The notes beneath the pieces were generated by a model, which saw only the letters and a list, made by a program, of their open reading frames with translations, was not told where the DNA came from and did no database searches. The position numbers and the translations under genes were made by a program. From Halomonas sp. 54_146 (GTDB taxonomy: Bacteria > Pseudomonadota > Gammaproteobacteria > Pseudomonadales > Halomonadaceae), in the NCBI RefSeq assembly GCF_001507855.1, contig NZ_LGEN01000011.1, positions 1 through 64,000 on the forward strand: DNA of 64,000 bases, read 5' to 3'. Shown here piece after piece: positions 1 to 64,000 of the stretch (position 1 is its first letter; every line of letters begins with the position of its first letter).

Positions 1-68
1 TCGTGAACAACGTCCAGTTCAAGGACGGCGAACCCTTGACCGATCAGTCAGACAGGACTGCCGCCTGA
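1..68 (+). CDS. C-terminus of a transposase (partial, 5' end outside window)
   Basis: Reading from base 3, the frame gives 21 residues beginning VNNVQFKDGEPLTDQ and stops with TGA at 66-68. I cannot identify the family from so short a tail. Its position just inside a candidate terminal inverted repeat, pointing toward the repeat, is what a transposase C-terminus would show. Confidence 0.4.
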   Translation, partial: VNNVQFKDGEPLTDQSDRTAA

Positions 69-98
69 CCGGCCATACACAGAATTTGACAATAACTC
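1..98 (+). mobile_element. Right end of an insertion sequence, probably IS256-like
   Basis: The first 68 bases are the end of a reading frame entering from the left edge. About 10-30 bases further on lies a candidate terminal inverted repeat (about 77-98) containing acacagaatttgac and ending aataactc. Ends reading TGTCAA...TCTGTGTA in the reverse direction are typical of the IS256 (mutator) family, as I recall it. Right after base 98 the sequence becomes the interior of a glutathione S-transferase gene, so the element inserted there. The other end, the transposase body and the target duplication (which would begin gtgactac) lie outside the window. The family call is an inference; the junction itself is clear. 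Confidence 0.5.
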
Positions 99-298
99 GT
101 GACTACCTGGTCGCCATCGCAAAGCACTGGCACTTTGTCATAGTCGGCAAATTCCAGCGCTTGTTTATCGAGAAACCGCCACGCCACGGTGGTGAATTCC
201 AAACCTTTGTGGGCGAGCGCCATGCGTACCCGCCAGCAATAAGGTGAAAAGCGTAATTGTTCGTCTCGGCCACACAAGTCATAGAGCTTTAAAGCCAT
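98..298 (-). pseudogene. Glutathione S-transferase, 5' fragment cut by an insertion sequence
   Basis: The frame starts with ATG at 298 and gives MALKLYDLCGRDEQLRFSPY followed by CWRVRMALAHKG. This is the thioredoxin-fold N-terminal domain of a GST, with the S-P-Y-C-W motif near residue 20 and the cis-proline KVPVL at about 55-59, which helps bind glutathione. About 67 native residues remain, ending GDQVVT. The following 17 codons up to the stop at 44 are read from insertion-sequence DNA and have no GST character. The whole helical C-terminal domain, normally another 120-150 residues, is missing. The remnant is very probably non-functional. The rest of the gene may lie to the left, on the far side of the insertion sequence. 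Confidence 0.7.
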
Positions 299-494
299 TA
301 GTAGCGCCTTTTGGTAGAGAAAATGGTTGGTGAGATCGCTGGTGACACTTGTTAAAAAAGCGCTAAAAAAGCGGTGAATAACGGTGCCTGACGCATTTAG
401 CGTACTCAGACAATGAGCTTAAGAAACTCACTGCGCAAGCGTCACTGAATGGGCACTGTCTATTAGTCTAATGGGCGCGCATGCTTAATTTTTC

Positions 495-511
495 TTTATA
501 ATCATTATAAA
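495..511. promoter_or_regulatory. Perfect AT-rich palindrome upstream of lldP
   Basis: TTTATAAT-C-ATTATAAA, two exact 8-base arms around one base, 200 bases before lldP. It could be an operator or part of an AT-rich promoter. No protein can be assigned. Confidence 0.35.
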
Positions 512-576
512 CACTTAAAAAACAGATAGTTAATCGATAAAAAGCGGTAAAAAAGCACTTACCCAGCAAACATTCA

Positions 577-591
577 ACTGGTAAGACCAAT
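577..591. promoter_or_regulatory. Probable GntR/FadR-family operator (LldR/PdhR type) before lldP
   Basis: The sequence actggtaagaccaat has the core TGGT-aag-ACCA, which closely matches the known PdhR/LldR-type consensus (ATTGGTAAGACCAAT in E. coli PdhR). It lies 121 bases before the lldP start, where a lactate- or pyruvate-responsive repressor would be expected to act. No lldR or pdhR gene lies in the window, so the partner is inferred. Confidence 0.6.
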
Positions 592-711
592 TTTCCAATG
601 TAGTCATCTTGTTAGCCTGAACGTATCTTTCACCTACACCCGACTGGCGACACTATAACCAGACGGTAATTGCGGAGCATACCAAATCAATAACAAGGGG
701 CAGTTCCTTCC

Positions 712-2403
712 ATGAATGAAACGACACTTGCACTTCTGGCTTTTTTGCCGCTGTTGCTGGCCGGTATTTTGCTCATAGGGTTTAAAATACCTGCCAAAAT
801 AGCGATGCCTCTCGTCTTTTTGACAGCCGCCATTATTGGCTTAACCGCTTGGGATATGTCTTTTAGCCGCGTCGCGGCTTCAACTATTCAAGGCCTGATT
901 CAAACTGCGGGTCTTTTATGGATCATCTTCGGTGCCATCTTGCTGCTTAACACGCTTAAGCATTCCGGTGGTATTACCGCTATCCGTAACGGCTTTTCAG
1001 ATATTAGCCCAGACCGCCGCGTACAAGCATTGATTGTAGCGTGGCTGTTTGGCTGCTTTATCGAAGGCGCTTCGGGCTTCGGTACGCCCGCCGCGGTGGC
1101 GGCACCGCTGATGGTGGCGTTAGGTTTCCCGGCGCTTGCGGCGGTGGTGGTCGGCATGATGATTCAGTCAACGCCGGTTTCCTTCGGTGCAGTGGGCACG
1201 CCTATTGTGGTCGGGGTCGGTAGCGGCTTGGATCGTGCGGGCATCACCACGGAACTTGAGTCGGTTGGCTCTAGCTGGGATGTGTTTTTCCAGCTAATCA
1301 CCAGCGAAGTGGCGATTACGCACGGCATTGTGGGTATTTTAATGCCGCTGATTCTGGTCACTGTGATGGTGCGCTTCTTTGGTGCCAATAAATCGTGGAA
1401 AGAAGGTCTGTCGATTACGCCTTTCGCTATTTTTACCGGCATTGCCTTCTCGGTACCTTACATGCTGGTAGGCGTTCTGTTGGGGCCTGAATTCCCCTCT
1501 ATGATTGGTGCCATGGTGGGCTTGGCCATTGTTGTACCGGCCGCCAAACGTGGTTTCCTGCTACCGAAAGACACGTGGGATTTCCCCGAAGAAAGTTCAT
1601 GGCCTGACGAGTGGATCGGCAACCTGAAGATCAAGCTGGATGATGTGGCGGGTAAAGCACCTATGTCCACCTTCAAAGGCTGGATCCCCTATGTGCTGCT
1701 GGCCCTGTTCCTGGTGGCTTCACGCACTATCGAACCACTACGCGCTGCGCTGACGTCTATCAACCTCAGCTGGACGAATATTCTTGGTGAGGCGGGCGTT
1801 AGCGGCGGCGTGCAGCCGCTGTATCTGCCGGGCGGTATCATTCTGGCCGTGGTCATTGTTACCTACTTCTTGCACCGTATGAACCCACAAAAAATCAGTG
1901 CAGCGGTGTCGGAATCCACCAAAACGATTTTTGGTGCGGGTTTCGTGTTGATCTTTACCGTGCCGATGGTACGCATATTGATCAACTCAGGCGTTAACGG
2001 CGCGGACCTTGTCTCAATGCCGGTGATGATGGCGCAAGCGGTGGCCGACAGCGTTGGCGGCATCTACCCTCTGTTTGCACCAGCAGTAGGTGCAATGGGT
2101 GCCTTTATTGCGGGGTCCAATACGGTGTCTAACCTGATGCTGGCAGAGTTCCAGTTCAGCGTTGCCCAGACGCTAGGCCTCTCCACGGCCATGATGGTCG
2201 CACTTCAAGCAGTGGGCGCGGCGGCAGGTAATATGATTGCCATTCACAACGTGGTGGCGGCCTCGGCAACGGTGGGGCTGTTAGGCCGTGAAGGCGCGAC
2301 AATCCGTAAGACGATTCTGCCAACGATCTACTATCTTGTCTTTACCGGTATTATCGCGATGGTGGCGTTCTATGTGATTGGGGTAACCGACCCGCTGATG
2401 TAA
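712..2403 (+). CDS. lldP: L-lactate permease (LctP family)
   Basis: A 563-residue integral membrane protein of the lactate permease family, which imports L-lactate, D-lactate and glycolate with protons across the inner membrane. It opens [20 protein letters not shown] and has about a dozen hydrophobic segments. It carries the conserved stretch [19 protein letters not shown] near residue 120 and [14 protein letters not shown] near 470, both characteristic of LctP/GlcA transporters. The length matches the family's usual 550-570 residues. It is followed, after an inserted IscB element, by glcDEFG for glycolate oxidation, so import and oxidation of 2-hydroxy acids are linked here. A TGGT-N3-ACCA operator upstream suggests control by a lactate- or pyruvate-sensing GntR repressor. 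Glycolate as the main substrate (GlcA-like) cannot be excluded. Confidence 0.9.
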
Positions 2404-2432
2404 AGGGAGTCGTTTTCTCAGTGTCATCACCT

Positions 2433-2458
2433 GCTGGGTAGCCCTAGGGCTACCCAGC
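2433..2458. terminator. Perfect 26-base palindrome after lldP, possible terminator
   Basis: Two exact 13-base arms, starting GCTGGGTAGCCCT, meet without a spacer 30 bases after the lldP stop. It would form a very stable hairpin. There is no T-run behind it, so it may be a Rho-assisted stop or a binding site instead. It lies just outside the IscB element's left end. Confidence 0.45.
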
Positions 2459-2518
2459 ACTGCATCAAACGATCCAGCCGCGTAAACCCTCCTCATCCAC
2501 AGGAGTTACCGTCAACTA

Positions 2519-2796
2519 CCTCTCCCTGAAGGGAGAGGCTTGTGACAACAAGCCCGGTTGACCAGGGAGAGCGGTAGCCAACCCGCTACGTTGATAACAG
2601 GTCGTTAAAACTCACCGGCAAGTGCTTCCTCAGCTTGCCGCTCTGAAAGGTTAGGATCATGCTGGCGCAAGGTAAAACGCCGAAGGTTCTAACCGCTGCC
2701 ACAAGGCAGGAGCCGGTTATCGACCTTCCCGAGGGGAGATGGGGCGCAAGCCCCGCGACACAAGACCCGTAAGGGTATTCACACAGGAGAAAATCG
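2519..2796 (+). ncRNA. Omega RNA (HEARO-type) guide RNA scaffold for IscB
   Basis: No reading frame fills this stretch, but it is dense in hairpins. Visible stems: CCTCTCCC-TGAA-GGGAGAGG (2519-2538); GGCTTGT/ACAAGCC (2537-2554), which overlaps the first and so may be an alternative; TAACCG..CTGCC-ACAA-GGCAG..CGGTTA (2690-2719); GGGGC-GCAA-GCCCC with a GNRA loop (2741-2754); and ACCC-GTAA-GGGT with another GNRA loop (2765-2776). The block ends at the iscB ribosome binding site, as HEARO/omega RNAs do. In this class the guide is the 15-20 nt immediately 5' of the scaffold, here roughly 2499-2518 in host sequence downstream of lldP. The exact 5' end is not determined. Confidence 0.75.
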
Positions 2797-2797
2797 C

Positions 2798-4138
2798 ATG
2801 GCGGTTTTCGTAATGGGAAAGAATCAGCAGCCGCTGATGCCGTGCAGTGAAAAACGCGCTCGGTTGCTGCTACAGCGCGGGCGTGCCGTGGCGCATAAGC
2901 GTTACCCGTTCACGATTCGGCTGAAAGATCGGGTTGGCGGAAACACGCAGCCGCTACGCCTCGGCATCGACCCCGGCAGCAGGATTACCGGGCTGGCGCT
3001 GATACGTGAATCGGTCGGTGAACAGCGGCATGTGCTGCGTCTGTTTGAGCTGGCGCATCGGGGCTTTCAGATCAAAAAAGCGCTGGAACAGCGTGCCGCC
3101 TTTCGGCGTCGTCGCCGGTCGAAGAATCTGCGCTACCGCGCCCCGCGCTTTAACAACCGCACCAAGCCCAAAGGTTGGCTGGCACCCAGCTTGCAACATC
3201 GCGTTGACACCGTGATGGCCTGGGTAAATCGGCTCAGTCGCTTGGCACCGATCACCGCCATCAGCCAGGAGTTGGTGCGCTTTGACACGCAGAAGCTGGA
3301 AAACCCAGAGATCAGCGGCATCGAATACCAGCAGGGTACCCTGCTAGGCTACGAGGTGCGCGAATACTTGCTGGAAAAATGGGGGCGTGAGTGTGCTTAC
3401 TGCGGCGATACAGACACACCTCTTGAAATCGAGCATGTGGTGCCACGCTCACGCGGCGGTACTAACCGCGTCAGCAACTTAGCGCTGAGTTGCCATCCCT
3501 GCAATCAGGCCAAGGACAACGGCACGCTGGACGACTTCTTTGCTACCGACAAAGGGCTGAAAAAACGACTGAAAACCAATGGCCACACCGCTGACGCTCG
3601 TTTAGAACGCGTACAGCGCCAGCTCAAGCAGCCGTTGCGCGATGCCAGTGCGGTCAATGCCACGCGCTGGGCGCTATTTAATGCCCTCAAAGCGACTGGC
3701 TTGCCGGTGGCTGTCAGCAGCGGGGGGCGCACCAAATACAACCGGCAGCGACTGGGCATTCCTAAAACCCATGCCCTAGACGCTGCCTGTGTCGGTGCGT
3801 TTGACATGCTGCACGATTGGGCGGTGCCGACATTAACCATTAAGGCGATGGGGCGTGGCAGCTATCAGCGCACGCGCCTGACCCAATACGGGTTTCCGCG
3901 TGGCTATTTAATGCGGCAAAAGCAGGTACACGGCTTTCAGACCGGCGACATGGTGAAAGCCGTGGTGCCGACCGGCAAGAAAGCAGGCACCCATATGGGA
4001 CGTGTCGCGGTGCGTAAAACCGGCAGTTTCAACATCCAGACCGAGCAGGGTACCGTGCAAGGCATCTCGCACAAACACTGCACCGTCATCCAGCGCGGTG
4101 ATGGCTACGGCTATCACTTACACCCTTCACCAACCTAA
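2798..4138 (+). CDS. iscB: IscB, RNA-guided DNA nuclease (RuvC + HNH), ancestor-type of Cas9
   Basis: A 446-residue protein starting at ATG 2798 behind a good AGGAG site. Domain order is that of IscB: N-terminal PLMP/RRXRR domain (QQPLMPCSEKRARLL, residues 10-25); RuvC-I LGIDPGSRITG with Asp58; arginine-rich bridge helix at about 99-121 (RRRRRSKNLRYR); RuvC-II ISQELVRFDTQ with Glu158; HNH with Cys199/Cys202, Glu212-His213, Asn227 and Cys232/Cys235; RuvC-III KTHALDAA with His325 and Asp328; and a C-terminal TAM-interacting region of about 110 residues. Every catalytic residue I can place is present, so both nuclease sites look intact. The family uses an omega RNA to cut double-stranded DNA next to a target-adjacent motif. 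The structured RNA directly upstream fits this. TnpB is excluded because TnpB lacks the HNH insertion. Confidence 0.9.
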   Translation: MAVFVMGKNQQPLMPCSEKRARLLLQRGRAVAHKRYPFTIRLKDRVGGNTQPLRLGIDPGSRITGLALIRESVGEQRHVLRLFELAHRGFQIKKALEQRAAFRRRRRSKNLRYRAPRFNNRTKPKGWLAPSLQHRVDTVMAWVNRLSRLAPITAISQELVRFDTQKLENPEISGIEYQQGTLLGYEVREYLLEKWGRECAYCGDTDTPLEIEHVVPRSRGGTNRVSNLALSCHPCNQAKDNGTLDDFFATDKGLKKRLKTNGHTADARLERVQRQLKQPLRDASAVNATRWALFNALKATGLPVAVSSGGRTKYNRQRLGIPKTHALDAACVGAFDMLHDWAVPTLTIKAMGRGSYQRTRLTQYGFPRGYLMRQKQVHGFQTGDMVKAVVPTGKKAGTHMGRVAVRKTGSFNIQTEQGTVQGISHKHCTVIQRGDGYGYHLHPSPT

Positions 4139-4171
4139 CAGGAGGAGCGGGACAGGCGGTGGCGTGATCCA

Positions 4172-4221
4172 CGTCGCCCTGCGGGCGACGCGCTATTCCT
4201 CCCGGCACTAGAAGTACCGGG
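4172..4221 (+). repeat. Right-end hairpins of the IscB element
   Basis: Two stems follow the iscB stop: CGTCGCCC-TGC-GGGCGACG (4172-4190), then CCCGGCAC/GTACCGGG with one mismatch (4201-4221). Subterminal imperfect hairpins like these are what Y1 transposases of IS200/IS605-type elements recognise. The glcD start codon lies 19 bases further on. Confidence 0.5.
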
Positions 4222-4239
4222 TATCCCGCGCAAAATCTG

Positions 4240-5739
4240 ATGAATATCCTCTTTGATGAGCGCCTAGACGGCGACATTACTCGTCGTGATAAAACCGAGG
4301 TTTTAACCGACTTGCAGCAAGCCGTGCCTGAGATGACGCTGCTGCATCGCGAGGAAGACCTGCGCCCTTTTGAGTGCGACGGGCTGGCGGCCTATCGCGT
4401 GCTGCCGATGCTGGTGGCGCTGCCTGAAACGCTGCAACAGGTTGAAGGGCTACTCAAGCGCTGCCACGCACTAGGTGTGCCCGTGGTCACCCGCGGCGCA
4501 GGCACCGGGCTTTCTGGCGGCGCACTGCCGTTGGAACATGGCGTGCTGCTGGTGATGTCGCGCTTTAATCAGATTCTGAAGGTCGACCCTGATGCCCGCT
4601 TAGCACGCGTTCAGCCCGGTGTACGCAACCTGGCGATTTCCGAAGCCGCGGCACCTTACGGGCTTTATTATGCGCCCGACCCCTCGTCGCAAATTGCCTG
4701 CTCGATCGGCGGCAACGTGGCTGAAAACGCCGGTGGCGTGCACTGCTTAAAATATGGCCTTACTGTGCATAACGTCATGCGCGTTGATGTGCTCACCATT
4801 GAAGGCGAGCATATGACGCTGGGCGCGGAATCACTCGATGCGCCAGGCTTTGACCTATTAGCGCTGATGAACGGCTCAGAAGGCATGCTGGGTGTGGTCA
4901 CGGAGATCACCGTCAAGCTGCTACCTAAGCCGGAAACCGCCAAAGTGTTGATGGCAAGTTTTGACGATATCGAAAAAGCCGGTCGCGCCGTCGGCGATAT
5001 CATTGCAGCGGGCATTATTCCTGGCGGCCTGGAAATGATGGATAAACTCGCCATCAAAGCCGCTGAAGATTTTATCAAAGCAGGCTACCCCGTTGATGCA
5101 GAAGCGATTCTGCTCTGCGAGCTGGATGGCGTTGAAGCCGATGTAGACGACGACTGCGAAACCGTGCGCCGAGTGTTAGAAAAAGCCGGCGCGACGGATA
5201 TTCAGCAGGCTCGCGATGAGGCTGAGCACGCCAAGTTCTGGGCGGGGCGCAAAAACGCCTTCCCCGCCGTGGGGCGTATGTCGCCTGATTATTACTGTAT
5301 GGATGGCACCATTCCGCGCCGCGAACTTCCCCGTGTATTAAAAGGCATTGCCGCGCTTTCTGAACAGAGCGGTTTAGCCGTGGCCAATGTGTTCCACGCC
5401 GGCGACGGCAATATGCACCCGCTGATTCTGTTTGATGCCAATAAAGAAGGCGAGCTTGCGCTTGCCGAAGAGGTGGGCGGCAAGATTCTTGAGCTGTGCG
5501 TCGCTGCGGGCGGTTCGATCACCGGTGAGCATGGCGTTGGGCGCGAAAAAATTAATCAAATGTGCAGCCAGTTCCAGCCGGACGAAATCAGTGTGTTCCA
5601 CGCCTTGAAAGCCGCCTTTGATCCACAGCGTCTTCTCAACCCAGGCAAGAACATTCCAACGCTGGCACGCTGTGCGGAGTTTGGCGCCATGCACGTGCAT
5701 AACAACGAATTACCGCACCCGGAACTGCCGCGCTTCTAG
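4240..5739 (+). CDS. glcD: Glycolate oxidase, FAD-linked subunit
   Basis: A 499-residue flavoprotein that oxidises glycolate (and possibly D-lactate) to the 2-oxo acid, together with GlcE and GlcF at the inner face of the membrane. It has an FAD-binding PCMH fold with TRGAGTGLSGGALP at about 85-98 and IGGNVAENAGG near 155. Its C-terminal FAD-oxidase domain has VFHAGDGNMHP, whose histidines are active-site residues in this family, and GSITGEHGVGREK. Length and N-terminus (MNILFDERLDGD) match the family. No Shine-Dalgarno sequence is visible before the ATG. The IscB element's right end stops about 20 bases upstream, so the original leader has probably been displaced. It heads glcDEFG; the glcD-glcE gap is 65 bases. 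Confidence 0.93.
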   Translation: MNILFDERLDGDITRRDKTEVLTDLQQAVPEMTLLHREEDLRPFECDGLAAYRVLPMLVALPETLQQVEGLLKRCHALGVPVVTRGAGTGLSGGALPLEHGVLLVMSRFNQILKVDPDARLARVQPGVRNLAISEAAAPYGLYYAPDPSSQIACSIGGNVAENAGGVHCLKYGLTVHNVMRVDVLTIEGEHMTLGAESLDAPGFDLLALMNGSEGMLGVVTEITVKLLPKPETAKVLMASFDDIEKAGRAVGDIIAAGIIPGGLEMMDKLAIKAAEDFIKAGYPVDAEAILLCELDGVEADVDDDCETVRRVLEKAGATDIQQARDEAEHAKFWAGRKNAFPAVGRMSPDYYCMDGTIPRRELPRVLKGIAALSEQSGLAVANVFHAGDGNMHPLILFDANKEGELALAEEVGGKILELCVAAGGSITGEHGVGREKINQMCSQFQPDEISVFHALKAAFDPQRLLNPGKNIPTLARCAEFGAMHVHNNELPHPELPRF

Positions 5740-5758
5740 GGCGGCGCCTAGTTTTCAT

Positions 5759-5803
5759 ATCACTAGGGAAATAATCACTAGGTAAATAATCATTAGGAAT
5801 CAC
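5759..5803. repeat. 15-bp tandem repeat, about three copies, before glcE
   Basis: Units at 5759-5773 (atcactagggaaata), 5774-5788 (atcactaggtaaata) and a diverged third from 5789 that runs into the glcE ribosome binding site (AGGAA). The first two differ at one base. Confidence 0.8.
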
Positions 5804-5804
5804 T

Positions 5805-6905
5805 ATGACCGAACTAGCGATTAACGCTGCCGACCGGGATATCGCTGAAGAATTGTGCGAACAGGTGCGCAGCGCGTATGACGCACGCACTCCGCTACGC
5901 ATTGTGGGCGGCGATACACGCGCTTTTTATGGCCGCCCGGTGGAAGGCCAAGCGCTGCAGTTAGCCGAACACAGCGGGATAGTGTCTTACGACCCGGTTG
6001 AGCTTGTCGTCACTGCGCGTGCAGGCACGCGTTTAAGTGCACTCAACGCCGCATTGGCTGAACATCATCAGATGTTAGCGTTTGAGCCGCCCATGTTTGG
6101 CGAGAACAGTACGATTGGCGGCGCTGTCGCCACCGGCCTTTCCGGCCCGCGCCGCCCCTGGGTGGGTGCTGCGCGTGACTTTGTGCTCGGCACGCGGGTG
6201 ATCACCCAGGAAGGCAAGCTGTTACGCTTTGGCGGCGAAGTGATGAAAAATGTCGCCGGTTACGATCTATCGCGCTTAATGGCCGGTGCTCAGGGTACGC
6301 TTGGCGTGTTGACCGATATCTCCTTTAAAGTGCTGCCTATTCCCACGGCCACACACAGCCTGCGCTTAACCATTGGGCTGGATGAAGCGTTGAAAAAGCT
6401 TGCCGAGCTAGGCCGCAAGCCGCTGCCGATTACCGCGGCTGCTTGGCATCACGGCGAATTATTTCTGCGCTTGGAAGGGGGCAAAAGCTCCGTTAGCGCG
6501 ACCCAGGCAAGCCTAGGCGGCGAGCCGCTTGATGCCAGCTTCTGGCGCGAGCTGCGCGACCACACTCACGCCTTTTTCGCCTGTAACGACGGCCAGGCAC
6601 TATGGCGGCTTTCGCTGCCGCCCAACACGGCTCCACTGGCGCTGGATATACCCGAAAGCGATATTTTCTACGACTGGGGCGGTAGCCAACGCTGGGTAAA
6701 AACCGCTGTGGATGCCGACACACTGCGCGCCGCTTGCGCAGCAGCAGGGGGGCACGCCACCTGCTACACGCCCCATGCTCAGGGCGGTGCCGCCGAGCCC
6801 TTCACACCACTTAACTCGGTAGTGGAAAAATATCATCGTAACCTGAAGGCGGAGCTGGATGCCCATGGCATATTTAACCCCGGTCGTCTTTATGCGGCGT
6901 TTTAA
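5805..6905 (+). CDS. glcE: Glycolate oxidase subunit GlcE (FAD-binding)
   Basis: A 366-residue second flavin-type subunit of glycolate oxidase. It carries a PCMH-like FAD domain with ENSTIGGAVATGLSGPRRP near residue 105 and GGEVMKNVAGYDLSRLMAGA near 145, the signature of GlcE. The C-terminus ends HGIFNPGRLYA, the usual end of this family. It starts at ATG 5805 behind AGGAA with six bases between. GlcF starts 14 bases after the stop, so the two are almost certainly co-translated. GlcE is shorter than GlcD and lacks the full GlcD-type oxidase domain, as in E. coli. Loss of any of GlcD, E or F abolishes activity in E. coli (family knowledge). Confidence 0.92.
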   Translation: MTELAINAADRDIAEELCEQVRSAYDARTPLRIVGGDTRAFYGRPVEGQALQLAEHSGIVSYDPVELVVTARAGTRLSALNAALAEHHQMLAFEPPMFGENSTIGGAVATGLSGPRRPWVGAARDFVLGTRVITQEGKLLRFGGEVMKNVAGYDLSRLMAGAQGTLGVLTDISFKVLPIPTATHSLRLTIGLDEALKKLAELGRKPLPITAAAWHHGELFLRLEGGKSSVSATQASLGGEPLDASFWRELRDHTHAFFACNDGQALWRLSLPPNTAPLALDIPESDIFYDWGGSQRWVKTAVDADTLRAACAAAGGHATCYTPHAQGGAAEPFTPLNSVVEKYHRNLKAELDAHGIFNPGRLYAAF

Positions 6906-6919
6906 TCAGGAGAGCTGAC

Positions 6920-8152
6920 ATGCAGACGCACTTTACCGACGCCGACCGTCAGAAGCCGCATATTCAAGAAGCAGAGCGCATTTTGCGCACCTGCGTACAC
7001 TGCGGATTCTGCAATGCCACCTGCCCGACTTACCAGCTGTTGGGCGATGAGCGCGATGGCCCACGCGGGCGCATCTATTTAATGAAAGAGCTGCTTGAGA
7101 GCCGCGATAACGATGACCAGGTCACCGAAGAGACGCGCCTGCACCTTGACCGCTGCCTAACGTGCCGCAGCTGTGAAACCACCTGCCCTTCCGGCGTGGA
7201 GTACCACAAGCTGCTAGATATTGGCCGCGCGGAAATTGACCGCCGCGTGCCTCGCCCCGCGGCTGAACGCGCCCAACGTTACGCACTGCGTAAAATGCTG
7301 GTCGACCCCAAGCGCTTTCAAGCCTTGCTGAAACTGGGGCAAACTTTCAAACCGTTGGTGCCCGGCAAACTGCGCAGCAAAATGCCACCCGCGCCGGTCG
7401 ATGCGGGCAAGCGCCCTGATAGCCAACGCCACTCCCGTAAGGTTTTGATATTAGAAGGCTGCGTACAGCCGGGGCTTTCCCCCAACACCAATGCTGCCAC
7501 CGCCCGCCTGCTTGACCGCTTGGGCATTAGCGTGACGCCGATTAGCGAAGCAGGCTGCTGTGGTGCCATTGATTTCCACCTCAATGCCCAAGATGCCGGC
7601 CGTGCGCGTATGCGCGCCAATATTGATGCTTGGTGGCCGCACATTGAACAAGGCGCGGAAGCGATCGTGCAAACCGCTAGCGGCTGCGGCGCTTTTGTTA
7701 AAGAGTATGGCGACATGCTCAAAGATGACCCTGACTACGCCGTTAAGGCACAAAAAGTCAGCGCTCTGGCAAAAGATATTGTCGAGATTCTGCGCGACGA
7801 GCCGCTAGAGGCGTTAACCATCAACGCAACCAAACGACTGGCGTTCCACTGCCCCTGCACGCTGCAGCACGCCCAACAGCTGAACGGCGCGGTTGAAAGC
7901 GTACTCAGCAAGCTCGGTTTTGCGTTAACTCCAGTTCAGAATGCTCATCTTTGCTGCGGCTCGGCGGGCACCTATTCAATCACCCAGCCTGAACTTGCCA
8001 CTCAGCTGCGCGACAACAAGCTCGATGCGCTGGAAGCAGGTAACCCAGAGGTTATCGTGACTGCTAATATCGGCTGCCAAACGCACTTGGCAGGCGCTAA
8101 CCGCACGCCGGTACGCCACTGGGTAGAAATTGTCGATGCCGCCCTGACGTAA
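6920..8152 (+). CDS. glcF: Glycolate oxidase iron-sulfur subunit
   Basis: A 410-residue electron-transfer subunit of glycolate oxidase. Two 4Fe-4S motifs sit in the N-terminal quarter: CVHCGFCNATCPT and CLTCRSCETTCPSG. Two cysteine-rich CCG domains follow (EAGCCGAIDFHL and HLCCGSAGTYS), as in heterodisulfide-reductase-like proteins. Electrons from the flavin of GlcD would pass through these clusters to the quinone pool at the membrane. AGGAG lies eight bases before the ATG. It is the third gene of glcDEFG; glcG follows after 124 bases containing a 12-base tandem duplication (8165-8188). Confidence 0.94.
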   Translation: MQTHFTDADRQKPHIQEAERILRTCVHCGFCNATCPTYQLLGDERDGPRGRIYLMKELLESRDNDDQVTEETRLHLDRCLTCRSCETTCPSGVEYHKLLDIGRAEIDRRVPRPAAERAQRYALRKMLVDPKRFQALLKLGQTFKPLVPGKLRSKMPPAPVDAGKRPDSQRHSRKVLILEGCVQPGLSPNTNAATARLLDRLGISVTPISEAGCCGAIDFHLNAQDAGRARMRANIDAWWPHIEQGAEAIVQTASGCGAFVKEYGDMLKDDPDYAVKAQKVSALAKDIVEILRDEPLEALTINATKRLAFHCPCTLQHAQQLNGAVESVLSKLGFALTPVQNAHLCCGSAGTYSITQPELATQLRDNKLDALEAGNPEVIVTANIGCQTHLAGANRTPVRHWVEIVDAALT

Positions 8153-8164
8153 GCACTGCTCTTA

Positions 8165-8188
8165 TAGTGAGCCTTGTAGTGAGCCGTG
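8165..8188. repeat. 12-bp tandem duplication after glcF
   Basis: The string tagtgagcc recurs at 8165-8173 and 8177-8185 with a 12-base period, in the glcF-glcG gap shortly after the glcF stop. Confidence 0.6.
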
Positions 8189-8276
8189 TTGTTTTATGTT
8201 GTATCGCGTCGCGCCGCTTATTGGCGGCGCGACACCCCACCCTTCCCTAAGCCCTAACGTAAAAAAGGATCTAACC

Positions 8277-8678
8277 ATGCAAACGAAAGCCATTCTTGGG
8301 CAAGCCGATGTGATTAATGTGCTCGATGCCGCGCAGAAAGAAGCTGACAGCAACGGCTGGCCGGTGACGATTGCAGTGACTGACGACGGCGGCCACCTGC
8401 TGGCGCTACGCCGTTTAGATGGTGCCGCCCCTTTCAGTGCCGACGTTGCTACGCAAAAAGCGCGCAGCGCAGCGCTTGGCCGTAAAGAAACGCAAGTGTT
8501 TGAAGAAATGATCAACGGTGGCCGCACAGCGTTTATTTCTGCGCCGCTGCAGGGTCTGTTATCAGGCGGCGTGCCAATTATAGTTGACGGCCATGTAGTG
8601 GGCGCTGTGGGTATTTCTGGCGTAAAACCCGATCAGGACGTGCAGATTGCTAAAGCAGGCGTTAGCGCTGTTGCTTAA
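8277..8678 (+). CDS. glcG: GlcG/HbpS-like protein (DUF336)
   Basis: A 133-residue soluble protein of the GlcG/HbpS family, commonly encoded after glcDEF. The frame is open from 8196, but ATG 8277 is preferred because MQTKAILGQADVINVLDAAQ is the usual family N-terminus and AAAAGGAT precedes it. Conserved features include VTIAVTDDGGHLLALRRLDGA and a glycine-rich end (LLSGGVPIIVDGHVVGAVGISG). The fold resembles small heme- or cofactor-binding proteins; the role in glycolate use is not established. It is the last gene before a strong terminator. Confidence 0.88.
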   Translation: MQTKAILGQADVINVLDAAQKEADSNGWPVTIAVTDDGGHLLALRRLDGAAPFSADVATQKARSAALGRKETQVFEEMINGGRTAFISAPLQGLLSGGVPIIVDGHVVGAVGISGVKPDQDVQIAKAGVSAVA

Positions 8679-8724
8679 GGCCTGAGCTGGCGAGAGCAAG
8701 CGTGCAGTTTAGGCTGCACGCAAT

Positions 8725-8757
8725 AAAAAAGCCCGGATCAGTGATCCGGGCTTTTTT
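8725..8757 (+). terminator. Rho-independent terminator after glcG
   Basis: A six-A run, the stem GCCCGGAT/ATCCGGGC (extendable by two pairs), then CTTTTTT. It is near-symmetric, so it can also stop leftward transcription from the tRNA cluster. Confidence 0.92.
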
Positions 8758-8840
8758 GAATTCGTTCGGCTTATGCCGATATGTCCATTACAGCTACAGC
8801 AAATATTGATAATATCAGTAATTTACTACATACAAGCTAG

Positions 8841-8900
8841 TTCTTAACTACTTTTACAAGTTCTTAACTATTTATACATGTTCTTAACTACTTATGAGTG
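8841..8900. repeat. Three 20-bp imperfect tandem repeats
   Basis: TTCTTAACTA recurs at exactly 8841, 8861 and 8881, each followed by a related AT-rich ten bases. The array lies between the glcG terminator and the 3' end of the first tRNA-Asp gene. Confidence 0.85.
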
Positions 8901-8905
8901 CTTAA

Positions 8906-8982
8906 TGGCGGACCGGACGAGACTCGAACTCGCGACCTCCGGCGTGACAGGCCGGCATTCTAACCAACTGAACTACCGGTCC
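8906..8982 (-). tRNA. tRNA-Asp (GTC)
   Basis: 77 bases including encoded CCA. The acceptor stem GGACCGG pairs with CCGGTCC, the anticodon loop is CTGTCAC (GTC), and the T arm contains GTTCGAGTC. It is identical in its mature part to the two other Asp copies in the cluster. Confidence 0.96.
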
Positions 8983-9026
8983 ACATCAAGGCACTAAAAC
9001 CATTTAATTACACAAGTGCTTTTAAA

Positions 9027-9102
9027 TGGTGGGCGGTACTGGGTTCGAACCAGTGACCCCCAGCTTGTAAGGCTGGTGCTCTCCCAACTGAGCTAACCGC
9101 CC
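9027..9102 (-). tRNA. tRNA-Val (TAC)
   Basis: 76 bases including CCA. Anticodon loop CTTACAA (TAC), acceptor stem GGGCGGT/ACCGCCC, T arm GTTCGAACC. The second Val copy at 9388 differs by a compensated acceptor pair. Confidence 0.96.
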
Positions 9103-9151
9103 AAAATATTTAGGTAACAAATACCCAATATTTTAACTTCTTGCGTTATCG

Positions 9152-9228
9152 TGGCGGACCGGACGAGACTCGAACTCGCGACCTCCGGCGTGACAGGCCG
9201 GCATTCTAACCAACTGAACTACCGGTCC
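9152..9228 (-). tRNA. tRNA-Asp (GTC), second copy
   Basis: 77 bases including CCA, same sequence as the copy at 8906-8982. The unit Val-Asp appears repeated in this cluster. Confidence 0.96.
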
Positions 9229-9262
9229 ACATACGACAACTAAGAACAATAAAAACTGATGA

Positions 9263-9339
9263 TGGCGGACCGGACGAGACTCGAACTCGCGACCTCCGGC
9301 GTGACAGGCCGGCATTCTAACCAACTGAACTACCGGTCC
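9263..9339 (-). tRNA. tRNA-Asp (GTC), third copy
   Basis: 77 bases including CCA, same sequence as the other two Asp genes, only 34 bases from the second copy. Confidence 0.96.
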
Positions 9340-9387
9340 ACTACTGCATCAATTAGTACTGCTTTACGCTTCCAGTCACCATTTGAA

Positions 9388-9463
9388 TGGTGGGTGGTAC
9401 TGGGTTCGAACCAGTGACCCCCAGCTTGTAAGGCTGGTGCTCTCCCAACTGAGCTAACCACCC
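9388..9463 (-). tRNA. tRNA-Val (TAC), second copy
   Basis: 76 bases including CCA, anticodon TAC. The acceptor stem reads GGGTGGT/ACCACCC, against GGGCGGT/ACCGCCC in the first copy: one base pair changed from C-G to T-A on both strands, pairing kept. It is the first gene of the leftward tRNA transcript. Confidence 0.96.
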
Positions 9464-9552
9464 GTCTGGTCACGTGGCGCTGCATTCTACAGAAGCCTGA
9501 CTGGATGTCAATACATCGTGTTTAAATCTTTTAATTCAAACCAATACGTTGC

Positions 9553-10317
9553 TCACCCTGCCGCTACCGTGTGGTGAGCGCGGACGAAGGATGCCGCAAT
9601 CTGGGTGGCCTCGTCAATCAAAACCGTTTGATTCAGCCCAGAAAAACGCCGTGGCTTGAAATCGTGATCGCCATCTTTAAGCCAGGCAAGCTGTGCATTA
9701 GCGGGCAGCGTATAGCCAGCTACCTCGTCACGGGAACCAAACGGGTCGCGTTCGCCCTGCAGAATCAGCATAGGGCAATCAATCGCGGGCCAGTGGTCAA
9801 GGCGCAGCTTATGAGGCGCTTTGGTGGGGTGAAACGGGTAGCCTGCCACCACCACACCGGGTACCGCGCGAATAAACGGCTGTTCACTGGCAAATTGAGC
9901 ACTGGCAAACAAGGTCGCTACACGGCCACCCATTGATTTACCACCGACCCACAGCGGCATGACAGAAAGCGCGCTTAGTAACGCGTACCACTCGCAAAAC
10001 TGAGCAAGCGTGTGGGCAATGGGCGGCGGCGGGCGGCGCTTGCCGGTTTCCTGTATCTGCTGCATATAAGGAAAATCGATACATAGAACCTGAACCCCGC
10101 GGCCAGCCAGAGAGGTGACAAATTGACGCATGAAAGGGGAGTGATGACCGGCACCCGCTCCATGAGCAAACAGCAAGCGGCCTTGCTTAGCCTCACCAAA
10201 AACCGCTAGCGGCCCCATGCCCTGCACCAGGAAACACCCATTTGGCTGGTGCTTAAGCGCGGTTTTTAATGCCTCAGGCGACACCTCGATATATCCAGAC
10301 AAAGCGTAATTCGACAC
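9553..10317 (-). CDS. Alpha/beta-fold hydrolase (COG3571/KANL3-Tex30-like)
   Basis: A 254-residue cytosolic hydrolase of unknown substrate. It starts at GTG 10317 with AGGAG six bases before it. Near residue 50 it has LLFAHGAGAGHHSPFMRQF, the oxyanion-hole strand of the predicted-hydrolase family COG3571. The nucleophile elbow is GGKSMGGR (Ser in G-x-S-x-G) near residue 128. A later LILQGERDPFG carries the likely catalytic Asp, and DGDHDF the His. The catalytic triad is therefore visible. It stands alone between the tRNA cluster and the divergent cco operon. A dienelactone-hydrolase-like activity is possible but not shown. Confidence 0.75.
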   Translation of the reverse strand: MSNYALSGYIEVSPEALKTALKHQPNGCFLVQGMGPLAVFGEAKQGRLLFAHGAGAGHHSPFMRQFVTSLAGRGVQVLCIDFPYMQQIQETGKRRPPPPIAHTLAQFCEWYALLSALSVMPLWVGGKSMGGRVATLFASAQFASEQPFIRAVPGVVVAGYPFHPTKAPHKLRLDHWPAIDCPMLILQGERDPFGSRDEVAGYTLPANAQLAWLKDGDHDFKPRRFSGLNQTVLIDEATQIAASFVRAHHTVAAG

Positions 10318-10398
10318 TCACCGCTCCTGATAATTCAGTCTTTAACCAATTGGTGTGTTCAGGTTAAGCCTCTGCTGCGCTAGAATCTTGGTCGGATC

Positions 10399-10412
10399 TT
10401 GACCTGCATCAT
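10399..10412 (+). promoter_or_regulatory. Probable Anr/Fnr box before ccoN
   Basis: TTGAC-CTGC-ATCAT matches the Fnr consensus TTGAT-N4-ATCAA at eight of ten defined bases. It lies 70 bases before the ccoN start. The Fe-S regulator gene anr is encoded 10 kb downstream in the same cluster, and cbb3 operons are classical Anr targets. Confidence 0.6.
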
Positions 10413-10481
10413 CAAGCGGGTGGCCGCACCCGTGCAAGATGCCACGGGTTACCCCCTAACCGCGTTCGATGGGAACATGAT

Positions 10482-11906
10482 ATGAGCACAGCATTTGAAC
10501 ACCCGACCTACAACTACAAGGTGGTTCGGCAGTTCGCGATTATGACCGTTGTGTGGGGCATCGTAGGAATGACACTAGGTGTCATTCTCGCCTCGCAACT
10601 GGTTTGGCCGCAACTGAATCTTGGCCTACCTTGGACTAGCTTTGGGCGCCTGCGTCCATTACACACTAACGCCGTTATTTTCGCCTTTGGCGGTTCGGCG
10701 CTTTTTGCCACGTCTTACTACGTTGTGCAGCGCACCTGTCAGACACGGCTTTTCTCTGACAAGTTGGCGGCTTTTACGTTCTGGGGCTGGCAAGCAGTCA
10801 TTATCTCAGCAGTTGTGACGCTACCTATGGGTCACACCACGACCAAAGAGTACGCTGAGCTGGAGTGGCCGATTAATATTTTGCTCGCGATCGTATGGAT
10901 CAGCTATGCCATCGTGTTCCTAATGACGATTAAAAAGCGCACCACGTCGCACATTTATGTGGCGAACTGGTTCTACGCCGCGTTTATTTTGACCATTGCG
11001 GTGCTGCACATCGTCAATAACGCGGCTATTCCCGTGACACCGATGTACTCCACCTCGATTTACGCCGGCGCTGTGGATGCCATGGTGCAGTGGTGGTATG
11101 GCCACAACGCGGTAGGTTTCTTCCTGACGGCTGGCTTCTTAGGAATGATGTACTACTTCGTTCCTAAGCAGGCAGAGCGCCCGATTTACTCTTATCGTCT
11201 GTCAATCGTCCACTTCTGGGCGTTGATCATGATCTACATGTGGGCAGGTCCTCACCACCTGCACTACACAGCACTGCCTAACTGGGCACAGTCGCTAGGC
11301 ATGGTCATGTCCATCATCCTGCTGGCACCTTCCTGGGGCGGCATGATCAACGGCATGATGACGCTGTCAGGCGCGTGGCATAAGCTTCGCACCGATCCCA
11401 CGCTGCGCTTCCTGGTGGTTGCCTTGTCCTTCTACGGCATGTCCACTTTCGAAGGCCCGATGATGGCTATCAAAACCGTCAACGCGCTGTCGCATTACAC
11501 CGACTGGACCATCGGCCACGTTCACTCCGGCGCACTTGGCTGGGTAGCGATGATCACCATCGGCTCCATGTACCACTTGATTCCACGCGTTTTCGGGCGC
11601 ACCGAGATGTACTCCATCAATATGATTGCCGTGCATTTCTGGTTGGCAACGATTGGCACCGTGCTGTACATCGCCTCCATGTGGGTTAACGGCATTCTTC
11701 AAGGCCTAATGTGGCGTGCTATCAACCCTGACGGCACCTTGATGTACACCTTCGTTGAATCCGTTGAAGCTAGTGCACCGGGCTACTTTGTACGCCTAAT
11801 CGGCGGCCTCTTCTGGGTCACCGGTATGCTGATCATGGCGTTCAACGTTTACATGACGGTCAAACGTCGTGAGGCCATCAGCCATCCAGCGCCGCAAGCC
11901 GCTTAA
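10482..11906 (+). CDS. ccoN: Cytochrome cbb3 oxidase subunit I
   Basis: A 474-residue, 12-helix catalytic subunit that binds heme b, heme b3 and CuB and reduces O2 to water with proton pumping in the inner membrane. Conserved pieces include [16 protein letters not shown] (heme-ligand His near residue 60), [26 protein letters not shown] near 205-230 (CuB and active-site region), and [14 protein letters not shown] near 350 with two heme-ligand histidines. Length matches the usual 470-480. It opens the operon ccoNOQP; an Anr-like box sits 70 bases upstream. cbb3 enzymes have high O2 affinity, fitting microaerobic use. Confidence 0.97.
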
Positions 11907-11925
11907 ACCGGGGAAGTTGAGACCA

Positions 11926-12534
11926 ATGAAACACGAGATTGTTGAAAAGAACGTTGGCCTACTTGCTGTGTTGATCCTGGTTGTGATCAGTTTCGGCGGG
12001 TTGGCTGAGGTTGTCCCACTGTTTTTCCAGAAGCAGACCACCGAGCCGGTTGAAGGGTTAGAGCCTCTATCTGCGCTAGAGCTGGAAGGCCGGGATATCT
12101 ACCGCCGCGAAGGCTGCGTGGGCTGTCACTCACAAATGGTGCGCCCTTTCCGCGCGGAAACCGAGCGCTATGGCCACTACAATGTGGCCGGCGAGCAGGT
12201 TTACGAGCATAACTTCCTGTGGGGTTCCAAGCGTACCGGGCCAGACCTGGCACGCGTTGGCGGCCGCTATAGTGACGACTGGCACCGCGCGCACATGTAC
12301 AACCCGCGTGATGTGGTTCCCGAGTCTATTATGCCCGCTTACCCCTGGCTGTTTGAAAACACCCTCGACGGTGAAGCCACGCCCAACAAGATGCGCACAC
12401 TGCGTCAGTTAGGCGTGCCGTATACCGACGAAGATATCGCCAACGCCACTGCAGATGTACGCGGCACCCAGGAAATTACCGCCTTGGTCGCTTACCTGCA
12501 GCAGCTCGGAACCGTGCTCGAAGGCACTCGTTAA
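11926..12534 (+). CDS. ccoO: Cytochrome cbb3 oxidase subunit II (monoheme c)
   Basis: A 202-residue membrane-anchored monoheme cytochrome c that passes electrons to CcoN. ATG 11926 is preferred over upstream in-frame codons because [20 protein letters not shown] is the standard CcoO N-terminus with its single anchor helix. The heme motif is CVGCH (Cys64, Cys67, His68) followed by SQMVRPF. The axial methionine probably lies in ESIMPAYPW. It begins 19 bases after ccoN and is followed by ccoQ after three bases. Confidence 0.97.
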
Positions 12535-12537
12535 GTT

Positions 12538-12762
12538 ATGGATACGGGAACTTTTCGCGGCCTCATCACGCTGATCTTGATTATTGCGTTTATCGGTATC
12601 GCCCTCTGGGCATACTCAAAACGACGTAAACCAGATTTCGACGAAGCGGCTAATTTGCCCTTTGCCGACGATGATGAGCAACCGACCAGTGATAAGCGCG
12701 CTTTGCGTGAACGCGACAGCGAAGCGGATTCCCGCAAAGACAGGGGAGATAAGAAGTTATGA
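12538..12762 (+). CDS. ccoQ: Cytochrome cbb3 oxidase small subunit CcoQ
   Basis: A 74-residue protein with one membrane helix (LITLILIIAFIGIALWAYS) and a charged C-terminal tail. CcoQ helps assemble or stabilise the cbb3 complex in other bacteria. It starts three bases after the ccoO stop and its TGA overlaps the ccoP ATG (ATGA). The position between ccoO and ccoP makes the identification firm despite low sequence conservation. Confidence 0.9.
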   Translation: MDTGTFRGLITLILIIAFIGIALWAYSKRRKPDFDEAANLPFADDDEQPTSDKRALRERDSEADSRKDRGDKKL

Positions 12763-13688
12763 ATAATTTATGGGGTGACTCCCTATCCGGCTTCTGGAGC
12801 GCCTGGATCATTATCATTACGCTTGGCACGATTGCGCTAAGCGTCTGGATACTGCTTGCCAACCGCCGCACCGATAAAACGCCTGATGCTGAAGGCAACG
12901 TGGAAACAACAGGCCACGCTGCAGACGGCATCGAAGAGTATGACAACCCGCTGCCCAAATGGTGGTTCCAGCTATTCGTCCTGACGGTAGTGTTTGCCTT
13001 AGGTTACCTCGTTCTTTACCCAGGCCTGGGTAACTACGCGGGCATACTGGGCTGGTCGCAAGAGGGGCAATGGGAAGAAGAAGTCGCCCAGGCTGAAGAG
13101 CGCTTCACACCGATCTTTGCCCAATATCAGGAAGTACCTATTCCTGAGCTTGCCGAAGACCCAGAAGCAATGCAGGTTGCCGAGCGCATTTACCAGAACA
13201 ACTGTGCGGTGTGCCACGGTTCCAATGCTCAGGGCGGCTACGGCTTCCCCAACCTGACCGACGACGACTGGCTATACGGCGGTGAGCCGGAAAATATTTT
13301 GGCCACCCTGAACAATGGCCGTAACGGTCTGATGCCTTCCTGGCAGCAGCTGGGTGCCAGCAATATTGAAAACCTCACTCAGTATGTTCTCTCGCTTTCT
13401 GAGCAAGAGCATGACGAAGCGCTAGCCGAACAGGGCGAAAGCACCTTCCTCGCTGTTTGTGCTGCCTGCCACGGCCCCACCGGCACCGGTAACACAGCAC
13501 TTGGCGCGCCGAATTTGACCAATGATGTTTGGCTCTACCTAGCGCCGGGGCAAAGCATCGCTGATTCTATCCGGCAAACGCTGCGCAATGGCCGCAACGG
13601 TCATATGCCTGCGCAGGCGGCTTATATTGGTGAAGAGCGTGTTCACCTAGTGGCTGCTTACGTGTATAGCCTGCGTTTAGCGGACTGA
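12759..13688 (+). CDS. ccoP: Cytochrome cbb3 oxidase subunit III (diheme c)
   Basis: A 309-residue diheme cytochrome c that accepts electrons from periplasmic cytochromes and hands them to CcoO. It has two N-terminal hydrophobic helices (about 9-32 and 66-90), with the conserved NPLPKWWFQLFVLTVVFA at the second. Two heme sites follow: Cys149-A-V-Cys152-His153 and Cys234-A-A-Cys237-His238. Axial methionines lie in GLMPSW and GHMPAQ. Length matches the family. It is the last structural gene, followed by a strong terminator at 13734. Confidence 0.97.
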   Translation: MNNLWGDSLSGFWSAWIIIITLGTIALSVWILLANRRTDKTPDAEGNVETTGHAADGIEEYDNPLPKWWFQLFVLTVVFALGYLVLYPGLGNYAGILGWSQEGQWEEEVAQAEERFTPIFAQYQEVPIPELAEDPEAMQVAERIYQNNCAVCHGSNAQGGYGFPNLTDDDWLYGGEPENILATLNNGRNGLMPSWQQLGASNIENLTQYVLSLSEQEHDEALAEQGESTFLAVCAACHGPTGTGNTALGAPNLTNDVWLYLAPGQSIADSIRQTLRNGRNGHMPAQAAYIGEERVHLVAAYVYSLRLAD

Positions 13689-13733
13689 TTTAGCGCTGCA
13701 AGATAGCGATAAATTTCAGCAACGCTAGCCAAG

Positions 13734-13766
13734 AAGGGTGCGGCCCCAAGCCGCACCCTTTCTTTA
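13734..13766 (+). terminator. Rho-independent terminator after ccoP
   Basis: AAGGGTGCGGC and GCCGCACCCTT form an 11-base stem with a five-base loop, followed by TCTTTAT. It separates the structural operon from ccoGHIS. Confidence 0.9.
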
Positions 13767-13768
13767 TA

Positions 13769-13828
13769 CTCAAACCGATACACTATTGCTCAACCCGATA
13801 CACTATTACTCAATCCGACATACTATGA
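13769..13828. repeat. Three 20-bp imperfect tandem repeats after ccoP
   Basis: Units begin ctcaaaccgatacac (13769), ctcaacccgatacac (13789) and ctcaatccgacatac (13809). They differ at a few bases each and lie directly behind the ccoP terminator. Confidence 0.85.
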
Positions 13829-13863
13829 GCCGTGCACCTAGACCAGCCATGCACTTAGCGTAT

Positions 13864-13965
13864 CTAAGCAACTCATTTAAATAAACAACCCGTTTGAACA
13901 AGCAGCTCGTTTGATTAAGCATATCGCTTAAATTGAGCATACAGTCTGATTAAGCACCCAGGTGC
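13864..13965. repeat. Degenerate array of about 17-bp repeats before ccoG
   Basis: Around five diverged units of 17-18 bases built on aacaagcagctcgtttg (for example from 13881, 13898, 13915 and 13933). Conservation is low, so this may be an old tandem expansion. No Fnr box with correct spacing was found here. Confidence 0.5.
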
Positions 13966-13999
13966 AATCTCTCCTGCCTTCTGAGCCGGGAATACCGCC

Positions 14000-15439
14000 A
14001 TGGAAAAAATACCGAGCCAAGACGTCACACCGAACCCGGTGGGGCATCATACCCCCCCACGAGAAACGGTCAGCCAGGAAATGTACGCCAAGCGGCGGCA
14101 CATTTATGTGCGTGAAATAAAAGGGGTTTTCCAGAAACTGCGCCGCAGCGCCAATTGGGCATTAATGCTGCTGTTTTTTCTATTGCCATGGATCAACATC
14201 GGTGACCGGCCGTTAATTCTGTTCGACTTGCCCAACCGTGAATTCCATATCTTTACCGCCACGTTTTACCCACAAGAGTTCATATTGCTCTCGTGGCTAC
14301 TGATCATCTGCGCTTTTGGGCTGTTTTTTATTACCGTCTTTGCTGGACGGGTATGGTGCGGCTACACCTGCCCGCAAAGCGTTTGGACTTTTCTGTTTAT
14401 CTGGCTTGAGCACCGTATTGAAGGCTCGCGCAATCGGCGCATTAAGCTCGACAACCAGCCAATGACCACTGAAAAAGCGCTGCGTAAGGGTGCCAAGCAT
14501 ACCGCCTGGCTACTGATTGCCTTGGCAACCGGCATTACCTTCGTGGGCTATTTCACGCCCATTCGCAACTTAGTGGTGGAACTGCCCACGCTTGAAGCCC
14601 ACGGCTGGTCTTATTTCTGGGTTGGCTTTTTCTTAGTGTTTACCTACCTAAATGCCGGCTGGCTGCGCGAGCAGGTGTGCATTTACATGTGCCCCTACGC
14701 ACGTTTTCAATCCGTTATGTTTGACCGCGACACGCTGATTGTCTCTTACGACGAGACTCGCGGCGAACCTCGCGGGCATCGCAAAAAAGGGCTTAGCCAC
14801 ACACAGGCTCGTGAAGCGGGTTATGGCGACTGTATCGATTGTGATCTGTGCGTGCAGGTCTGCCCCACCGGCATCGACATCCGCGACGGCTTGCAATATG
14901 AATGCATCACTTGCGCTGCGTGTATCGACGCCTGCGACAGCGTGATGGATAAAATGGGCTACCCACGAGGCTTGGTGCGCTACACCACCGAAAACGCTCT
15001 TGAGGGCAAAAAGAGCCACCTGCTGCGCCCACGCCTGCTAGGTTACTTCGCCGCTTTGGTACTGATGATGGGCACCTTTGCCTGGGCCATTAACGACCGC
15101 ATGCCGCTCAACTTTGATGCCGAACGCGAACGCACCCAGCTCTATCAAATGACCCGTGATGGTCAAATTAGCAACGTCTATAGCCTAACGATCCGCAACT
15201 TGGATGATCGGGACCACACTTACCAGTTAAGCGTTACTGGTTTGCCTAGCCTAACTCTCGATAGCAGTACGATTAACGTACCCGCCGGCGAGTCGCGCTT
15301 TGAAGCCGTTACCGTGACCGCCGACCCTGACGACTTACAGCAGCCCAGCCACCCCATTGTGTTCACTTTGCAGGCTCAGCAAGATGCGGATATTCGCCTT
15401 GAGCGCGAGACTAGCTTCCTGGGCAATATTAGGAGATAA
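14000..15439 (+). CDS. ccoG: Cytochrome cbb3 oxidase accessory protein CcoG
   Basis: A 479-residue membrane ferredoxin-like protein (RdxA/FixG) that reduces Cu(II) during copper supply to cbb3 oxidase. Membrane helices lie in the first half, with VWCGYTCPQSVW near residue 120. Two 4Fe-4S motifs follow, CIDCDLCVQVCPTGIDI and CITCAACIDACD (about 275-315). A C-terminal periplasmic immunoglobulin-like domain completes the protein. Length is typical (about 470). It heads the maturation operon ccoGHIS; ccoH starts five bases after the stop. Confidence 0.95.
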   Translation: MEKIPSQDVTPNPVGHHTPPRETVSQEMYAKRRHIYVREIKGVFQKLRRSANWALMLLFFLLPWINIGDRPLILFDLPNREFHIFTATFYPQEFILLSWLLIICAFGLFFITVFAGRVWCGYTCPQSVWTFLFIWLEHRIEGSRNRRIKLDNQPMTTEKALRKGAKHTAWLLIALATGITFVGYFTPIRNLVVELPTLEAHGWSYFWVGFFLVFTYLNAGWLREQVCIYMCPYARFQSVMFDRDTLIVSYDETRGEPRGHRKKGLSHTQAREAGYGDCIDCDLCVQVCPTGIDIRDGLQYECITCAACIDACDSVMDKMGYPRGLVRYTTENALEGKKSHLLRPRLLGYFAALVLMMGTFAWAINDRMPLNFDAERERTQLYQMTRDGQISNVYSLTIRNLDDRDHTYQLSVTGLPSLTLDSSTINVPAGESRFEAVTVTADPDDLQQPSHPIVFTLQAQQDADIRLERETSFLGNIRR

Positions 15440-15444
15440 CGATT

Positions 15445-15984
15445 ATGTCACCCCCCTTGTCACCCACTGAAGTTAAGGTAACCCCGTGGTACAAGCAGTT
15501 TTGGCCGTGGTTTTTAATTGGCATTCTGTTTTCTTCGATTATTGTCAGCTCCACCTTTGCGGTAATGTCGGTGAAAAGCTTCGACGGCATGGTGGTGCAG
15601 GAAGATTATTACGAGCACGGCAAAGCCATTAACATGGTGCTTGCCAAGCAGGAGCAGGCACGCGAGCTGAACTTGAGTGCAGAGCTGCGTCTTGATCCGC
15701 TGACCAGCGATTTTGTGGTTGATTTAAGCGGCGATGCGCGCCCCGACGCGCTCTATCTCGACCTCATCTTCCCCACCGAGGATGATCGTGACCAATCCTT
15801 CGTACTTGAGCATGTGCGTGACGGCCGCTATATCACTCAAGGCCCTGATAATTTGCGTTACCGCTGGTATCTGCAGATTCAGCCTGCCCTAGAAGATGCC
15901 GACTGGCGCCTCACAGGCGAGGCAACATTCCCCAGTGAACGCAGCGTTGCGCTACTACCAGGAGGACGTACAGAAAGCGAATGA
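15445..15984 (+). CDS. ccoH: cbb3 oxidase maturation protein CcoH (FixH)
   Basis: A 179-residue protein with one membrane helix (FWPWFLIGILFSSIIVSS, about 15-35) and a periplasmic domain. The stretch EDYYEHGKAINMVLAKQEQA near 55 is the FixH signature. CcoH is needed for stable assembly of cbb3 subunits. Its end overlaps the ccoI start by four bases (ATGA), so the two are translationally coupled. Confidence 0.92.
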   Translation: MSPPLSPTEVKVTPWYKQFWPWFLIGILFSSIIVSSTFAVMSVKSFDGMVVQEDYYEHGKAINMVLAKQEQARELNLSAELRLDPLTSDFVVDLSGDARPDALYLDLIFPTEDDRDQSFVLEHVRDGRYITQGPDNLRYRWYLQIQPALEDADWRLTGEATFPSERSVALLPGGRTESE

Positions 15985-18461
15985 GCATCACCGCACCTGA
16001 CTCCACCTGCTACCACTGCGGTAATCCGGTGCCCGCTAGCGCGCCCTGGACCATCACGCTAGATGAACACACCCACCCGCTTTGCTGCCCAGGCTGCGAA
16101 GCGGTGGCGCATGCCATCGTTGACGGGGGCTTAGAGAGTTACTACCGCTACCGAACCGAGCTACCCGAACGCCCGGATGAACGCCAGGCTGCCAAGGCCG
16201 ACACCTGGACGGTATTTGACGACCCCGGCCTACAAGCCCAGTTCGTTCACCCCGACGGCGATGATGGCAACGTAAAAGCCACTCTCGCCATTGAAGGCAT
16301 TACCTGCGCTGCCTGCGCCTGGCTGATCGAACATCGCTTAAATGCCTTGCCGGGCATCACCTCCAGCGCGGTGAATTTAACCCATCATCGCCTGCGAGTG
16401 AGTTGGGACCCGCAACAGCTTAAACTCTCCCAGCTACTGGCTGAGCTGACAGCAATTGGCTACGACGCCCAGCCTTATGAGCCCGATCTAGCCCAAGCGC
16501 GCCTGCAGCATGAAGAGCGCATGAACGTGCGGCGGCTAATTATTGCCGCGGTCGGCATGATGCAGGTGATGATGTTCTCAATCCCTATTTATGTCTCCGG
16601 CCCCGGTGAAATGAGCGACGACTTCTATGCGCTTTTTCACTGGCTCTCCTTTGCACTGGCAACGCCGGTGGTGTTTTTCTCTGCCCAGCCGTTTTTCCGC
16701 AACGCCCTGCGCGACCTACGCACGGGGGTGCTGGGCATGGATGTGCCCGTGTCACTAGCCATTGGCGGTGCCTACCTGGCCAGCAGCTATACAGTGCTGT
16801 TTGGCGTTGGGGAGGTCTATTTCGACTCAGTGGCGATGTTCACCTTCTTTTTGCTGTTTGGGCGCTATGTGGAAGGTCGCGCCAGACGCCGCAACGGGCA
16901 TAGCGGCAACGCGCTGAGCGGGGTACTGCCTATCTCTGCCACGCGATTGGAAAGCGACGGCAGCGAACGGATTCTACCCGCCAGCGAACTCGCCACAGGC
17001 GACCGTGTATTGATCAAACCTGGCCACGGCGTGCCTGCTGATGGCGTGATTGAAGAGGGCGAATCAAGCCTTGATGAATCAATGCTCACCGGTGAATACC
17101 TCCCGGTGACTCGCCGCGTCGGCGACAGCATTACTGGCGGCAGCCAAAACATGGAAAACCCCTTGGTAATCAGGGTTACCCATGCAGGGCGCGATGCCCG
17201 AGTAGCGGGTATTGTCGACCTTACCGACCGCGCTTTTGCCAGCCGCCCGCGGCTGGCCCAGATGGCGGCTCGCATGGCGCACTTATTTGTACTGCGCCTG
17301 TTATTAGTAACCGCCTGCGTGGCGGCCGTCTGGTGGTTTATTGACCCATCCCGCATGCTCTGGGTATTGCTTTCGGTGCTGGTGGTTACCTGCCCCTGCG
17401 CGTTGGCGCTTGCAACGCCGGCGGCATTAACGGCAGGTCACGGCCAGCTGCGTAAACGCGGCGTCTTGATTACCCGCGCTGACGCCATCGAGTCGCTTTC
17501 CAACGTCACCCGAGTGATCTTTGATAAAACCGGCACGCTAACCCGCGGCGAAATGCACCTCACGCAAACCCAGCCACTAGGCGAACTTTCTGCCCAACGT
17601 GCCCAGGCGATTGCGGCTGCCTTAGAAGCCCACTCAGAGCACCCTATCGCCCGCGCCTTTCGCCCGTTCCGGGATGCTACGCTGCAGGCTAGAGATATCC
17701 ATAGCCACACTGGGCAAGGACTTGAAGGCACCTTAAACGGTGCCCGCTGGCGATTGGGCAAGCCCGAATTTGCGATGGGTAACGCGCTGGACAGCGCCGC
17801 TGATGAACCTATCGCAGCGCCTGCCAAGGGCCAGTGGCTGCTGCTTAGCGAAAACGGCGCGCCCCGCGCGTGGTTTGGGTTACACGATGGCGTGCGTGAT
17901 GATGCTGCTGACACCATCGCCGCGCTGCAAGCCAAAGGGTTAACTGTGGAGCTGCTTTCTGGCGATACCGCCGATGCAGTGGAAACCCTGGCCAATCAGC
18001 TCAACATCACCATTTGGCATGCCGGCACCAGCCCGGAAGGAAAATTGGCGCGGCTGCGTGAGTTACAGGCCGCGGGCGAAACCGTGGTGATGATTGGCGA
18101 CGGCATTAACGACGTACCCGTGTTAGCCGGTGCCGATGTGGCGATTGCCATGAATGGCGCGACCGATTTAGCCCGCACCCGCGCTGACGCGGTACTGCTC
18201 AGCCCACGCCTGATGCGGGTGTATGAAGCCATTGAGATTTCACGCGCGACGAGGCGTATCATGCGTCAGAATATGACCTGGTCAGTATGCTATAACTTTT
18301 CGGCGCTGCCGCTGGCAGCCATGGGCTGGGTGCCCCCTTGGCTAGCCGCCATCGGCATGTCACTCAGCTCACTGGTGGTCGTTGGTAACGCCTTACGACT
18401 TTCCCGCTGGCGTGACCAACCGGCGACATCACCAAGCGCTCCACGACCGGTGACCGTATGA
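15981..18461 (+). CDS. ccoI: Copper-exporting P1B-type ATPase CcoI (FixI)
   Basis: An 826-residue inner-membrane copper pump that delivers Cu to the periplasm for CuB insertion into CcoN. It has an N-terminal cysteine cluster (CYHCGNP, CCPGCEA), a heavy-metal domain with GITCAACAWL near 110, the ion-binding Cys471-Pro-Cys473 in helix 6, the phosphorylation site Asp515-K-T-G-T-L-T, an SEHPIARA nucleotide-binding motif, and the hinge GDGINDVPVLAGADVAIAM. CcoI (CopA2) types differ from detoxifying CopA in transport rate and are found exactly in this ccoGHIS setting. It overlaps ccoS by four bases. Confidence 0.96.
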   Translation: MSITAPDSTCYHCGNPVPASAPWTITLDEHTHPLCCPGCEAVAHAIVDGGLESYYRYRTELPERPDERQAAKADTWTVFDDPGLQAQFVHPDGDDGNVKATLAIEGITCAACAWLIEHRLNALPGITSSAVNLTHHRLRVSWDPQQLKLSQLLAELTAIGYDAQPYEPDLAQARLQHEERMNVRRLIIAAVGMMQVMMFSIPIYVSGPGEMSDDFYALFHWLSFALATPVVFFSAQPFFRNALRDLRTGVLGMDVPVSLAIGGAYLASSYTVLFGVGEVYFDSVAMFTFFLLFGRYVEGRARRRNGHSGNALSGVLPISATRLESDGSERILPASELATGDRVLIKPGHGVPADGVIEEGESSLDESMLTGEYLPVTRRVGDSITGGSQNMENPLVIRVTHAGRDARVAGIVDLTDRAFASRPRLAQMAARMAHLFVLRLLLVTACVAAVWWFIDPSRMLWVLLSVLVVTCPCALALATPAALTAGHGQLRKRGVLITRADAIESLSNVTRVIFDKTGTLTRGEMHLTQTQPLGELSAQRAQAIAAALEAHSEHPIARAFRPFRDATLQARDIHSHTGQGLEGTLNGARWRLGKPEFAMGNALDSAADEPIAAPAKGQWLLLSENGAPRAWFGLHDGVRDDAADTIAALQAKGLTVELLSGDTADAVETLANQLNITIWHAGTSPEGKLARLRELQAAGETVVMIGDGINDVPVLAGADVAIAMNGATDLARTRADAVLLSPRLMRVYEAIEISRATRRIMRQNMTWSVCYNFSALPLAAMGWVPPWLAAIGMSLSSLVVVGNALRLSRWRDQPATSPSAPRPVTV

Positions 18462-18679
18462 CGATTCTGTATCTGCTGATTCCACTCTCGCTGATTTTAC
18501 TAGGCCTCGCTGTCTGGGCATTTTTCTGGGCAGTAAAAAATGATCAGTTTGACGACTTGGAAGGCCCCGCACACCGCATTCTGTTTGATGAAGATGACAA
18601 TGACCTCAGCCTGGAGCAGCGGCGCAAGCATCAGACTCCTGATGACCAGGTTCCTGACGACCAAGAGCCCCGGCCATGA
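18458..18679 (+). CDS. ccoS: cbb3 oxidase assembly protein CcoS
   Basis: A 73-residue protein with one membrane helix (ILYLLIPLSLILLGLAVWAF) and the conserved FFWAVKNDQFDDLEGPAHRI behind it, the signature of CcoS. It is required for heme and copper cofactor insertion into cbb3 oxidase in Rhodobacter. It overlaps ccoI upstream and the TauE/SafE-like gene downstream, four bases each. Confidence 0.94.
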   Translation: MTILYLLIPLSLILLGLAVWAFFWAVKNDQFDDLEGPAHRILFDEDDNDLSLEQRRKHQTPDDQVPDDQEPRP

Positions 18680-19368
18680 ACCCAACAGGCCTTGATCTAC
18701 CGCCGCTGCTGGCGGCGTTGGTGTTTGGCTTGATGGGCGGCGCTCACTGCATCGGTATGTGTGGCGGCATTATGAGCGCACTCACTTTTGCAGTGCCCCC
18801 CAGCATGCGCCATCCAGCCCGCATGGGCGGCCTGCTGCTCAGCTATAACACAGGGCGTATTATTAGCTATATGGCCGCAGGCGCACTGGTTGCACTGTTA
18901 GGCACGTTATTTTCTCTCTCCGACACAGCGCGCATGCTGCTTCAAGTGTTTGCCGCGCTAATGCTCATTATGATGGCGCTGTATATCGCTAACTGGTGGA
19001 AAGGGTTACTCAAAGTGGAAGCGGTAGGCCGTCGTCTGTGGCGTTTTGTTGAACCCGTGGGGCGGCGATTAATGCCGGTTGTTCATTTACCCCAAGCCTT
19101 CGCGCTAGGTGCCATTTGGGGCTGGCTGCCCTGCGGTCTGGTATACGCCATGCTGGCCTGGAGTTTAGCGATTGCTGACCCGCTACAAGGCGCGTTGCTG
19201 ATGGGGGCTTTTGGCGTTGGCACCCTGCCCGCCCTGCTTGCCACCGGCCTTGCCGCGCGCCAGCTAAGCCATTTGATCCGCCACCCAGCAACGCGCAGCG
19301 TGGCGGCGCTAACGATTATCGCCTTTGCTCTTTGGCAGCTCTGGGCGCTCACCGCACACACTTTCTAA
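18676..19368 (+). CDS. TauE/SafE (DsbD-like) membrane protein in the cbb3 cluster
   Basis: A 230-residue protein with about six membrane helices of the TauE/SafE-DsbD_2 type. The motif FGLMGGAHCIGMCGG (residues 17-31) contains two cysteines as in DsbD-like transmembrane domains, and LPCGLVYAML near 150 contains a third in helix 4. It is coupled to ccoS by an ATGA overlap and belongs to the same operon. Members at this position are usually labelled sulfite exporters by homology, but the context argues for a role in copper, heme or thiol chemistry during cbb3 maturation. That role is an inference. Confidence 0.8.
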   Translation: MNPTGLDLPPLLAALVFGLMGGAHCIGMCGGIMSALTFAVPPSMRHPARMGGLLLSYNTGRIISYMAAGALVALLGTLFSLSDTARMLLQVFAALMLIMMALYIANWWKGLLKVEAVGRRLWRFVEPVGRRLMPVVHLPQAFALGAIWGWLPCGLVYAMLAWSLAIADPLQGALLMGAFGVGTLPALLATGLAARQLSHLIRHPATRSVAALTIIAFALWQLWALTAHTF

Positions 19369-19446
19369 TAGCATGATATGGCTCAATCTTTACTTCTTCA
19401 CTAAAGAGTAGGCTAGCGGCAATCCCTAACATCGGAGCGCCTTTTT

Positions 19447-20880
19447 ATGCCCGTTCATGCCCCCGCTGCCTTACCTTTCACACCCGCTGTCGCGGCAGCA
19501 CCCACGCAGCCGGTATGGGATGAAGCGTTAATACGCCGCTACGACACCAGCGGCCCGCGCTACACGTCTTACCCTACCGCGCTGTCGTTTCATGAGCAGT
19601 TTACCCCCAGCGACCTAACCCAGGCCTTAGAGCGCAGCAATGCAAGCAGCCGCCCGCTCTCGCTGTACGTGCATATCCCCTTCTGCCGGAAAATCTGTTT
19701 TTACTGCGCCTGTAATAAAATCGCCACTAAAAATACCGGCTTGGCTGAGCCTTATCTAACACGGCTCGACCGGGAAATGGTGCTTACCGCCCGACACCTT
19801 GAAACCTCGCGGCCCGTGAAACAGCTACATTGGGGCGGCGGTACGCCCACGTTTCTCAGCTTGAACCAAATGGGCGACCTGATTGACCGCTTGGATGCTC
19901 GCTTCGGCCTGTCATCGTCTCCTGATCGCGATTACGCGATTGAAATAGACCCTCGCGAAGCGGATGTATTTACTCTGCGTCATCTCCAATCCCTCGGCTT
20001 TAACCGCATAAGCCTGGGTGTGCAGGATTTAAGCCCGCAGGTACAAAAAGCCATCAATCGTATACAGCCCCGCGGGCTCACTGAAACCCTGATGGAAGAA
20101 GCCCACCGCTTAGGCTTTCGGTCGCTCAATCTTGATTTGATTTACGGCTTGCCGTTTCAAACTGAAAAAAGCTTTGCAGACACTCTGCGCCAAGTGATTG
20201 AACTCAACCCCGCTCGCCTTTCGGTGTTTAATTACGCGCACATGCCTGAACGTTTTACCCCGCAGCGGCGCATCAATGAAGATGACCTGCCCGGCCGCGA
20301 AGAGAAACTGGCGATTCTACGCACCAGCATTGAAATGCTGACAGCGGCAGGCTATGTGCATATCGGCATGGATCACTTTGCCCGCCCTGACGACAGCCTG
20401 GCCATTGCCCAGCGTGAAGGCACCCTGCAGCGCAATTTCCAGGGCTACTCCAGCCACGCCCAGTGCGATTTAATAGGGCTTGGCGTGTCGGCAATTTCAC
20501 GTGTAGAAGATGTCTATGCGCAAAACCCTAGCGACCTTTCCCGCTACGAAGCGGCACTCGATCAAGGCCAGCTCGCCACCGTGCGCGGCCTGCGCTTAAG
20601 CCACGACGATTTAATTCGCCGGGACGTGATTGAACGGCTAATGTGCGACATGCGCATTGACCTTGCCGAGGTGAGCCAGCGCTGGCATATTGATGCACCG
20701 CGCTATTTTGCACCCGCCTTGGCACGTTTGCAGAACGCCGAGAAAGATGGCTTACTCAGCTATGAGGGTGAACAACTTATCGCAACGCCGATGGGTCGGC
20801 TGCTGATTCGTCATTTAGCCATGGCATTTGATGCGCATTTACCTGGGCAATCAGGCCAACGTTATTCTAAGATTGTTTAA
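19447..20880 (+). CDS. hemN: Oxygen-independent coproporphyrinogen III oxidase
   Basis: A 477-residue radical-SAM enzyme that converts coproporphyrinogen III to protoporphyrinogen IX without oxygen in the cytoplasm. The cluster motif is PFCRKICFYCAC (Cys-x3-Cys-x2-Cys). It also has the HemN entry RRYDTSGPRYTSYPTA, LHWGGGTPTFL, and NLDLIYGLPFQT. The HemN type with YTSYPTA and the C-terminal HemN domain distinguishes it from HemW. It sits between the cbb3 maturation genes and anr, consistent with heme supply at low oxygen. An Fnr box was not found directly upstream. Confidence 0.95.
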   Translation: MPVHAPAALPFTPAVAAAPTQPVWDEALIRRYDTSGPRYTSYPTALSFHEQFTPSDLTQALERSNASSRPLSLYVHIPFCRKICFYCACNKIATKNTGLAEPYLTRLDREMVLTARHLETSRPVKQLHWGGGTPTFLSLNQMGDLIDRLDARFGLSSSPDRDYAIEIDPREADVFTLRHLQSLGFNRISLGVQDLSPQVQKAINRIQPRGLTETLMEEAHRLGFRSLNLDLIYGLPFQTEKSFADTLRQVIELNPARLSVFNYAHMPERFTPQRRINEDDLPGREEKLAILRTSIEMLTAAGYVHIGMDHFARPDDSLAIAQREGTLQRNFQGYSSHAQCDLIGLGVSAISRVEDVYAQNPSDLSRYEAALDQGQLATVRGLRLSHDDLIRRDVIERLMCDMRIDLAEVSQRWHIDAPRYFAPALARLQNAEKDGLLSYEGEQLIATPMGRLLIRHLAMAFDAHLPGQSGQRYSKIV

Positions 20881-20945
20881 TCGCTCGGAGGAAGGCATGC
20901 TAGAGTTCTTATATAAGTGATGATATTTGCATGATCAGCGCGATC

Positions 20946-20983
20946 TAAAGATGCGTAATTAAAGATGCGCGATTAAAGATAGG
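20946..20983. repeat. 14-bp tandem repeat, nearly three copies, before anr
   Basis: taaagatgcgtaat (20946), taaagatgcgcgat (20960) and a partial taaagatagg (20974) that includes the anr ribosome binding site AGGAG. Confidence 0.8.
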
Positions 20984-20991
20984 AGCAACGC

Positions 20992-21744
20992 ATGCTGGAA
21001 CCCATGAGCTATCGGCGCTCGCTACTCCATGAGGCTCGTTGTCAAACCTGCAGTTTAAGTTCACTCTGCCTGCCTCTGGCGCTTGAACTAGACGACATCG
21101 GGCAGTTTGACGCCATTATCCGTCGCCGTGCACCTTTAAAAAAAGGTGAGCCTTTGTTTCGCCAGGGCGACACCTTCACCAGCGTGTACGCAGTGCGCTC
21201 AGGCAGCCTGAAACAGATCACCGCTGAAGGTAACGGTAGCGAGCAACTGACCAACTTTTACCTACCCAGCGAGCTGGTCGGGCTAGATGGCATTGATGAA
21301 GAACAGTACCCCGGCAGCGTTATCGCCCTGGAAACCACGACGATCTGTGAGATTCCGTTTGATCGCTTGGATTTACTTTCCGAAGAGCTACCTGAACTAC
21401 GTTCCCAGCTATATCGCAGCATGAGCAAGGAGCTGCGCGATGATCGGCGCATGATGCGCCTGCTGTCGCGCAAAACCGCCGACCAACGCCTCGCCACCTT
21501 TTTGATTAATCTTTCGGATCGTTTTCGACGCAGGGGCTACTCGCCCTACAGCTTTCGCCTTTCAATGCCCAGAGCCGACATCGGCAATTATCTTGGCTTA
21601 GCCGTTGAAACCGTCAGCCGCATTTTAAGCCGCTTCCAACAGCAAGATGTTGTGGCGGTCTCTGGGCGCGAGGTCAATATTCTTGATATGCAGCGCTTAA
21701 CAACGCTTGCTGAAGAGGAAGAACAGCCCGTTAGCTCACGTTAA
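20992..21744 (+). CDS. anr: Anaerobic Fe-S regulator of the Fnr/Anr family
   Basis: A 250-residue Crp-Fnr regulator that senses oxygen through a 4Fe-4S cluster. The N-terminal ligands are Cys17, Cys20 and Cys26 (C-x2-C-x5-C, as in E. coli Fnr), and the fourth is Cys119 in [11 protein letters not shown] cyclic-nucleotide-like beta-barrel spans about 40-150. The C-terminal helix-turn-helix has [17 protein letters not shown] (about 205-222), whose Glu and Ser-Arg fit the Fnr half-site TTGAT. A good AGGAG precedes the ATG. It probably drives ccoNOQP via the box at 10399. Its stop overlaps the converging ttcA by 14 bases. Confidence 0.95.
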
Positions 21745-22651
21745 ACGCCTGTATACGCCCGGCCAGCAGCTCCGCCTGTTTGGCCTCTAAGCCTTCAAAA
21801 TCGAACAAGCGGCGGTCTGCTAGCTGTGAAGGCGCAATATTGGTGACGGCCTTAAACATGCTTTCCAAACGTCCCGGATATTTTCTGTCCCACTCGGCCA
21901 GCATTTCTTTCACTACCTGGCGCTGCATATTGGGCTGGGAGCCGCACAGGTTGCAGGGAATAATCGGGAACTCCATCAGCCGCGAAAATTCGGCGATATC
22001 CGCCTCTTTGCAGTAGGCCAAAGGCCGAATGACCATATTTTTACCATCATCGGACAGCAGCTTCGGCGGCATCGCTTTTAAACTGCCACCGAAAAACATA
22101 TTGAGAAACAGGGTTTCGAGAATATCTTCGCGATGATGGCCGAGGGCAATTTTATTGGCACCGATCTCTTCGGCAAAGCCATACAGCGAGCCGCGCCGCA
22201 GACGCGAACAGAGCGCACAAGTGGTTTTACCCTCAGGGGTTTTCTCTTTCACTACGGAGTAAGTGTCGCGCTCGACAATGTGATACTCGATGCCTTGCTT
22301 GTCCAGGTAATCAGGCAGCACGTGCTCGGGAAAACCCGGCTGTTTTTGGTCCAGATTGACCGCGACCAATGAAAAATTCACCGGCGCATTGCGCTGCAAG
22401 TTACGCAGAATTTCCAGCATCGTGTAGCTGTCTTTGCCACCGGAAAGGCATACCATCACCCGATCGCCTTCATTGATCATCTGATAATCAATAATCGCAT
22501 TGCCCACTTCCCGGCGCAGACGCTTTTGCAGCTTGTTAAATTCACGTTTCTGCTTGGCATCGGCCAGCGCTAATTGCTCCTGCTCAACGTCGGCGGGAGT
22601 AGACTGAATGGTTTCAACGTCAGTAGGGTCAAAGTAATCAAGAGATTGCAT
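21731..22651 (-). CDS. ttcA: tRNA 2-thiocytidine(32) synthetase TtcA
   Basis: A 306-residue enzyme that thiolates cytidine 32 in some tRNAs using ATP and a 4Fe-4S cluster. The PP-loop motif is [12 protein letters not shown] near residue 70. Two CxxC pairs, CALCSRLRR near 145 and CNLCGSQPN near 235, supply cluster cysteines. Length and N-terminus fit the family. It runs toward anr and the two coding ends overlap by 14 bases (21731-21744). An anr-ttcA association is common in pseudomonads, though here the genes converge. No strong ribosome binding site is seen before the ATG. Confidence 0.94.
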
Positions 22652-22765
22652 GGGATAAGCACTGCCGGGTGGAAGGCGCTGATAGTGAAAAGCGCTGAAG
22701 AGGGAAAGTTGGCGTTATTCTACCAACACTCACCGCCTGACCCAAACACTCGTCAAGCCCGATGC

Positions 22766-22859
22766 CGAGGGGGAGGTTTCCGCGAGGGCGCTGTGAACCC
22801 TTCCATGGGCGCTACTTTCGCCATCCTTGGCGAAAGACCCTCGCTTCAACCTCCCCTCG
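22766..22859. repeat. Y-shaped structured intergenic element (multi-hairpin)
   Basis: In the 244-base gap between ttcA and the next gene, a nested inverted repeat is clear. The outer stem CGAGGGGGAGGTT (22766-22778) pairs with AACCTCCCCTCG (22848-22859) with one bulged G. A symmetric 3x3 internal loop follows, then GCGAGGG (22782-22788) with CCCTCGC (22838-22844). Inside lie two arms: a GCGC..GCGC arm containing CCC-TTCCAT-GGG, and CTTTCGCCA-TCCT-TGGCGAAAG (22815-22836). It looks like a repetitive intergenic element or a structured RNA. I recall similar repeats from Halomonas genomes but cannot verify this. Confidence 0.7.
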
Positions 22860-22895
22860 CATCTCGCCATTACTCGTTTAGCATACCCATACTTC

Positions 22896-23561
22896 CTAAG
22901 CTGCTTGCGCCATCATGCGCTGCAAACGCATATACAGCAGCGCGCTGGCCGTTGCCTCACCCAGCACGCTCTGCACGCCCATTGCGGGCACTTGCCAGCA
23001 CGCCAACGCCTGAGCAAAGCTGCTTGTTGCCTCAACCTCGGGGTGCAAGCGCCGCAGCTGGCGCTGATGCAGTTTTGCCACATCGACCTGGGCATTGGGC
23101 AAGGCAAAATGCAGCTGTTTTCTAAGCAGTGAATTTAGCGCGCCCATCCGCTGCTCTAGCTGCCAGCCAATAATGGGGCGATTACCGATAAATTCTACTA
23201 ACGCGCCTAAATTGTCACTGTTTGGCGGCTGAACGGCACCGGCCTCGCATAGCAAATGATGACGGCGCAGCCCCGCATTCTCCTCAGGTGGCTTCACGCC
23301 GCCTAGCGTTATCACAAACGCGCGGCTGGTATACACCTGATGCTGGCTCAGCACCACTGCCGCCACGCTAATGACCGATGATGGCGATGCAGGCGTTTCG
23401 TAGCAGGCAAGCGCCACCAACTCTTCGCCCATATAAGGCTGAAATAGCCACGCATAAGGGGAATCTGCACAGCGCCGCCGGTCGCTTTCACGGCGTAGCA
23501 AGGTACGCAGCGAGCCACTAAATAGCGTCACATGCCGATCTAACAGCCGCATTCCGCTCAC
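22896..23561 (-). CDS. DnaQ-fold exonuclease-like protein with degenerate active site
   Basis: A 221-residue protein encoded directly after the cNMP/CBS/DUF294 gene; its GTG start overlaps that gene's stop by four bases, so they are coupled (ATG 23552 is an alternative start). The layout follows a DEDD 3'-5' exonuclease, but the metal ligands look eroded. Motif I reads ALACYETP where D-x-E-T is expected. Motif II reads LEQRMGALN, lacking its Asp. Motif III ends QSVLGEATASALLYMRL, with Glu in place of the usual Asp. Intact versions of such genes pair with DUF294 proteins in the acetate clusters of related bacteria. This copy is probably a non-catalytic partner; the fold call is by resemblance. 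Confidence 0.55.
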   Translation of the reverse strand: MSGMRLLDRHVTLFSGSLRTLLRRESDRRRCADSPYAWLFQPYMGEELVALACYETPASPSSVISVAAVVLSQHQVYTSRAFVITLGGVKPPEENAGLRRHHLLCEAGAVQPPNSDNLGALVEFIGNRPIIGWQLEQRMGALNSLLRKQLHFALPNAQVDVAKLHQRQLRRLHPEVEATSSFAQALACWQVPAMGVQSVLGEATASALLYMRLQRMMAQAA

Positions 23562-25414
23562 GAATACTCCAGGTGGTAACGGTGGGAAAGCCGCTGCTTG
23601 AAGTCTTTGACAATGTGCATCGCTTCACGCAGTAGGTCGCGCTCTAGGGAAGAAAGATTTTGCACCACAACACGATTCGCGCGGCTGCTGCTTTGAGCGC
23701 TAGCCTCTTGCGTGCCAGTTTGGGCACCGGCAGGCGTCTCCAGCGCGCTTAGCTGCTGTTTAAGGCGCAGCTCGGAAAACAGTGCTAGCGCCTCGCCCAA
23801 GTCATCGGCAAAGCGGCGGTCCAGGCGGCCGTCTTCGGCCAGGGCGTCTAGCCTGTCAAACGTCGAGGTGGCTTTGATACGCCGCTCAAGCGCCATGGTA
23901 CGAACGCCATGAACAATGGGGAAAATGCCGCCTTTCTTGATATCAATACCGTGCTGGGGCTTTTTCAGCGAGCCAAACAGCGTCAGCGGCGTCGAAAAGC
24001 GCAGCGCCGTGCGGGCAAAATAGGAGAGCAGCAGCTCATCGCCAGAGCAGCGCTCAAACAGTTCATCACGCACGCTTTCAAGCAGGCTTGAATTTCCCGC
24101 AACGGCGTGAGCATCAAGCATAATGGCCAGCTTCATTAGGCTGTCGCCGTCGCGCTCCCTGGCCCACTTGGCAATATTGCCTTTCCACTGCGATACCGTG
24201 GCCACCCACTCGGGGTTAGAGACCATAATATTGCCGGGGCACGGCGGGTAGCCCAGCTGAATCAGGGTATCAGTGAGCGTTTGCATATGGCTGGCAAGGT
24301 CAGGCCACTGGGTTTCATCGGCAAGAATCAGGCCGTTATCCTGATCGGTTTTTAGAATTTGCTCGCCGCGCCCTTCGCTGCCCATCACCATCATGCAGCT
24401 CTGCTCGTGGTAGCGCTCATCAATGGTGAACTCCCACGCCTTGCTCATAATGCGGCCATTCAGTGCAGCGAGCAGATCCATCGCAAAGCGCAGCTTAACG
24501 CCCTGAGCCATTAGCGCTTTGACCAGCTCCGGCGTGCGCTGGCTGGCCGCCGAAAGCGCCTCTAAATTGGTTGCCTGCTCAACCTGCAGGCTCACCACGT
24601 AGCTGCGGCTAGAGAAGTAGCTGAGTACGTCGGTAAGCTCAACCACGCCTTTTAAAGCGTTTTTCTCCATCACCACCACCCGCGCCACTTTATGGCGGGT
24701 CATCAGCACCAACACTTCAAATAAGTATTGATCGGGTGCTGCGGTCACAAGCGTGAAGTGAGCAATCTCATCAACGGGGGATGGCACGCCACGGTTACCT
24801 AGCACCAACCCATTGAGCAGGTCAGTTTTGGTCACCATGCCAAACTTGCCCTGGGTTTCTACCAGCAGGCTATCGGCGTGGCTTTCGTTTAGCTGCTTTA
24901 CGGCGCTAGCAATGTCGGTTGATGCCGCCATCAGCAGCGGTTCGCGCATGCACTCGCTTACCTTGGCCAGCATAAAACCTGCCATGGTGACGCCACCTTC
25001 GGCACGTTTCTCTGTCAGCAAGTGCGCCTTGTGCGTTAACGACTGGCGAAAGAAGTTGCTGAAATCAGGATAATGCCGGCACAGCTGCTGAAAGAGCGCT
25101 TTGGGCAGCAGGTAGCATAGGCACTCCTGCTCTGCCTTAAAACGGTAGCGGCTTTTACCGTTGAGAATGCTGATCGCACCAAACAGATCGCCCGCGGTAT
25201 AGTGCCCAATACGCGAGGAAGCCGAGGGTAGCGTGGGGTCTATTTCCGCTACCTCGCCTTTGTGAATAAGGAAAACAAACTCGCCCGCCTGCCCGGTCTC
25301 TAGAATAATTTCATCACGGTCGAAATACGCAAGGTCAATGCCACGGCGAATGTGGTCACGCCCTTCCTCATCTAAAAGCGTAAACGGCAGTTGGGACAAA
25401 TCCACATCGACCAT
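23558..25414 (-). CDS. cNMP-binding / CBS / DUF294 nucleotidyltransferase-like protein
   Basis: A 618-residue putative signalling protein. Start ATG 25414 is chosen because GAGGT lies eight bases before it; the longer frame begins at 25429. Domains in order: cyclic-nucleotide-binding barrel (about 15-130, with GEFVFLIHKGEVAEI), a CBS pair (about 145-270), a DUF294 nucleotidyltransferase-like domain with MVMGSEGRGEQ and TDQDNGLI (about 330-430), and a DUF294 C-terminal helical domain. The GS-x-GR-x-E plus D-x-D pattern resembles GlnD/GlnE-type nucleotidyltransferases. It sits upstream of and divergent from the acetate symporter genes and is coupled to the DnaQ-fold gene. The modified target is unknown. 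A role in acetate-transport regulation is inferred from context. Confidence 0.8.
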   Translation of the reverse strand: MVDVDLSQLPFTLLDEEGRDHIRRGIDLAYFDRDEIILETGQAGEFVFLIHKGEVAEIDPTLPSASSRIGHYTAGDLFGAISILNGKSRYRFKAEQECLCYLLPKALFQQLCRHYPDFSNFFRQSLTHKAHLLTEKRAEGGVTMAGFMLAKVSECMREPLLMAASTDIASAVKQLNESHADSLLVETQGKFGMVTKTDLLNGLVLGNRGVPSPVDEIAHFTLVTAAPDQYLFEVLVLMTRHKVARVVVMEKNALKGVVELTDVLSYFSSRSYVVSLQVEQATNLEALSAASQRTPELVKALMAQGVKLRFAMDLLAALNGRIMSKAWEFTIDERYHEQSCMMVMGSEGRGEQILKTDQDNGLILADETQWPDLASHMQTLTDTLIQLGYPPCPGNIMVSNPEWVATVSQWKGNIAKWARERDGDSLMKLAIMLDAHAVAGNSSLLESVRDELFERCSGDELLLSYFARTALRFSTPLTLFGSLKKPQHGIDIKKGGIFPIVHGVRTMALERRIKATSTFDRLDALAEDGRLDRRFADDLGEALALFSELRLKQQLSALETPAGAQTGTQEASAQSSSRANRVVVQNLSSLERDLLREAMHIVKDFKQRLSHRYHLEYS

Positions 25415-26130
25415 GGTGTATGACCTCATTAAACGGAGCCGGGACTAATCAGCCTTTGCCTTAATGCAAGCGAGCGAACATAAGATAAAACAAATAAATA
25501 TCGTGACTGAGTGCCGCTTCACATAGACTCTCCCACTCCAGTGCATCAAAAAGCAATTATCAATTATTGTATGAAGGAGGTGGTATGGGTATAAGGATTC
25601 ACTTCAAAAGTAGCAAGTAGATCTTTGTTATACCTTTAGCTATAACGCTAACGTCGAAGCGACTTTTGATACACGACCAAAGTATCTGTTTTCACAAACT
25701 GAGCTTAGCTAGATAGACAAGAGCACTATTTAAAGTAGCAAATAATACGCTTTACTGACTTACTAGACTATCGTCCCATAACGCTATAAACGCCTACCAA
25801 CATCGCTTAACAGGCAATCAAAATCACCTATTTTCAACAACATGGAGAAAAATATTCACTCTTCTTACGTTTATTGATACCAAAGTATGGGATTTATTTT
25901 TTTGTATTTATTGCCCACTATTAGCAGTGAGTCATGTGGGGTAATCTCACGTCACTAACTAACTCGACACTCCGTCGCGGATAATGATAATAAAGGTGGC
26001 GCTCTGACAAACAGTTGATTCATCACCTATCAGTTCGAGTGGTTTCCGACGTGCGATTACCCATAATGGATCACACGCTATTCCTCGTGAACTTTCCCAA
26101 CCTTAAAAATCACAAGTGGAGAGAAACACA
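25415..26130. other. Large divergent promoter region between the DUF294 gene and the acetate symporter operon
   Basis: A 716-base AT-rich region with no convincing gene. It must hold promoters for both directions. The string CCAAAGTAT occurs twice (25677-25685 and 25880-25888). A tiny frame of 11 codons at 25585 follows a perfect AAGGAGG, but nothing else supports it. No sigma-54 signature or clear Anr box was found. Confidence 0.6.
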
Positions 26131-26391
26131 ATGGCAGACGACAAAACCAATGCTGCTGAATACTGGAAAGCAAACGTCCGCTTAATTTTCGGATGCCTAG
26201 CCGTTTGGGCATTTGTTTCTTACGGATGCGCTATCCTCTTTCGCCCGCTGCTCGCCGGCATTCCGGTTGGCGGTACTGACCTCGGCTTCTGGTTTGCACA
26301 ACAGGGCTCTATTTTGACTTTCATTGTCTTGATCTTCTTCTACGCCTGGAAGATGAACAAGCTTGATGAAAAATTTGGCCTTGGGGAGTAA
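26131..26391 (+). CDS. DUF4212 small membrane subunit of a sodium/solute symporter
   Basis: An 86-residue protein with two membrane helices (LIFGCLAVWAFVSYGCAILF and ILTFIVLIFFYAWKMNKLDE). ATG 26131 is preferred over the in-frame GTG at 26116 because GGAGAG lies seven bases before it. DUF4212 proteins regularly precede VC_2705-type symporters and probably act as their small subunit. The symporter gene starts six bases after the stop. The pair corresponds to YjcH-ActP in function, though the sequence family differs. Confidence 0.9.
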   Translation: MADDKTNAAEYWKANVRLIFGCLAVWAFVSYGCAILFRPLLAGIPVGGTDLGFWFAQQGSILTFIVLIFFYAWKMNKLDEKFGLGE

Positions 26392-26397
26392 GCCAGC

Positions 26398-28179
26398 ATG
26401 AGCCAGTTTGCAATCAACTTACTGTTCGTCGGCGCCTCCTTTGCCCTATATATAGGCATTGCGATTTGGGCGCGCGCCGGCTCAACGAAAGACTTCTATG
26501 TCGCAGGCGGCGGGGTTCACCCCATCACCAACGGGATGGCCACTGCGGCAGACTGGATGTCAGCGGCGTCGTTTATTTCCATGGCGGGTCTGCTGGCCTC
26601 CGGTGGCTACGCTAACTCCTCCTTCCTGATGGGCTGGACCGGCGGCTACGTTATCCTAGCGATGCTGCTAGCCCCTTACCTGCGTAAGTTTGGTAAGTTC
26701 ACCGTGCCCGACTTTATCGGTGACCGCTTCTACAGCAACACTGCTCGCCTCGTGGCGATTGTGTGCTTGATTATTGCCTCCGTTACTTACGTTATCGGTC
26801 AGATGACCGGTGCAGGCGTTGCCTTCTCCCGCTTTTTGGAAGTCAGCAACACCTGGGGTATCTGGTTAGCCGCGCTGATCGTTTTCCTCTACGCCGTATT
26901 CGGCGGTATGAAAGGCATCACCTACACCCAGGTGGCGCAGTATGTCGTGCTGATTATCGCTTACACCATTCCAGCGGTGTTCATTGCGTTCCAGTTGACC
27001 GGCAACCCAATTCCTATGTTCGGTATGTTTAGCACGCACACGGAATCAGGCATTCCGCTGCTGGCTAAACTGGACGACGTGGTTAACGCACTTGGCTTCC
27101 AGGATTACACCGCCGATGTGGACAACAAGCTCAACATGGTGCTGTTCACCCTGTCGCTGATGGTCGGTACTGCCGGTCTTCCCCACGTTATCATTCGCTT
27201 TTTCACCGTACCGAAAGTGGCCGACGCACGCTGGTCTGCTGGCTGGGCATTGGTGTTCATCGCACTGCTGTACCTCACCGCGCCTGCGGTAGGCTCCATG
27301 GCTCGCTTGAACTTGGCGACCACCGTGTATCCAGAAATGGCGGGGCAGGTAGAGAACTATGAAGATGCGGCGCAAAACCCAATTCTGTACGAAGAGCGTC
27401 CTGACTGGTTCCGCACCTGGGAAGAAACAGGCCTTATTACCTTCAACGATCTTAACAATGATGGCCGTATCCAGATGTACAATGATGCGGTTGACTACAC
27501 CAACCGTGGCTGGGAAGGCAACGAGCTAATCGTCAACAACGATATTCTGGTACTTGCTAACCCGGAAATTGCCAACCTACCCAGCTGGGTAATTGGTTTG
27601 ATCGCAGCAGGGGGTATCGCAGCGGCGCTATCAACCGCAGCAGGTTTGCTACTGGCGATCTCTTCAGCGATCAGTCATGACTTGATCAAAACCATGATCA
27701 ATCCGAAGATTTCTGAAAAAGGCGAAATGCTGGCCGCACGGATCTCAATGGGCGGTGCTATCTTGCTGGCCACGTATCTGGGGCTTAATCCGCCTGGGTT
27801 TGCGGCACAAACGGTGGCGTTGGCCTTTGGTATCGCCGGTGCATCGCTCTTCCCTGCGCTGATGATGGGTATCTTCTCCAAGCGGATGAACAACTCAGGT
27901 GCCATTGCCGGTATGCTGGCGGGCTTGATCTGTACCCTGCTTTACATCTTCACCTACCTGGGCTGGTTCTTCGTGCCGGGCACCAACATGCTGGCCAACA
28001 CGCCTGACAACTGGATCCTGGGCATCTCTCCGCTTTCCTTCGGGGCAGTGGGTGCGATGATCAACTTCGCGGTTGCCTTTGCAGTCTCCAGCGTAACTAA
28101 AGCACCGCCGGTTGAAATTCAGGAACTGGTGGAAAGCGTTCGTTACCCGAAAGGAGCTGGTATGGCGGTAGATCACTAA
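26398..28179 (+). CDS. Sodium:solute symporter (VC_2705 type), probable acetate permease
   Basis: A 593-residue SSS-family transporter with about 13-14 membrane helices. It has AGSTKDFYVAGGGVHPITNGMA near 30-50 and MATAADWMSAASFISMAG, both typical of ActP-like carriers, and GTAGLPHVIIRFFTVPKV near 265. A soluble insert at about 315-385 contains FNDLNNDGRIQMYNDAVDY, a calcium-loop-like acidic segment found in this subfamily. It imports a monocarboxylate, most likely acetate, with Na+. Evidence for the substrate is context: DUF4212 upstream, then crbS, crbR and acs. A strong terminator follows. Confidence 0.88.
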   Translation: MSQFAINLLFVGASFALYIGIAIWARAGSTKDFYVAGGGVHPITNGMATAADWMSAASFISMAGLLASGGYANSSFLMGWTGGYVILAMLLAPYLRKFGKFTVPDFIGDRFYSNTARLVAIVCLIIASVTYVIGQMTGAGVAFSRFLEVSNTWGIWLAALIVFLYAVFGGMKGITYTQVAQYVVLIIAYTIPAVFIAFQLTGNPIPMFGMFSTHTESGIPLLAKLDDVVNALGFQDYTADVDNKLNMVLFTLSLMVGTAGLPHVIIRFFTVPKVADARWSAGWALVFIALLYLTAPAVGSMARLNLATTVYPEMAGQVENYEDAAQNPILYEERPDWFRTWEETGLITFNDLNNDGRIQMYNDAVDYTNRGWEGNELIVNNDILVLANPEIANLPSWVIGLIAAGGIAAALSTAAGLLLAISSAISHDLIKTMINPKISEKGEMLAARISMGGAILLATYLGLNPPGFAAQTVALAFGIAGASLFPALMMGIFSKRMNNSGAIAGMLAGLICTLLYIFTYLGWFFVPGTNMLANTPDNWILGISPLSFGAVGAMINFAVAFAVSSVTKAPPVEIQELVESVRYPKGAGMAVDH

Positions 28180-28254
28180 GTCATAATCCCTCTGGGCGTA
28201 TGCTGCATTGATGTACTAGCGCAATGCTGCGATAACGCTTAGGAATCGACCTCA

Positions 28255-28289
28255 CCATCGGGCTTCCTTAGGGAGGCCCGATGGCTTTT
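28255..28289 (+). terminator. Rho-independent terminator after the symporter gene
   Basis: CCATCGGGCTTCC and GGAGGCCCGATGG form a 13-base stem with one G-T pair around TTAG, followed by CTTTTA. Confidence 0.9.
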
Positions 28290-28333
28290 ATAGATGGCGG
28301 TTATACATCGCTTTTAGAAAGAAAGGATATTTT

Positions 28334-28843
28334 ATGATTTGGCATTTGATCGCCGCCGTTTTTGCCGGCCTTGCAGCGGCAGGGATTGGTCTGATACTTC
28401 GCACTCTAAGCGGTAAGCGGCTACCTAAGTGGATCGTACCCGTGTGCGGCGGGCTAGGCATGTTGGGCTATCAAATACAGGTGGAGTACAGCTGGTTTGA
28501 ACACAAGCAGGCGCAGCTGCCCGAAACGGCAACCGTCATTTCAACAGAAACCAGTACGGCGGTATGGCGCCCATGGACGTTTGCTATTCCGATGACGACC
28601 AAATTCAGCGTGGTCGACAGTGAAAGTATTCGCACCAGCGAGCAAGATGGCGTCCGCCTGGTGGAATTTATTCTTTACCAGCTTGAACGTCATCACACCG
28701 ATATTATTATCACCCAATCCTATTTGCTGAACTGCGAAAACCGTGAGCTAGTACCGCTAGACACGGAGTCCCGCGAGCCTATTCTCGAAGAAATTCGTAC
28801 ACTACGCGAAACGTCACCGCTACTTAGCAACGTATGCGCTTAG
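28334..28843 (+). CDS. Conserved-looking membrane protein of unknown function
   Basis: A 169-residue protein I cannot assign. It has two N-terminal hydrophobic helices (IWHLIAAVFAGLAAAGIGLIL and WIVPVCGGLGMLGYQI), then a soluble domain of about 115 residues with two cysteines (LLNCENRE and the C-terminal SNVCA). A good AAGGA site precedes the ATG. It lies between the acetate symporter terminator and crbS, all on the same strand. Codon use looks like that of its neighbours, so recent transfer is unlikely. Its position suggests a link to the transporter or sensor, but there is no direct evidence. Confidence 0.65.
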   Translation: MIWHLIAAVFAGLAAAGIGLILRTLSGKRLPKWIVPVCGGLGMLGYQIQVEYSWFEHKQAQLPETATVISTETSTAVWRPWTFAIPMTTKFSVVDSESIRTSEQDGVRLVEFILYQLERHHTDIIITQSYLLNCENRELVPLDTESREPILEEIRTLRETSPLLSNVCA

Positions 28844-28979
28844 TCAATTAAAGCCCAGGCTTTAACGACTACGGCATGAACACGCCTAGGTAATGGTCGT
28901 ACACAGCCGCTTATTTCGCCTAGAATGAAGCCTTTTTTTAATAGCACACGTTGTCGCACACGCTAGCGGGGAGAAAGGC

Positions 28980-31900
28980 ATGTTTCACGGCGGGCTACTG
29001 GTTGCGGTATCGCTACTCTATATTGCCGTTTTGTTCGGCATTGCCTGGTACGGTGACCGTCATGCGCGCACCCACGGCGCTACTCGGCGGCGGCCGATTA
29101 TTTATAGCTTGGCGCTGGCGATTTACTGCACCTCGTGGACCTTTTATGGTGCCGTTGGTCAGGCAGCCACCGCTGGCTGGTCGTTTGCGAGCATCTTCGT
29201 CGGCCCGATATTGACGTTTTTACTCTTTTGGCCCGTCCTGGCTAAAATGATCCGCGTTGCCAAGCACCAAAACGTGACCTCCATTGCCGATTTTATCGCC
29301 TCCCGCTACGGCAAAACCCAGTCGTTGGCTGCCTTTGCCAGCCTTGTCGCGCTGGTTGGCACCCTGCCCTACATTGCTCTGCAGCTAAAAGCGGTTTCAA
29401 CCAGCTTTAGCGTGCTTACCGATGCCACCGATGTCACCCATACGCCGCTGTTTGGCGATACGGCGTTCTACGTGGCGATTGTCATGGCTATCTTCGCGAT
29501 TCTGTTTGGCACCCGCCACACCGATGCCACCGAGCACCATGAAGGGCTCATTCACGCGGTGGCATTTGAATCGTTGGTCAAGCTACTGGCTTTCGTAATA
29601 CTCGGCGCCTTTGTTACCTGGGGAATGTTTGATGGCCTGGGCGAGTTAATGGGCCACGCCGAGAGCCAGCTGGAGCTTCAGCGTCAGCTGGCCAATCAGG
29701 ATTTTGGCCAGAGTTTCTGGGCACAAACGCTGCTGGCGATGTTGGCGATTATCTGTTTGCCCCGCCAATTCCACGTCGCGGTGGTTGAGAACATTCATCC
29801 TGACGACGCTACCAAAGCACGCTGGCTGTTCCCGCTTTACCTGCTGGCGATTGCCTTTTTCGTGGTGCCACTGGCCGCCGCTGGCCTGCTGCTGTTTTCC
29901 GAAAGCGGCGTAGAGCCTGACACTTACGTGCTGGCGCTTTCGATGGCATCGGGCCAGCAATGGCTCACGCTGCTGACCTTTATTGGCGGTTTCTCAGCGG
30001 CGACAGGCATGGTGATTGTGGCCGCAGTGGCGGTATCGATCATGATCTCCAATGAAATTGTCATTCCAGCGCTATTCCGGCTGCGCTGGTTTGACACCAA
30101 GGCTCGCGATTATGGCCGTTTAGTACTGCGCACGCGCCGCTTAACGATTGTTGCCGTGCTGGCCATGGCCTACGGCTTCTACCAACTGATTGCCGAGTTC
30201 ACGTCGCTGGCGTCTATCGGCATGCTGTCGTTTGCCGCCGCCGCGCAGTTTGCGCCAGCGCTGATTGGCGGGCTTTATTGGAAGCGTGGTAACCGGCTGG
30301 GGGTTATCGTCGGCATGAATGCGGGCTTCGCTATCTGGGCGTATAGCCTGCTACTGCCCGCCATGATTAATGCCGGCGTACTGCCAACCATGTGGCTTGA
30401 GGGTGGCCCGCTCGGGTTTAACTGGCTTTCCCCCACGGCGCTGTTTGGCCTTAATTTAGGCGATAGCTTTACCCACGGCGTGATGCTGTCACTCGGGGTT
30501 AACCTGTTCTGCTATATCTTTGTCTCTCAGATTACTTCCCAGCGGGTCGTTGAACGCATTCAAGCATCGCTCTTTGTGGACAGCGTGGAAACGCGCCAAA
30601 CCTCGGTCAACCGCCCCTGGACAGGCGCGACCACCGTCGGTGATTTAAAAGTCCTCTGCGAGCGCTTTTTGGGTGCCGGCCAAGTGGATCGCGCATTTGA
30701 AGACTACGCCCGGCGCACGGGCAAGCCCTTGGATGACGGCACCCGCGCATCGATAGACATTATTCAGTTTACCGAACGCTTTTTGGCCTCGGTGTTAGGC
30801 GCTTCATCGGCACGTATTGTGGTTAACTCGGCGCTTCAGGGGCGCGGCATCGGCATCTCGGACGTGATTTCGATTGTCGATGAAGCTTCCCAGGTATTGG
30901 AGTTCAACCGCGCGCTGCTGCAGGCCACCATCGAAAACATTAATCAGGGCATTAGCGTGGTTGACCAGAACCTGCGCCTGGTGGTCTGGAACCAGCGCTA
31001 CCTGGAGCTATTCCGCTTCCCTGACCACCTGATTCGGGTGGGTGCGCCTATTGATAAAATTTTCCGCTACAACGCGCACAACGGCGAGTACGGCCCGGGC
31101 GACCCAGAAGAACACGTGCAGCTGTTGCTCGACAATATTCGTGAAGGCCAGCCCCACCGCTACGTACGCTATCGCCAGGATGGCAGCGTGCTAGAGGTGC
31201 AGGGTAACCCCATGCCCGGCGGCGGCTTTGTTTACACTTATCAGGATATTACCCAGCAAAAGCGTATCGAAGAGGCGCTTATACGCTCGGAAAATAATAT
31301 TCGGATTTATACCGACAATGTGCCCGCGCTGATTGCCTATTTCGACAAAGAATGCCGCTATTTATTTACCAACCGCGCCTACGAACAGGCGTTTAATATT
31401 GATCGCAATGCGGTGATTGGCCGCCGTTTTGAAGACGTGCTGCAGATTAAACAGGCCGAGGAGCGCGCCCCCTGGGTCACGCGGGCGCTAAACGGTGAGC
31501 GGGTCAGCTTTGAAGTCTCGCTGCGGGTGAATGACGCCATGCGCTACATGCTGGTGACCTATACACCGCACTTTGGCGACAGCCAGGCCATTCTCGGCTT
31601 CTTTGCGCTTTATCAGGATATAACTGAGCGCCGCCAGGCGGAAATTGCCCTCAAAGAAACCAACGAAACCCTTGAGGAACGCGTGCGCGAACGCACCCAG
31701 GCGCTTTCTGAAGTCAACGCGGCGCTGCGCCAGGAAAACCGCGTGCGCGCCGAGGCAGAACTTGCCCTGCGCCAAGCCAAACAATTAGCGGAAGATGCCA
31801 ATGCGTCGAAAACACGCTTTTTGGCCGCGGCCAGCCACGACCTGCTGCAGCCGCTCAATGCCGCCAGGCTGTTCACATCGGCGCTGATGCAGAACGTCAC

Positions 31901-32921
31901 CACGACAGATACCCAGCGCATTGTTGGCCATATCGATAACTCGCTGCAGGCCGCCGAGGAGCTGCTGAGCACCCTGCTGGATATCTCCAAGCTGGACGCA
32001 GGCGCGCTAACGCCACGCCGTAGCCACTTCGCTCTGGCCGACATTTTCCGCCCGCTACGCGCTGAATTTGAAGTGATGGCGGACGATCGCGGGCTGGATT
32101 TAGAGGTTGTTCCCACCCAGCTTTGGGTGGATTCAGACCCTCAGATGCTGCGCCGTATTGTGCAGAATTTCTTATCCAACGCTATCCGTTACACCCAAGA
32201 AGGCCGTGTGCTGCTGGGCTGCCGCCGCCAGGGTGGCTGGCTCTCCATCGAAGTGTGGGACAGCGGCCCGGGCATTCCTGAATCCAAACTGACCGAGATA
32301 TTCCAGGAATTCCGCAGGCTGGATCAGGTATCTCGCCACAAGGAGAGCGAGAAAGGCCTAGGGCTGGGGCTGTCTATTGCCGACCGCATGAGCCGCGTGC
32401 TGGCTCACCCCATCAAAGTACGCTCGACGGTAGGCAAAGGCGCGGTTTTCTCGGTGAGCGTACCCATCGTCGCCGCACGCGAAGCCAACCGTAGCGATAT
32501 CGAGCCACAGGCACGACGCAGCAGCCACAAACTGAGCGGCACGCGGATTGTGTGTATCGACAATGAAACGCTGATCTTGGAAGGCATGACCGCCATGTTG
32601 AGCGGCTGGGGCTGCGAGGTATTCACCGCTACCAGCATTGGCGGGGCCAAATCGATTTTGCGCAATATGGATGGCGACCCAGACGCGATTCTAGCCGACT
32701 ACCACTTGGATAACGAAGTGACCGGGTTAATGGCGCTGGAAGCGATCAGCGAGCGCTTTGAGGGGGCGGTGCCAGGGATAGTGATTACCGCAGACCGAAC
32801 GGAAGCCGTGGCCGAAGAGATTAAGCGGGCAGGGTATCAGCTGCTGTTAAAACCGGTGAAACCCGCCGCGCTGCGAGCGCTACTGACACGCACGTTACAG
32901 GCCAATCGCGCGGCGCGTTAA
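28980..32921 (+). CDS. crbS: CrbS-type hybrid sensor: SSS transporter-like domain fused to histidine kinase
   Basis: A 1313-residue inner-membrane sensor. The first 530 residues or so form a sodium/solute-symporter-like domain (about 13 helices). Then come a linker, two PAS domains (about 640-760 and 775-890), a coiled coil, the HisKA dimerisation domain with AAASHDLLQPLN (phospho-His953), an HATPase domain (GLGLGLSIADRMSR), and a C-terminal receiver with DAILADYHLD (phospho-Asp1240). This is the CrbS architecture that controls acs and acetate use in Vibrio and Pseudomonas (there also called MxtR). The response regulator crbR converges from the opposite strand 50 bases downstream. A hairpin with arms GCGGCGC/GCGCCGC brackets the stop codon. 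Confidence 0.92.
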   Translation: MFHGGLLVAVSLLYIAVLFGIAWYGDRHARTHGATRRRPIIYSLALAIYCTSWTFYGAVGQAATAGWSFASIFVGPILTFLLFWPVLAKMIRVAKHQNVTSIADFIASRYGKTQSLAAFASLVALVGTLPYIALQLKAVSTSFSVLTDATDVTHTPLFGDTAFYVAIVMAIFAILFGTRHTDATEHHEGLIHAVAFESLVKLLAFVILGAFVTWGMFDGLGELMGHAESQLELQRQLANQDFGQSFWAQTLLAMLAIICLPRQFHVAVVENIHPDDATKARWLFPLYLLAIAFFVVPLAAAGLLLFSESGVEPDTYVLALSMASGQQWLTLLTFIGGFSAATGMVIVAAVAVSIMISNEIVIPALFRLRWFDTKARDYGRLVLRTRRLTIVAVLAMAYGFYQLIAEFTSLASIGMLSFAAAAQFAPALIGGLYWKRGNRLGVIVGMNAGFAIWAYSLLLPAMINAGVLPTMWLEGGPLGFNWLSPTALFGLNLGDSFTHGVMLSLGVNLFCYIFVSQITSQRVVERIQASLFVDSVETRQTSVNRPWTGATTVGDLKVLCERFLGAGQVDRAFEDYARRTGKPLDDGTRASIDIIQFTERFLASVLGASSARIVVNSALQGRGIGISDVISIVDEASQVLEFNRALLQATIENINQGISVVDQNLRLVVWNQRYLELFRFPDHLIRVGAPIDKIFRYNAHNGEYGPGDPEEHVQLLLDNIREGQPHRYVRYRQDGSVLEVQGNPMPGGGFVYTYQDITQQKRIEEALIRSENNIRIYTDNVPALIAYFDKECRYLFTNRAYEQAFNIDRNAVIGRRFEDVLQIKQAEERAPWVTRALNGERVSFEVSLRVNDAMRYMLVTYTPHFGDSQAILGFFALYQDITERRQAEIALKETNETLEERVRERTQALSEVNAALRQENRVRAEAELALRQAKQLAEDANASKTRFLAAASHDLLQPLNAARLFTSALMQNVTTTDTQRIVGHIDNSLQAAEELLSTLLDISKLDAGALTPRRSHFALADIFRPLRAEFEVMADDRGLDLEVVPTQLWVDSDPQMLRRIVQNFLSNAIRYTQEGRVLLGCRRQGGWLSIEVWDSGPGIPESKLTEIFQEFRRLDQVSRHKESEKGLGLGLSIADRMSRVLAHPIKVRSTVGKGAVFSVSVPIVAAREANRSDIEPQARRSSHKLSGTRIVCIDNETLILEGMTAMLSGWGCEVFTATSIGGAKSILRNMDGDPDAILADYHLDNEVTGLMALEAISERFEGAVPGIVITADRTEAVAEEIKRAGYQLLLKPVKPAALRALLTRTLQANRAAR

Positions 32922-32971
32922 GCGCCGCAGCTGGTTTCACTTAGTTTTTCGCACGTGCTTTTTATGCGTGC

Positions 32972-33634
32972 TTATGAGGCTACTTTCGGCGGTTCGACTT
33001 CCAGTTTCTGAGCGGCAATGACCGCTTGGGTACGGGAATGCACGCCAAGCTTACGCAGAATGGCTGTCACGTGAGCCTTGATGGTCGCTTCAGAAACGCT
33101 CAGTTCATAAGCGATCTGTTTGTTTAGCAGGCCTTCGGTCAGCATGTTCAAAACGCGGAACTGCTGGGGCGTTAGCGATGCAATCGCCTCGGCAAAGCGC
33201 GACTCTTCTTCGCTGGTCTCTTCTAGCACGTTGGCGAGCGCCTCGGGCAGCCACACTTCGCCCTGCAGGATTTCGCCGACGGCCTCAGCAATGAGCTGTA
33301 GCGAGGACGATTTAGGGATAAAGCCTGATGCGCCGTAGTCAATAGCACGCCGAACCACATAGGGTTCATCACTGCCAGAGACGACTGCCACGGGGATATC
33401 GGGCATCTGGCCGCGCAGTTGGATCAAGCCTGAAAAGCCGTGGGCTCCCGGCATATGCAAATCGAGAAGAATTAAATCGGCATCTGGGTGGCGATTTACC
33501 ACATCGGTAGTGGCTGCCATGGTATCCGCTTCGACAATTTCCGCCTGTGGGGCCAACTGGCGTAACGCTTGGGTTAGCGCTGCACGAAACAGTGGGTGAT
33601 CGTCAGCGACGATAAACTTATGAGCTACTGCCAT
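32972..33634 (-). CDS. crbR: LuxR-family response regulator CrbR (ErdR)
   Basis: A 220-residue regulator with a receiver domain (phospho-Asp58 in LILLDLHMPG, plus DDHPLFRAAL and a KSSS lysine) and a C-terminal LuxR helix-turn-helix (LTPQFRVLNMLTEGLLNKQI then VSEATIKAHVTAILRKLGV). GGAGGAA precedes the ATG. It lies between crbS, which should phosphorylate it, and acs, its known main target in Vibrio and Pseudomonas. crbR and acs are read in the same direction with 265 bases between, so acs terminates before crbR begins (terminator at 33828). Confidence 0.92.
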   Translation of the reverse strand: MAVAHKFIVADDHPLFRAALTQALRQLAPQAEIVEADTMAATTDVVNRHPDADLILLDLHMPGAHGFSGLIQLRGQMPDIPVAVVSGSDEPYVVRRAIDYGASGFIPKSSSLQLIAEAVGEILQGEVWLPEALANVLEETSEEESRFAEAIASLTPQQFRVLNMLTEGLLNKQIAYELSVSEATIKAHVTAILRKLGVHSRTQAVIAAQKLEVEPPKVAS

Positions 33635-33764
33635 GGATATTCCTCCGGTTCCTTGAGCAGCGGGGTTGTCTGCCGCCGCGACGCTAGGCTCTTACGGTTG
33701 TGAAGCATGGTACCCCATGGGCTTCATCATGCCCAAGCATCACATGCATAATTTGTCATAGATA

Positions 33765-33812
33765 GTTCTTAAAGCAGTGCTTGTAATGGTTCTTAAAGTA
33801 ATGCTTGTAATC
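33765..33812. repeat. Two 24-bp tandem repeats upstream of crbR
   Basis: gttcttaaagcagtgcttg.. (33765-33788) and gttcttaaagtaatgcttg.. (33789-33812) are adjacent and differ at three positions. The array lies between the acs terminator and the crbR promoter region. Confidence 0.85.
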
Positions 33813-33827
33813 GACAGATCACACAAA

Positions 33828-33863
33828 CAAAAAAACAGTGCCGGCACTCAGGCCGGCACTGTT
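33828..33863 (-). terminator. Rho-independent terminator after acs
   Basis: On the minus strand AACAGTGCCGGC and GCCGGCACTGTT form a 12-base stem, followed by a run of T (the A-run at about 33826-33835 on the plus strand). Confidence 0.9.
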
Positions 33864-33898
33864 CACACTAGGCTAAAAAGCCTACAGCGGTGTCGCCA

Positions 33899-35848
33899 TC
33901 ACTTATTCGCGCGATGCTCAATCAGTTCATCTACCACTGACGGGTCGGCCAGTGTGCTGGTATCGCCCAATCCATCGCACTCGTTAGCCGCAATTTTGCG
34001 CAGGATACGGCGCATGATTTTGCCCGAGCGTGTTTTCGGCAAGCCTGGCGCCCACTGGATGATATCGGGTGAGGCAATGGGCCCAATATCTTTACGAACC
34101 CACTGTGTGAGCTCTTTTTTGAGCTCATCAGACGCCTCAACACCGTCATTCAGGGTGACATAAATATAGATGCCTTGACCCTTAATATCATGGGGGAAGC
34201 CAACCACAGCCGCTTCAGCGACGGCACTGTGGGCAACCAGTGACGATTCAATCTCAGCGGTGCCCATGCGGTGCCCTGAAACGTTGAGCACGTCATCAAC
34301 GCGGCCGGTAATCCAGTAATAGCCATCTTCATCGCGGCGACAGCCATCGCCGGTAAAGTACATGCCGTCGTAAGTCGAAAAGTACGTTTGAACAAAGCGC
34401 TCGTGGTCACCCCAAATAGAGCGAGCCTGCCCCGGCCAAGAGTCGAGAATAACCAGGTTACCTTCGGCCTCACCCTCTAACAGCGTGCCTTCATTGTCGA
34501 CCAGCCCCGGTTTTACACCGAAAAACGCGGTGGTCGCAGAACCAGGCTTGAGCGCGGTAGCCCCCGGCAGCGGTGCAATCATGAAACCGCCGGTTTCAGT
34601 TTGCCACCAGGTATCCACAATAGGGCACTTTTCGTTGCCGATAACGCGGTAGAACCACTCCCACGCTTCCGGGTTAATCGGCTCGCCCACTGAACCCAGC
34701 AAACGCAGGCTATCGCGCTTGCTTGAATCCATAACGTTTTCGCCATGGGCCATTAGCGCACGGATAGCCGTTGGCGCAGTATAAAGGATATTTACGTTGT
34801 GCTTATCAACGATTTCGCCCATGCGGCCATGGGTGGGGTAGCTAGGCACACCTTCGAACATTAACGTGGTTGCACCGTTCGCCAGAGGGCCGTAAACGAT
34901 GTAGCTATGGCCGGTTACCCAGCCAACGTCGGCGGTACACCAGTAGATATCACCGTCGTGATAGTCAAACACGTACTGGTGGGTCATGGCCGCGTAGGTC
35001 AGGTAACCGCCCGTAGTGTGCTTCAAGCCTTTGGGCGCACCGGTCGAGCCTGACGTGTAAAGAATGAACAGTGGGTCTTCAGCGCCCATTACTTCAGCGT
35101 CACACTCGCCAGACTGCTTGTCGACGAGTTCATCAAACCAGATATCGCGGCCTTCGCTCCAGTCGATTTCACCGCCGGTACGCTTGACGACCAGTACGTT
35201 TTTACAGATGTCGGTGCCTTCACGCTTGAGCGCAGAATCAACGTTTTCTTTCAGCGGCACGTGCTTGCCACCGCGCACCGATTCATCGGCGGTAATGACG
35301 AGTTTGGAATCAGAACCAATTACCCGCTGCGCCACGGCATCCGGTGAGAAGCCACCAAACACCACCGAGTGCACTGCACCGATACGCGCACAGGCGAGCA
35401 TTGCCATGGCAGCTTCAGGAATCATCGGCATGTAGAGAGTAACGGTGTCACCTTTGCCGATACCCAGCTCTTTCAGCGCGTTGGCCAGCTGATTCGTGCG
35501 CGTATACAGCTCGCGGTAGGTAATGTGCTTAGAGTCGTTAGGGTTATCGCCTTCCCAAATAATCGCCGTTTGATCGCCGCGCTTGTCTAAGTGGCGATCA
35601 AGGCAGTTAGCGCTCACGTTAAGCAAGCCATCCTCAAACCAGCGAATATCGACGTTGTCACGCGCAAAGGAGGTATTTTTGATTTTGGTAGGGGCTTTAA
35701 TCCAATCAAGGCGCTTGGCCTGCTCGGCCCAGAAGCCTTCCGGATCGTCCATCGACTGCTGATACATGGCCTCATACTTGGCTTTGTCGGCCCACGCATT
35801 GGCGGCGAAATCGTCGCGCACCGGATAGATCTTCTGTTGATCGCTCAT
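33899..35848 (-). CDS. acs: Acetyl-CoA synthetase
   Basis: A 649-residue AMP-forming enzyme that converts acetate, CoA and ATP to acetyl-CoA. It has the adenylation motif [14 protein letters not shown] near residue 265, [10 protein letters not shown] near 412, [14 protein letters not shown] with the hinge Asp near 505, and the C-terminal [13 protein letters not shown] whose lysine is the one acetylated by Pat-type enzymes and reactivated by sirtuin. Length matches E. coli Acs (652). AGAGG precedes the ATG. It forms the acetate cluster with crbR, crbS and the symporter. A TACCAATGT string upstream (36048-36056, minus strand) resembles one upstream of the symporter operon. Confidence 0.97.
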
Positions 35849-36102
35849 GAAATTGCCTCTGTCCGTGAAAATGCACTCTTAAATAAAGTGCAATCTAAAG
35901 AAACTGTAGTCGATACCATTATTGACGGCATTATTATTGAAGGCAGTGTTGAGGAGTTAAAAGCCAGGCGTTATGGGCCGTTATCAGGGTATCGACGTCT
36001 ATGAATGTTCCCCTAGCATAAACCTCCTCGCACGGGCTTCCCTTTAGACATTGGTATTATCATTTTTTTCTTAAAAAACAGCTATTTATAAACACACAAA
36101 GA

Positions 36103-36645
36103 TTAAACTTCGGGAGTGTATACCAAGGTCTTAGCGCAGTGTCGGCACCGATAATGACGCCCGCTCACTACTAACGCATGACGCCGGGCGGTAAACCGAT
36201 GAATTTGGCAATCACATTGATAACCATAAGGGGTCGGCTGAGCCTGCTGAATATCAAAACGGTGGGTCACACGAGGGGCTAAACCAAACAGCTCACGCAT
36301 CACCGTTTTCCACTCACGGCCATGGGGTTTCAAGCGTGGGCCATCCTTTAAGTGAAAGACGAGCCAGTGCGCCATTTCGTGAGGGATGACCTCATCAAAA
36401 AACGCCCTTCTATTCTCACCCAGCAGGATAGGATTGAGGCGCAAACCGCCACGCCCTAGGTGCGCCTGCCCTGCTGCTGCGCCCCGCAAATCAAGCCATA
36501 CTTTTGGGCGCGGTAACGATGGGCTAACCTCAAGGCAACGCTGCCAGGCCTGTTCCACACGAACCTGCGCGGCCTTATGCAACTCATCATCGCTCATAGC
36601 GGCCAGCTCAGCGGCTGGCCATTGGGGCAGTGGTGTTGTCTTCAT
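36103..36645 (-). CDS. sprT: SprT-family zinc metalloprotease
   Basis: A 180-residue protein of the SprT/SprT-like family, related to eukaryotic Spartan. It has the zinc-protease motif His89-Glu-Met-Ala-His93 inside EVIPHEMAHWLVF, and a C-terminal zinc ribbon with CDCQIH and CRHC. The usual bacterial length is about 165-180. Its role in bacteria is poorly known; a link to DNA-protein crosslink repair is drawn from the Spartan family. It is divergent from the UPF0149 gene. Confidence 0.9.
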   Translation of the reverse strand: MKTTPLPQWPAAELAAMSDDELHKAAQVRVEQAWQRCLEVSPSLPRPKVWLDLRGAAAGQAHLGRGGLRLNPILLGENRRAFFDEVIPHEMAHWLVFHLKDGPRLKPHGREWKTVMRELFGLAPRVTHRFDIQQAQPTPYGYQCDCQIHRFTARRHALVVSGRHYRCRHCAKTLVYTPEV

Positions 36646-36708
36646 AGTGATAAACTAGCCATTATAGATAACCATTGCTTACCGATTCGCATTGACGAGG
36701 CTTTACTC

Positions 36709-37368
36709 ATGGCAGAGCGCAGCGACACGCCTGAAACCAACACGCCACCGCAGCCACTGCTCGAAGATGAGCAGCTAGATAGATTGGACGACTTTCTCGA
36801 TTCTGATCAAGTCGGCGAAGACGCCCTGGACCTCATTTCCGCACACGGTTTTTTAGTCGCACTTGCGGTGGCACCAAGTGAGCTGCCGCCTACCCAGTGG
36901 CTGGAAGAGCTGTTTCAGGGCGAGCCCCGCTATGCCGATGACGCCGAGCGCGATGAGATTATCACGCTGCTTACGCTATTGCGTGACAACGCGGTGGCGG
37001 TGCTGGAACAAGGCGGCTTACCGGAACTGCCGTTTGAGCTAACGCTGGGGGGCGAACCCGCTGAAGAAACGCCCATTGGCGACTGGTGCGCAGGCTTTAT
37101 GGAAGGTGTCTTCAGCGACGAAAGCGCCTGGTTCCAAGACGATGAAGAAGCCGCCGCCACCCTGCTGCTGCCGTTTATGCTGCTTTCCGGGTTATTCGAC
37201 GATGAGCCGGATATGGCCGAGCTGGCTAAAGACCAAGAGCGCCAAGAGTCGCTGGTGGTACAGCTGCCGGAATTAGTGCTCGACCTTTACCTGCATTACC
37301 GCGTGCCGCCGGAAACACCCAAACCCAAGCCGCGCAAAAAGACACCGTCTAAAGGCAAGAAGCGCTAA
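36709..37368 (+). CDS. UPF0149 (YecA/YgfB-like) family protein
   Basis: A 219-residue very acidic protein. ATG 36709 is chosen because GAGG lies before it and the upstream part of the open frame overlaps sprT on the other strand. The core resembles UPF0149: LDRLDDFLDSDQVGEDALDL, AHGFLVALAVAPSELPPTQW and WCAGFMEGV followed by a hydrophobic acidic stretch. The tail is a lysine- and proline-rich segment (KPKPRKKTPSKGKKR). Many YecA-type members end in a SEC-C zinc motif; here it is absent and replaced by the basic tail. Function unknown. Confidence 0.82.
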   Translation: MAERSDTPETNTPPQPLLEDEQLDRLDDFLDSDQVGEDALDLISAHGFLVALAVAPSELPPTQWLEELFQGEPRYADDAERDEIITLLTLLRDNAVAVLEQGGLPELPFELTLGGEPAEETPIGDWCAGFMEGVFSDESAWFQDDEEAAATLLLPFMLLSGLFDDEPDMAELAKDQERQESLVVQLPELVLDLYLHYRVPPETPKPKPRKKTPSKGKKR

Positions 37369-37384
37369 CCGCTATTTATTTAAG

Positions 37385-37423
37385 CCGCGTCGCTATTTAA
37401 GTTAATCCGCGTCGCTATTTAAG
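37385..37423. repeat. 22-bp tandem repeat spanning the cls stop codon
   Basis: The string ccgcgtcgctatttaag occurs at 37385-37401 and 37407-37423 with a 22-base period. A shorter related piece precedes it at 37369. The second copy contains the cls stop codon and last codons (37415-37423). Confidence 0.85.
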
Positions 37424-38536
37424 CCGCGTCATGATGGCATCCAACATCCCATACAACCACTCTTTAGCGCGCTGCCCCCAGGGGCGCGCTGCCCAGGCCG
37501 CTGCGTCTACCTCCTGGCTGGCGGCGAAGTTACGCTCAAACAGCTCGTGTACCTCGGTTGCTAGCTGGGGGTCGCAGACCTCCTGATTGGCCTCTAGGTT
37601 CCAGTGCAAATTCCAGTGATCAAAATTACACGAACCAATACTCACCCACTCATCGGCGAGCACAAATTTGGCATGAATAAAGGTTGGCTGGAACTCAAAA
37701 ATGCGCACGCCCGCTTTAAGCAGAGCGTGATAAAAGCGCTGACCCGCAAAGCGCACGCTGGGGTGGTCGTGCTTCGCTCCTGGCAACAATAAGCGCACAT
37801 CAATCCCGCGACGGGCAGCCCGAATCAAGCGGCGGCGTAGGGCAAAGGTGGGCACGAAATAGGGCGTGCATAGCCATAGCCGGGTTTGGGCGTGGTTAAC
37901 GCGCTCATGCAGCGAATGACGAATCGCCTGATAACGATAGCCACGCGCTGACATCACGCGGCCAGGCACGCCATTGGCATGCGTTGGCGGCTCACGCTGT
38001 TCTGGCAGGGGGCTCGTGTTGCGATGCCCTTTTTCAACGCCGGTCAGCCGCGAGCGCCACAGCCGCCGAAATAGCCGCTCCCAATCAGCCACCACGGGCC
38101 CTTCTATCCGCAGCGCAATCTCATACCAGGCGTTCAAAAACTCATCCACTGCGCCGAAGCCACCGGTGAACGCCAGCTCACCATCAATGACAACAATTTT
38201 GCGATGATCGCGGCTTAGGTTGCGCGCCAACGATTGAAAACCAATCGGGTTGAAAAAGCGCAGTTGAACACCGCCTTGCTCTAAGCGCTGGCGGTCATCG
38301 CTTGATAGCTCCATAGCGCCGTAACCATCAAGCAAAAGGCATACGCAAACCCCACGCTGGGCAGCGTTAATCAACGCCTCACTCACTTGGTCGGCAAGCT
38401 CGCCTGATTCCATCAGATAAAGCTCTACCAACACATAGTGCTGAGCGTTATTAACCGCCTCGAACATCGCCGGTAAAAAGCGCGAGGCTTCCGGCAGCAG
38501 CATAAAGTGATTATTTTCTCGCCACACGTTTCGCAT
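37415..38536 (-). CDS. Cardiolipin synthase (phospholipase D family, ClsB-like)
   Basis: A 373-residue phospholipase-D superfamily enzyme expected to make cardiolipin at the inner membrane. ATG 38536 is chosen over the longer frame (38569) because AAGGAG lies six bases before it. Two HKD motifs are intact: His111-x-Lys113-x4-Asp118 with FTGG behind it, and His288-x-Lys290-x4-Asp295 with IGSCNFD behind it. It lacks N-terminal membrane helices, which fits ClsB rather than ClsA. The final residues and stop lie inside a short tandem repeat. Confidence 0.88.
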   Translation of the reverse strand: MRNVWRENNHFMLLPEASRFLPAMFEAVNNAQHYVLVELYLMESGELADQVSEALINAAQRGVCVCLLLDGYGAMELSSDDRQRLEQGGVQLRFFNPIGFQSLARNLSRDHRKIVVIDGELAFTGGFGAVDEFLNAWYEIALRIEGPVVADWERLFRRLWRSRLTGVEKGHRNTSPLPEQREPPTHANGVPGRVMSARGYRYQAIRHSLHERVNHAQTRLWLCTPYFVPTFALRRRLIRAARRGIDVRLLLPGAKHDHPSVRFAGQRFYHALLKAGVRIFEFQPTFIHAKFVLADEWVSIGSCNFDHWNLHWNLEANQEVCDPQLATEVHELFERNFAASQEVDAAAWAARPWGQRAKEWLYGMLDAIMTRLK

Positions 38537-38574
38537 GGTGGCTCCTTGCCTTACCGCTGATGAACGCATTAACG

Positions 38575-39324
38575 CTATCGTGCTAATGAACGATGTACAT
38601 ACACATCATAGCGGCTGGTTTTACCTTCTAACGTATGCTGCGGCGCTGGGCCCGCAATAGGCGGTGCCTTGCGGGGGCGCTTTACCACTACCCGGTGAGT
38701 AGCAACCTCCAGCGCTGCCTCAAGCAAGCGCGGGGCATCGTTATCGTCACCGGCCAGCTCGCGAAACAGGCGCATCTCTTTTTTTACCAGCGCTGATTTC
38801 TCGCGGTGGGGAAACATGGGGTCCAGGTGTATCACCTGCGGCATAAAGTGAGCGCTTGCCACCAGTTCGGCCAGCGATTGAGCCGCATCACCGTGGCGCA
38901 GCATCATGCGGGCGGCAATCTCTGCCGTGTCGCTATGCCTGGCAGCCCGTTGCAGGCCGTCCTGCAATAGCGCTGCAATGGCGGCTACCCGCTCAATTAA
39001 CAGCACCTGAGCGCCTAAACCGGCGAGCACAAACGCATCGCGGCCCAGCCCCGCAGTAGCATCAACAATGCTAGGCGTCACGCCTTTGGCAAGCCCGCAC
39101 GCTTTGGCAACTAGCTGGCCACGCCCACCGCCAAAGCGACGCCGATGGGCGGCCTTGCCCGCCACAAAATCAACGCTGAGCGGTTTACCGTAACGTTTCT
39201 CGTCACCGACCAGCGCCAACCTCTTATCGCCCTGCACGACATCGTCGACCTGCACCAAGCGCAGGCCGTCTGGCAGAGCAATTTTATCAATATCGCTTTC
39301 AATGCCGCTCTCAACATCGCTCAT
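38575..39324 (-). CDS. rsmJ: 16S rRNA (guanine1516-N2)-methyltransferase RsmJ
   Basis: A 249-residue SAM-dependent methyltransferase that modifies G1516 in the small ribosomal RNA. Motif I is [20 protein letters not shown] near residue 88, and the catalytic-type motif is [19 protein letters not shown] near 165, which is specific to RsmJ. Length fits E. coli RsmJ (250). Its ATG overlaps the tsaB stop by four bases, so tsaB-rsmJ are translationally coupled, with cls 39 bases further on. Confidence 0.94.
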
Positions 39325-40019
39325 GCGGGCTTTTTCCAGGCGACATCATTGCGCAGGTACACCGGCTGAACCAGGTGCGCCGGTTGGCCTAGCCCTGCGG
39401 CAAAATCCCCTGCCGCTAGCCAGGCCATTTCTTCGGCGCGCGGCTCCAGATCGCTGAAATGTTGGGACATGCTGAGCTGCACATCGGTAGTAAAACGCTC
39501 CCACAGGGTAAAACCGCTGCCCACGCCCACCCAGTCAGTTTCTTTGCTGGGTAGGCGCAGCGCTTCTGGGGCTAACACCGCCTCTGCGCTCATCGGCGTG
39601 ATGGTATCGTTCAGGCAGTGCCATGTGGCGGCGTACACTTCGTTCATACGAGCATCTAAGGCGGTAACAACGTGGCGAAGATGGTAGCGACGATGCGCCT
39701 GAAGCGCGAGCGCCGAAAGCGTCGAAACACCCAGCAGCGGGCGATCCAGGCCAAACGCGAGCCCTTGGGCGGCACCTGCCGCTATACGCAGCCCGGTAAA
39801 CGAACCGGGCCCACGGCCAAACGCCACGGCATCCAGCTGTGCTGGCGTTATCTGCGCCTCGGCAAGCACTTCGTCAACCAGTGGCATTAGCCGGCGCGTA
39901 TGGGCGCGTGGGGTCATCTCAAAACGCGCCAAACACTCAGTTCCCGAACCGCCTTGGCGCAGTAGGGCTGCGGAGCAGGCGCTTGAAGACGCGTCAAGGG
40001 CAAGCAGATGTAACGGCAT
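39321..40019 (-). CDS. tsaB: tRNA threonylcarbamoyladenosine biosynthesis protein TsaB
   Basis: A 232-residue partner of TsaD in forming t6A at position 37 of ANN-decoding tRNAs. The ASKHA-fold start is [16 protein letters not shown], and the characteristic [25 protein letters not shown] lies near 65-90. Length matches E. coli TsaB (231). TsaB lacks the metal-binding histidines of TsaD, as here. It is coupled to rsmJ downstream by an ATGA overlap. Confidence 0.95.
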
Positions 40020-40077
40020 AGCAATGGGCCACTCGAAAGAAAGGTTGCAGCATTATACCTTGGTCACGCTAACACGA

Positions 40078-40104
40078 CGATGGCCCGCATTAAGCGGGCC
40101 ATCG
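40078..40104 (-). terminator. Probable terminator hairpin after adk
   Basis: CGATGGCCCGC and GCGGGCCATCG form an 11-base stem with a five-base loop. The T content behind it on the minus strand is poor. Confidence 0.6.
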
Positions 40105-40151
40105 GCAAAGGGTCAAGCGATTAGCATGGGGCGCTTGTTAGCAAAAGGCTT

Positions 40152-40823
<672 letters not shown>

Positions 40824-40987
40824 TTAAACTATGAAAAATTCTATAACCCGACAATAACCGCGCCACTCAAGCGACACAACTCTCCAAAAGCCTGAGAGAC
40901 CCACTTTTATTTCATTTTTTTTAAATTAAAACAGTCAGGTAATACAAAACTACCACTTTAGTCGCCCTACTATAGACCGAACAAACG

Positions 40988-41015
40988 CAAGCGGCGCCCC
41001 GAAGAGCGCCGCTTG
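40988..41015 (-). terminator. Probable terminator after aceF
   Basis: CAAGCGGCGC and GCGCCGCTTG form a perfect ten-base stem with an eight-base loop. On the minus strand it is followed by CGTTTGTT, a weak T-run. Confidence 0.7.
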
Positions 41016-41033
41016 TGAGACGATTATAGTGCT

Positions 41034-41081
41034 GCCAATAACAGCTACCGCCGATAACAGCTGCAGCCAATAACAGCAAAA
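41034..41081. repeat. Three 16-bp tandem repeats just after aceF
   Basis: gccaataacagctacc (41034), gccgataacagctgca (41050) and gccaataacagcaaaa (41066). The sequence around the aceF stop (gattacagca, 41090-41099) resembles the repeat core ataacagc, suggesting the array expanded from the gene's 3' end. Confidence 0.85.
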
Positions 41082-41091
41082 GCTTTCCCGA

Positions 41092-43128
41092 TTACAGCAA
41101 CATTCGACGAATGTCGGTCAGCACATCCGCCAGGAAGGCAGTAAAGCGCGCCGCATCGGCACCGTTAATCGCTCGGTGATCGTAAGAGAGCGAAAGCGGC
41201 ATCATCAAACGCGGTTGGAAGGCGCTGCCATCCCATACCGGCTTCATTTGTGCTTTCGATACACCTAAGATCGCCACTTCCGGCGCGTTAACGATCGGCG
41301 TAAACGCCGTGCCACCGATCGAGCCGAGGCTCGAAATAGTAAAGCAGCCACCGGTCATCTCATCGCGCTTGAGCTTCTTGGTTTGCGCTTTTTTGCCTAG
41401 CTCCGCCATTTCCTTGGCAATCTCGATCAAGGATTTTTTATCGGCGTTGCGAACCACCGGCACCATCAGGCCATCTGGCGTGTCCACGGCGATACCGATA
41501 TGCACGTAGTTTTTCCACACCATGGTTTCACCGTCGCCCTTTAAGCTTACGTTGAACTGGGGGAATTTACGCAGCGCAAAGGCACAGGCTTTGACCATAA
41601 ACGGCAGCGGCGTGAGTTTCGCGCCCTGGGCTTCGGCTTCGGCCTTCATGGCTTTGCGGAAGGTTTCAAGCTCGGTGATGTCTGCTTCGTCAAACTGGGT
41701 CACGTGGGGCACGTTGAGCCAGCTGCGGTGCAGGTTGGTCGCGCCCATCTTGAGCAGGCGACCCATCGGCTTCTCTTCCACTTCACCAAACTGGCTGAAG
41801 TCGACTTCCGGAATCGGCGGAATACCCGCACCGCCCGTCGCTGCAGCAGCAACGCCAGACTGCGCTTTACCCTGGTTGGCAATCGCTTGCTTCACGTAGG
41901 ACTGCACGTCTTCTTTAAGCACGCGGTCTTTCGGGCCGCTGGGTTTTACCAGCTCTAAATCGACACCCAGCTCGCGGGCCAGCATGCGTACCGCAGGGCC
42001 AGCGTGCACCAGCTTGCCATCGCGGGGCTTATGCGCGGCCATTTGCGCTTCTGGGCTGGGGGTTCCCGCCGGAGATTCAGCGGCCTTAATCGGCTTATCT
42101 TTTTTAGGCTCAGATTTTTCGGGAGCCGCTTTTTTCGGTGCCGCTTTTTTAGCACCCGCGACTTCCATATAGCCAATCACATCGCCTTCAGAGACGGTGT
42201 CGCCCTCTTTGACGGTAAGCTCCAACAGCTTGCCTTTGTAAGGGCTAGGCACATCCATGGAGGCTTTATCAGACTCTAGCGTGATCAGCGGGTCTTCTTC
42301 GTTGATCTCGTCACCGGCCGCCACGCCAATTTCGATAATCGGCACATCAGAAGAGCCTGAAAGATCCGGCACGCGAATCTCTTTACGCTCTAGTTCGCCG
42401 CTGCCGCTCTCTTCTTCAGCCGCGTCTTCTTCAGCAGGCTCGCTGGCGGCCGCCGGCGCGTCTGCTTGGGCAGGTGCGTCTTCTTCAGCGTTAGCGTCGC
42501 CTTCACCGGCGATTTCCATCTGGCCGATCACATCGCCCTCGGAAACCGTGTCGCCTTCTTTGACGGTGAAGCTGACGATCTTGCCGCTGTACGGGCTCGG
42601 CACGTCCATGGAGGCTTTGTCGGATTCCAGGGTGATCAGGGTGTCTTCAGCCTCGACCTCATCGCCTTCGCTGACCGCGACTTCGATGATTTCAACGCTA
42701 TCAGAGCCGCCAAGATCAGGCACTTTAATATCAACCGTTTGCTTGCCGCCGCTGGCTGACTTTTTAGCGGCAGGGGCAGGCGCTTGTTCTTGAGATCGTT
42801 CTTGAGATCGTTCTTGAGACGCTTCTTTCGGCTTGTCTTCTTTCGCTGGCGCGTCTTCTTGCGCGTCGTTTCCACCAGCATCGCTGCCGCCTTCCACTTC
42901 CAGCTCGACGATGTCGTCGCCTTCCGAGACGGTGTCGCCTTCTTTGACCAGCACTTTAAGCACCTTGCCGCCTTTCGGGGCAGGCACATCCATGCTGGCT
43001 TTGTCGGATTCCAGGGTGATTAGGGTGTCTTCCGCTTCAATGACATCGCCTTCTGACACCGCAATCTCGATGATTTCGACATCGGTATCGCCACCGATGT
43101 CGGGAACTTTGATAATTTCGCTACTCAA
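41092..43128 (-). CDS. aceF: Pyruvate dehydrogenase complex E2, dihydrolipoamide acetyltransferase
   Basis: A 678-residue core enzyme of pyruvate dehydrogenase that passes acetyl groups from E1 to CoA. The start is taken as TTG 43128: no ATG fits, SSEIIKVPDIGGD is the standard N-terminus, and AAGGAG lies seven bases before the TTG. Three lipoyl domains carry LESDKASMDVP with lipoyl-lysines Lys43, Lys171 and Lys288. They are joined by flexible acidic Ala/Pro/Glu linkers. An E3-binding domain follows (AGPAVRMLARELGVDL), then the catalytic domain ending SLSYDHRAINGADAARF with the active-site His. The first linker has SQER repeats. It follows aceE by 58 bases. Confidence 0.96.
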   Translation of the reverse strand: MSSEIIKVPDIGGDTDVEIIEIAVSEGDVIEAEDTLITLESDKASMDVPAPKGGKVLKVLVKEGDTVSEGDDIVELEVEGGSDAGGNDAQEDAPAKEDKPKEASQERSQERSQEQAPAPAAKKSASGGKQTVDIKVPDLGGSDSVEIIEVAVSEGDEVEAEDTLITLESDKASMDVPSPYSGKIVSFTVKEGDTVSEGDVIGQMEIAGEGDANAEEDAPAQADAPAAASEPAEEDAAEEESGSGELERKEIRVPDLSGSSDVPIIEIGVAAGDEINEEDPLITLESDKASMDVPSPYKGKLLELTVKEGDTVSEGDVIGYMEVAGAKKAAPKKAAPEKSEPKKDKPIKAAESPAGTPSPEAQMAAHKPRDGKLVHAGPAVRMLARELGVDLELVKPSGPKDRVLKEDVQSYVKQAIANQGKAQSGVAAAATGGAGIPPIPEVDFSQFGEVEEKPMGRLLKMGATNLHRSWLNVPHVTQFDEADITELETFRKAMKAEAEAQGAKLTPLPFMVKACAFALRKFPQFNVSLKGDGETMVWKNYVHIGIAVDTPDGLMVPVVRNADKKSLIEIAKEMAELGKKAQTKKLKRDEMTGGCFTISSLGSIGGTAFTPIVNAPEVAILGVSKAQMKPVWDGSAFQPRLMMPLSLSYDHRAINGADAARFTAFLADVLTDIRRMLL
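42786..42821. repeat. 12-bp in-frame tandem repeat in the first aceF linker
   Basis: gttcttgagatc at 42786 and 42798, then gttcttgagacg at 42810. On the minus strand it encodes SQER-type tetrapeptides in the flexible linker between lipoyl domains 1 and 2, so copy number can change without breaking the frame. Confidence 0.85.
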
Positions 43129-43186
43129 GGTCGCGCTCCTTCCAAATCGGATCGAGCCGGTGGGCAACCGCCCACCGGACAGCGGT

Positions 43187-45859
43187 TTAGCTAGTCAGCG
43201 GGTTGGGCTTGTTGGCATCGATGCCGTACTTCTTCAACGCTTCGCCGACATGCTTGCGATCAATTTCACCACGCTCAGCCAGCGCGCGCAGCGCCGCCAC
43301 GGTGACGAAGTAGCGGTCTACTTCAAAGAAGTAGCGCAGCTTCTCGCGGGTATCAGAACGGCCAAAGCCATCGGTACCTAGTACAGTGTAGTCACCGGGC
43401 ACCCACGCACGCACCTGATCGGCATACAGCTTCATGTAGTCGGTGGAGGCAATCACCGGGCCATCACGGCCTTCCAGACACTGAGTGACGTGGGGATTGG
43501 TGGCTTCATCGTCTGGGTTCAAGAAGGCTTCACGCTCAAGCAACAGCGCTTCGCGGCGCAGCTCGTTAAAGCTGGTGACGCTCCAGATATCCGCGCCAAT
43601 GCCCCAATCGTTGGCCAGCAGCTCAGCGGCAGCTTCGACTTCGCGCAGGATGGTGCCGGAGCCCATCAGCTGCACGCGGCCTTTGTCGCCCTGGGTTTCT
43701 TTGAGCAGGTACATACCCTTGACGATGTCGTCGACGGGTACGTTTTCCAGCGCCGGGTGCTCGTAGTTTTCGTTCATCACCGTCAGGTAGTAGAAGCAGT
43801 TCTCTTTATCGCTGAACATGCGCTTCAAACCATCCTGCAGGATGACCGCCACTTCGTGAGCGTAGGTGGGGTCGTAGCTGCGGCAGTTGGGGATGGTGGA
43901 GGCTTGAATCAAGCTGTGGCCATCCTGGTGCTGCAGGCCTTCGCCGTTGAGCGTGGTGCGCCCCGCCGTACCGCCGACCATAAAGCCACGCGCCTGCAGG
44001 TCACCGGCAGCCCAGGCTAAATCGCCAATGCGCTGGAAGCCAAACATCGAGTAGTAGATGTAGAACGGCAGCAGCGTAACGTTGTTGTTGCTGTAGGAGG
44101 TCGCCGCGGCGATCCACGCCGACATGGCACCGGCTTCGGTAATGCCCTCTTCGAGAATCTGGCCTTTCTGATCCTCGCGGTAGAACATGATCTGGCCTTT
44201 ATCGACCGGCTCGTACTTCTGGCCTTCCGAGGTGTAGATCCCGAGCTGGCGGAACATGCCTTCCATACCGAAAGTACGCGCTTCATCAGGGATGATCGGC
44301 ACGACTTTCTGGCCCAGCTTTTTATCTTTTACCAAGCCGTTAAGCACCCGGACAAACGCCATGGTGGTGGAGACTTCACGCCCTTTGGAGCCACCCATTT
44401 GCGAGGCAAAGGTTTTATCTTCAAGGCTGGGGATCTCCAGCGCCTCAAAGTCGCTCTGGCGGCTGGGCAGGTAACCGCCCAAACGTTCCCGCTGCAGGTG
44501 CATGTACTTAAGCTCGGGGGAGTCTTCTTCGGGCTTGTAGTACGGCACGTCTTTGAGCTGTTCATCGGTGATCGGAATGCCGAAACGGTCGCGGAAAGTC
44601 TTCAGCGCTTCGTATTCCATGCTCTTGACCTGGTGCGCTTCGTTGGCGGCTTCGCCATCGCCGCTGCCCATGCCATAGCCTTTAATGGTATGCGCCAGAA
44701 TAACCGTAGGCTTACCGTTGGTTTGGTGAACCGCTTCGTGGTAGGCCGCGTAGACCTTGAACGGGTCGTGGCCACCGCGGTTAAGCTTCCAGATGTCGTC
44801 ATCGGAAAGGTCTTTAACCATCGCTTCGGTTTCAGGGTACTTACCGAAGAAGTGCTCGCGGGTGTACGCACCGCCGTTGGCCTTGTAGTTCTGGTATTCG
44901 CCGTCGACCGCTTCATCCATGCGTTTTTGCAGAATGCCTTTCTTGTCCTTCTCGAACAATGGATCCCAGTGGCGGCCCCAGACGACCTTGATCACGTTCC
45001 AATCAGCGCCACGGAACACGCCTTCGAGCTCGTCCATAACGCGGGAGTTGCCGCGCACAGGGCCGTCAAGGCGCTGCAGGTTGCAGTTGATAACGAAGAT
45101 CAGGTTGTCGAGATTTTCGCGGCCGGCCAGAGAAATCGCGCCCAGGGATTCCGGCTCGTCACACTCGCCGTCGCCCATAAAGCACCAGATCTTACGGTCG
45201 TACATGTCTTTCAGCTCACGGTGATGCAGGTACTTCATCACGTGCGCTTGGTAAATCGCCTGAATAGGCCCAAGCCCCATGGACACCGTGGGGAACTGCC
45301 AGTAATCCGGCATTAGCCACGGGTGCGGGTAGGAAGACAAACCGCCGCCATCCACTTCTTGGCGGAATTTATCCATCTGTTCTTCAGATAGACGGCCTTC
45401 CAGGTAGGAGCGGGCATAAATACCCGGTGCCACATGGCCCTGGATGTACACCAAATCTCCGGCAAAATCGCCCTGGGGCGCGCGGAAGAAGTGATTGAAG
45501 CCCACATCGTACAGCGTTGCCGACGACATGAAGCTGGCAATATGGCCGCCCAGGCCTGGCTTGGCGCGGTTATTGCGAATCACCTGAGCAATAGCGTTGT
45601 AACGAATCAACGAGCGAATCCGGCGTTCCATAAACAGATCGCCGGGCATCGGTGCTTCGCGGTGAACCGGGATCGTATTACGGTGCGGGGTTGTCACCGA
45701 GAAGGGCACCTTCATGCCGTCCCGGCGCAGGCGATCCGCCAGGCGGGTCATCAGGTAGCGGGCACGATCTTCGCCCTCACGATCCAATACCGATTCTAGG
45801 GAATCAATCCATTCCGTAGTTTCGATCGGATCGAGATCTTCTCTTGTCTCCAGACTCAT
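43187..45859 (-). CDS. aceE: Pyruvate dehydrogenase E1 component (homodimeric)
   Basis: An 890-residue thiamine-diphosphate enzyme that decarboxylates pyruvate and acetylates the lipoyl group of AceF. ATG 45859 (MSLETREDLDPIETTEWI) matches the family start; the longer frame from 45952 has no family character. It contains the ThDP motif GDGECDEPESLGAISLAGRENLDNLIFVINCN near 235-265 and ITEAGAMSAW near 555. Length matches E. coli AceE (887). It heads aceEF. No PdhR-type TGGT-N3-ACCA operator was found in the upstream 400 bases, although one is present before lldP. Confidence 0.97.
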   Translation of the reverse strand: MSLETREDLDPIETTEWIDSLESVLDREGEDRARYLMTRLADRLRRDGMKVPFSVTTPHRNTIPVHREAPMPGDLFMERRIRSLIRYNAIAQVIRNNRAKPGLGGHIASFMSSATLYDVGFNHFFRAPQGDFAGDLVYIQGHVAPGIYARSYLEGRLSEEQMDKFRQEVDGGGLSSYPHPWLMPDYWQFPTVSMGLGPIQAIYQAHVMKYLHHRELKDMYDRKIWCFMGDGECDEPESLGAISLAGRENLDNLIFVINCNLQRLDGPVRGNSRVMDELEGVFRGADWNVIKVVWGRHWDPLFEKDKKGILQKRMDEAVDGEYQNYKANGGAYTREHFFGKYPETEAMVKDLSDDDIWKLNRGGHDPFKVYAAYHEAVHQTNGKPTVILAHTIKGYGMGSGDGEAANEAHQVKSMEYEALKTFRDRFGIPITDEQLKDVPYYKPEEDSPELKYMHLQRERLGGYLPSRQSDFEALEIPSLEDKTFASQMGGSKGREVSTTMAFVRVLNGLVKDKKLGQKVVPIIPDEARTFGMEGMFRQLGIYTSEGQKYEPVDKGQIMFYREDQKGQILEEGITEAGAMSAWIAAATSYSNNNVTLLPFYIYYSMFGFQRIGDLAWAAGDLQARGFMVGGTAGRTTLNGEGLQHQDGHSLIQASTIPNCRSYDPTYAHEVAVILQDGLKRMFSDKENCFYYLTVMNENYEHPALENVPVDDIVKGMYLLKETQGDKGRVQLMGSGTILREVEAAAELLANDWGIGADIWSVTSFNELRREALLLEREAFLNPDDEATNPHVTQCLEGRDGPVIASTDYMKLYADQVRAWVPGDYTVLGTDGFGRSDTREKLRYFFEVDRYFVTVAALRALAERGEIDRKHVGEALKKYGIDANKPNPLTS

Positions 45860-46266
45860 AGAGGTCTCTCCGAATGACGATAAATGACAATAATCCCCGC
45901 TACCCTGAAGGGCCTGGGGAGACGGCGGTGACAGCCTATTACCGCGCGCCAATATAACGCCGGCGAATGAACGCCGGATAAGGGTTTTCTTCCTACATTC
46001 AACAAGCTACGCATGCTCGCTTGTAGTAAAGCTACACAAATATCATAAAAATTAGCTTTTCGTATACGTGAAGATACCGCAAAGTCGCCACGCTGCCAAT
46101 TCTGCAGCAGCCAAAAAGCCTATCGAAAACAAACTACTGCACCGCAACATAAGCAATTACTAGCCCCTTGGTGGTTCCGACTAAATGCCATCGTTCTGTA
46201 ATTAAACTACCGTTTTATTTACTCGCCAAAGAAGCACTTACATAATGCAACAACCGCCCTAAGTGC
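45860..46266. other. Intergenic region between ampD and aceE
   Basis: A 407-base spacer with the aceE promoter (leftward). It holds a CCGGCG/CGCCGG hairpin at 45960-45977 in the likely aceE leader, and an inverted repeat AAGCACTT (46232-46239) / AAGTGCTT (46261-46268) overlapping the ampD stop, which might help terminate ampD. No gene is visible. Confidence 0.5.
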
Positions 46267-46839
46267 TTAATTAGCCGCTAGCCGCTGTTCAAAATATGCC
46301 CAATCAAACGTTGGCCCTGGGTCAGTTTTACGCCATGGCGCTACGTGAGCGTGGCTAGTCATTCGGCGGCGGTTCAGCTGCGGGTAGCGCGCTACTAGCC
46401 ACCTCACCGCGCCGACCAAAGCGTCATACTGCGCCCTGGTGAAGGGCGTTTTTTCATCACCTTCTAGCTCAATGCCTACTGAAAAGTCATTGAGCGCCCG
46501 ACGCCACTCCCTTTGGTGCGCATCCCACCAACAAGAACGCCCCGCGTGCCAAGCGCGCTGGTCGGTATCAACAAACTGCACGCACTCGCCATCGCGACGT
46601 ATCAGCAGATGGGCGGATACTCTCAAATGGGCAATGTCAGCGAAAAATGGGTGTTCGTCTACCGCCAGCTGATTGGTGAACAGCGCTTCAATGGCGGTAC
46701 CGCTAAACTGCCCAGGCGGCAGGCTGATGGCATGCAGCAGTAGCAGCGATACTTCACCGCTGGGTCGAGTGTCACAGTTGGGGGATACCACCTTTCGAGC
46801 ACTTTCCCACCAGCCGCTCAGGGGTTGTTTATTTTCCAC
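46267..46839 (-). CDS. ampD: 1,6-anhydro-N-acetylmuramyl-L-alanine amidase AmpD
   Basis: A 190-residue cytoplasmic zinc amidase that recycles cell-wall muropeptides and thereby limits beta-lactamase induction. The start is taken as GTG 46839 because GAGGAGG (46848-46854) lies exactly eight bases before it, and the resulting length equals the family's usual 180-190. The longer frame from 46950 adds 37 low-complexity residues and overlaps nadC upstream. Zinc ligands and catalytic residues are visible: LLLLHAISLPPGQF (first His), and SHAHVAPWRKTDPG (second His and the Asp), with GIELEGD between. It is divergent from nadC. Confidence 0.93.
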   Translation of the reverse strand: MENKQPLSGWWESARKVVSPNCDTRPSGEVSLLLLHAISLPPGQFSGTAIEALFTNQLAVDEHPFFADIAHLRVSAHLLIRRDGECVQFVDTDQRAWHAGRSCWWDAHQREWRRALNDFSVGIELEGDEKTPFTRAQYDALVGAVRWLVARYPQLNRRRMTSHAHVAPWRKTDPGPTFDWAYFEQRLAAN

Positions 46840-46979
46840 GCGCAAGGCCTCCTCTGCGTTAGCGCTTTCTTGCAACTTTTCGCTGCTCTCTTTGACAGCT
46901 GTTGTTGACGGCTCTCTTTCACTGCTTTTTTTCACTACAATGCCGAACACACTCGACGATATTCAGAGAACTCACCGTG

Positions 46980-47834
46980 ATGCATTACCAATCTGCTCTT
47001 GCTGAAGAAATCCGCGCCAGCGCTGCTCGCCTGCTAGCAGAAGATGTTGGCCCGGGAGATATTACCGCGCAACTGATTCCTGAAGACCAGTGGGCCACTG
47101 CGGACGTGATTACCCGCGAAGCCGCCGTGCTATGCGGCGCTGCCTGGGTGGATGAATTGTTTCGCCGCTTAGATAGCCGAGTAAGCCTAAGCTGGCACGC
47201 AACCGATGGCGACAAGCTTGAGGCTGGCCAGTGTTTTTTGACCCTAGAGGGCCCTGCCCGCATTCTGCTTACCGGCGAGCGCGCGGCGCTCAACGTGCTG
47301 CAAACCTTGTCGGCCACGGCCACGGCCACCCGCGCTTATGTTGATCTTATTGAAGGCACCGGCGTGCGCCTGCTTGATACGCGTAAAACGTTGCCCGGCA
47401 TGCGCTTGGCGCAAAAATACGCCGTTACCTGCGGCGGTGGGCACAACCACCGTATCGGCCTGTGGGATGCTTTTTTAATCAAAGAGAACCACATTGCGGC
47501 CTGCGGGGGGATTCAAGCAGCGGTTGCCCAGGCGCGCAAACTGGCAAGCGAGCTGCCTGTGGAAGTCGAGGTCGAAACCTTTGAGGAACTGGATCAGGCG
47601 CTGGCAGCAGGTGCCGATATTATTATGCTCGACAACTTTGCCCTTGAGGACCTGCATGTTGCCGTCGAAATCAACGGCGGCCGCGCCACCCTTGAAGCTT
47701 CCGGTAACGTAAGCGCCGCTACGCTGCGGGCGATTGCCGATACTGGCGTTGACTGTATCTCTAGCGGCGCGCTCACCAAGGACATCGCCTCAATCGATCT
47801 TTCCATGCGCATCACCCGCAGTTATAGCGTGTAA
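46980..47834 (+). CDS. nadC: Nicotinate-nucleotide pyrophosphorylase (quinolinate phosphoribosyltransferase)
   Basis: A 284-residue enzyme that makes nicotinate mononucleotide from quinolinate and PRPP in NAD synthesis. ATG 46980 ([12 protein letters not shown]) fits the family; the open frame begins earlier without support. It has [14 protein letters not shown] near the start, [19 protein letters not shown] near 135-155, [20 protein letters not shown], and [14 protein letters not shown]. Length matches. It works with NadA, which is encoded 9 kb away. The stop codon lies inside a perfect 19-base tandem duplication. Confidence 0.96.
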
Positions 47835-47863
47835 ACAAAGCCTGAGCGTGTAAACAAAGCCTG
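47826..47863. repeat. Perfect 19-bp tandem duplication across the nadC stop
   Basis: agcgtgtaaacaaagcctg occurs at 47826-47844 and, identical, at 47845-47863. The first copy contains the last two sense codons and TAA stop of nadC. Because the copies are identical the event looks recent. Confidence 0.95.
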
Positions 47864-47868
47864 GAAGC

Positions 47869-48399
47869 CTAGGTTTCAACAGCATTTAGCGCCTTGGAAA
47901 GCCGATACCGCTTAAGCGACTCACCGCTGCGTTCAACCCACTGCTCGCCGTGGTTTTCCCAGCCACGGCGCGTTAGGCGCTCATAGAGCATCGAACTGGC
48001 CTCTATTTCCACCCGCCCAAGCCCTTGCTCAAGCAGCATACGTTCAGCGTGAACCAGCAAGGTGGTGCCAATACCGCGCCCAGCCAACGAAGGCCATACA
48101 TAGAGCGTTTCAATCCGTCCGGCGTCTAAGTCTACTTCCAAAAACCCCACACAGCGGCCATCACAAGTGGCAACTAACGTGGTGTAAAGCGCTTGCCGCA
48201 CCGCCCAGGCACTACCTTCCCGGGGCAGGGCATTGGCCCACGCACGCCGTTCATCCAGCGTGTAATGAGCGGCAGCGCCTTGCATCACCGCGTGATAAAA
48301 CACCTCCGCCTGATCGGCAGCGTCCCGCGCCAGCGCAGCGCGATAAATAATGCGTGCACGTGTGGGTACCGGCGTCAGTTGCTCCTCAGTATTCGTCAT
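47869..48399 (-). CDS. GNAT-family N-acetyltransferase
   Basis: A 176-residue acetyltransferase of unknown substrate. The acetyl-CoA binding motif A is LYVWPSLAGRGIGTTLLVHAE near residue 105-125 (Q/R-x2-G-x-G/A pattern as GRGIGT), preceded by the beta-4 strand FLEVDLDAGRIETL. AGGGG precedes the ATG. It converges on nadC and is divergent from trmO. Nothing in the context identifies a target. Confidence 0.82.
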   Translation of the reverse strand: MTNTEEQLTPVPTRARIIYRAALARDAADQAEVFYHAVMQGAAAHYTLDERRAWANALPREGSAWAVRQALYTTLVATCDGRCVGFLEVDLDAGRIETLYVWPSLAGRGIGTTLLVHAERMLLEQGLGRVEIEASSMLYERLTRRGWENHGEQWVERSGESLKRYRLSKALNAVET

Positions 48400-48552
48400 A
48401 CTTTACCCCTGAGCTGTTCAACAGTTATGCACTAATGCGTTATTCACTTGCGCGGTATTTGCCCACGCCTCATTCGGTCACGCCTTGCCTATCAGCCTGC
48501 TTTATACTGGTCAGATCAACCCTACGCGGATCAACCTAAAAAAGGCAGTGTG

Positions 48553-49287
48553 ATGGACGATGCCCCCAACAGCGAGCACTTTACGCTGACCCCCATTGGT
48601 TATGTGGTGAGCGACTACCCGGATAAGTTCGGCATTCCGCGCCAGCCAGGATTAGCCCCCGCTGCCAATGCGCGCCTGGTGTTAACCGCCCCCTACAATG
48701 ACCCCCTCGCCGTGCGCGGCCTGGAGGCATTCAGCCATCTATGGTTGAGCTTTATTTTTCATCAAAGCCCCGAGCGCTGGTCGCCGTTAGTGCGGCCGCC
48801 GCGTTTGGGTGGCAACCGCAAGATAGGCGTTTTTGCCAGCCGCAGTACCCATCGGCCTAATCGTCTGGGGCTATCGCTGGTGAAAATAGCGGGCATTGAT
48901 ACCCAGCACGGCGTTACGCTTCAGCTCCAGGGCTGCGATTTGGTTAGCGGTACGCCGGTAGTCGACATAAAGCCCTACCTTCCCTGGGCTGAATCTCACC
49001 CCCATGCACAGGCAGGCTTTGCCCCGCACGCCCCCACGCTGATGGACGTTGTTTTTCATCCACAGGCACTAGAGACACTTACCAAACGCCAAGATAGCGC
49101 CACGCTGTATGCCTTAATCGAGCAGGTTCTGGGCCAAGACCCAAGACCCGCCTACAAGCAAAAAGAGACCCATTCTGAGCGACTTTACGGCGTTCGGCTG
49201 CGTGATGTGGACGTTAAGTTTCGCCCCTATCCAAACAATGAAGCCACCACCTTGGAGGTGATGGCTGTCGAGCCTTACGCAGAATAA
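48553..49287 (+). CDS. trmO: tRNA (N6-threonylcarbamoyladenosine37-N6)-methyltransferase TrmO
   Basis: A 244-residue enzyme that methylates t6A37 to m6t6A37 in tRNA-Thr. ATG 48553 is preferred, behind AAAGG; the frame is open from 48448 without family character. It has TPIGYVVSDYPDKFGIPRQP at the N-terminus, SRSTHRPNRLGLSLVKI near 95-112 (the SAM and fold core of the UPF0066/TsaA family), and DIKPYLPWAES near 138. Length matches E. coli TrmO (235). It acts on the product of the pathway that includes TsaB, encoded 9 kb away. Confidence 0.93.
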   Translation: MDDAPNSEHFTLTPIGYVVSDYPDKFGIPRQPGLAPAANARLVLTAPYNDPLAVRGLEAFSHLWLSFIFHQSPERWSPLVRPPRLGGNRKIGVFASRSTHRPNRLGLSLVKIAGIDTQHGVTLQLQGCDLVSGTPVVDIKPYLPWAESHPHAQAGFAPHAPTLMDVVFHPQALETLTKRQDSATLYALIEQVLGQDPRPAYKQKETHSERLYGVRLRDVDVKFRPYPNNEATTLEVMAVEPYAE

Positions 49288-49305
49288 AGAGACCACCGGG
49301 GCGGT

Positions 49306-50022
49306 TTAAGCGGGAAAGGTAATGCCCAAACGGCGGCCGACTTCCTCATACGCTTCAATTACGCCGCCCAACCCCTGGCGGAAACGGTCTTTATCGAGTT
49401 TTTCGCGGGTGTTGGCATCCCACAAACGGCAGCCGTCAGGCGAGAACTCATCGCCCAGCACTACTTCGCCTTTGAATACACCAAACTCCAGCTTGTAATC
49501 CACCAGCAGCATATCGGCTTGGGCGAACAGCGCCTTGAGAATATGGTTAACCTTGAAGGTTAATACCTTCATTTTGGCTAACTGCTCGGGCGTTGCCCAA
49601 CCAAACGTTTCCGCCAGCGACTCGTTAATCATCGGGTCGCCCTTCTCATCGTTTTTCAAGAACAGCTCAAACGTGGGTGGCGTCAGTTCAATACCCTCTT
49701 CTACGCCAAGCCGTTTTACCAAGCCACCGGCAGCGATGTTACGCACCACGCACTCCACCGGGATCATCTGCATCTTTTTGACCAGGCTTTCCGTCTCAGA
49801 GAGCTGCTTTACAAAGTGGGTGGGAATCCCCCCTTCCTGCAGACGCTCCATAATGAAGGCGTTAAAGATGTTATTGACCATTCCCTTACGGGCCAGCGAC
49901 TCCACTTTTTTGCCATCGAAGGCGCTGGTGTCATCACGAAAATTAAGCACCAACAAATCCGGATCGTCGGTGGTATACACAGATTTCGCCTTACCGGCGT
50001 AAAGTTCTTGGCGCTTTTCCAT
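49306..50022 (-). CDS. purC: Phosphoribosylaminoimidazole-succinocarboxamide synthase
   Basis: A 238-residue SAICAR synthetase of purine biosynthesis. ATG 50022 gives [20 protein letters not shown], the standard N-terminus; the earlier in-frame start is unsupported. It has the ATP-binding lysines near the start, [21 protein letters not shown] near 92-112, and [15 protein letters not shown] near 190. Length matches E. coli PurC (237). It is the last gene of dapA-bamC-purC, a conserved order in Pseudomonas relatives. Confidence 0.97.
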
Positions 50023-50055
50023 GGGGGCTCCGTAAGGGGTCAAAGGGTCAACAAA

Positions 50056-51039
50056 TTAACGTAAATAGCCGGAAACGCGCTCAAGCAGCTCGCGCTGATC
50101 ATCGGCGCTGAAGGCTCGCTCACTGGCGTTAATCGCACGTAGAATCGTCTGGTCGCCATTAGGCTGCAGGGCAAGCCGAATCTCTTGCGACATCTTGCGC
50201 ACGTCCGCGCTGAACACGATTTGCAACGGGTTGCGGTTGCGCTCAGTTTCGGTCATGTATTCGACCAGGAACTCGTAACCATTGGGGTCAGTGGCCAGTA
50301 AATCTCGCTGCCCTTCTTGAGCAAAATCAAGCTCAAGGTAGTGGTTGAGTTCGGCCCACACGCGATCAATTGGCTGTGGAATAACCGCTTCCCACTCATC
50401 GCCCTGTTGGCGAATTTGCAGCGTTTGTTGAGCAGTTAAGCGCTGGGCGGTCCATGAAGAGGAAGCACTGGCAGAGGCGCTACGTGAACTCAGGTGGCTT
50501 TCCAACGCATCCAGGCAGCTGGCCATGGTTTGCCCACCGCGCTCACAGCGTACTTCACTGCTGCCTGCGCGCAGCGCACTTTGCAGCCGTATATCTGCCT
50601 GAGAAGTGACGATAATGCCCTGGGCAGCGCTGCTCTGCTGCACCGCCAATTGACGGCTACGCACGAACTCTTCCAGCTGCGGCCAAACCGTACCGGTGTC
50701 GGCTGCCACCACCAGCCACGTTTGATCGCCTACTTCACGGCGCTCAACATACTCGGGTTCCAACCCACTGCCGATGGTCAACAGCTGCGGAGGCCGAACC
50801 TCTGCCGCTTCGTCAAGCCGTACCCCTTGGGCAGCAGCTTGAGGAACCGGCAGCGCATCGCGGTAACGCTGGGTATTGCGGGTTTCCGGCAGCACTAAAG
50901 GCGGCGACGGCGCGGCCTCGGTATAGTCCAGGTTGCGGTCATGGTAAAAACCACCCCGTGCACAACCGGAGAGCGCGACAGCCGCGGCGAGTGCCAGCGG
51001 CACCCATTTAAGCGCACGTTTATTAAGCACAGAGCTCAT
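50056..51039 (-). CDS. bamC: Outer membrane assembly lipoprotein BamC
   Basis: A 327-residue lipoprotein of the beta-barrel assembly machinery. ATG 51039 is chosen behind AAAGGTGG. The signal peptide is ALKWVPLALAAAVALSGC, with the lipobox LSGC whose cysteine (residue 26) would be lipidated. Two helix-grip domains follow, connected by a Ser/Ala-rich linker (SSRSASASASSSW near 195). Identification rests on position between dapA and purC plus the overall organisation. BamC is weakly conserved and not essential in E. coli. Confidence 0.85.
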   Translation of the reverse strand: MSSVLNKRALKWVPLALAAAVALSGCARGGFYHDRNLDYTEAAPSPPLVLPETRNTQRYRDALPVPQAAAQGVRLDEAAEVRPPQLLTIGSGLEPEYVERREVGDQTWLVVAADTGTVWPQLEEFVRSRQLAVQQSSAAQGIIVTSQADIRLQSALRAGSSEVRCERGGQTMASCLDALESHLSSRSASASASSSWTAQRLTAQQTLQIRQQGDEWEAVIPQPIDRVWAELNHYLELDFAQEGQRDLLATDPNGYEFLVEYMTETERNRNPLQIVFSADVRKMSQEIRLALQPNGDQTILRAINASERAFSADDQRELLERVSGYLR

Positions 51040-51115
51040 CAAGCCACCTTTAGTCAACAAAACAGGTATCCAGCCCAACGGTGAGTGAGCTGGATAACAA
51101 AGGGTTCGCGCCGGG

Positions 51116-52000
51116 CTATTCTTCGATCACACCCGCCAACTGCAGTGCTTCACTCACCGTGGCGTGGTATTTATCCGACAGCCACGTCAGCGGCAAGCGA
51201 GTACCCGCTTCCATGTAACCCATGCGGTGCAGCGCCCACTTCACCGGGATAGGGTTCGACTCTATGCCCAGGTTGGTATGCAGCGGCATCAAGCGCGTAT
51301 TAATTTGGTGCGCCTTTTCGGAATCACCGGCCACAGCGGCGGCACACAGTTCGTGCATCGCCCGTGGGGCAACGTTGGCGGTTACCGAAATATCGCCGTG
51401 CCCACCCATCAACATAAAGTCACAGGCGGTTGCATCGTCACCGGAGTAGAGCATAAAGCCACTGCCCTTGAGGCGAGTGATTAGATCCTCGGCACGCTCC
51501 AGGTTCCCCGTGGCGTCTTTCAAACCGATAATATTATCCACCTCGGCCAAGCGTAAAACGGTTTCATTATATAAATCAGAGCAGGTACGGCTCGGCACGT
51601 TATAAAGAATTACCGGCAGCTTGCTGCCCTCAGCAACCGCTTTAAAGTGCTGATAAAGGCCTTCTTGGGTCGGCTTGTTGTAGTAAGGGCAGACCGACAA
51701 GCAGTAATCGGCCCCCACTTCACCCGCGTATCGCGCCAGCTCAACCGCTTCAGAAGTAGCGTTGGCCCCAGTGCCTGCAATAACGGGGATACGACCGTTC
51801 ACTTCTTCTACCACGCTGCGGATCACATCAAAGTGCTCAGCAAACGACATGGTGGTAGGTTCACCCGTGGTACCAGCGGCCACAATGGCATCGGTGCCAT
51901 TTTCGAGATGGAAGTTCACCAGACGGCGAAGCGCCTCCCAGTCGATGTCGCCATTGACCTTCATAGGCGTCGCCAGGGCGACTATGCTGCCTGTGATCAT
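51116..52000 (-). CDS. dapA: 4-hydroxy-tetrahydrodipicolinate synthase
   Basis: A 294-residue lysine/diaminopimelate pathway enzyme that condenses pyruvate and aspartate semialdehyde. ATG 52000 gives [21 protein letters not shown], the expected start; GTG 52015 is an alternative. It has [16 protein letters not shown] (active-site Thr pair), [14 protein letters not shown] with the catalytic Tyr, and [14 protein letters not shown] with the Schiff-base Lys near 160. Length matches E. coli DapA (292). It leads the operon dapA-bamC-purC. Confidence 0.97.
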
Positions 52001-52270
52001 CCGTTTATTCCTCACCTGCTAAATTGTGGTATCAATTATCTATGTGTTTTTCACGCTACATATTTGCCGAAACCGAGCGCCATTGCGACACCTTGTATTA
52101 GGCGCTAGCCTTCCACAGAGGGCAAATGGTACTCAGGCGATTAGAGCCTGTACAGCGTAAAGCGATGAGAGTTTGCACCAGGGTGATGTCGGCTTTGACA
52201 ACGGTGCCCAGCTTACGTGTAATCGGGCATAACGCTCAATCTTAACACCCACCCCTAATAAGGACGCATT

Positions 52271-52747
52271 ATGTCTGTTGAAATTGGCCAGCCCGTGACT
52301 GATTTTTCCGCGACCGCCACTGGCGACACCACGGTAACGCTGTCAGAACTGCGCGGCAAACACGTGGTCATTTACTTCTACCCTAAAGCCAGCACCCCCG
52401 GCTGCACCACCGAGGGCGGTGACTTCCGCGACCGCAAGCCGGCCTTTGATGCCGCGAATACGGTGATTCTTGGCGTCTCTCGCGACGGCCTGCGCGCCCA
52501 GGAGAACTTTAAAGCCAAGCAGGATTTCAACTTTGACCTGATCTCCGACAAAGATGAACATCTCTGCACGCTGTTTGACGTTATCAAACTCAAGAAAATG
52601 TACGGCAAAGAACACCTGGGCATCGAGCGCAGCACGTTCTTAATTGATAAAGACGGCAAGCTGGCAAAAGAGTGGCGCGGCGTTAAGGTGCCTGGCCACG
52701 TTGATGAAGTGCTTGCGGCGGCTGAAACACTTAACGCCGCTAGCTAG
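52271..52747 (+). CDS. bcp: Thiol peroxidase Bcp (peroxiredoxin Q)
   Basis: A 158-residue peroxiredoxin that reduces hydroperoxides. The peroxidatic cysteine is Cys45 in YFYPKASTPGCTTEGGDFRD. E. coli Bcp has a resolving cysteine five residues further on; here that position is Gly/Asp, so this is either a 1-Cys type or uses the only other cysteine, Cys99 in DEHLCTLF. AAGGA precedes the ATG. It is encoded divergently from dapA, as in several gammaproteobacteria. Confidence 0.94.
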   Translation: MSVEIGQPVTDFSATATGDTTVTLSELRGKHVVIYFYPKASTPGCTTEGGDFRDRKPAFDAANTVILGVSRDGLRAQENFKAKQDFNFDLISDKDEHLCTLFDVIKLKKMYGKEHLGIERSTFLIDKDGKLAKEWRGVKVPGHVDEVLAAAETLNAAS

Positions 52748-52783
52748 CCCTCATACCCGTACTGGCCTGTTTGTGCTGATGTA

Positions 52784-52814
52784 CCCGCGCTGGCGATGCC
52801 TTGGCCAGCGCGGG
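52784..52814. terminator. Shared hairpin between converging bcp and perM
   Basis: CCCGCGCTGGC and GCCAGCGCGGG form a perfect 11-base stem with a nine-base loop between the two gene ends. No T-run is present on either side. Confidence 0.6.
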
Positions 52815-52827
52815 CAGTGGCGGAGTA

Positions 52828-53934
52828 TCACTCACACTCGTTTGCCGTGGCTTGCCGAACCCGCTTTTCTTCTATCTCATGAATACCTCGCGGCCAGGCG
52901 TAAACCAGCGCTTTCAGCAGCGTTGCCAAGGGAATGGCAAAGAAAATCCCCCAGAATCCCCAAATACCACCGAAGAACAGCACCGCCACAATGATAGACA
53001 CCGGATGAATATTGTTGGTTTCAGAGAACAACACCGGGGCTAATACATTGCCATCCAGCGCCTGAATCACGCCATAAGCCACTAATACATATACAAATTC
53101 TTCACCAAGGCCGAAGTGAAACCCTGCGACGGCGGCCACGGGCAGCGTTGCCACCGCCGCCCCGATATACGGCACCAACACTGAAAACCCGACCAGCACC
53201 GCCAGCAACGCCGTATAGGGCAAGCCAAAGAAAGCAAAGGTTAAGAAAGCCACCGTGCCCACAATGATAATTTCGATGAACTTACCGCGGATATAGTTGG
53301 CAATTTGATGATCCATTTCGCGCCAAATCTGCGATAGCAGCGTACGCTTTTGCGGCAGCAGCGAAAGTATAAAGCCTACCAATACGTCACGGTCTTTGAG
53401 CATAAAAAAGACCAGAATCGGCACCAGTACCAAGTAAATAATCAGTGACATAACATTACCCAGCGACGCCAGCGACAGTGTGATGGCACGCTGCCCTAGC
53501 TGACTGATTTCACGGCTTGCCACACCGATCCAGCCCTGCATTTGGTCGGGGGTAATGATGTTCGGATAGCGCGCTTGAAGATCATCCAACCAATCCTGCC
53601 CGCTGGCAAACATACGCGGCGTTTCCTGAACCAGTGCCGCCATTTGGTTCCAAATAAGCGGCATCAGAATAAACGCCAGGGTTAGCAACACGCTGATGAA
53701 GGCTAAAAATATCAAGATCACTGAAAGCAAATGCGGCACGCCGCGCCGGGTAAGCGCGCCCACGACCCCCTGGAGCAAGAAGGCAATCACCAGCGCGGTA
53801 AAAAACGGTGCCAGCATGCGCCCAAACCAAATAATGGCCGCAAAGCCTGCCACCAGCACCACCAGCATGATCAGCGCCTCCTCATCCGAGAAGTAACGCT
53901 CCACCCAGCTTTTCAGAATTGTGCGCAGAGTCAT
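52828..53934 (-). CDS. perM: AI-2E/PerM-family membrane transporter
   Basis: A 368-residue inner-membrane protein of the AI-2 exporter/PerM superfamily with about eight helices. The segment VFFMLKDRDVLVGFILSLLP near 170 and a glycine-rich stretch (VPYIGAAVATLPVAAVAGF) near 260 are typical, as is ALDGNVLAPVLFSE. Some members export autoinducer-2 and others act as Na+/H+ antiporters, so the substrate is open. Its ATG overlaps the tusA stop by four bases; tusA-perM is a frequent pair. Confidence 0.88.
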   Translation of the reverse strand: MTLRTILKSWVERYFSDEEALIMLVVLVAGFAAIIWFGRMLAPFFTALVIAFLLQGVVGALTRRGVPHLLSVILIFLAFISVLLTLAFILMPLIWNQMAALVQETPRMFASGQDWLDDLQARYPNIITPDQMQGWIGVASREISQLGQRAITLSLASLGNVMSLIIYLVLVPILVFFMLKDRDVLVGFILSLLPQKRTLLSQIWREMDHQIANYIRGKFIEIIIVGTVAFLTFAFFGLPYTALLAVLVGFSVLVPYIGAAVATLPVAAVAGFHFGLGEEFVYVLVAYGVIQALDGNVLAPVLFSETNNIHPVSIIVAVLFFGGIWGFWGIFFAIPLATLLKALVYAWPRGIHEIEEKRVRQATANECE

Positions 53935-54194
53935 GAGCGCGCATCTCCCGCTTTTCGTATCCAGTAAATATAACGATCACCGCGCTGCTCACGCCCTTCC
54001 AGCGTATGCGCGCTCTGCTCGGTAAATGACGCCATATCACGCCATGAACCTGCATCGGTTGAATGCACTTCAAGCAGCTGACCTGCCGCCAAACCCGCCA
54101 AGGCCTGCTTCGCTTTCAGTAACGGCAACGGGCAATGCAGCCCACTAGTGTCAAGCACCGTGTCGGGCTGAAAGCCCCCAGTTTGCTCAGACAT
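53931..54194 (-). CDS. tusA: TusA-family sulfurtransferase
   Basis: An 87-residue small sulfur-carrier protein. The CPxP motif is LDTSGLHCPLPLLKAKQAL, with the persulfide-forming Cys21. The two-layer alpha/beta fold is followed by the usual WIRKA-type end. TusA proteins shuttle sulfur for tRNA thiolation and cofactor synthesis. A TusA copy fused by operon to perM, rather than standing alone, may be a paralogue of the main tRNA TusA. GGGAG precedes the ATG. Confidence 0.88.
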   Translation of the reverse strand: MSEQTGGFQPDTVLDTSGLHCPLPLLKAKQALAGLAAGQLLEVHSTDAGSWRDMASFTEQSAHTLEGREQRGDRYIYWIRKAGDARS

Positions 54195-54511
54195 ACACTC
54201 CCCCTCAAAATGCCCTGCCTATTCACGGCATCGATTTAAAAATCATGCGTCATCACCGATTTTGCATAATCGATATTGCGCAAACGATGCTGTCTAGTCA
54301 TTGTTTACTATCTGGTCATTGTGTAACAAACCCAGCGGCATAGACTGTTTTTATGGACCGTCTCTATAGACCGTCTCTATAGACGGCCTATTTAGCGACT
54401 GATTTCACCAGGCTGTCGATTTAACGGCACTTCCCTGTCTTTATCAATGTCACAGCGTCTGTTCACGCCACACGGCGAACGCTGTGCCTAACCATTACTC
54501 ATGAGGATGCC
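54195..54511. other. Divergent promoter region between tusA and bepA
   Basis: 317 bases without a gene. Contains two near-copies of tctRgtcattgt (54293 and 54311, period 18) and the 13-base tandem repeat at 54356. No recognisable sigma-E type promoter for bepA was found by eye. Confidence 0.5.
54356..54386. repeat. 13-bp perfect tandem duplication with an overlapping hairpin, before bepA
   Basis: gaccgtctctata occurs at 54356-54368 and 54369-54381. The second copy plus the following gacgg can fold as CCGTC-tctata-GACGG (54371-54386). Confidence 0.85.
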
Positions 54512-55972
54512 ATGCTGCCCTTTCGTACCGCTTACCCAGGTTGGATATGTGCGTTGGCTTGCGCCTGCGGCAGCTTACTGTATAGCCCGCCAAGCGACGC
54601 CATGAACGATTACGGCCTGCCCAGCCTAGGCACTGCTTCCATGTCGGTCAGCAATGAAGAGCACCGGCTAGGTCGCGCATGGCTGCGCCAATTTCGTGCC
54701 CAAGCACCTCAGTGGCATGACCCTATCGTTAGCGATTATTTAGACAGCCTGCTGGCCCGGCTAGCGCCGCATAGCCAAATTAACGGCCTGCAAACGATTA
54801 CCGTAATGGTCGACAACCGCTCGCTTAACGCCTTTGCCGTTCCCGGCGGCGTGGTGGGGATTAACTCGGGGCTGTTCGCCTTTGCCGAGGATGAAGGTGC
54901 TTTTGTCTCAGTGCTGGCACACGAACTAGGCCACCTCTCGCAGCGCCACTACGCCCGGGGCAGCGCCCGCGCAGCACAGACCCAACTGCCCGCCATGGCG
55001 GCAATGCTCGCAGGCATGTTAATTGCGGCCAGTGGCGGCGGGGAAGCGGGCATAGCGGCCGCCATGGGTTCACAAGCAGCGTTAATTCAAGACCAACTCA
55101 GCTACTCACGCCTGTTTGAACGAGAAGCCGATAACATCGGCCTGCAAGCCATGGCCAATGCAGGCTACGACCCCAAGGCGATGGTCCGCATGTTCACAGC
55201 TATGCAGCGCATGGCACGCCTACAGGGTGACGCGCCGCCGGAATTCTTGCTCACCCACCCGGTGACTGACAGCCGTTTGAGCGCAGCACAGGATCGCGCC
55301 GCCCAGCTTAACATCGCCGATGCTTACACCAGCGACACCCTTTACGACATGATGCGCGGCCGTGCGCTGCTGAGTATCTATGCCAATACGCCACGCCAAG
55401 CTGCTGCGCGCCTTGCCCAGGAAGACGCCGAACAGGCCGCCCAGGACTATTTGGCAGCGTTGATCGCCGCGCGTAACGGCCAAACCGACAGCGCCCTACA
55501 GCGCCTAGACCAGCTTGCCCGCGAACAGCCCGACTTTGCCATGCTGCCCGCCTCTGCGGCGAGTGTCGCGCTGGAAGCCAGTCGCTACGATGAGGCGATT
55601 CAGCGCAGCCAGCGGCTGCTTCGCCTGATGCCTAACTACCTACCAGCTCAGCTGATATTGGCCGAAGCGCAGCTTCAGCGCGACCCTCAAGCGGCGTATA
55701 ACCTGCTGCGCGACATTACCGCCCAGCACCCGGAAAACCCACAGGGCTTTAACCTGCTGGCGGAAGCGGCTGGCCGCAGCGGGCATGATGGCTGGGGCCA
55801 CTTAGCGCTTGCCGAACACCTTCAACTGACTGGCCGCGTCGATCGCGGCATTAGGCAGCTCTCTATCGCCAGGGATGCCGCTGAGCGGGAAAATGACCAG
55901 CAGGCGCTGGCACGAATTGAACAGCGCCGCGAGGCCTTTATTGAGTACCGTGAGGCGCTCGAAAAATTCTAA
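54512..55972 (+). CDS. bepA: Periplasmic M48 metalloprotease/chaperone BepA (YfgC)
   Basis: A 486-residue exported protein that quality-controls outer-membrane assembly (LptD and BAM). An N-terminal signal peptide is visible (WICALACACGSLLYSPPSDA). The zinc site is His137-Glu-Leu-Gly-His141 in LAHELGHLSQRH, with the third ligand in LFEREADNIGLQAM near 205. A C-terminal tetratricopeptide-rich region of about 200 residues follows, as in E. coli BepA (487 residues). GAGG precedes the ATG. A clear terminator follows. Confidence 0.94.
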   Translation: MLPFRTAYPGWICALACACGSLLYSPPSDAMNDYGLPSLGTASMSVSNEEHRLGRAWLRQFRAQAPQWHDPIVSDYLDSLLARLAPHSQINGLQTITVMVDNRSLNAFAVPGGVVGINSGLFAFAEDEGAFVSVLAHELGHLSQRHYARGSARAAQTQLPAMAAMLAGMLIAASGGGEAGIAAAMGSQAALIQDQLSYSRLFEREADNIGLQAMANAGYDPKAMVRMFTAMQRMARLQGDAPPEFLLTHPVTDSRLSAAQDRAAQLNIADAYTSDTLYDMMRGRALLSIYANTPRQAAARLAQEDAEQAAQDYLAALIAARNGQTDSALQRLDQLAREQPDFAMLPASAASVALEASRYDEAIQRSQRLLRLMPNYLPAQLILAEAQLQRDPQAAYNLLRDITAQHPENPQGFNLLAEAAGRSGHDGWGHLALAEHLQLTGRVDRGIRQLSIARDAAERENDQQALARIEQRREAFIEYREALEKF

Positions 55973-56002
55973 CGCCGGCGCTTAATGTGTGCTGTATACA
56001 AA

Positions 56003-56031
56003 ACCCGAGCTGGCTAAGCTCGGGTGCTTTT
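56003..56031 (+). terminator. Rho-independent terminator after bepA
   Basis: ACCCGAGC and GCTCGGGT form an eight-base stem with a seven-base loop, followed by GCTTTT. Confidence 0.85.
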
Positions 56032-56067
56032 AAACAATGCTGCCTACCTGCGCCTCAACCCCGAACG

Positions 56068-57096
56068 TCAAGAATTGAAATTAAGCATGCGCTCTAAGGG
56101 CTTTAAGGCTTTCAGGCGCAGCGCCTCATCAACAAAAATTTCACCGCTGCCATCTCGCAGCGCCCCGGCCAGGTTATCCAGGGCGTTCATGGCCATCCAA
56201 GGGCAGTGCGCGCAGCTGCGGCAGGTAGCGCCATTGCCTGCTGTCGGCGCTTCAAACAGGGTTTTGCCGGGCACCGCCTGCTGCATCTTGAAAAAGATGC
56301 CTCGGTCCGTTGCGACAATCAGCTTATCGTTGGGCAGTTCTTTCGCTGCCTTGATCAACTGCGAGGTGGAGCCTGCCACGTCTGCAAGCTTCACCACCGG
56401 CTCAGGCGACTCTGGATGCACCAGTACCGCGGCATCAGGGTAGAGGCGCTTAAGGTCTTCAACGCCTTTGGCTTTAAACTCTTCGTGAACGATACAGGCA
56501 CCATCCCACATCAGCATATCAGCGCCGGTTTTTTTCTGGATATAGCCGCCCAAATGCTTGTCGGGTGCCCAAAGAATTTTCTCGCCCTTCGCCTGCAGGT
56601 GCTCAATCACCTCAACCGCAATCGAAGAGGTCACCACCCAATCCGCCCGCGCTTTAACGGCAGCCGAGGTGTTGGCATACACCACCACGGTGCGGTCAGG
56701 GTGCGCATCGCAGAACGCGGAGAACTCATCAACGGGGCAGCCAATATCCAGCGAACAGGTCGCTTCCAGCGTCGGCATCAGCACACGCTTTTCAGGCGAG
56801 AGGATCTTGGCGGTTTCGCCCATAAAGCGGACACCGGCGACAACCAGCGTGGTGGCGTCGTGGCGGGCACCAAAGCGCGCCATTTCCAATGAATCCGCGA
56901 CACAGCCGCCGGATTCTTCCGCTAGCTGCTGAATGGCATCATCGGTGTAGTAGTGTGCTACCAAAACGGCGTTATGGGCTTTCAGCAGCCGTTTGATTTC
57001 TTCAACACGGGCCTGATCTTCCGCTGGAATGCGGGTCGGGCAATAGGCTGTGGGCAGCGAAGCATCAAGCTGAGCTTGCGTAGTCATAATAGTCAT
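56068..57096 (-). CDS. nadA: Quinolinate synthase
   Basis: A 342-residue 4Fe-4S enzyme that condenses iminoaspartate and dihydroxyacetone phosphate to quinolinate. Cluster cysteines sit in [22 protein letters not shown] and [10 protein letters not shown]. It also has [19 protein letters not shown] near 55 and [16 protein letters not shown] near 200. ATG 57096 is taken; GTG 57108 and ATG 57087 are alternatives, and none has a strong ribosome binding site. Length fits the family. The upstream region has an 11-base inverted repeat around tandem repeats (57138-57210), which may be regulatory. Confidence 0.95.
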
Positions 57097-57137
57097 TGTG
57101 TCTACCACTGTGACGAACAGGGAATCCCCCTGTTAAA

Positions 57138-57210
57138 CACTGGGCCACGGCGTAGGTAAGTATCGTTCTATACCTAAGGTTTTATACCTATAGTTTTATA
57201 CCTACGCCGC
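57138..57210. repeat. Inverted repeat enclosing a 14-bp tandem array, upstream of nadA
   Basis: CGGCGTAGGTA (57138-57148) is the exact reverse complement of TACCTACGCCG (57199-57209). Between them lie tatacctaaggttt (57169), tatacctatagttt (57183) and the start of a third copy, tatacctacg (57197), which provides the right arm. It sits about 40-110 bases before nadA, where an operator or leader structure would act. Confidence 0.8.
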
Positions 57211-57394
57211 TCGTGTGTGCGCTAGGCCGATGCGTCTCTCGCGGTGGCCTAACGCTAAAAAATCCCTTCTGGACAGATTTATTCTAAACCATTTTGGCGG
57301 GAAATAGCGCTTGACTGCAAACAGATTGACACACACAGAGTGCTTTCCATGCATATATGAAACGTCTGATTAGCATACTGATGAGTCATAGCAA

Positions 57395-57427
57395 AACGCC
57401 CCTGGCAGCTAGGCTGCCAGGGGCGTT
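57395..57427 (-). terminator. Terminator of the tRNA-Lys transcript
   Basis: AACGCCCCTGGCAGC and GCTGCCAGGGGCGTT form a perfect 15-base stem with a three-base loop; on the minus strand it ends in GTTTTGC. Confidence 0.88.
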
Positions 57428-57432
57428 GAATC

Positions 57433-57508
57433 TGGTGGGTCGTGCAGGATTCGAACCTGCGACCAATTGATTAAAAGTCAACTGCTCTACCAACTGAGCT
57501 AACGACCC
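57433..57508 (-). tRNA. tRNA-Lys (TTT)
   Basis: 76 bases including encoded CCA. Acceptor stem GGGTCGT/ACGACCC, anticodon loop CTTTTAA (TTT), T arm GTTCGAATC. Identical to the copy at 57583. Confidence 0.97.
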
Positions 57509-57582
57509 AAATTTTTTGCTGCACTTACTTTTTACGCTTCAACCGTTCGCGATTAATAGCTTGGCTATTAAAAAACATTTTA

Positions 57583-57658
57583 TGGTGGGTCGTGCAGGAT
57601 TCGAACCTGCGACCAATTGATTAAAAGTCAACTGCTCTACCAACTGAGCTAACGACCC
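57583..57658 (-). tRNA. tRNA-Lys (TTT), second copy
   Basis: 76 bases including CCA, same sequence as the first copy, separated from it by 74 bases. Both are read leftward toward the terminator at 57395. Confidence 0.97.
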
Positions 57659-57854
57659 GCCTGAACGGATGCATATCTTACGCGCGCACTACTTTCATGA
57701 CAAGCGTTTTTTAACCCTAAATGACATAAATGCCACTTTTTCGTGCCTGGCATTTCACTCTATACAGTCGGTATACAGCCATTACCGCCAGGCACGCTTA
57801 CTCATTTATCTATTCACTTACCTACTTGCTTCTTACCTATTTACGCCAAAAAGC

Positions 57855-58733
57855 CTAGCGCGCTTTGCTTTTGGGTTTACGCATTGCCTGCACCGGCTTG
57901 CGTTTGTGCTTATCGCGGTTCCAACGGTTCTTCTCATCCGGCGTTAGCGCGGGCACTTTACGGGCTTCTAAGTTAGCCAGAGTGGCTAAGTCGTCCACCT
58001 CGTCTTGGGTAAGCTCGACCCATTCACCGGCTTTCGCCCGCTTATCGAGGAAGATATTGCCATAACGCACGCGTTTCAGGCGGCTAACCGTCAGCGCTTG
58101 AGACTCCCACAGGCGGCGCACTTCACGGTTGCGGCCTTCCAAAATCACCACGTGGAACCAGGTGTTAATGCCTTCGCCACCAAACTCCTGCACATCGGTA
58201 AAGCGCGCCGGGCCATCTTCCAGCATGACCCCATCGACCATCGCCACAATATGCTCACGCTTCACTTCGCCCATCACGCGAACCGCGTACTCGCGCTCCA
58301 CCTGGGTAGAGGGGTGCATCAAGCGGTTGGCCAGCTCACCATCGGTGGTGAACAGCAGCAAACCGCTGGTGTTGATATCCAAACGGCCAATGGCAATCCA
58401 GCGTTCGCCTTTCAGGCGCGGCAAGCGTTCAAAAACGGTGCGTCGCCCTTCCGGGTCTTTACGGGTGCACAGCTCGCCTTCCGGCTTGTTGTACATAATC
58501 ACCCGGCGTGGCACTTCTTCTTCCGGGCGCAGTGCCACTGGTCGATCATCAAAGCTGACTTTATCGCGCGCTTCAACGCGATCACCCAGCTTGGCCACTT
58601 GGCTGTTCACTTTTACGCGGCCAGCGGAAATTGCTGTTTCCATCTCACGCCGCGAGCCAAGGCCTGCACGGGCCAAGACTTTTTGCAGCTTTTCACTGGT
58701 AGGGGGCGTGGTGGTGTTATTACTCTGACTCAT
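57855..58733 (-). CDS. rluB: 23S rRNA pseudouridine(2605) synthase RluB
   Basis: A 292-residue pseudouridine synthase. It has an N-terminal S4 RNA-binding domain ([21 protein letters not shown], about 15-70), the catalytic motif [15 protein letters not shown] with the catalytic Asp near 120, and [20 protein letters not shown] near 205. A basic tail ends the protein, which distinguishes RluB from RluE and RsuA. GAGG precedes the ATG. Its start overlaps the scpB end by 14 bases; rluB next to scpAB is a frequent order. Confidence 0.94.
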
Positions 58734-59544
58734 GGTCGTCTGACCTCACATCGGTAGTCTCCGTGCCGGCGCCGTCATCTTGTTGGCGCTTGGCACGTGC
58801 CGCGAGCCTGGCTTCTAAATCGGCAAAGCTCAGCGGCTGGGTTAACGCCGTCTCGGCGTGCGTATCGGCTATCTCAACCTTAGGTATCTCAGCCGTGGGT
58901 ATCTGTTCTTTCTGGGGAGGCGCATCCTGCACCGTTTTGGCCGTTTCGTCCAGTCCTTCAGTCGCCGTTTCAGTCAGCGCCTCGGGGGCTGCTTCAGAAG
59001 ATGCATCGTCCTCCCAGCTTGCCAGGGTGTGCATGGGCGGCAGTGCATCGAGGGTTTTTAACCCAAAATCGTCTAAAAAGCCTCGTGTAGTGGCGTACAC
59101 CGCCGGCCGGCCGGGAACATCGCGATGACCGACCACCCGAATCCAGCCGCGCTCTGCCAACGTGCGCATAATCGAGCTACTCACGCTGACCCCGCGCACT
59201 TCTTCAATATCGCCCCGGGTAACCGGCTGGCGGTAGGCGATTAACGCCAGCGTTTCCAGCAGCGCCCGTGAGTAGCGCTGGGGGCGCTCGTCCCACAGCC
59301 GCGACACCCACTGGGAAAGCCGTGGGCGAATGCGCAGCTGATAGCCCGAGACGGTTTCCAGCAGTTCCAGCGCACCCGCGGAATGGCGCTGCTGTAAACG
59401 CTCTAAGACTTGGCGAAACTCATGCCGAGAGGGGCACTCATCAACAAGAAAGAGTGTTTCCAAGCGCTCAAGAGGCAGCGGCTCACCGGCAGCCAACAGC
59501 GCTGCTTCAATAATGTCATCCAATCCAGTGGCGGCGTTACTCAT
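58720..59544 (-). CDS. scpB: Segregation and condensation protein ScpB
   Basis: A 274-residue kleisin-associated winged-helix protein that, with ScpA and SMC, organises the chromosome. The first 185 residues are the conserved double winged-helix part ([25 protein letters not shown] near 95-118, and [19 protein letters not shown] near 145-163). The remaining 90 residues are an acidic, Glu/Thr/Ala-rich tail that is longer than in many ScpB proteins and looks disordered. It overlaps scpA by four bases and rluB by 14. Confidence 0.94.
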
Positions 59545-60506
59545 GGCGTCTCCTTGCCGGGTTCGAAGGCAGGCTCACCGTAGGCGTCATCGTCTATTTC
59601 GCCCTCATCAAAAGCACCCTCTTCAAAAGTGCCCTCTTCATCGTCAGCAAGGGCAGCACGCCGCGCGCGCACATGGATCGGCGACAGCGGCGCATTCTGG
59701 ACAATTTCAATCATGGCTTCTTTGGCGAGCTCTAAAATGGCCATAAACGTCACCACGACGCCTGCGCGCCCTTCTTCCAAGCTAAACAGCGCCTCAAAAG
59801 GGGTATAACGCTGATGGGCATCATCATGACTGAGCTGTTCCATTATCTTGAGCATGCGCTCGCGGGTAGACAGCACCTCGCGACTGACCTGGTGAGCCTG
59901 CACCAGCTCGGCGCGCTTCAGAATGTCGGAAAGCGCGCTGAGCAATTCATCCAGTTCCACCTCGGGGTGAATCACTCGGGATTCCAGCGGAGGTAAGCCT
60001 ACCTGCACGCTAAACCAGTCGCGCCCCATGCGTGGTAGCGTATCCAGCGTTTCTGCCGCCTCTTTAAGGCGTTCGTACTCTTGCAAGCGACGGATAAGCT
60101 CAGCGCGCGGGTCTTCTTCCTCGTCCCCTTCCACCTTCGGCGGGCGGGGCAGCAGCGTGCGCGATTTTATCTCAGCCAGCATGGCGGCCATCAGCAGGTA
60201 CTCACCCGCCAGCTCGATCTCCATGGCCTTCATTAGCTCCACGTACTCGATGTACTGGTGGGTAATGGTCGCCACGTTGATGGTCAGAATATCCAGGTTT
60301 TGGCGACGAATCAGATAGAGCAGCAGGTCCAGCGGGCCTTCAAAGGTTTCCAAAAACACACGCAGCGCTTCCGGGGGAATATACAAATCCTCCGGCATTT
60401 GCGTAATCGGCTCGTTGAACAAACGCCCAAACGAAACCGCCACTGGCTCAGCGGTTTCAGCATCAGGGCTTTCTAGGACAGCGGTATCACTTGGCGTCTC
60501 GCTCAC
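59541..60506 (-). CDS. scpA: Segregation and condensation protein ScpA
   Basis: A 321-residue kleisin that bridges SMC heads. It has the N-terminal SMC-binding motif VFLETFEGPLDLLLYLIRRQNLDI near 50-73 and EYLLMAAMLAEIKSRTLLPRP near 105. The start codon of the frame is GTG 60506 without a clear ribosome binding site. An N-terminal acidic extension of about 45 residues precedes the conserved part, so translation could begin later. The last 40 residues are very acidic. ATGA overlap with scpB. Confidence 0.93.
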   Translation of the reverse strand: MSETPSDTAVLESPDAETAEPVAVSFGRLFNEPITQMPEDLYIPPEALRVFLETFEGPLDLLLYLIRRQNLDILTINVATITHQYIEYVELMKAMEIELAGEYLLMAAMLAEIKSRTLLPRPPKVEGDEEEDPRAELIRRLQEYERLKEAAETLDTLPRMGRDWFSVQVGLPPLESRVIHPEVELDELLSALSDILKRAELVQAHQVSREVLSTRERMLKIMEQLSHDDAHQRYTPFEALFSLEEGRAGVVVTFMAILELAKEAMIEIVQNAPLSPIHVRARRAALADDEEGTFEEGAFDEGEIDDDAYGEPAFEPGKETP

Positions 60507-60606
60507 GCGGGTCGGTTCTCTTGGTGAAGGGTAATCGGCACAGTGAACCAGTTTAGCAAAGTCGGTAGCATTCGCGTCGCTCTATTCAAGAGTAAGCACC
60601 AGCACG

Positions 60607-62445
60607 CTACCCCGCCTCCACCGCTTTGCGGTAGCGCCCGGCATAGTCAAATAGCTTGTCGCGGATTTGGAAATGGCGACCCACTTTTCGGCCTACGACA
60701 AAATCTGGGTGGCGTAGGCGGCGCTGTTCGGCAACGACTTCCTCAGCGCTTAGCGGCTGCCACTTACCCCCCGGTGCGCGCAGGTGATAGCGCAGAAAAG
60801 CGGCATAGAAGGCGCGCCGCTGAGCGGGCGTTTCCAGCGCAAACCACTCAGAAAGATGGCTGCCATCTTCGTCGTGATAGGTGACTTTTAAGCGTGGCAG
60901 GCCACGACCGTTGGTGGTCGCTTCCAGCTGCATACCGCTTACCCGTAGCACCTTGGCATCTTTCAGTTTCAGGGCATCTTTGAGCTTATCATCTGCATCC
61001 ACCAACAGCTTTTCACAGCCGTGGCAGCGGCGGGCGGCGATGTCATTTTCAGCGCCGCACTCATCGCAGACTTTAAAGCGAAATCTAAACTCACATTGAT
61101 GGCGCTTTCCTTGATCATCTTCAATTAGCCCCTGGCAACGGCGGCCAAAGTGCTCGATCACCAGATCACCGTCGCGCTTTCCCCAGTAAAGGTTGGCATG
61201 GCCGCAGGCGGGGCACTCCACCTGAACCGGTTCGCTGTCGCTATCAGGCTTCGGCTCGCCCACTTCTGGGGCATAGATATCCCAAGGGTTACCGGCGTAA
61301 TCCAGAATCAAACAGTCGCTCTTGCCCGGCGATAAGCGCAGCCCTCTACCCACCATCTGCTGATAAAGGCTCACCGATTCGGTGGGCCGCAAAATAGCGA
61401 TCAAATCCACGTGGGGCGCATCGAAGCCGGTGGTCAACACCGCGACGTTAACCAGGTATTTCAGCTGCCGCGCTTTAAACGCATCAATCAGCGCCGTGCG
61501 CTCTTGTGAAGGCGTGGCACCGGTAATTAAAGCAGCCTCTGCCCTGGGTAAATAGCCGATAATTTCTTCGGCGTGGGCCACGGTGGCGGCAAAAATCATC
61601 ACCCCTTGGCGATCAACCGCGCGTTCGATGATTTGCCCGATAATACCCGGCGTCGCCCGGTGGCCCGCCACCACACGATTAAGCGTCTCCTCCTGAAACA
61701 GGCCGCTTGAAGAGGGTTTGAGCGCTGCGAAGTCGTAGCCCTCAATGGCCATATCCAAACGCTTTGGCTCAGCAAGATAGCCTTGTTTCACCATTAAGCG
61801 CAGCGGCTGCTCGAACACGCAGTCGCGGAAAAAACTCTCTTCGCTGCCGCGCACCATGCCGTGGTGGTGGCGATAATAGATAAACCCCTGCCCCAAACGG
61901 TAAGGCGTCGCGGTGAGGCCGAGTATTTTAAGCTGTGAATTGTGTTGGCGCAGGTGCTCAATCACCTGGCGGTAGCTGGCATCTTCGTTGAGCGACACGC
62001 GATGGCTCTCATCGATCACCAGCAGGGTAAAGTTAGCGTCGTTGAAGCTCGCTAAGTTACGCACCACCGACTGCACCGAGCCAAATACCACTTGGCGGTT
62101 GGCCTCTTTGCGCTTTAAACCGGCGCTAAAAATATCCGCCTCAAGGCCATAGGCTTGATACTTGGCATGATTCTGTTCCACCAGCTCACGCACGTGAGCC
62201 AGCACCAGCACGCGCCCACGCGCCAAGCGCGCCAGCTCAGCAATCACCAGGGATTTACCGCTGCCGGTAGGCAGTACCACCAGCGCTGGCTCGCTGGAGG
62301 CACGAAAATGCACCACCACGCGTTTGACCGCCTCTTTCTGGTAGGGGCGCAGCTGGGGCGTCGCGACGGTATGAGACGTAGCATGAGACGTAGCGACGTT
62401 AGCGACAAAAGGCGGCCCGGAGGCCGCCTTGGGGTGTTGCGTCAT
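60607..62445 (-). CDS. radD: RadD-type DEAD/DEAH-box helicase (YejH)
   Basis: A 612-residue superfamily-2 ATPase of the RadD family, which acts in double-strand-break repair with RecA in E. coli. ATG 62445 is chosen with AGGTGA before it; a TTG precedes it. Walker A is [13 protein letters not shown] near 62, the DEAH-type box is [10 protein letters not shown] near 150, motif III is [11 protein letters not shown], and motif VI is [14 protein letters not shown] near 370. A zinc-ribbon-like C-terminal region follows with [13 protein letters not shown] and CHGCEK (about 410-490). Length fits E. coli RadD (586). Confidence 0.9.
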
Positions 62446-62467
62446 CAATCACCTATGCTTGGAACTT

Positions 62468-64000
62468 CTAGCCTAACCAAACGCGGGCATTGCGGAATAG
62501 GCGCAGCCAAGCGCCGTCTTCGGTCCACTCCGCTGGCCGCCAGGAGTTAGTGACCGCACGGGCAACCCGCTCCGGGTGGGGCATCATAATGGTCACTCGG
62601 CCATCCGGCGTGGTTAGGCCGGTAATTCCCGAGGGCGAGCCGTTCGGGTTAGCCGGGTAACGCGTGGTCGCCTGGCCGTAGTTGTCGATGTAGCGCAGCG
62701 CGATTTGGCTACTCGACTGCATGCTGCGCAGGTGAGCGCTGTCGCGGAACTCTGCCCGCCCTTCGCCATGGGCCACGGCAATGGGCAGCTGTGAGCCTTC
62801 CATACCGGCAAGCAGAATCGAGGGGCTCTTTTCAACCCGCACCATGGAAACCCTAGCCTCAAACTGCTCGGATTCGTTGCGTACAAAGGTCGGCCAGTTT
62901 TCAGCCCCAGGAATCAGCGACTTCAACTGCGAGAGCATTTGGCAACCGTTACATACGCCCAGTGAAAAGCTGTCTTCACGGGCGAAGAAGGCCGCAAACT
63001 GCTCCCGGGCTCGCTCGTTAAACAGCACCGACTTGGCCCAGCCACCGCCAGCGCCGAGCACGTCGCCGTAGGAGAAGCCGCCGCAGGCCACAAGCCCTTT
63101 GAACTCATCCAGCGAAACGCGCCCTTCGAGGATGTCGCTCATATGCACATCGACGGCCTCAAACCCGGCCTTATCAAACGCCCAGGCCATCTCCACCTGG
63201 CCGTTGACGCCCTGCTCGCGCAGTACGGCCATGGCAGGCTTGGCAGTATTCACAAACGGCGCGCTGATATCGTCGTTGATATCAAAGGTTGGCGTGGCGG
63301 AGAGCCCCGGATCGCGGCTATCGAGCAGATTATCGAATTCGTTTTTAGCGCATTCAGGATTATCGCGTAGCGCCTGCATGCGGTAACTGGTTTCAGCCCA
63401 GGTACGCTGCGTGAGCAGGCGCGTGGTTTCCAGTAGCGGCTCTTCAAACAGCGTGACGCGCACCTGATCGTCGTAACGCGGGCGAGCGATGACTCCGCAG
63501 GTTTCGATACCAGCCACGGCAAACTGCGCCAGCACTTCCTCAGTGTCTTGGCGGTTAACCTGGATAACCGCCCCCAGCTCTTCGGAGAACAGCGCGTTAA
63601 ACGCTTCCACCGGCTCATCAATCAGCCAATCGAGCTTGATCTCAAGCCCGGCGCGGGCAGCAAAGGCCATTTCCAGCAGCGTAACCAGCAGGCCGCCGTC
63701 GCTGCGGTCGTGGTAGGCCAACAGTTTGCCGTCGCGGTTGAGCCCCTGAATAACCTCAAAAAACGCTTTGATGTCTTCCGGGTCGTCCACATCGGGGCAG
63801 TCGTTGCCCACCTGGCCATAAACCTGCGCCAAGGCAGAGCCGCCCAAACGGTTTTGGCCGTTGCCCAAATCGATCAAGATCAGATCGGATTCATCTTGAT
63901 CCAGGTTGATCTGCGGCGTGAGCGTTGCCAGGGCATTGGTGACCGGCGCAAAGCCGGTGACAACGAGCGAGAGCGGCGAGGTCACGCTCTTATCTTCGTG
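62468..64000 (-). CDS. purL: Phosphoribosylformylglycinamidine synthase, C-terminal part (partial)
   Basis: The last 510 residues of PurL, the large purine-pathway enzyme that uses ATP and glutamine to make FGAM. The 5' part lies beyond the right edge; the frame remains open to base 64000. Visible are part of the synthase half ([21 protein letters not shown]) and the whole glutaminase domain: [17 protein letters not shown], the nucleophile Cys in [13 protein letters not shown], and the catalytic His/Glu in MMPHPERV near the end. The complete protein should be about 1300 residues. purL and radD are neighbours on the same strand. Confidence 0.96.

Follow-up and report, generated by a model that had tools for sequence, protein, structure and literature searches.

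An IscB-omega RNA element inserted at the start codon of a glcD-like gene in Halomonas sp. 54_146, with a right end that may supply a new ribosome-binding site

Introduction

IscB proteins are the likely ancestors of Cas9. The structured RNA known as HEARO was reportedly defined by Weinberg et al. in 2009, who are also said to have noted ATGA or GTGA beside HEARO elements. The genomic life of IscB elements is little described in the accessible literature; our searches found no title or abstract on a habit of inserting at start codons, and we do not claim that such a habit is unpublished.

In IscB-omega RNA (HEARO) systems such as OgeuIscB, the protein contains a PLMP/RRXRR domain, RuvC with a bridge helix, and HNH, in that order; the omega RNA lies 5' of the gene; and TnpA is seldom alongside (PMC9640706, PMC9755519). 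The locus that we describe here is similar in all of these respects. It differs from OgeuIscB in its predicted target-adjacent motif (TAM), which is ATGA instead of NNRR (PMC9640706). ATGA does fit the NTGA motif of DtIsrB, whose omega RNA is about 300 nt, but our protein contains the HNH domain that IsrB lacks (PMC9581776).

An intact IscB locus in front of a glcD-like gene

We analyzed a stretch of 64,000 nucleotides from Halomonas sp. 54_146 (contig NZ_LGEN01000011.1, positions 1 to 64,000), which we call the window. The parts of the locus and its neighborhood listed below are all on the + strand:

712..2403, +: L-lactate permease family gene, upstream of the element (ORF list, family search)
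2495..2510, +: host DNA that would serve as the guide of the omega RNA, 16 nt (inferred length), including the original Shine-Dalgarno of glcD, AGGAG, at 2501-2505 (left flank matches relative L120)
2511..2744, +: omega RNA scaffold (HEARO, Rfam RF02033); the element begins at 2511
2798..4138, +: iscB, 446 amino acids (ORF list, domain profiles, residue alignment)
4140..4145, +: AGGAGG directly after the iscB stop, the proposed replacement Shine-Dalgarno (three-copy alignment, pattern test)
4147..4229, +: right-end fold, with closing stem 4147-4152/4224-4229 and inner hairpins 4174-4188 and 4201-4221 (folding, alignment A2)
4239, +: last base of the element, its right end (three-copy alignment, empty site)
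4240..4243, +: ATGA, the target site and predicted TAM; its bases 1-3 are the glcD start codon (three-copy alignment, empty site, site counts)
4240..5739, +: glcD-like FAD-linked oxidase, 499 amino acids, frame intact behind the element (ORF list, family search)

The original prediction, made from the letters and their open reading frames, was that an IscB nuclease with complete RuvC and HNH domains is encoded here behind a hairpin-rich 280 bases. The identity of the protein is borne out by the guided_IscB model of NCBIfam (451.5 bits, with a cut-off of 175) and by profile matches to the N-terminal RRXRR/PLMP domain (PF14239, 246.2 bits) and to HNH (PF01844, 46.5 bits). The hairpin-rich region proved to be HEARO, or omega RNA, at 2511-2744 (RF02033, 105.4 bits; gathering score, 83). 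The functional residues that had been named are all present in A1, an alignment of 19 IscBs from several phyla, which showed no catalytic loss in the window's protein: it retains D58, E158, H325, and D328 of RuvC; H213, N227, C199, C202, C232, and C235 of HNH; and RRRRR at the bridge helix. The columns of these RuvC and HNH residues are invariant in A1, except for those of D58 and E158, which are conserved at 90% or more. By their order and spacing, these residues appear to match D61, E193, H340, D343, and H247 of OgeuIscB (numbering from PMC9640706; the mapping is ours). No near-identical chain has been solved; by sequence, the best relative in the PDB is TbaIscB (9k30, E = 1.3e-44). In another IscB, from a Giesbergeria metagenome-assembled genome (L033), the first RuvC aspartate is replaced by asparagine at residue 58 (KINPGSK), so the RuvC of that protein may be dead.

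We considered several other identities for the locus. IsrB was ruled out because the HNH domain is present, and matches to Cas9 families were below the cut-offs (44.4 bits against 375 for Cas9d and 31.8 against 100 for Csn1). An autonomous IS200/IS605 element was ruled out because there is no Y1 transposase (TnpA, PF01797) inside the element. Nuclease-dead repressors that use guide RNAs are defined by the loss of catalytic residues; this identity was ruled out as well, since every RuvC and HNH residue is kept. (We refer to such proteins as TldR-like, a name taken from PMC13418256.) The sequence evidence supports an intact OMEGA (IscB-omega RNA) locus in a halophile-type genome, which may be functional, as originally proposed. 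As such, the locus is an ordinary example of an already known type of element, and what is new is its position at a start codon. Neither this position nor the features of the right end were part of the original prediction.

The element lies exactly between a Shine-Dalgarno and its start codon

The genome (G000; 3.56 Mb in 90 contigs) contains three intact copies of the element: the copy in the window (C11) and copies on contigs C10 and C38, whose IscBs are 87% and 84% identical to it. Each copy has a HEARO match above the gathering score. When the three copies are aligned, the homology runs from GTCAAC (beginning at 2511) to ATCTG (ending at 4239), and ATGAA follows. Together with an empty site in a relative, this corrects the bounds of the element, which had been placed at 2499..4235, to 2511 and 4239.

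The comparison with relatives that had been proposed as a check did reveal empty sites. In L120, glcD is uninterrupted: the sequence reads ataggagttaac, then ATGAATATCC, while the window has acaggagttacc. The sequence upstream of glcD in L120 (cctcatccataggagttaac, then ATGAATATCC) has 2 mismatches in 20 to the left flank in the window, and the left-flank match is poorer in other relatives. Among 29 glcD loci from relatives, 26 could be read (L120, and 25 loci across 34 bases upstream; L111, L113, and L115 are unread), and the glcD start is uninterrupted in all 26. The insertion is thus exact and without target duplication, with AGGAG (2501-2505) on its left and the glcD ATG (4240) on its right.

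The C38 copy sits at the start of alaS. In 18 of the 19 other genomes shown, this start reads acggataccct directly followed by ATGAA; the remaining locus, L258, is unreadable at the junction. alaS is normally essential and has a single match in G000, so its translation must start behind the C38 element. The C10 copy (L004) lies between short genes around 2666 and 4394 that, by eye, resemble a HigB-type toxin and a HigA-type antitoxin.

A mobile element with no transposase of its own

The absence of a transposase from the window, as originally predicted, held up: the Y1 family (PF01797) has no match there. Elsewhere in G000 there are only two Y1 matches, weak or partial. Among the 12 genomes searched, five (G000, G034, G049, G055, and G081) have no Y1 match above 100 bits, and G039 has 21 Y1 matches alongside many IscB copies. 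We also compared seven queries from TnpA regions to 56 loci with tblastn and found no hits; a distant TnpA would escape this search because the queries are all from one genus and two of them (L158 and L162) are probably wrong-strand translations. The absence of tnpA is ordinary for IscB elements, as few HEARO nucleases adjoin TnpA in a published survey (PMC9755519).

Because the element lacks a transposase and its genes are intact in all three copies, it might be a domesticated nuclease that serves the host at the glycolate operon. We consider this very improbable. IscB was matched in just 12 of 82 genomes of the same genus, G000 included (G008 has only fragments; we took the genus to be Vreelandella from the nearest named matches). 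The three copies in G000 occupy three different places, and relatives have empty glcD sites. Also, G034, which is a single contig, has eight copies at different sites that are 97.8-99.7% identical to each other, which is a sign of recent spread; its only Y1 match is partial, at 29.5 bits. The original prediction had left the choice between mobilization in trans and retention for another reason. The patchy distribution and the copies in G034 fit the former better and the latter worse. The simplest reading is mobilization in trans, with the transposase later lost from some genomes.

Insertions at start codons are in excess

To count insertion sites, we called a site start-like if, with the flanks joined, a frame of at least 80 codons runs from the ATG (40 if cut by a contig end) and there is an in-frame stop within 300 bases upstream. 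The Halomonadaceae set has 43 elements: 53 finds less 12 duplicates leaves 41, to which L005 and L020 were added by hand. (We repositioned the right end of L015 manually. We excluded L067, L125, L134, and L137, which have a left end without a right end; L022, L027, L032, L136, L138, and L139, which have no left end; and the G008 fragments L074 and L081.) The second set, from Paraburkholderia, Giesbergeria, Sulfobacillus, a chlamydial genome, Moorena, and others, has 38 elements, chosen as 40 loci after their right ends had been viewed and less L144 and L245; the left end of L031 was placed separately. Some sites are not independent (L038/L041, L054/L195, which are in the same gene, and L071/L072), and some are common to relatives.

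Start-like sites account for 32 of the 43 Halomonadaceae insertions. As controls, with start calls that are crude, we used ATGA sites in the same flanks (260/1947 start-like), those outside of gene interiors (94/450), and those in the sense orientation near a gene start (81/199); the excess over the strictest of these has p = 7.8e-5. In the other taxa, 30 of the 38 chosen elements are at start-like sites, as compared to 149/1255, 52/307, and 45/104 of the corresponding controls (p = 2.5e-4 for the strictest). A Shine-Dalgarno of at least 4 bases at a proper distance is present in the left flank of 26/43 Halomonadaceae elements and 15/38 others, versus 385/1947 and 233/1255 control sites. The neighboring motif is ATGA for 42 of the 43 Halomonadaceae elements; in the other taxa it is ATGA (33 cases), GTGA (4 cases), or ATGG (1 case), which is partly built in because we placed these right ends with strings of our own choosing (start status is not built in).

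Another 55 loci are uncounted because they are partial or decayed or because their type of right end could not be placed. Twenty-eight of these 55 have no long frame that starts within 260 bases behind iscB (five of the 28 are contig ends), and in L050, L188, and L226 a long frame starts at the likely end. We left out about 20 further retrievals that duplicate places in the counts or lists (in L185, a sister genome has the same site), and the broken copy L143/L197 is in no count. With this selection, the counts support a preference for start codons, as the habit of one branch of IscB elements.

The preference might instead reflect survival only, with ordinary IscB elements and an AGGAGG that is incidental to the transposon end. 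Insertions within genes would be lost, the elements would need a sense position within transcripts to express IscB and its omega RNA, and most intergenic sense ATGA sites in dense operons are starts. We regard this as a serious contender, at somewhat worse than even odds. Limiting the controls to non-interior, sense, gene-start regions does raise the expected rate from 12-13% to 41-43%. Also, host transcription may be needed, because we found no sigma-70-like promoter in 2380-4300 (shuffled sequences have 0.4 on average), and ATGA is common at bacterial starts, with A enriched at the fourth base (PMC5850271). On the other hand, the excess persists over the strictest controls in both sets, and if survival were the cause, we would expect sites upstream of the Shine-Dalgarno to be favored over those between it and the ATG.

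Where the start and stop codons of co-oriented operon genes overlap, the commonest motif is likewise NTGA (PMC12548453), so the predicted TAM is the same motif as these junctions. Unlike those overlaps, most of the insertions are at plain start codons, and few are at possible overlaps: an upstream frame of 76-347 codons ends in the junction TGA in L025, L133, L076, L122, L087, and L135. The left end has an in-frame stop (G TCA ACT ACC TCT CCC TGA), which we considered as a means of making 4-nt stop-start overlaps; because few sites could be of this kind, we dropped it as a general rule.

The right end may restore a ribosome-binding site

Because the insertion parts the gene from its own ribosome-binding site, we infer that the right end replaces it. 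In 42 Halomonadaceae elements, iscB is directly followed by AGGAGG or a near variant; next comes a segment whose closing stem is, for example, GCGGGA/TCCCGC, and 7-11 nt separate this stem from the ATG. L023 is the exception. A similar arrangement is described for genes 25 and 38 of phage T4, where a hairpin between the Shine-Dalgarno and the AUG shortens the spacing to a working distance (PMC3014915). By analogy, the right end could be a split ribosome-binding site, but proposed here for the end of a mobile element.

To quantify this, we required a Shine-Dalgarno match of at least 5, located 0-3 nt before a stem of at least 5 pairs, and a distance of 3-12 nt from the end of the stem's 3' strand to the ATG. 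This pattern was found in 42/43 Halomonadaceae elements and 12/38 others, versus 54/1500 control segments and 35/810 shuffles. In nine of the 38 others, all of Moorena type, a plain Shine-Dalgarno precedes the ATG by 6-7 nt (264/1500 in the controls). In 12 of the 38, the stop codon of iscB lies on the junction, as TGATG (L242, L243, L244, L211, L254, L029, L030, and L193) or ATGA (L195, L192, L196, and L210). Such overlaps with the downstream start may be translational coupling or chance; we offer this as a weak remark only, because the right end is often crossed by open frames and the lineages are few. Altogether, 28 of the 38 have some means of restarting translation (folded Shine-Dalgarno, plain Shine-Dalgarno, or junction stop), and by the same tests the other 10 have none (L045, L047, L056, L149, L194, L200, L222, L223, L246, and L248). 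L054 is frame-broken.

There are further types of right ends. One type, which ends in CTCGCGGGCATTTG before GTGA, is found in L044, L149, L246, and L248 (L255 is similar) and is a separate sub-branch with a GTG neighbor; only L044 of this type passes the test for a folded Shine-Dalgarno. The Moorena right ends of L222, L223, L224, and L226 are of other types, with a poly-T end before ATGA or with ends before ATGG. L200 has a ZMP/ZTP riboswitch (4164-4278) about 1 kb from the IscB locus.

Alternatively, AGGAGG and the stem might only be a DNA structure that is recognized by the transposase, without a role in translation. AGGAG could pair with the CCTCC of the right end instead, and Halomonadaceae and Moorena elements have both GGAGG and CCTCC in their right ends. 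Structural evidence bears on this from A2, an alignment of 32 right ends. The inner hairpins clearly covary. In 83% of cells the closing stem is paired, but just one of its pairs has changed on both strands, and RNAalifold selects an inner GCGC pairing for its 3' strand instead. When sequences are folded singly, a pairing between the two closing segments has a probability above 0.5 in 31 of the 32, which were mostly picked for having the pattern, and the Shine-Dalgarno is about 60% unpaired. The five Giesbergeria copies (L242-L244, L211, and L254) and L029/L030 keep the CCTCC core without a Shine-Dalgarno match by our test, an argument that mobility does not require AGGAGG. We consider a purely structural role less likely than not. 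We hypothesize, with moderate support from these sequence comparisons, that the right end re-supplies a ribosome-binding site to the downstream gene.

Proposed life cycle

Our preferred explanation, to which we assign a probability of roughly 0.65, is that this is a non-autonomous, mobile IscB-omega RNA element that was placed before ATGA and whose right end replaces the ribosome-binding site. A Y1 transposase acting in trans, which is absent now or is encoded by another element, would place the element before ATGA. The omega RNA would take its guide from the ~16 bases of host DNA to the left of 2511 (the guide length of IscB omega RNAs is described in PMC9640706). If ATGA is the TAM, as the insertion sites suggest, then IscB would cut the empty allele and spare its own: at the occupied site, the guide is followed by GTCA instead of NTGA, which should protect it. 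Cutting of empty alleles would favor retention of the element and its copying into them. The guide would probably act mainly on close relatives, because TAM-proximal mismatches stop OgeuIscB (PMC9640706); even L120 differs from the window's guide close to the TAM. Finally, AGGAGG after iscB, followed by a fold that ends 7-11 nt before the ATG, may let the ribosome start the downstream gene.

More broadly, there might be a widespread branch of IscB that is specialized for start codons. The TAM would be the start codon plus A, the guides would carry the host's Shine-Dalgarno, and the right end would be a portable ribosome-binding site, folded or (in Moorena) plain, so that even essential genes such as alaS could be interrupted at the ATG at little cost. 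We give this generalization slightly less than an even chance. If the right end does restore translation, this would explain how an RNA-guided nuclease whose TAM is a start codon is able to spread while doing little harm, and TAMs and insertion sites could then be predicted from genomes by a rule. The start-codon habit, along with the proposed ribosome-binding site at the right end, is the part of this locus that is worth following.

Other features of the window

The genes downstream of the element include two FAD-binding proteins, one iron-sulphur protein, and one HbpS-like protein (the names glcD, glcE, and glcF are labels that we assigned). We found eight terminator-like patterns in 2380-4300, versus 1.9 in shuffles; two are on the plus strand, inside iscB (3023-3038), and the minus strand has the rest. 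A perfect palindrome, TGCTGGGTAGCCCTAGGGCTACCCAGCA, without a run of T, lies at 2432-2459, after the permease gene and before the element. Five tRNA genes are clustered on the minus strand at 8906-9463 (Asp-Val-Asp-Asp-Val, in order of coordinate), and two adjacent tRNA-Lys genes are at 57433-57658, also on the minus strand.
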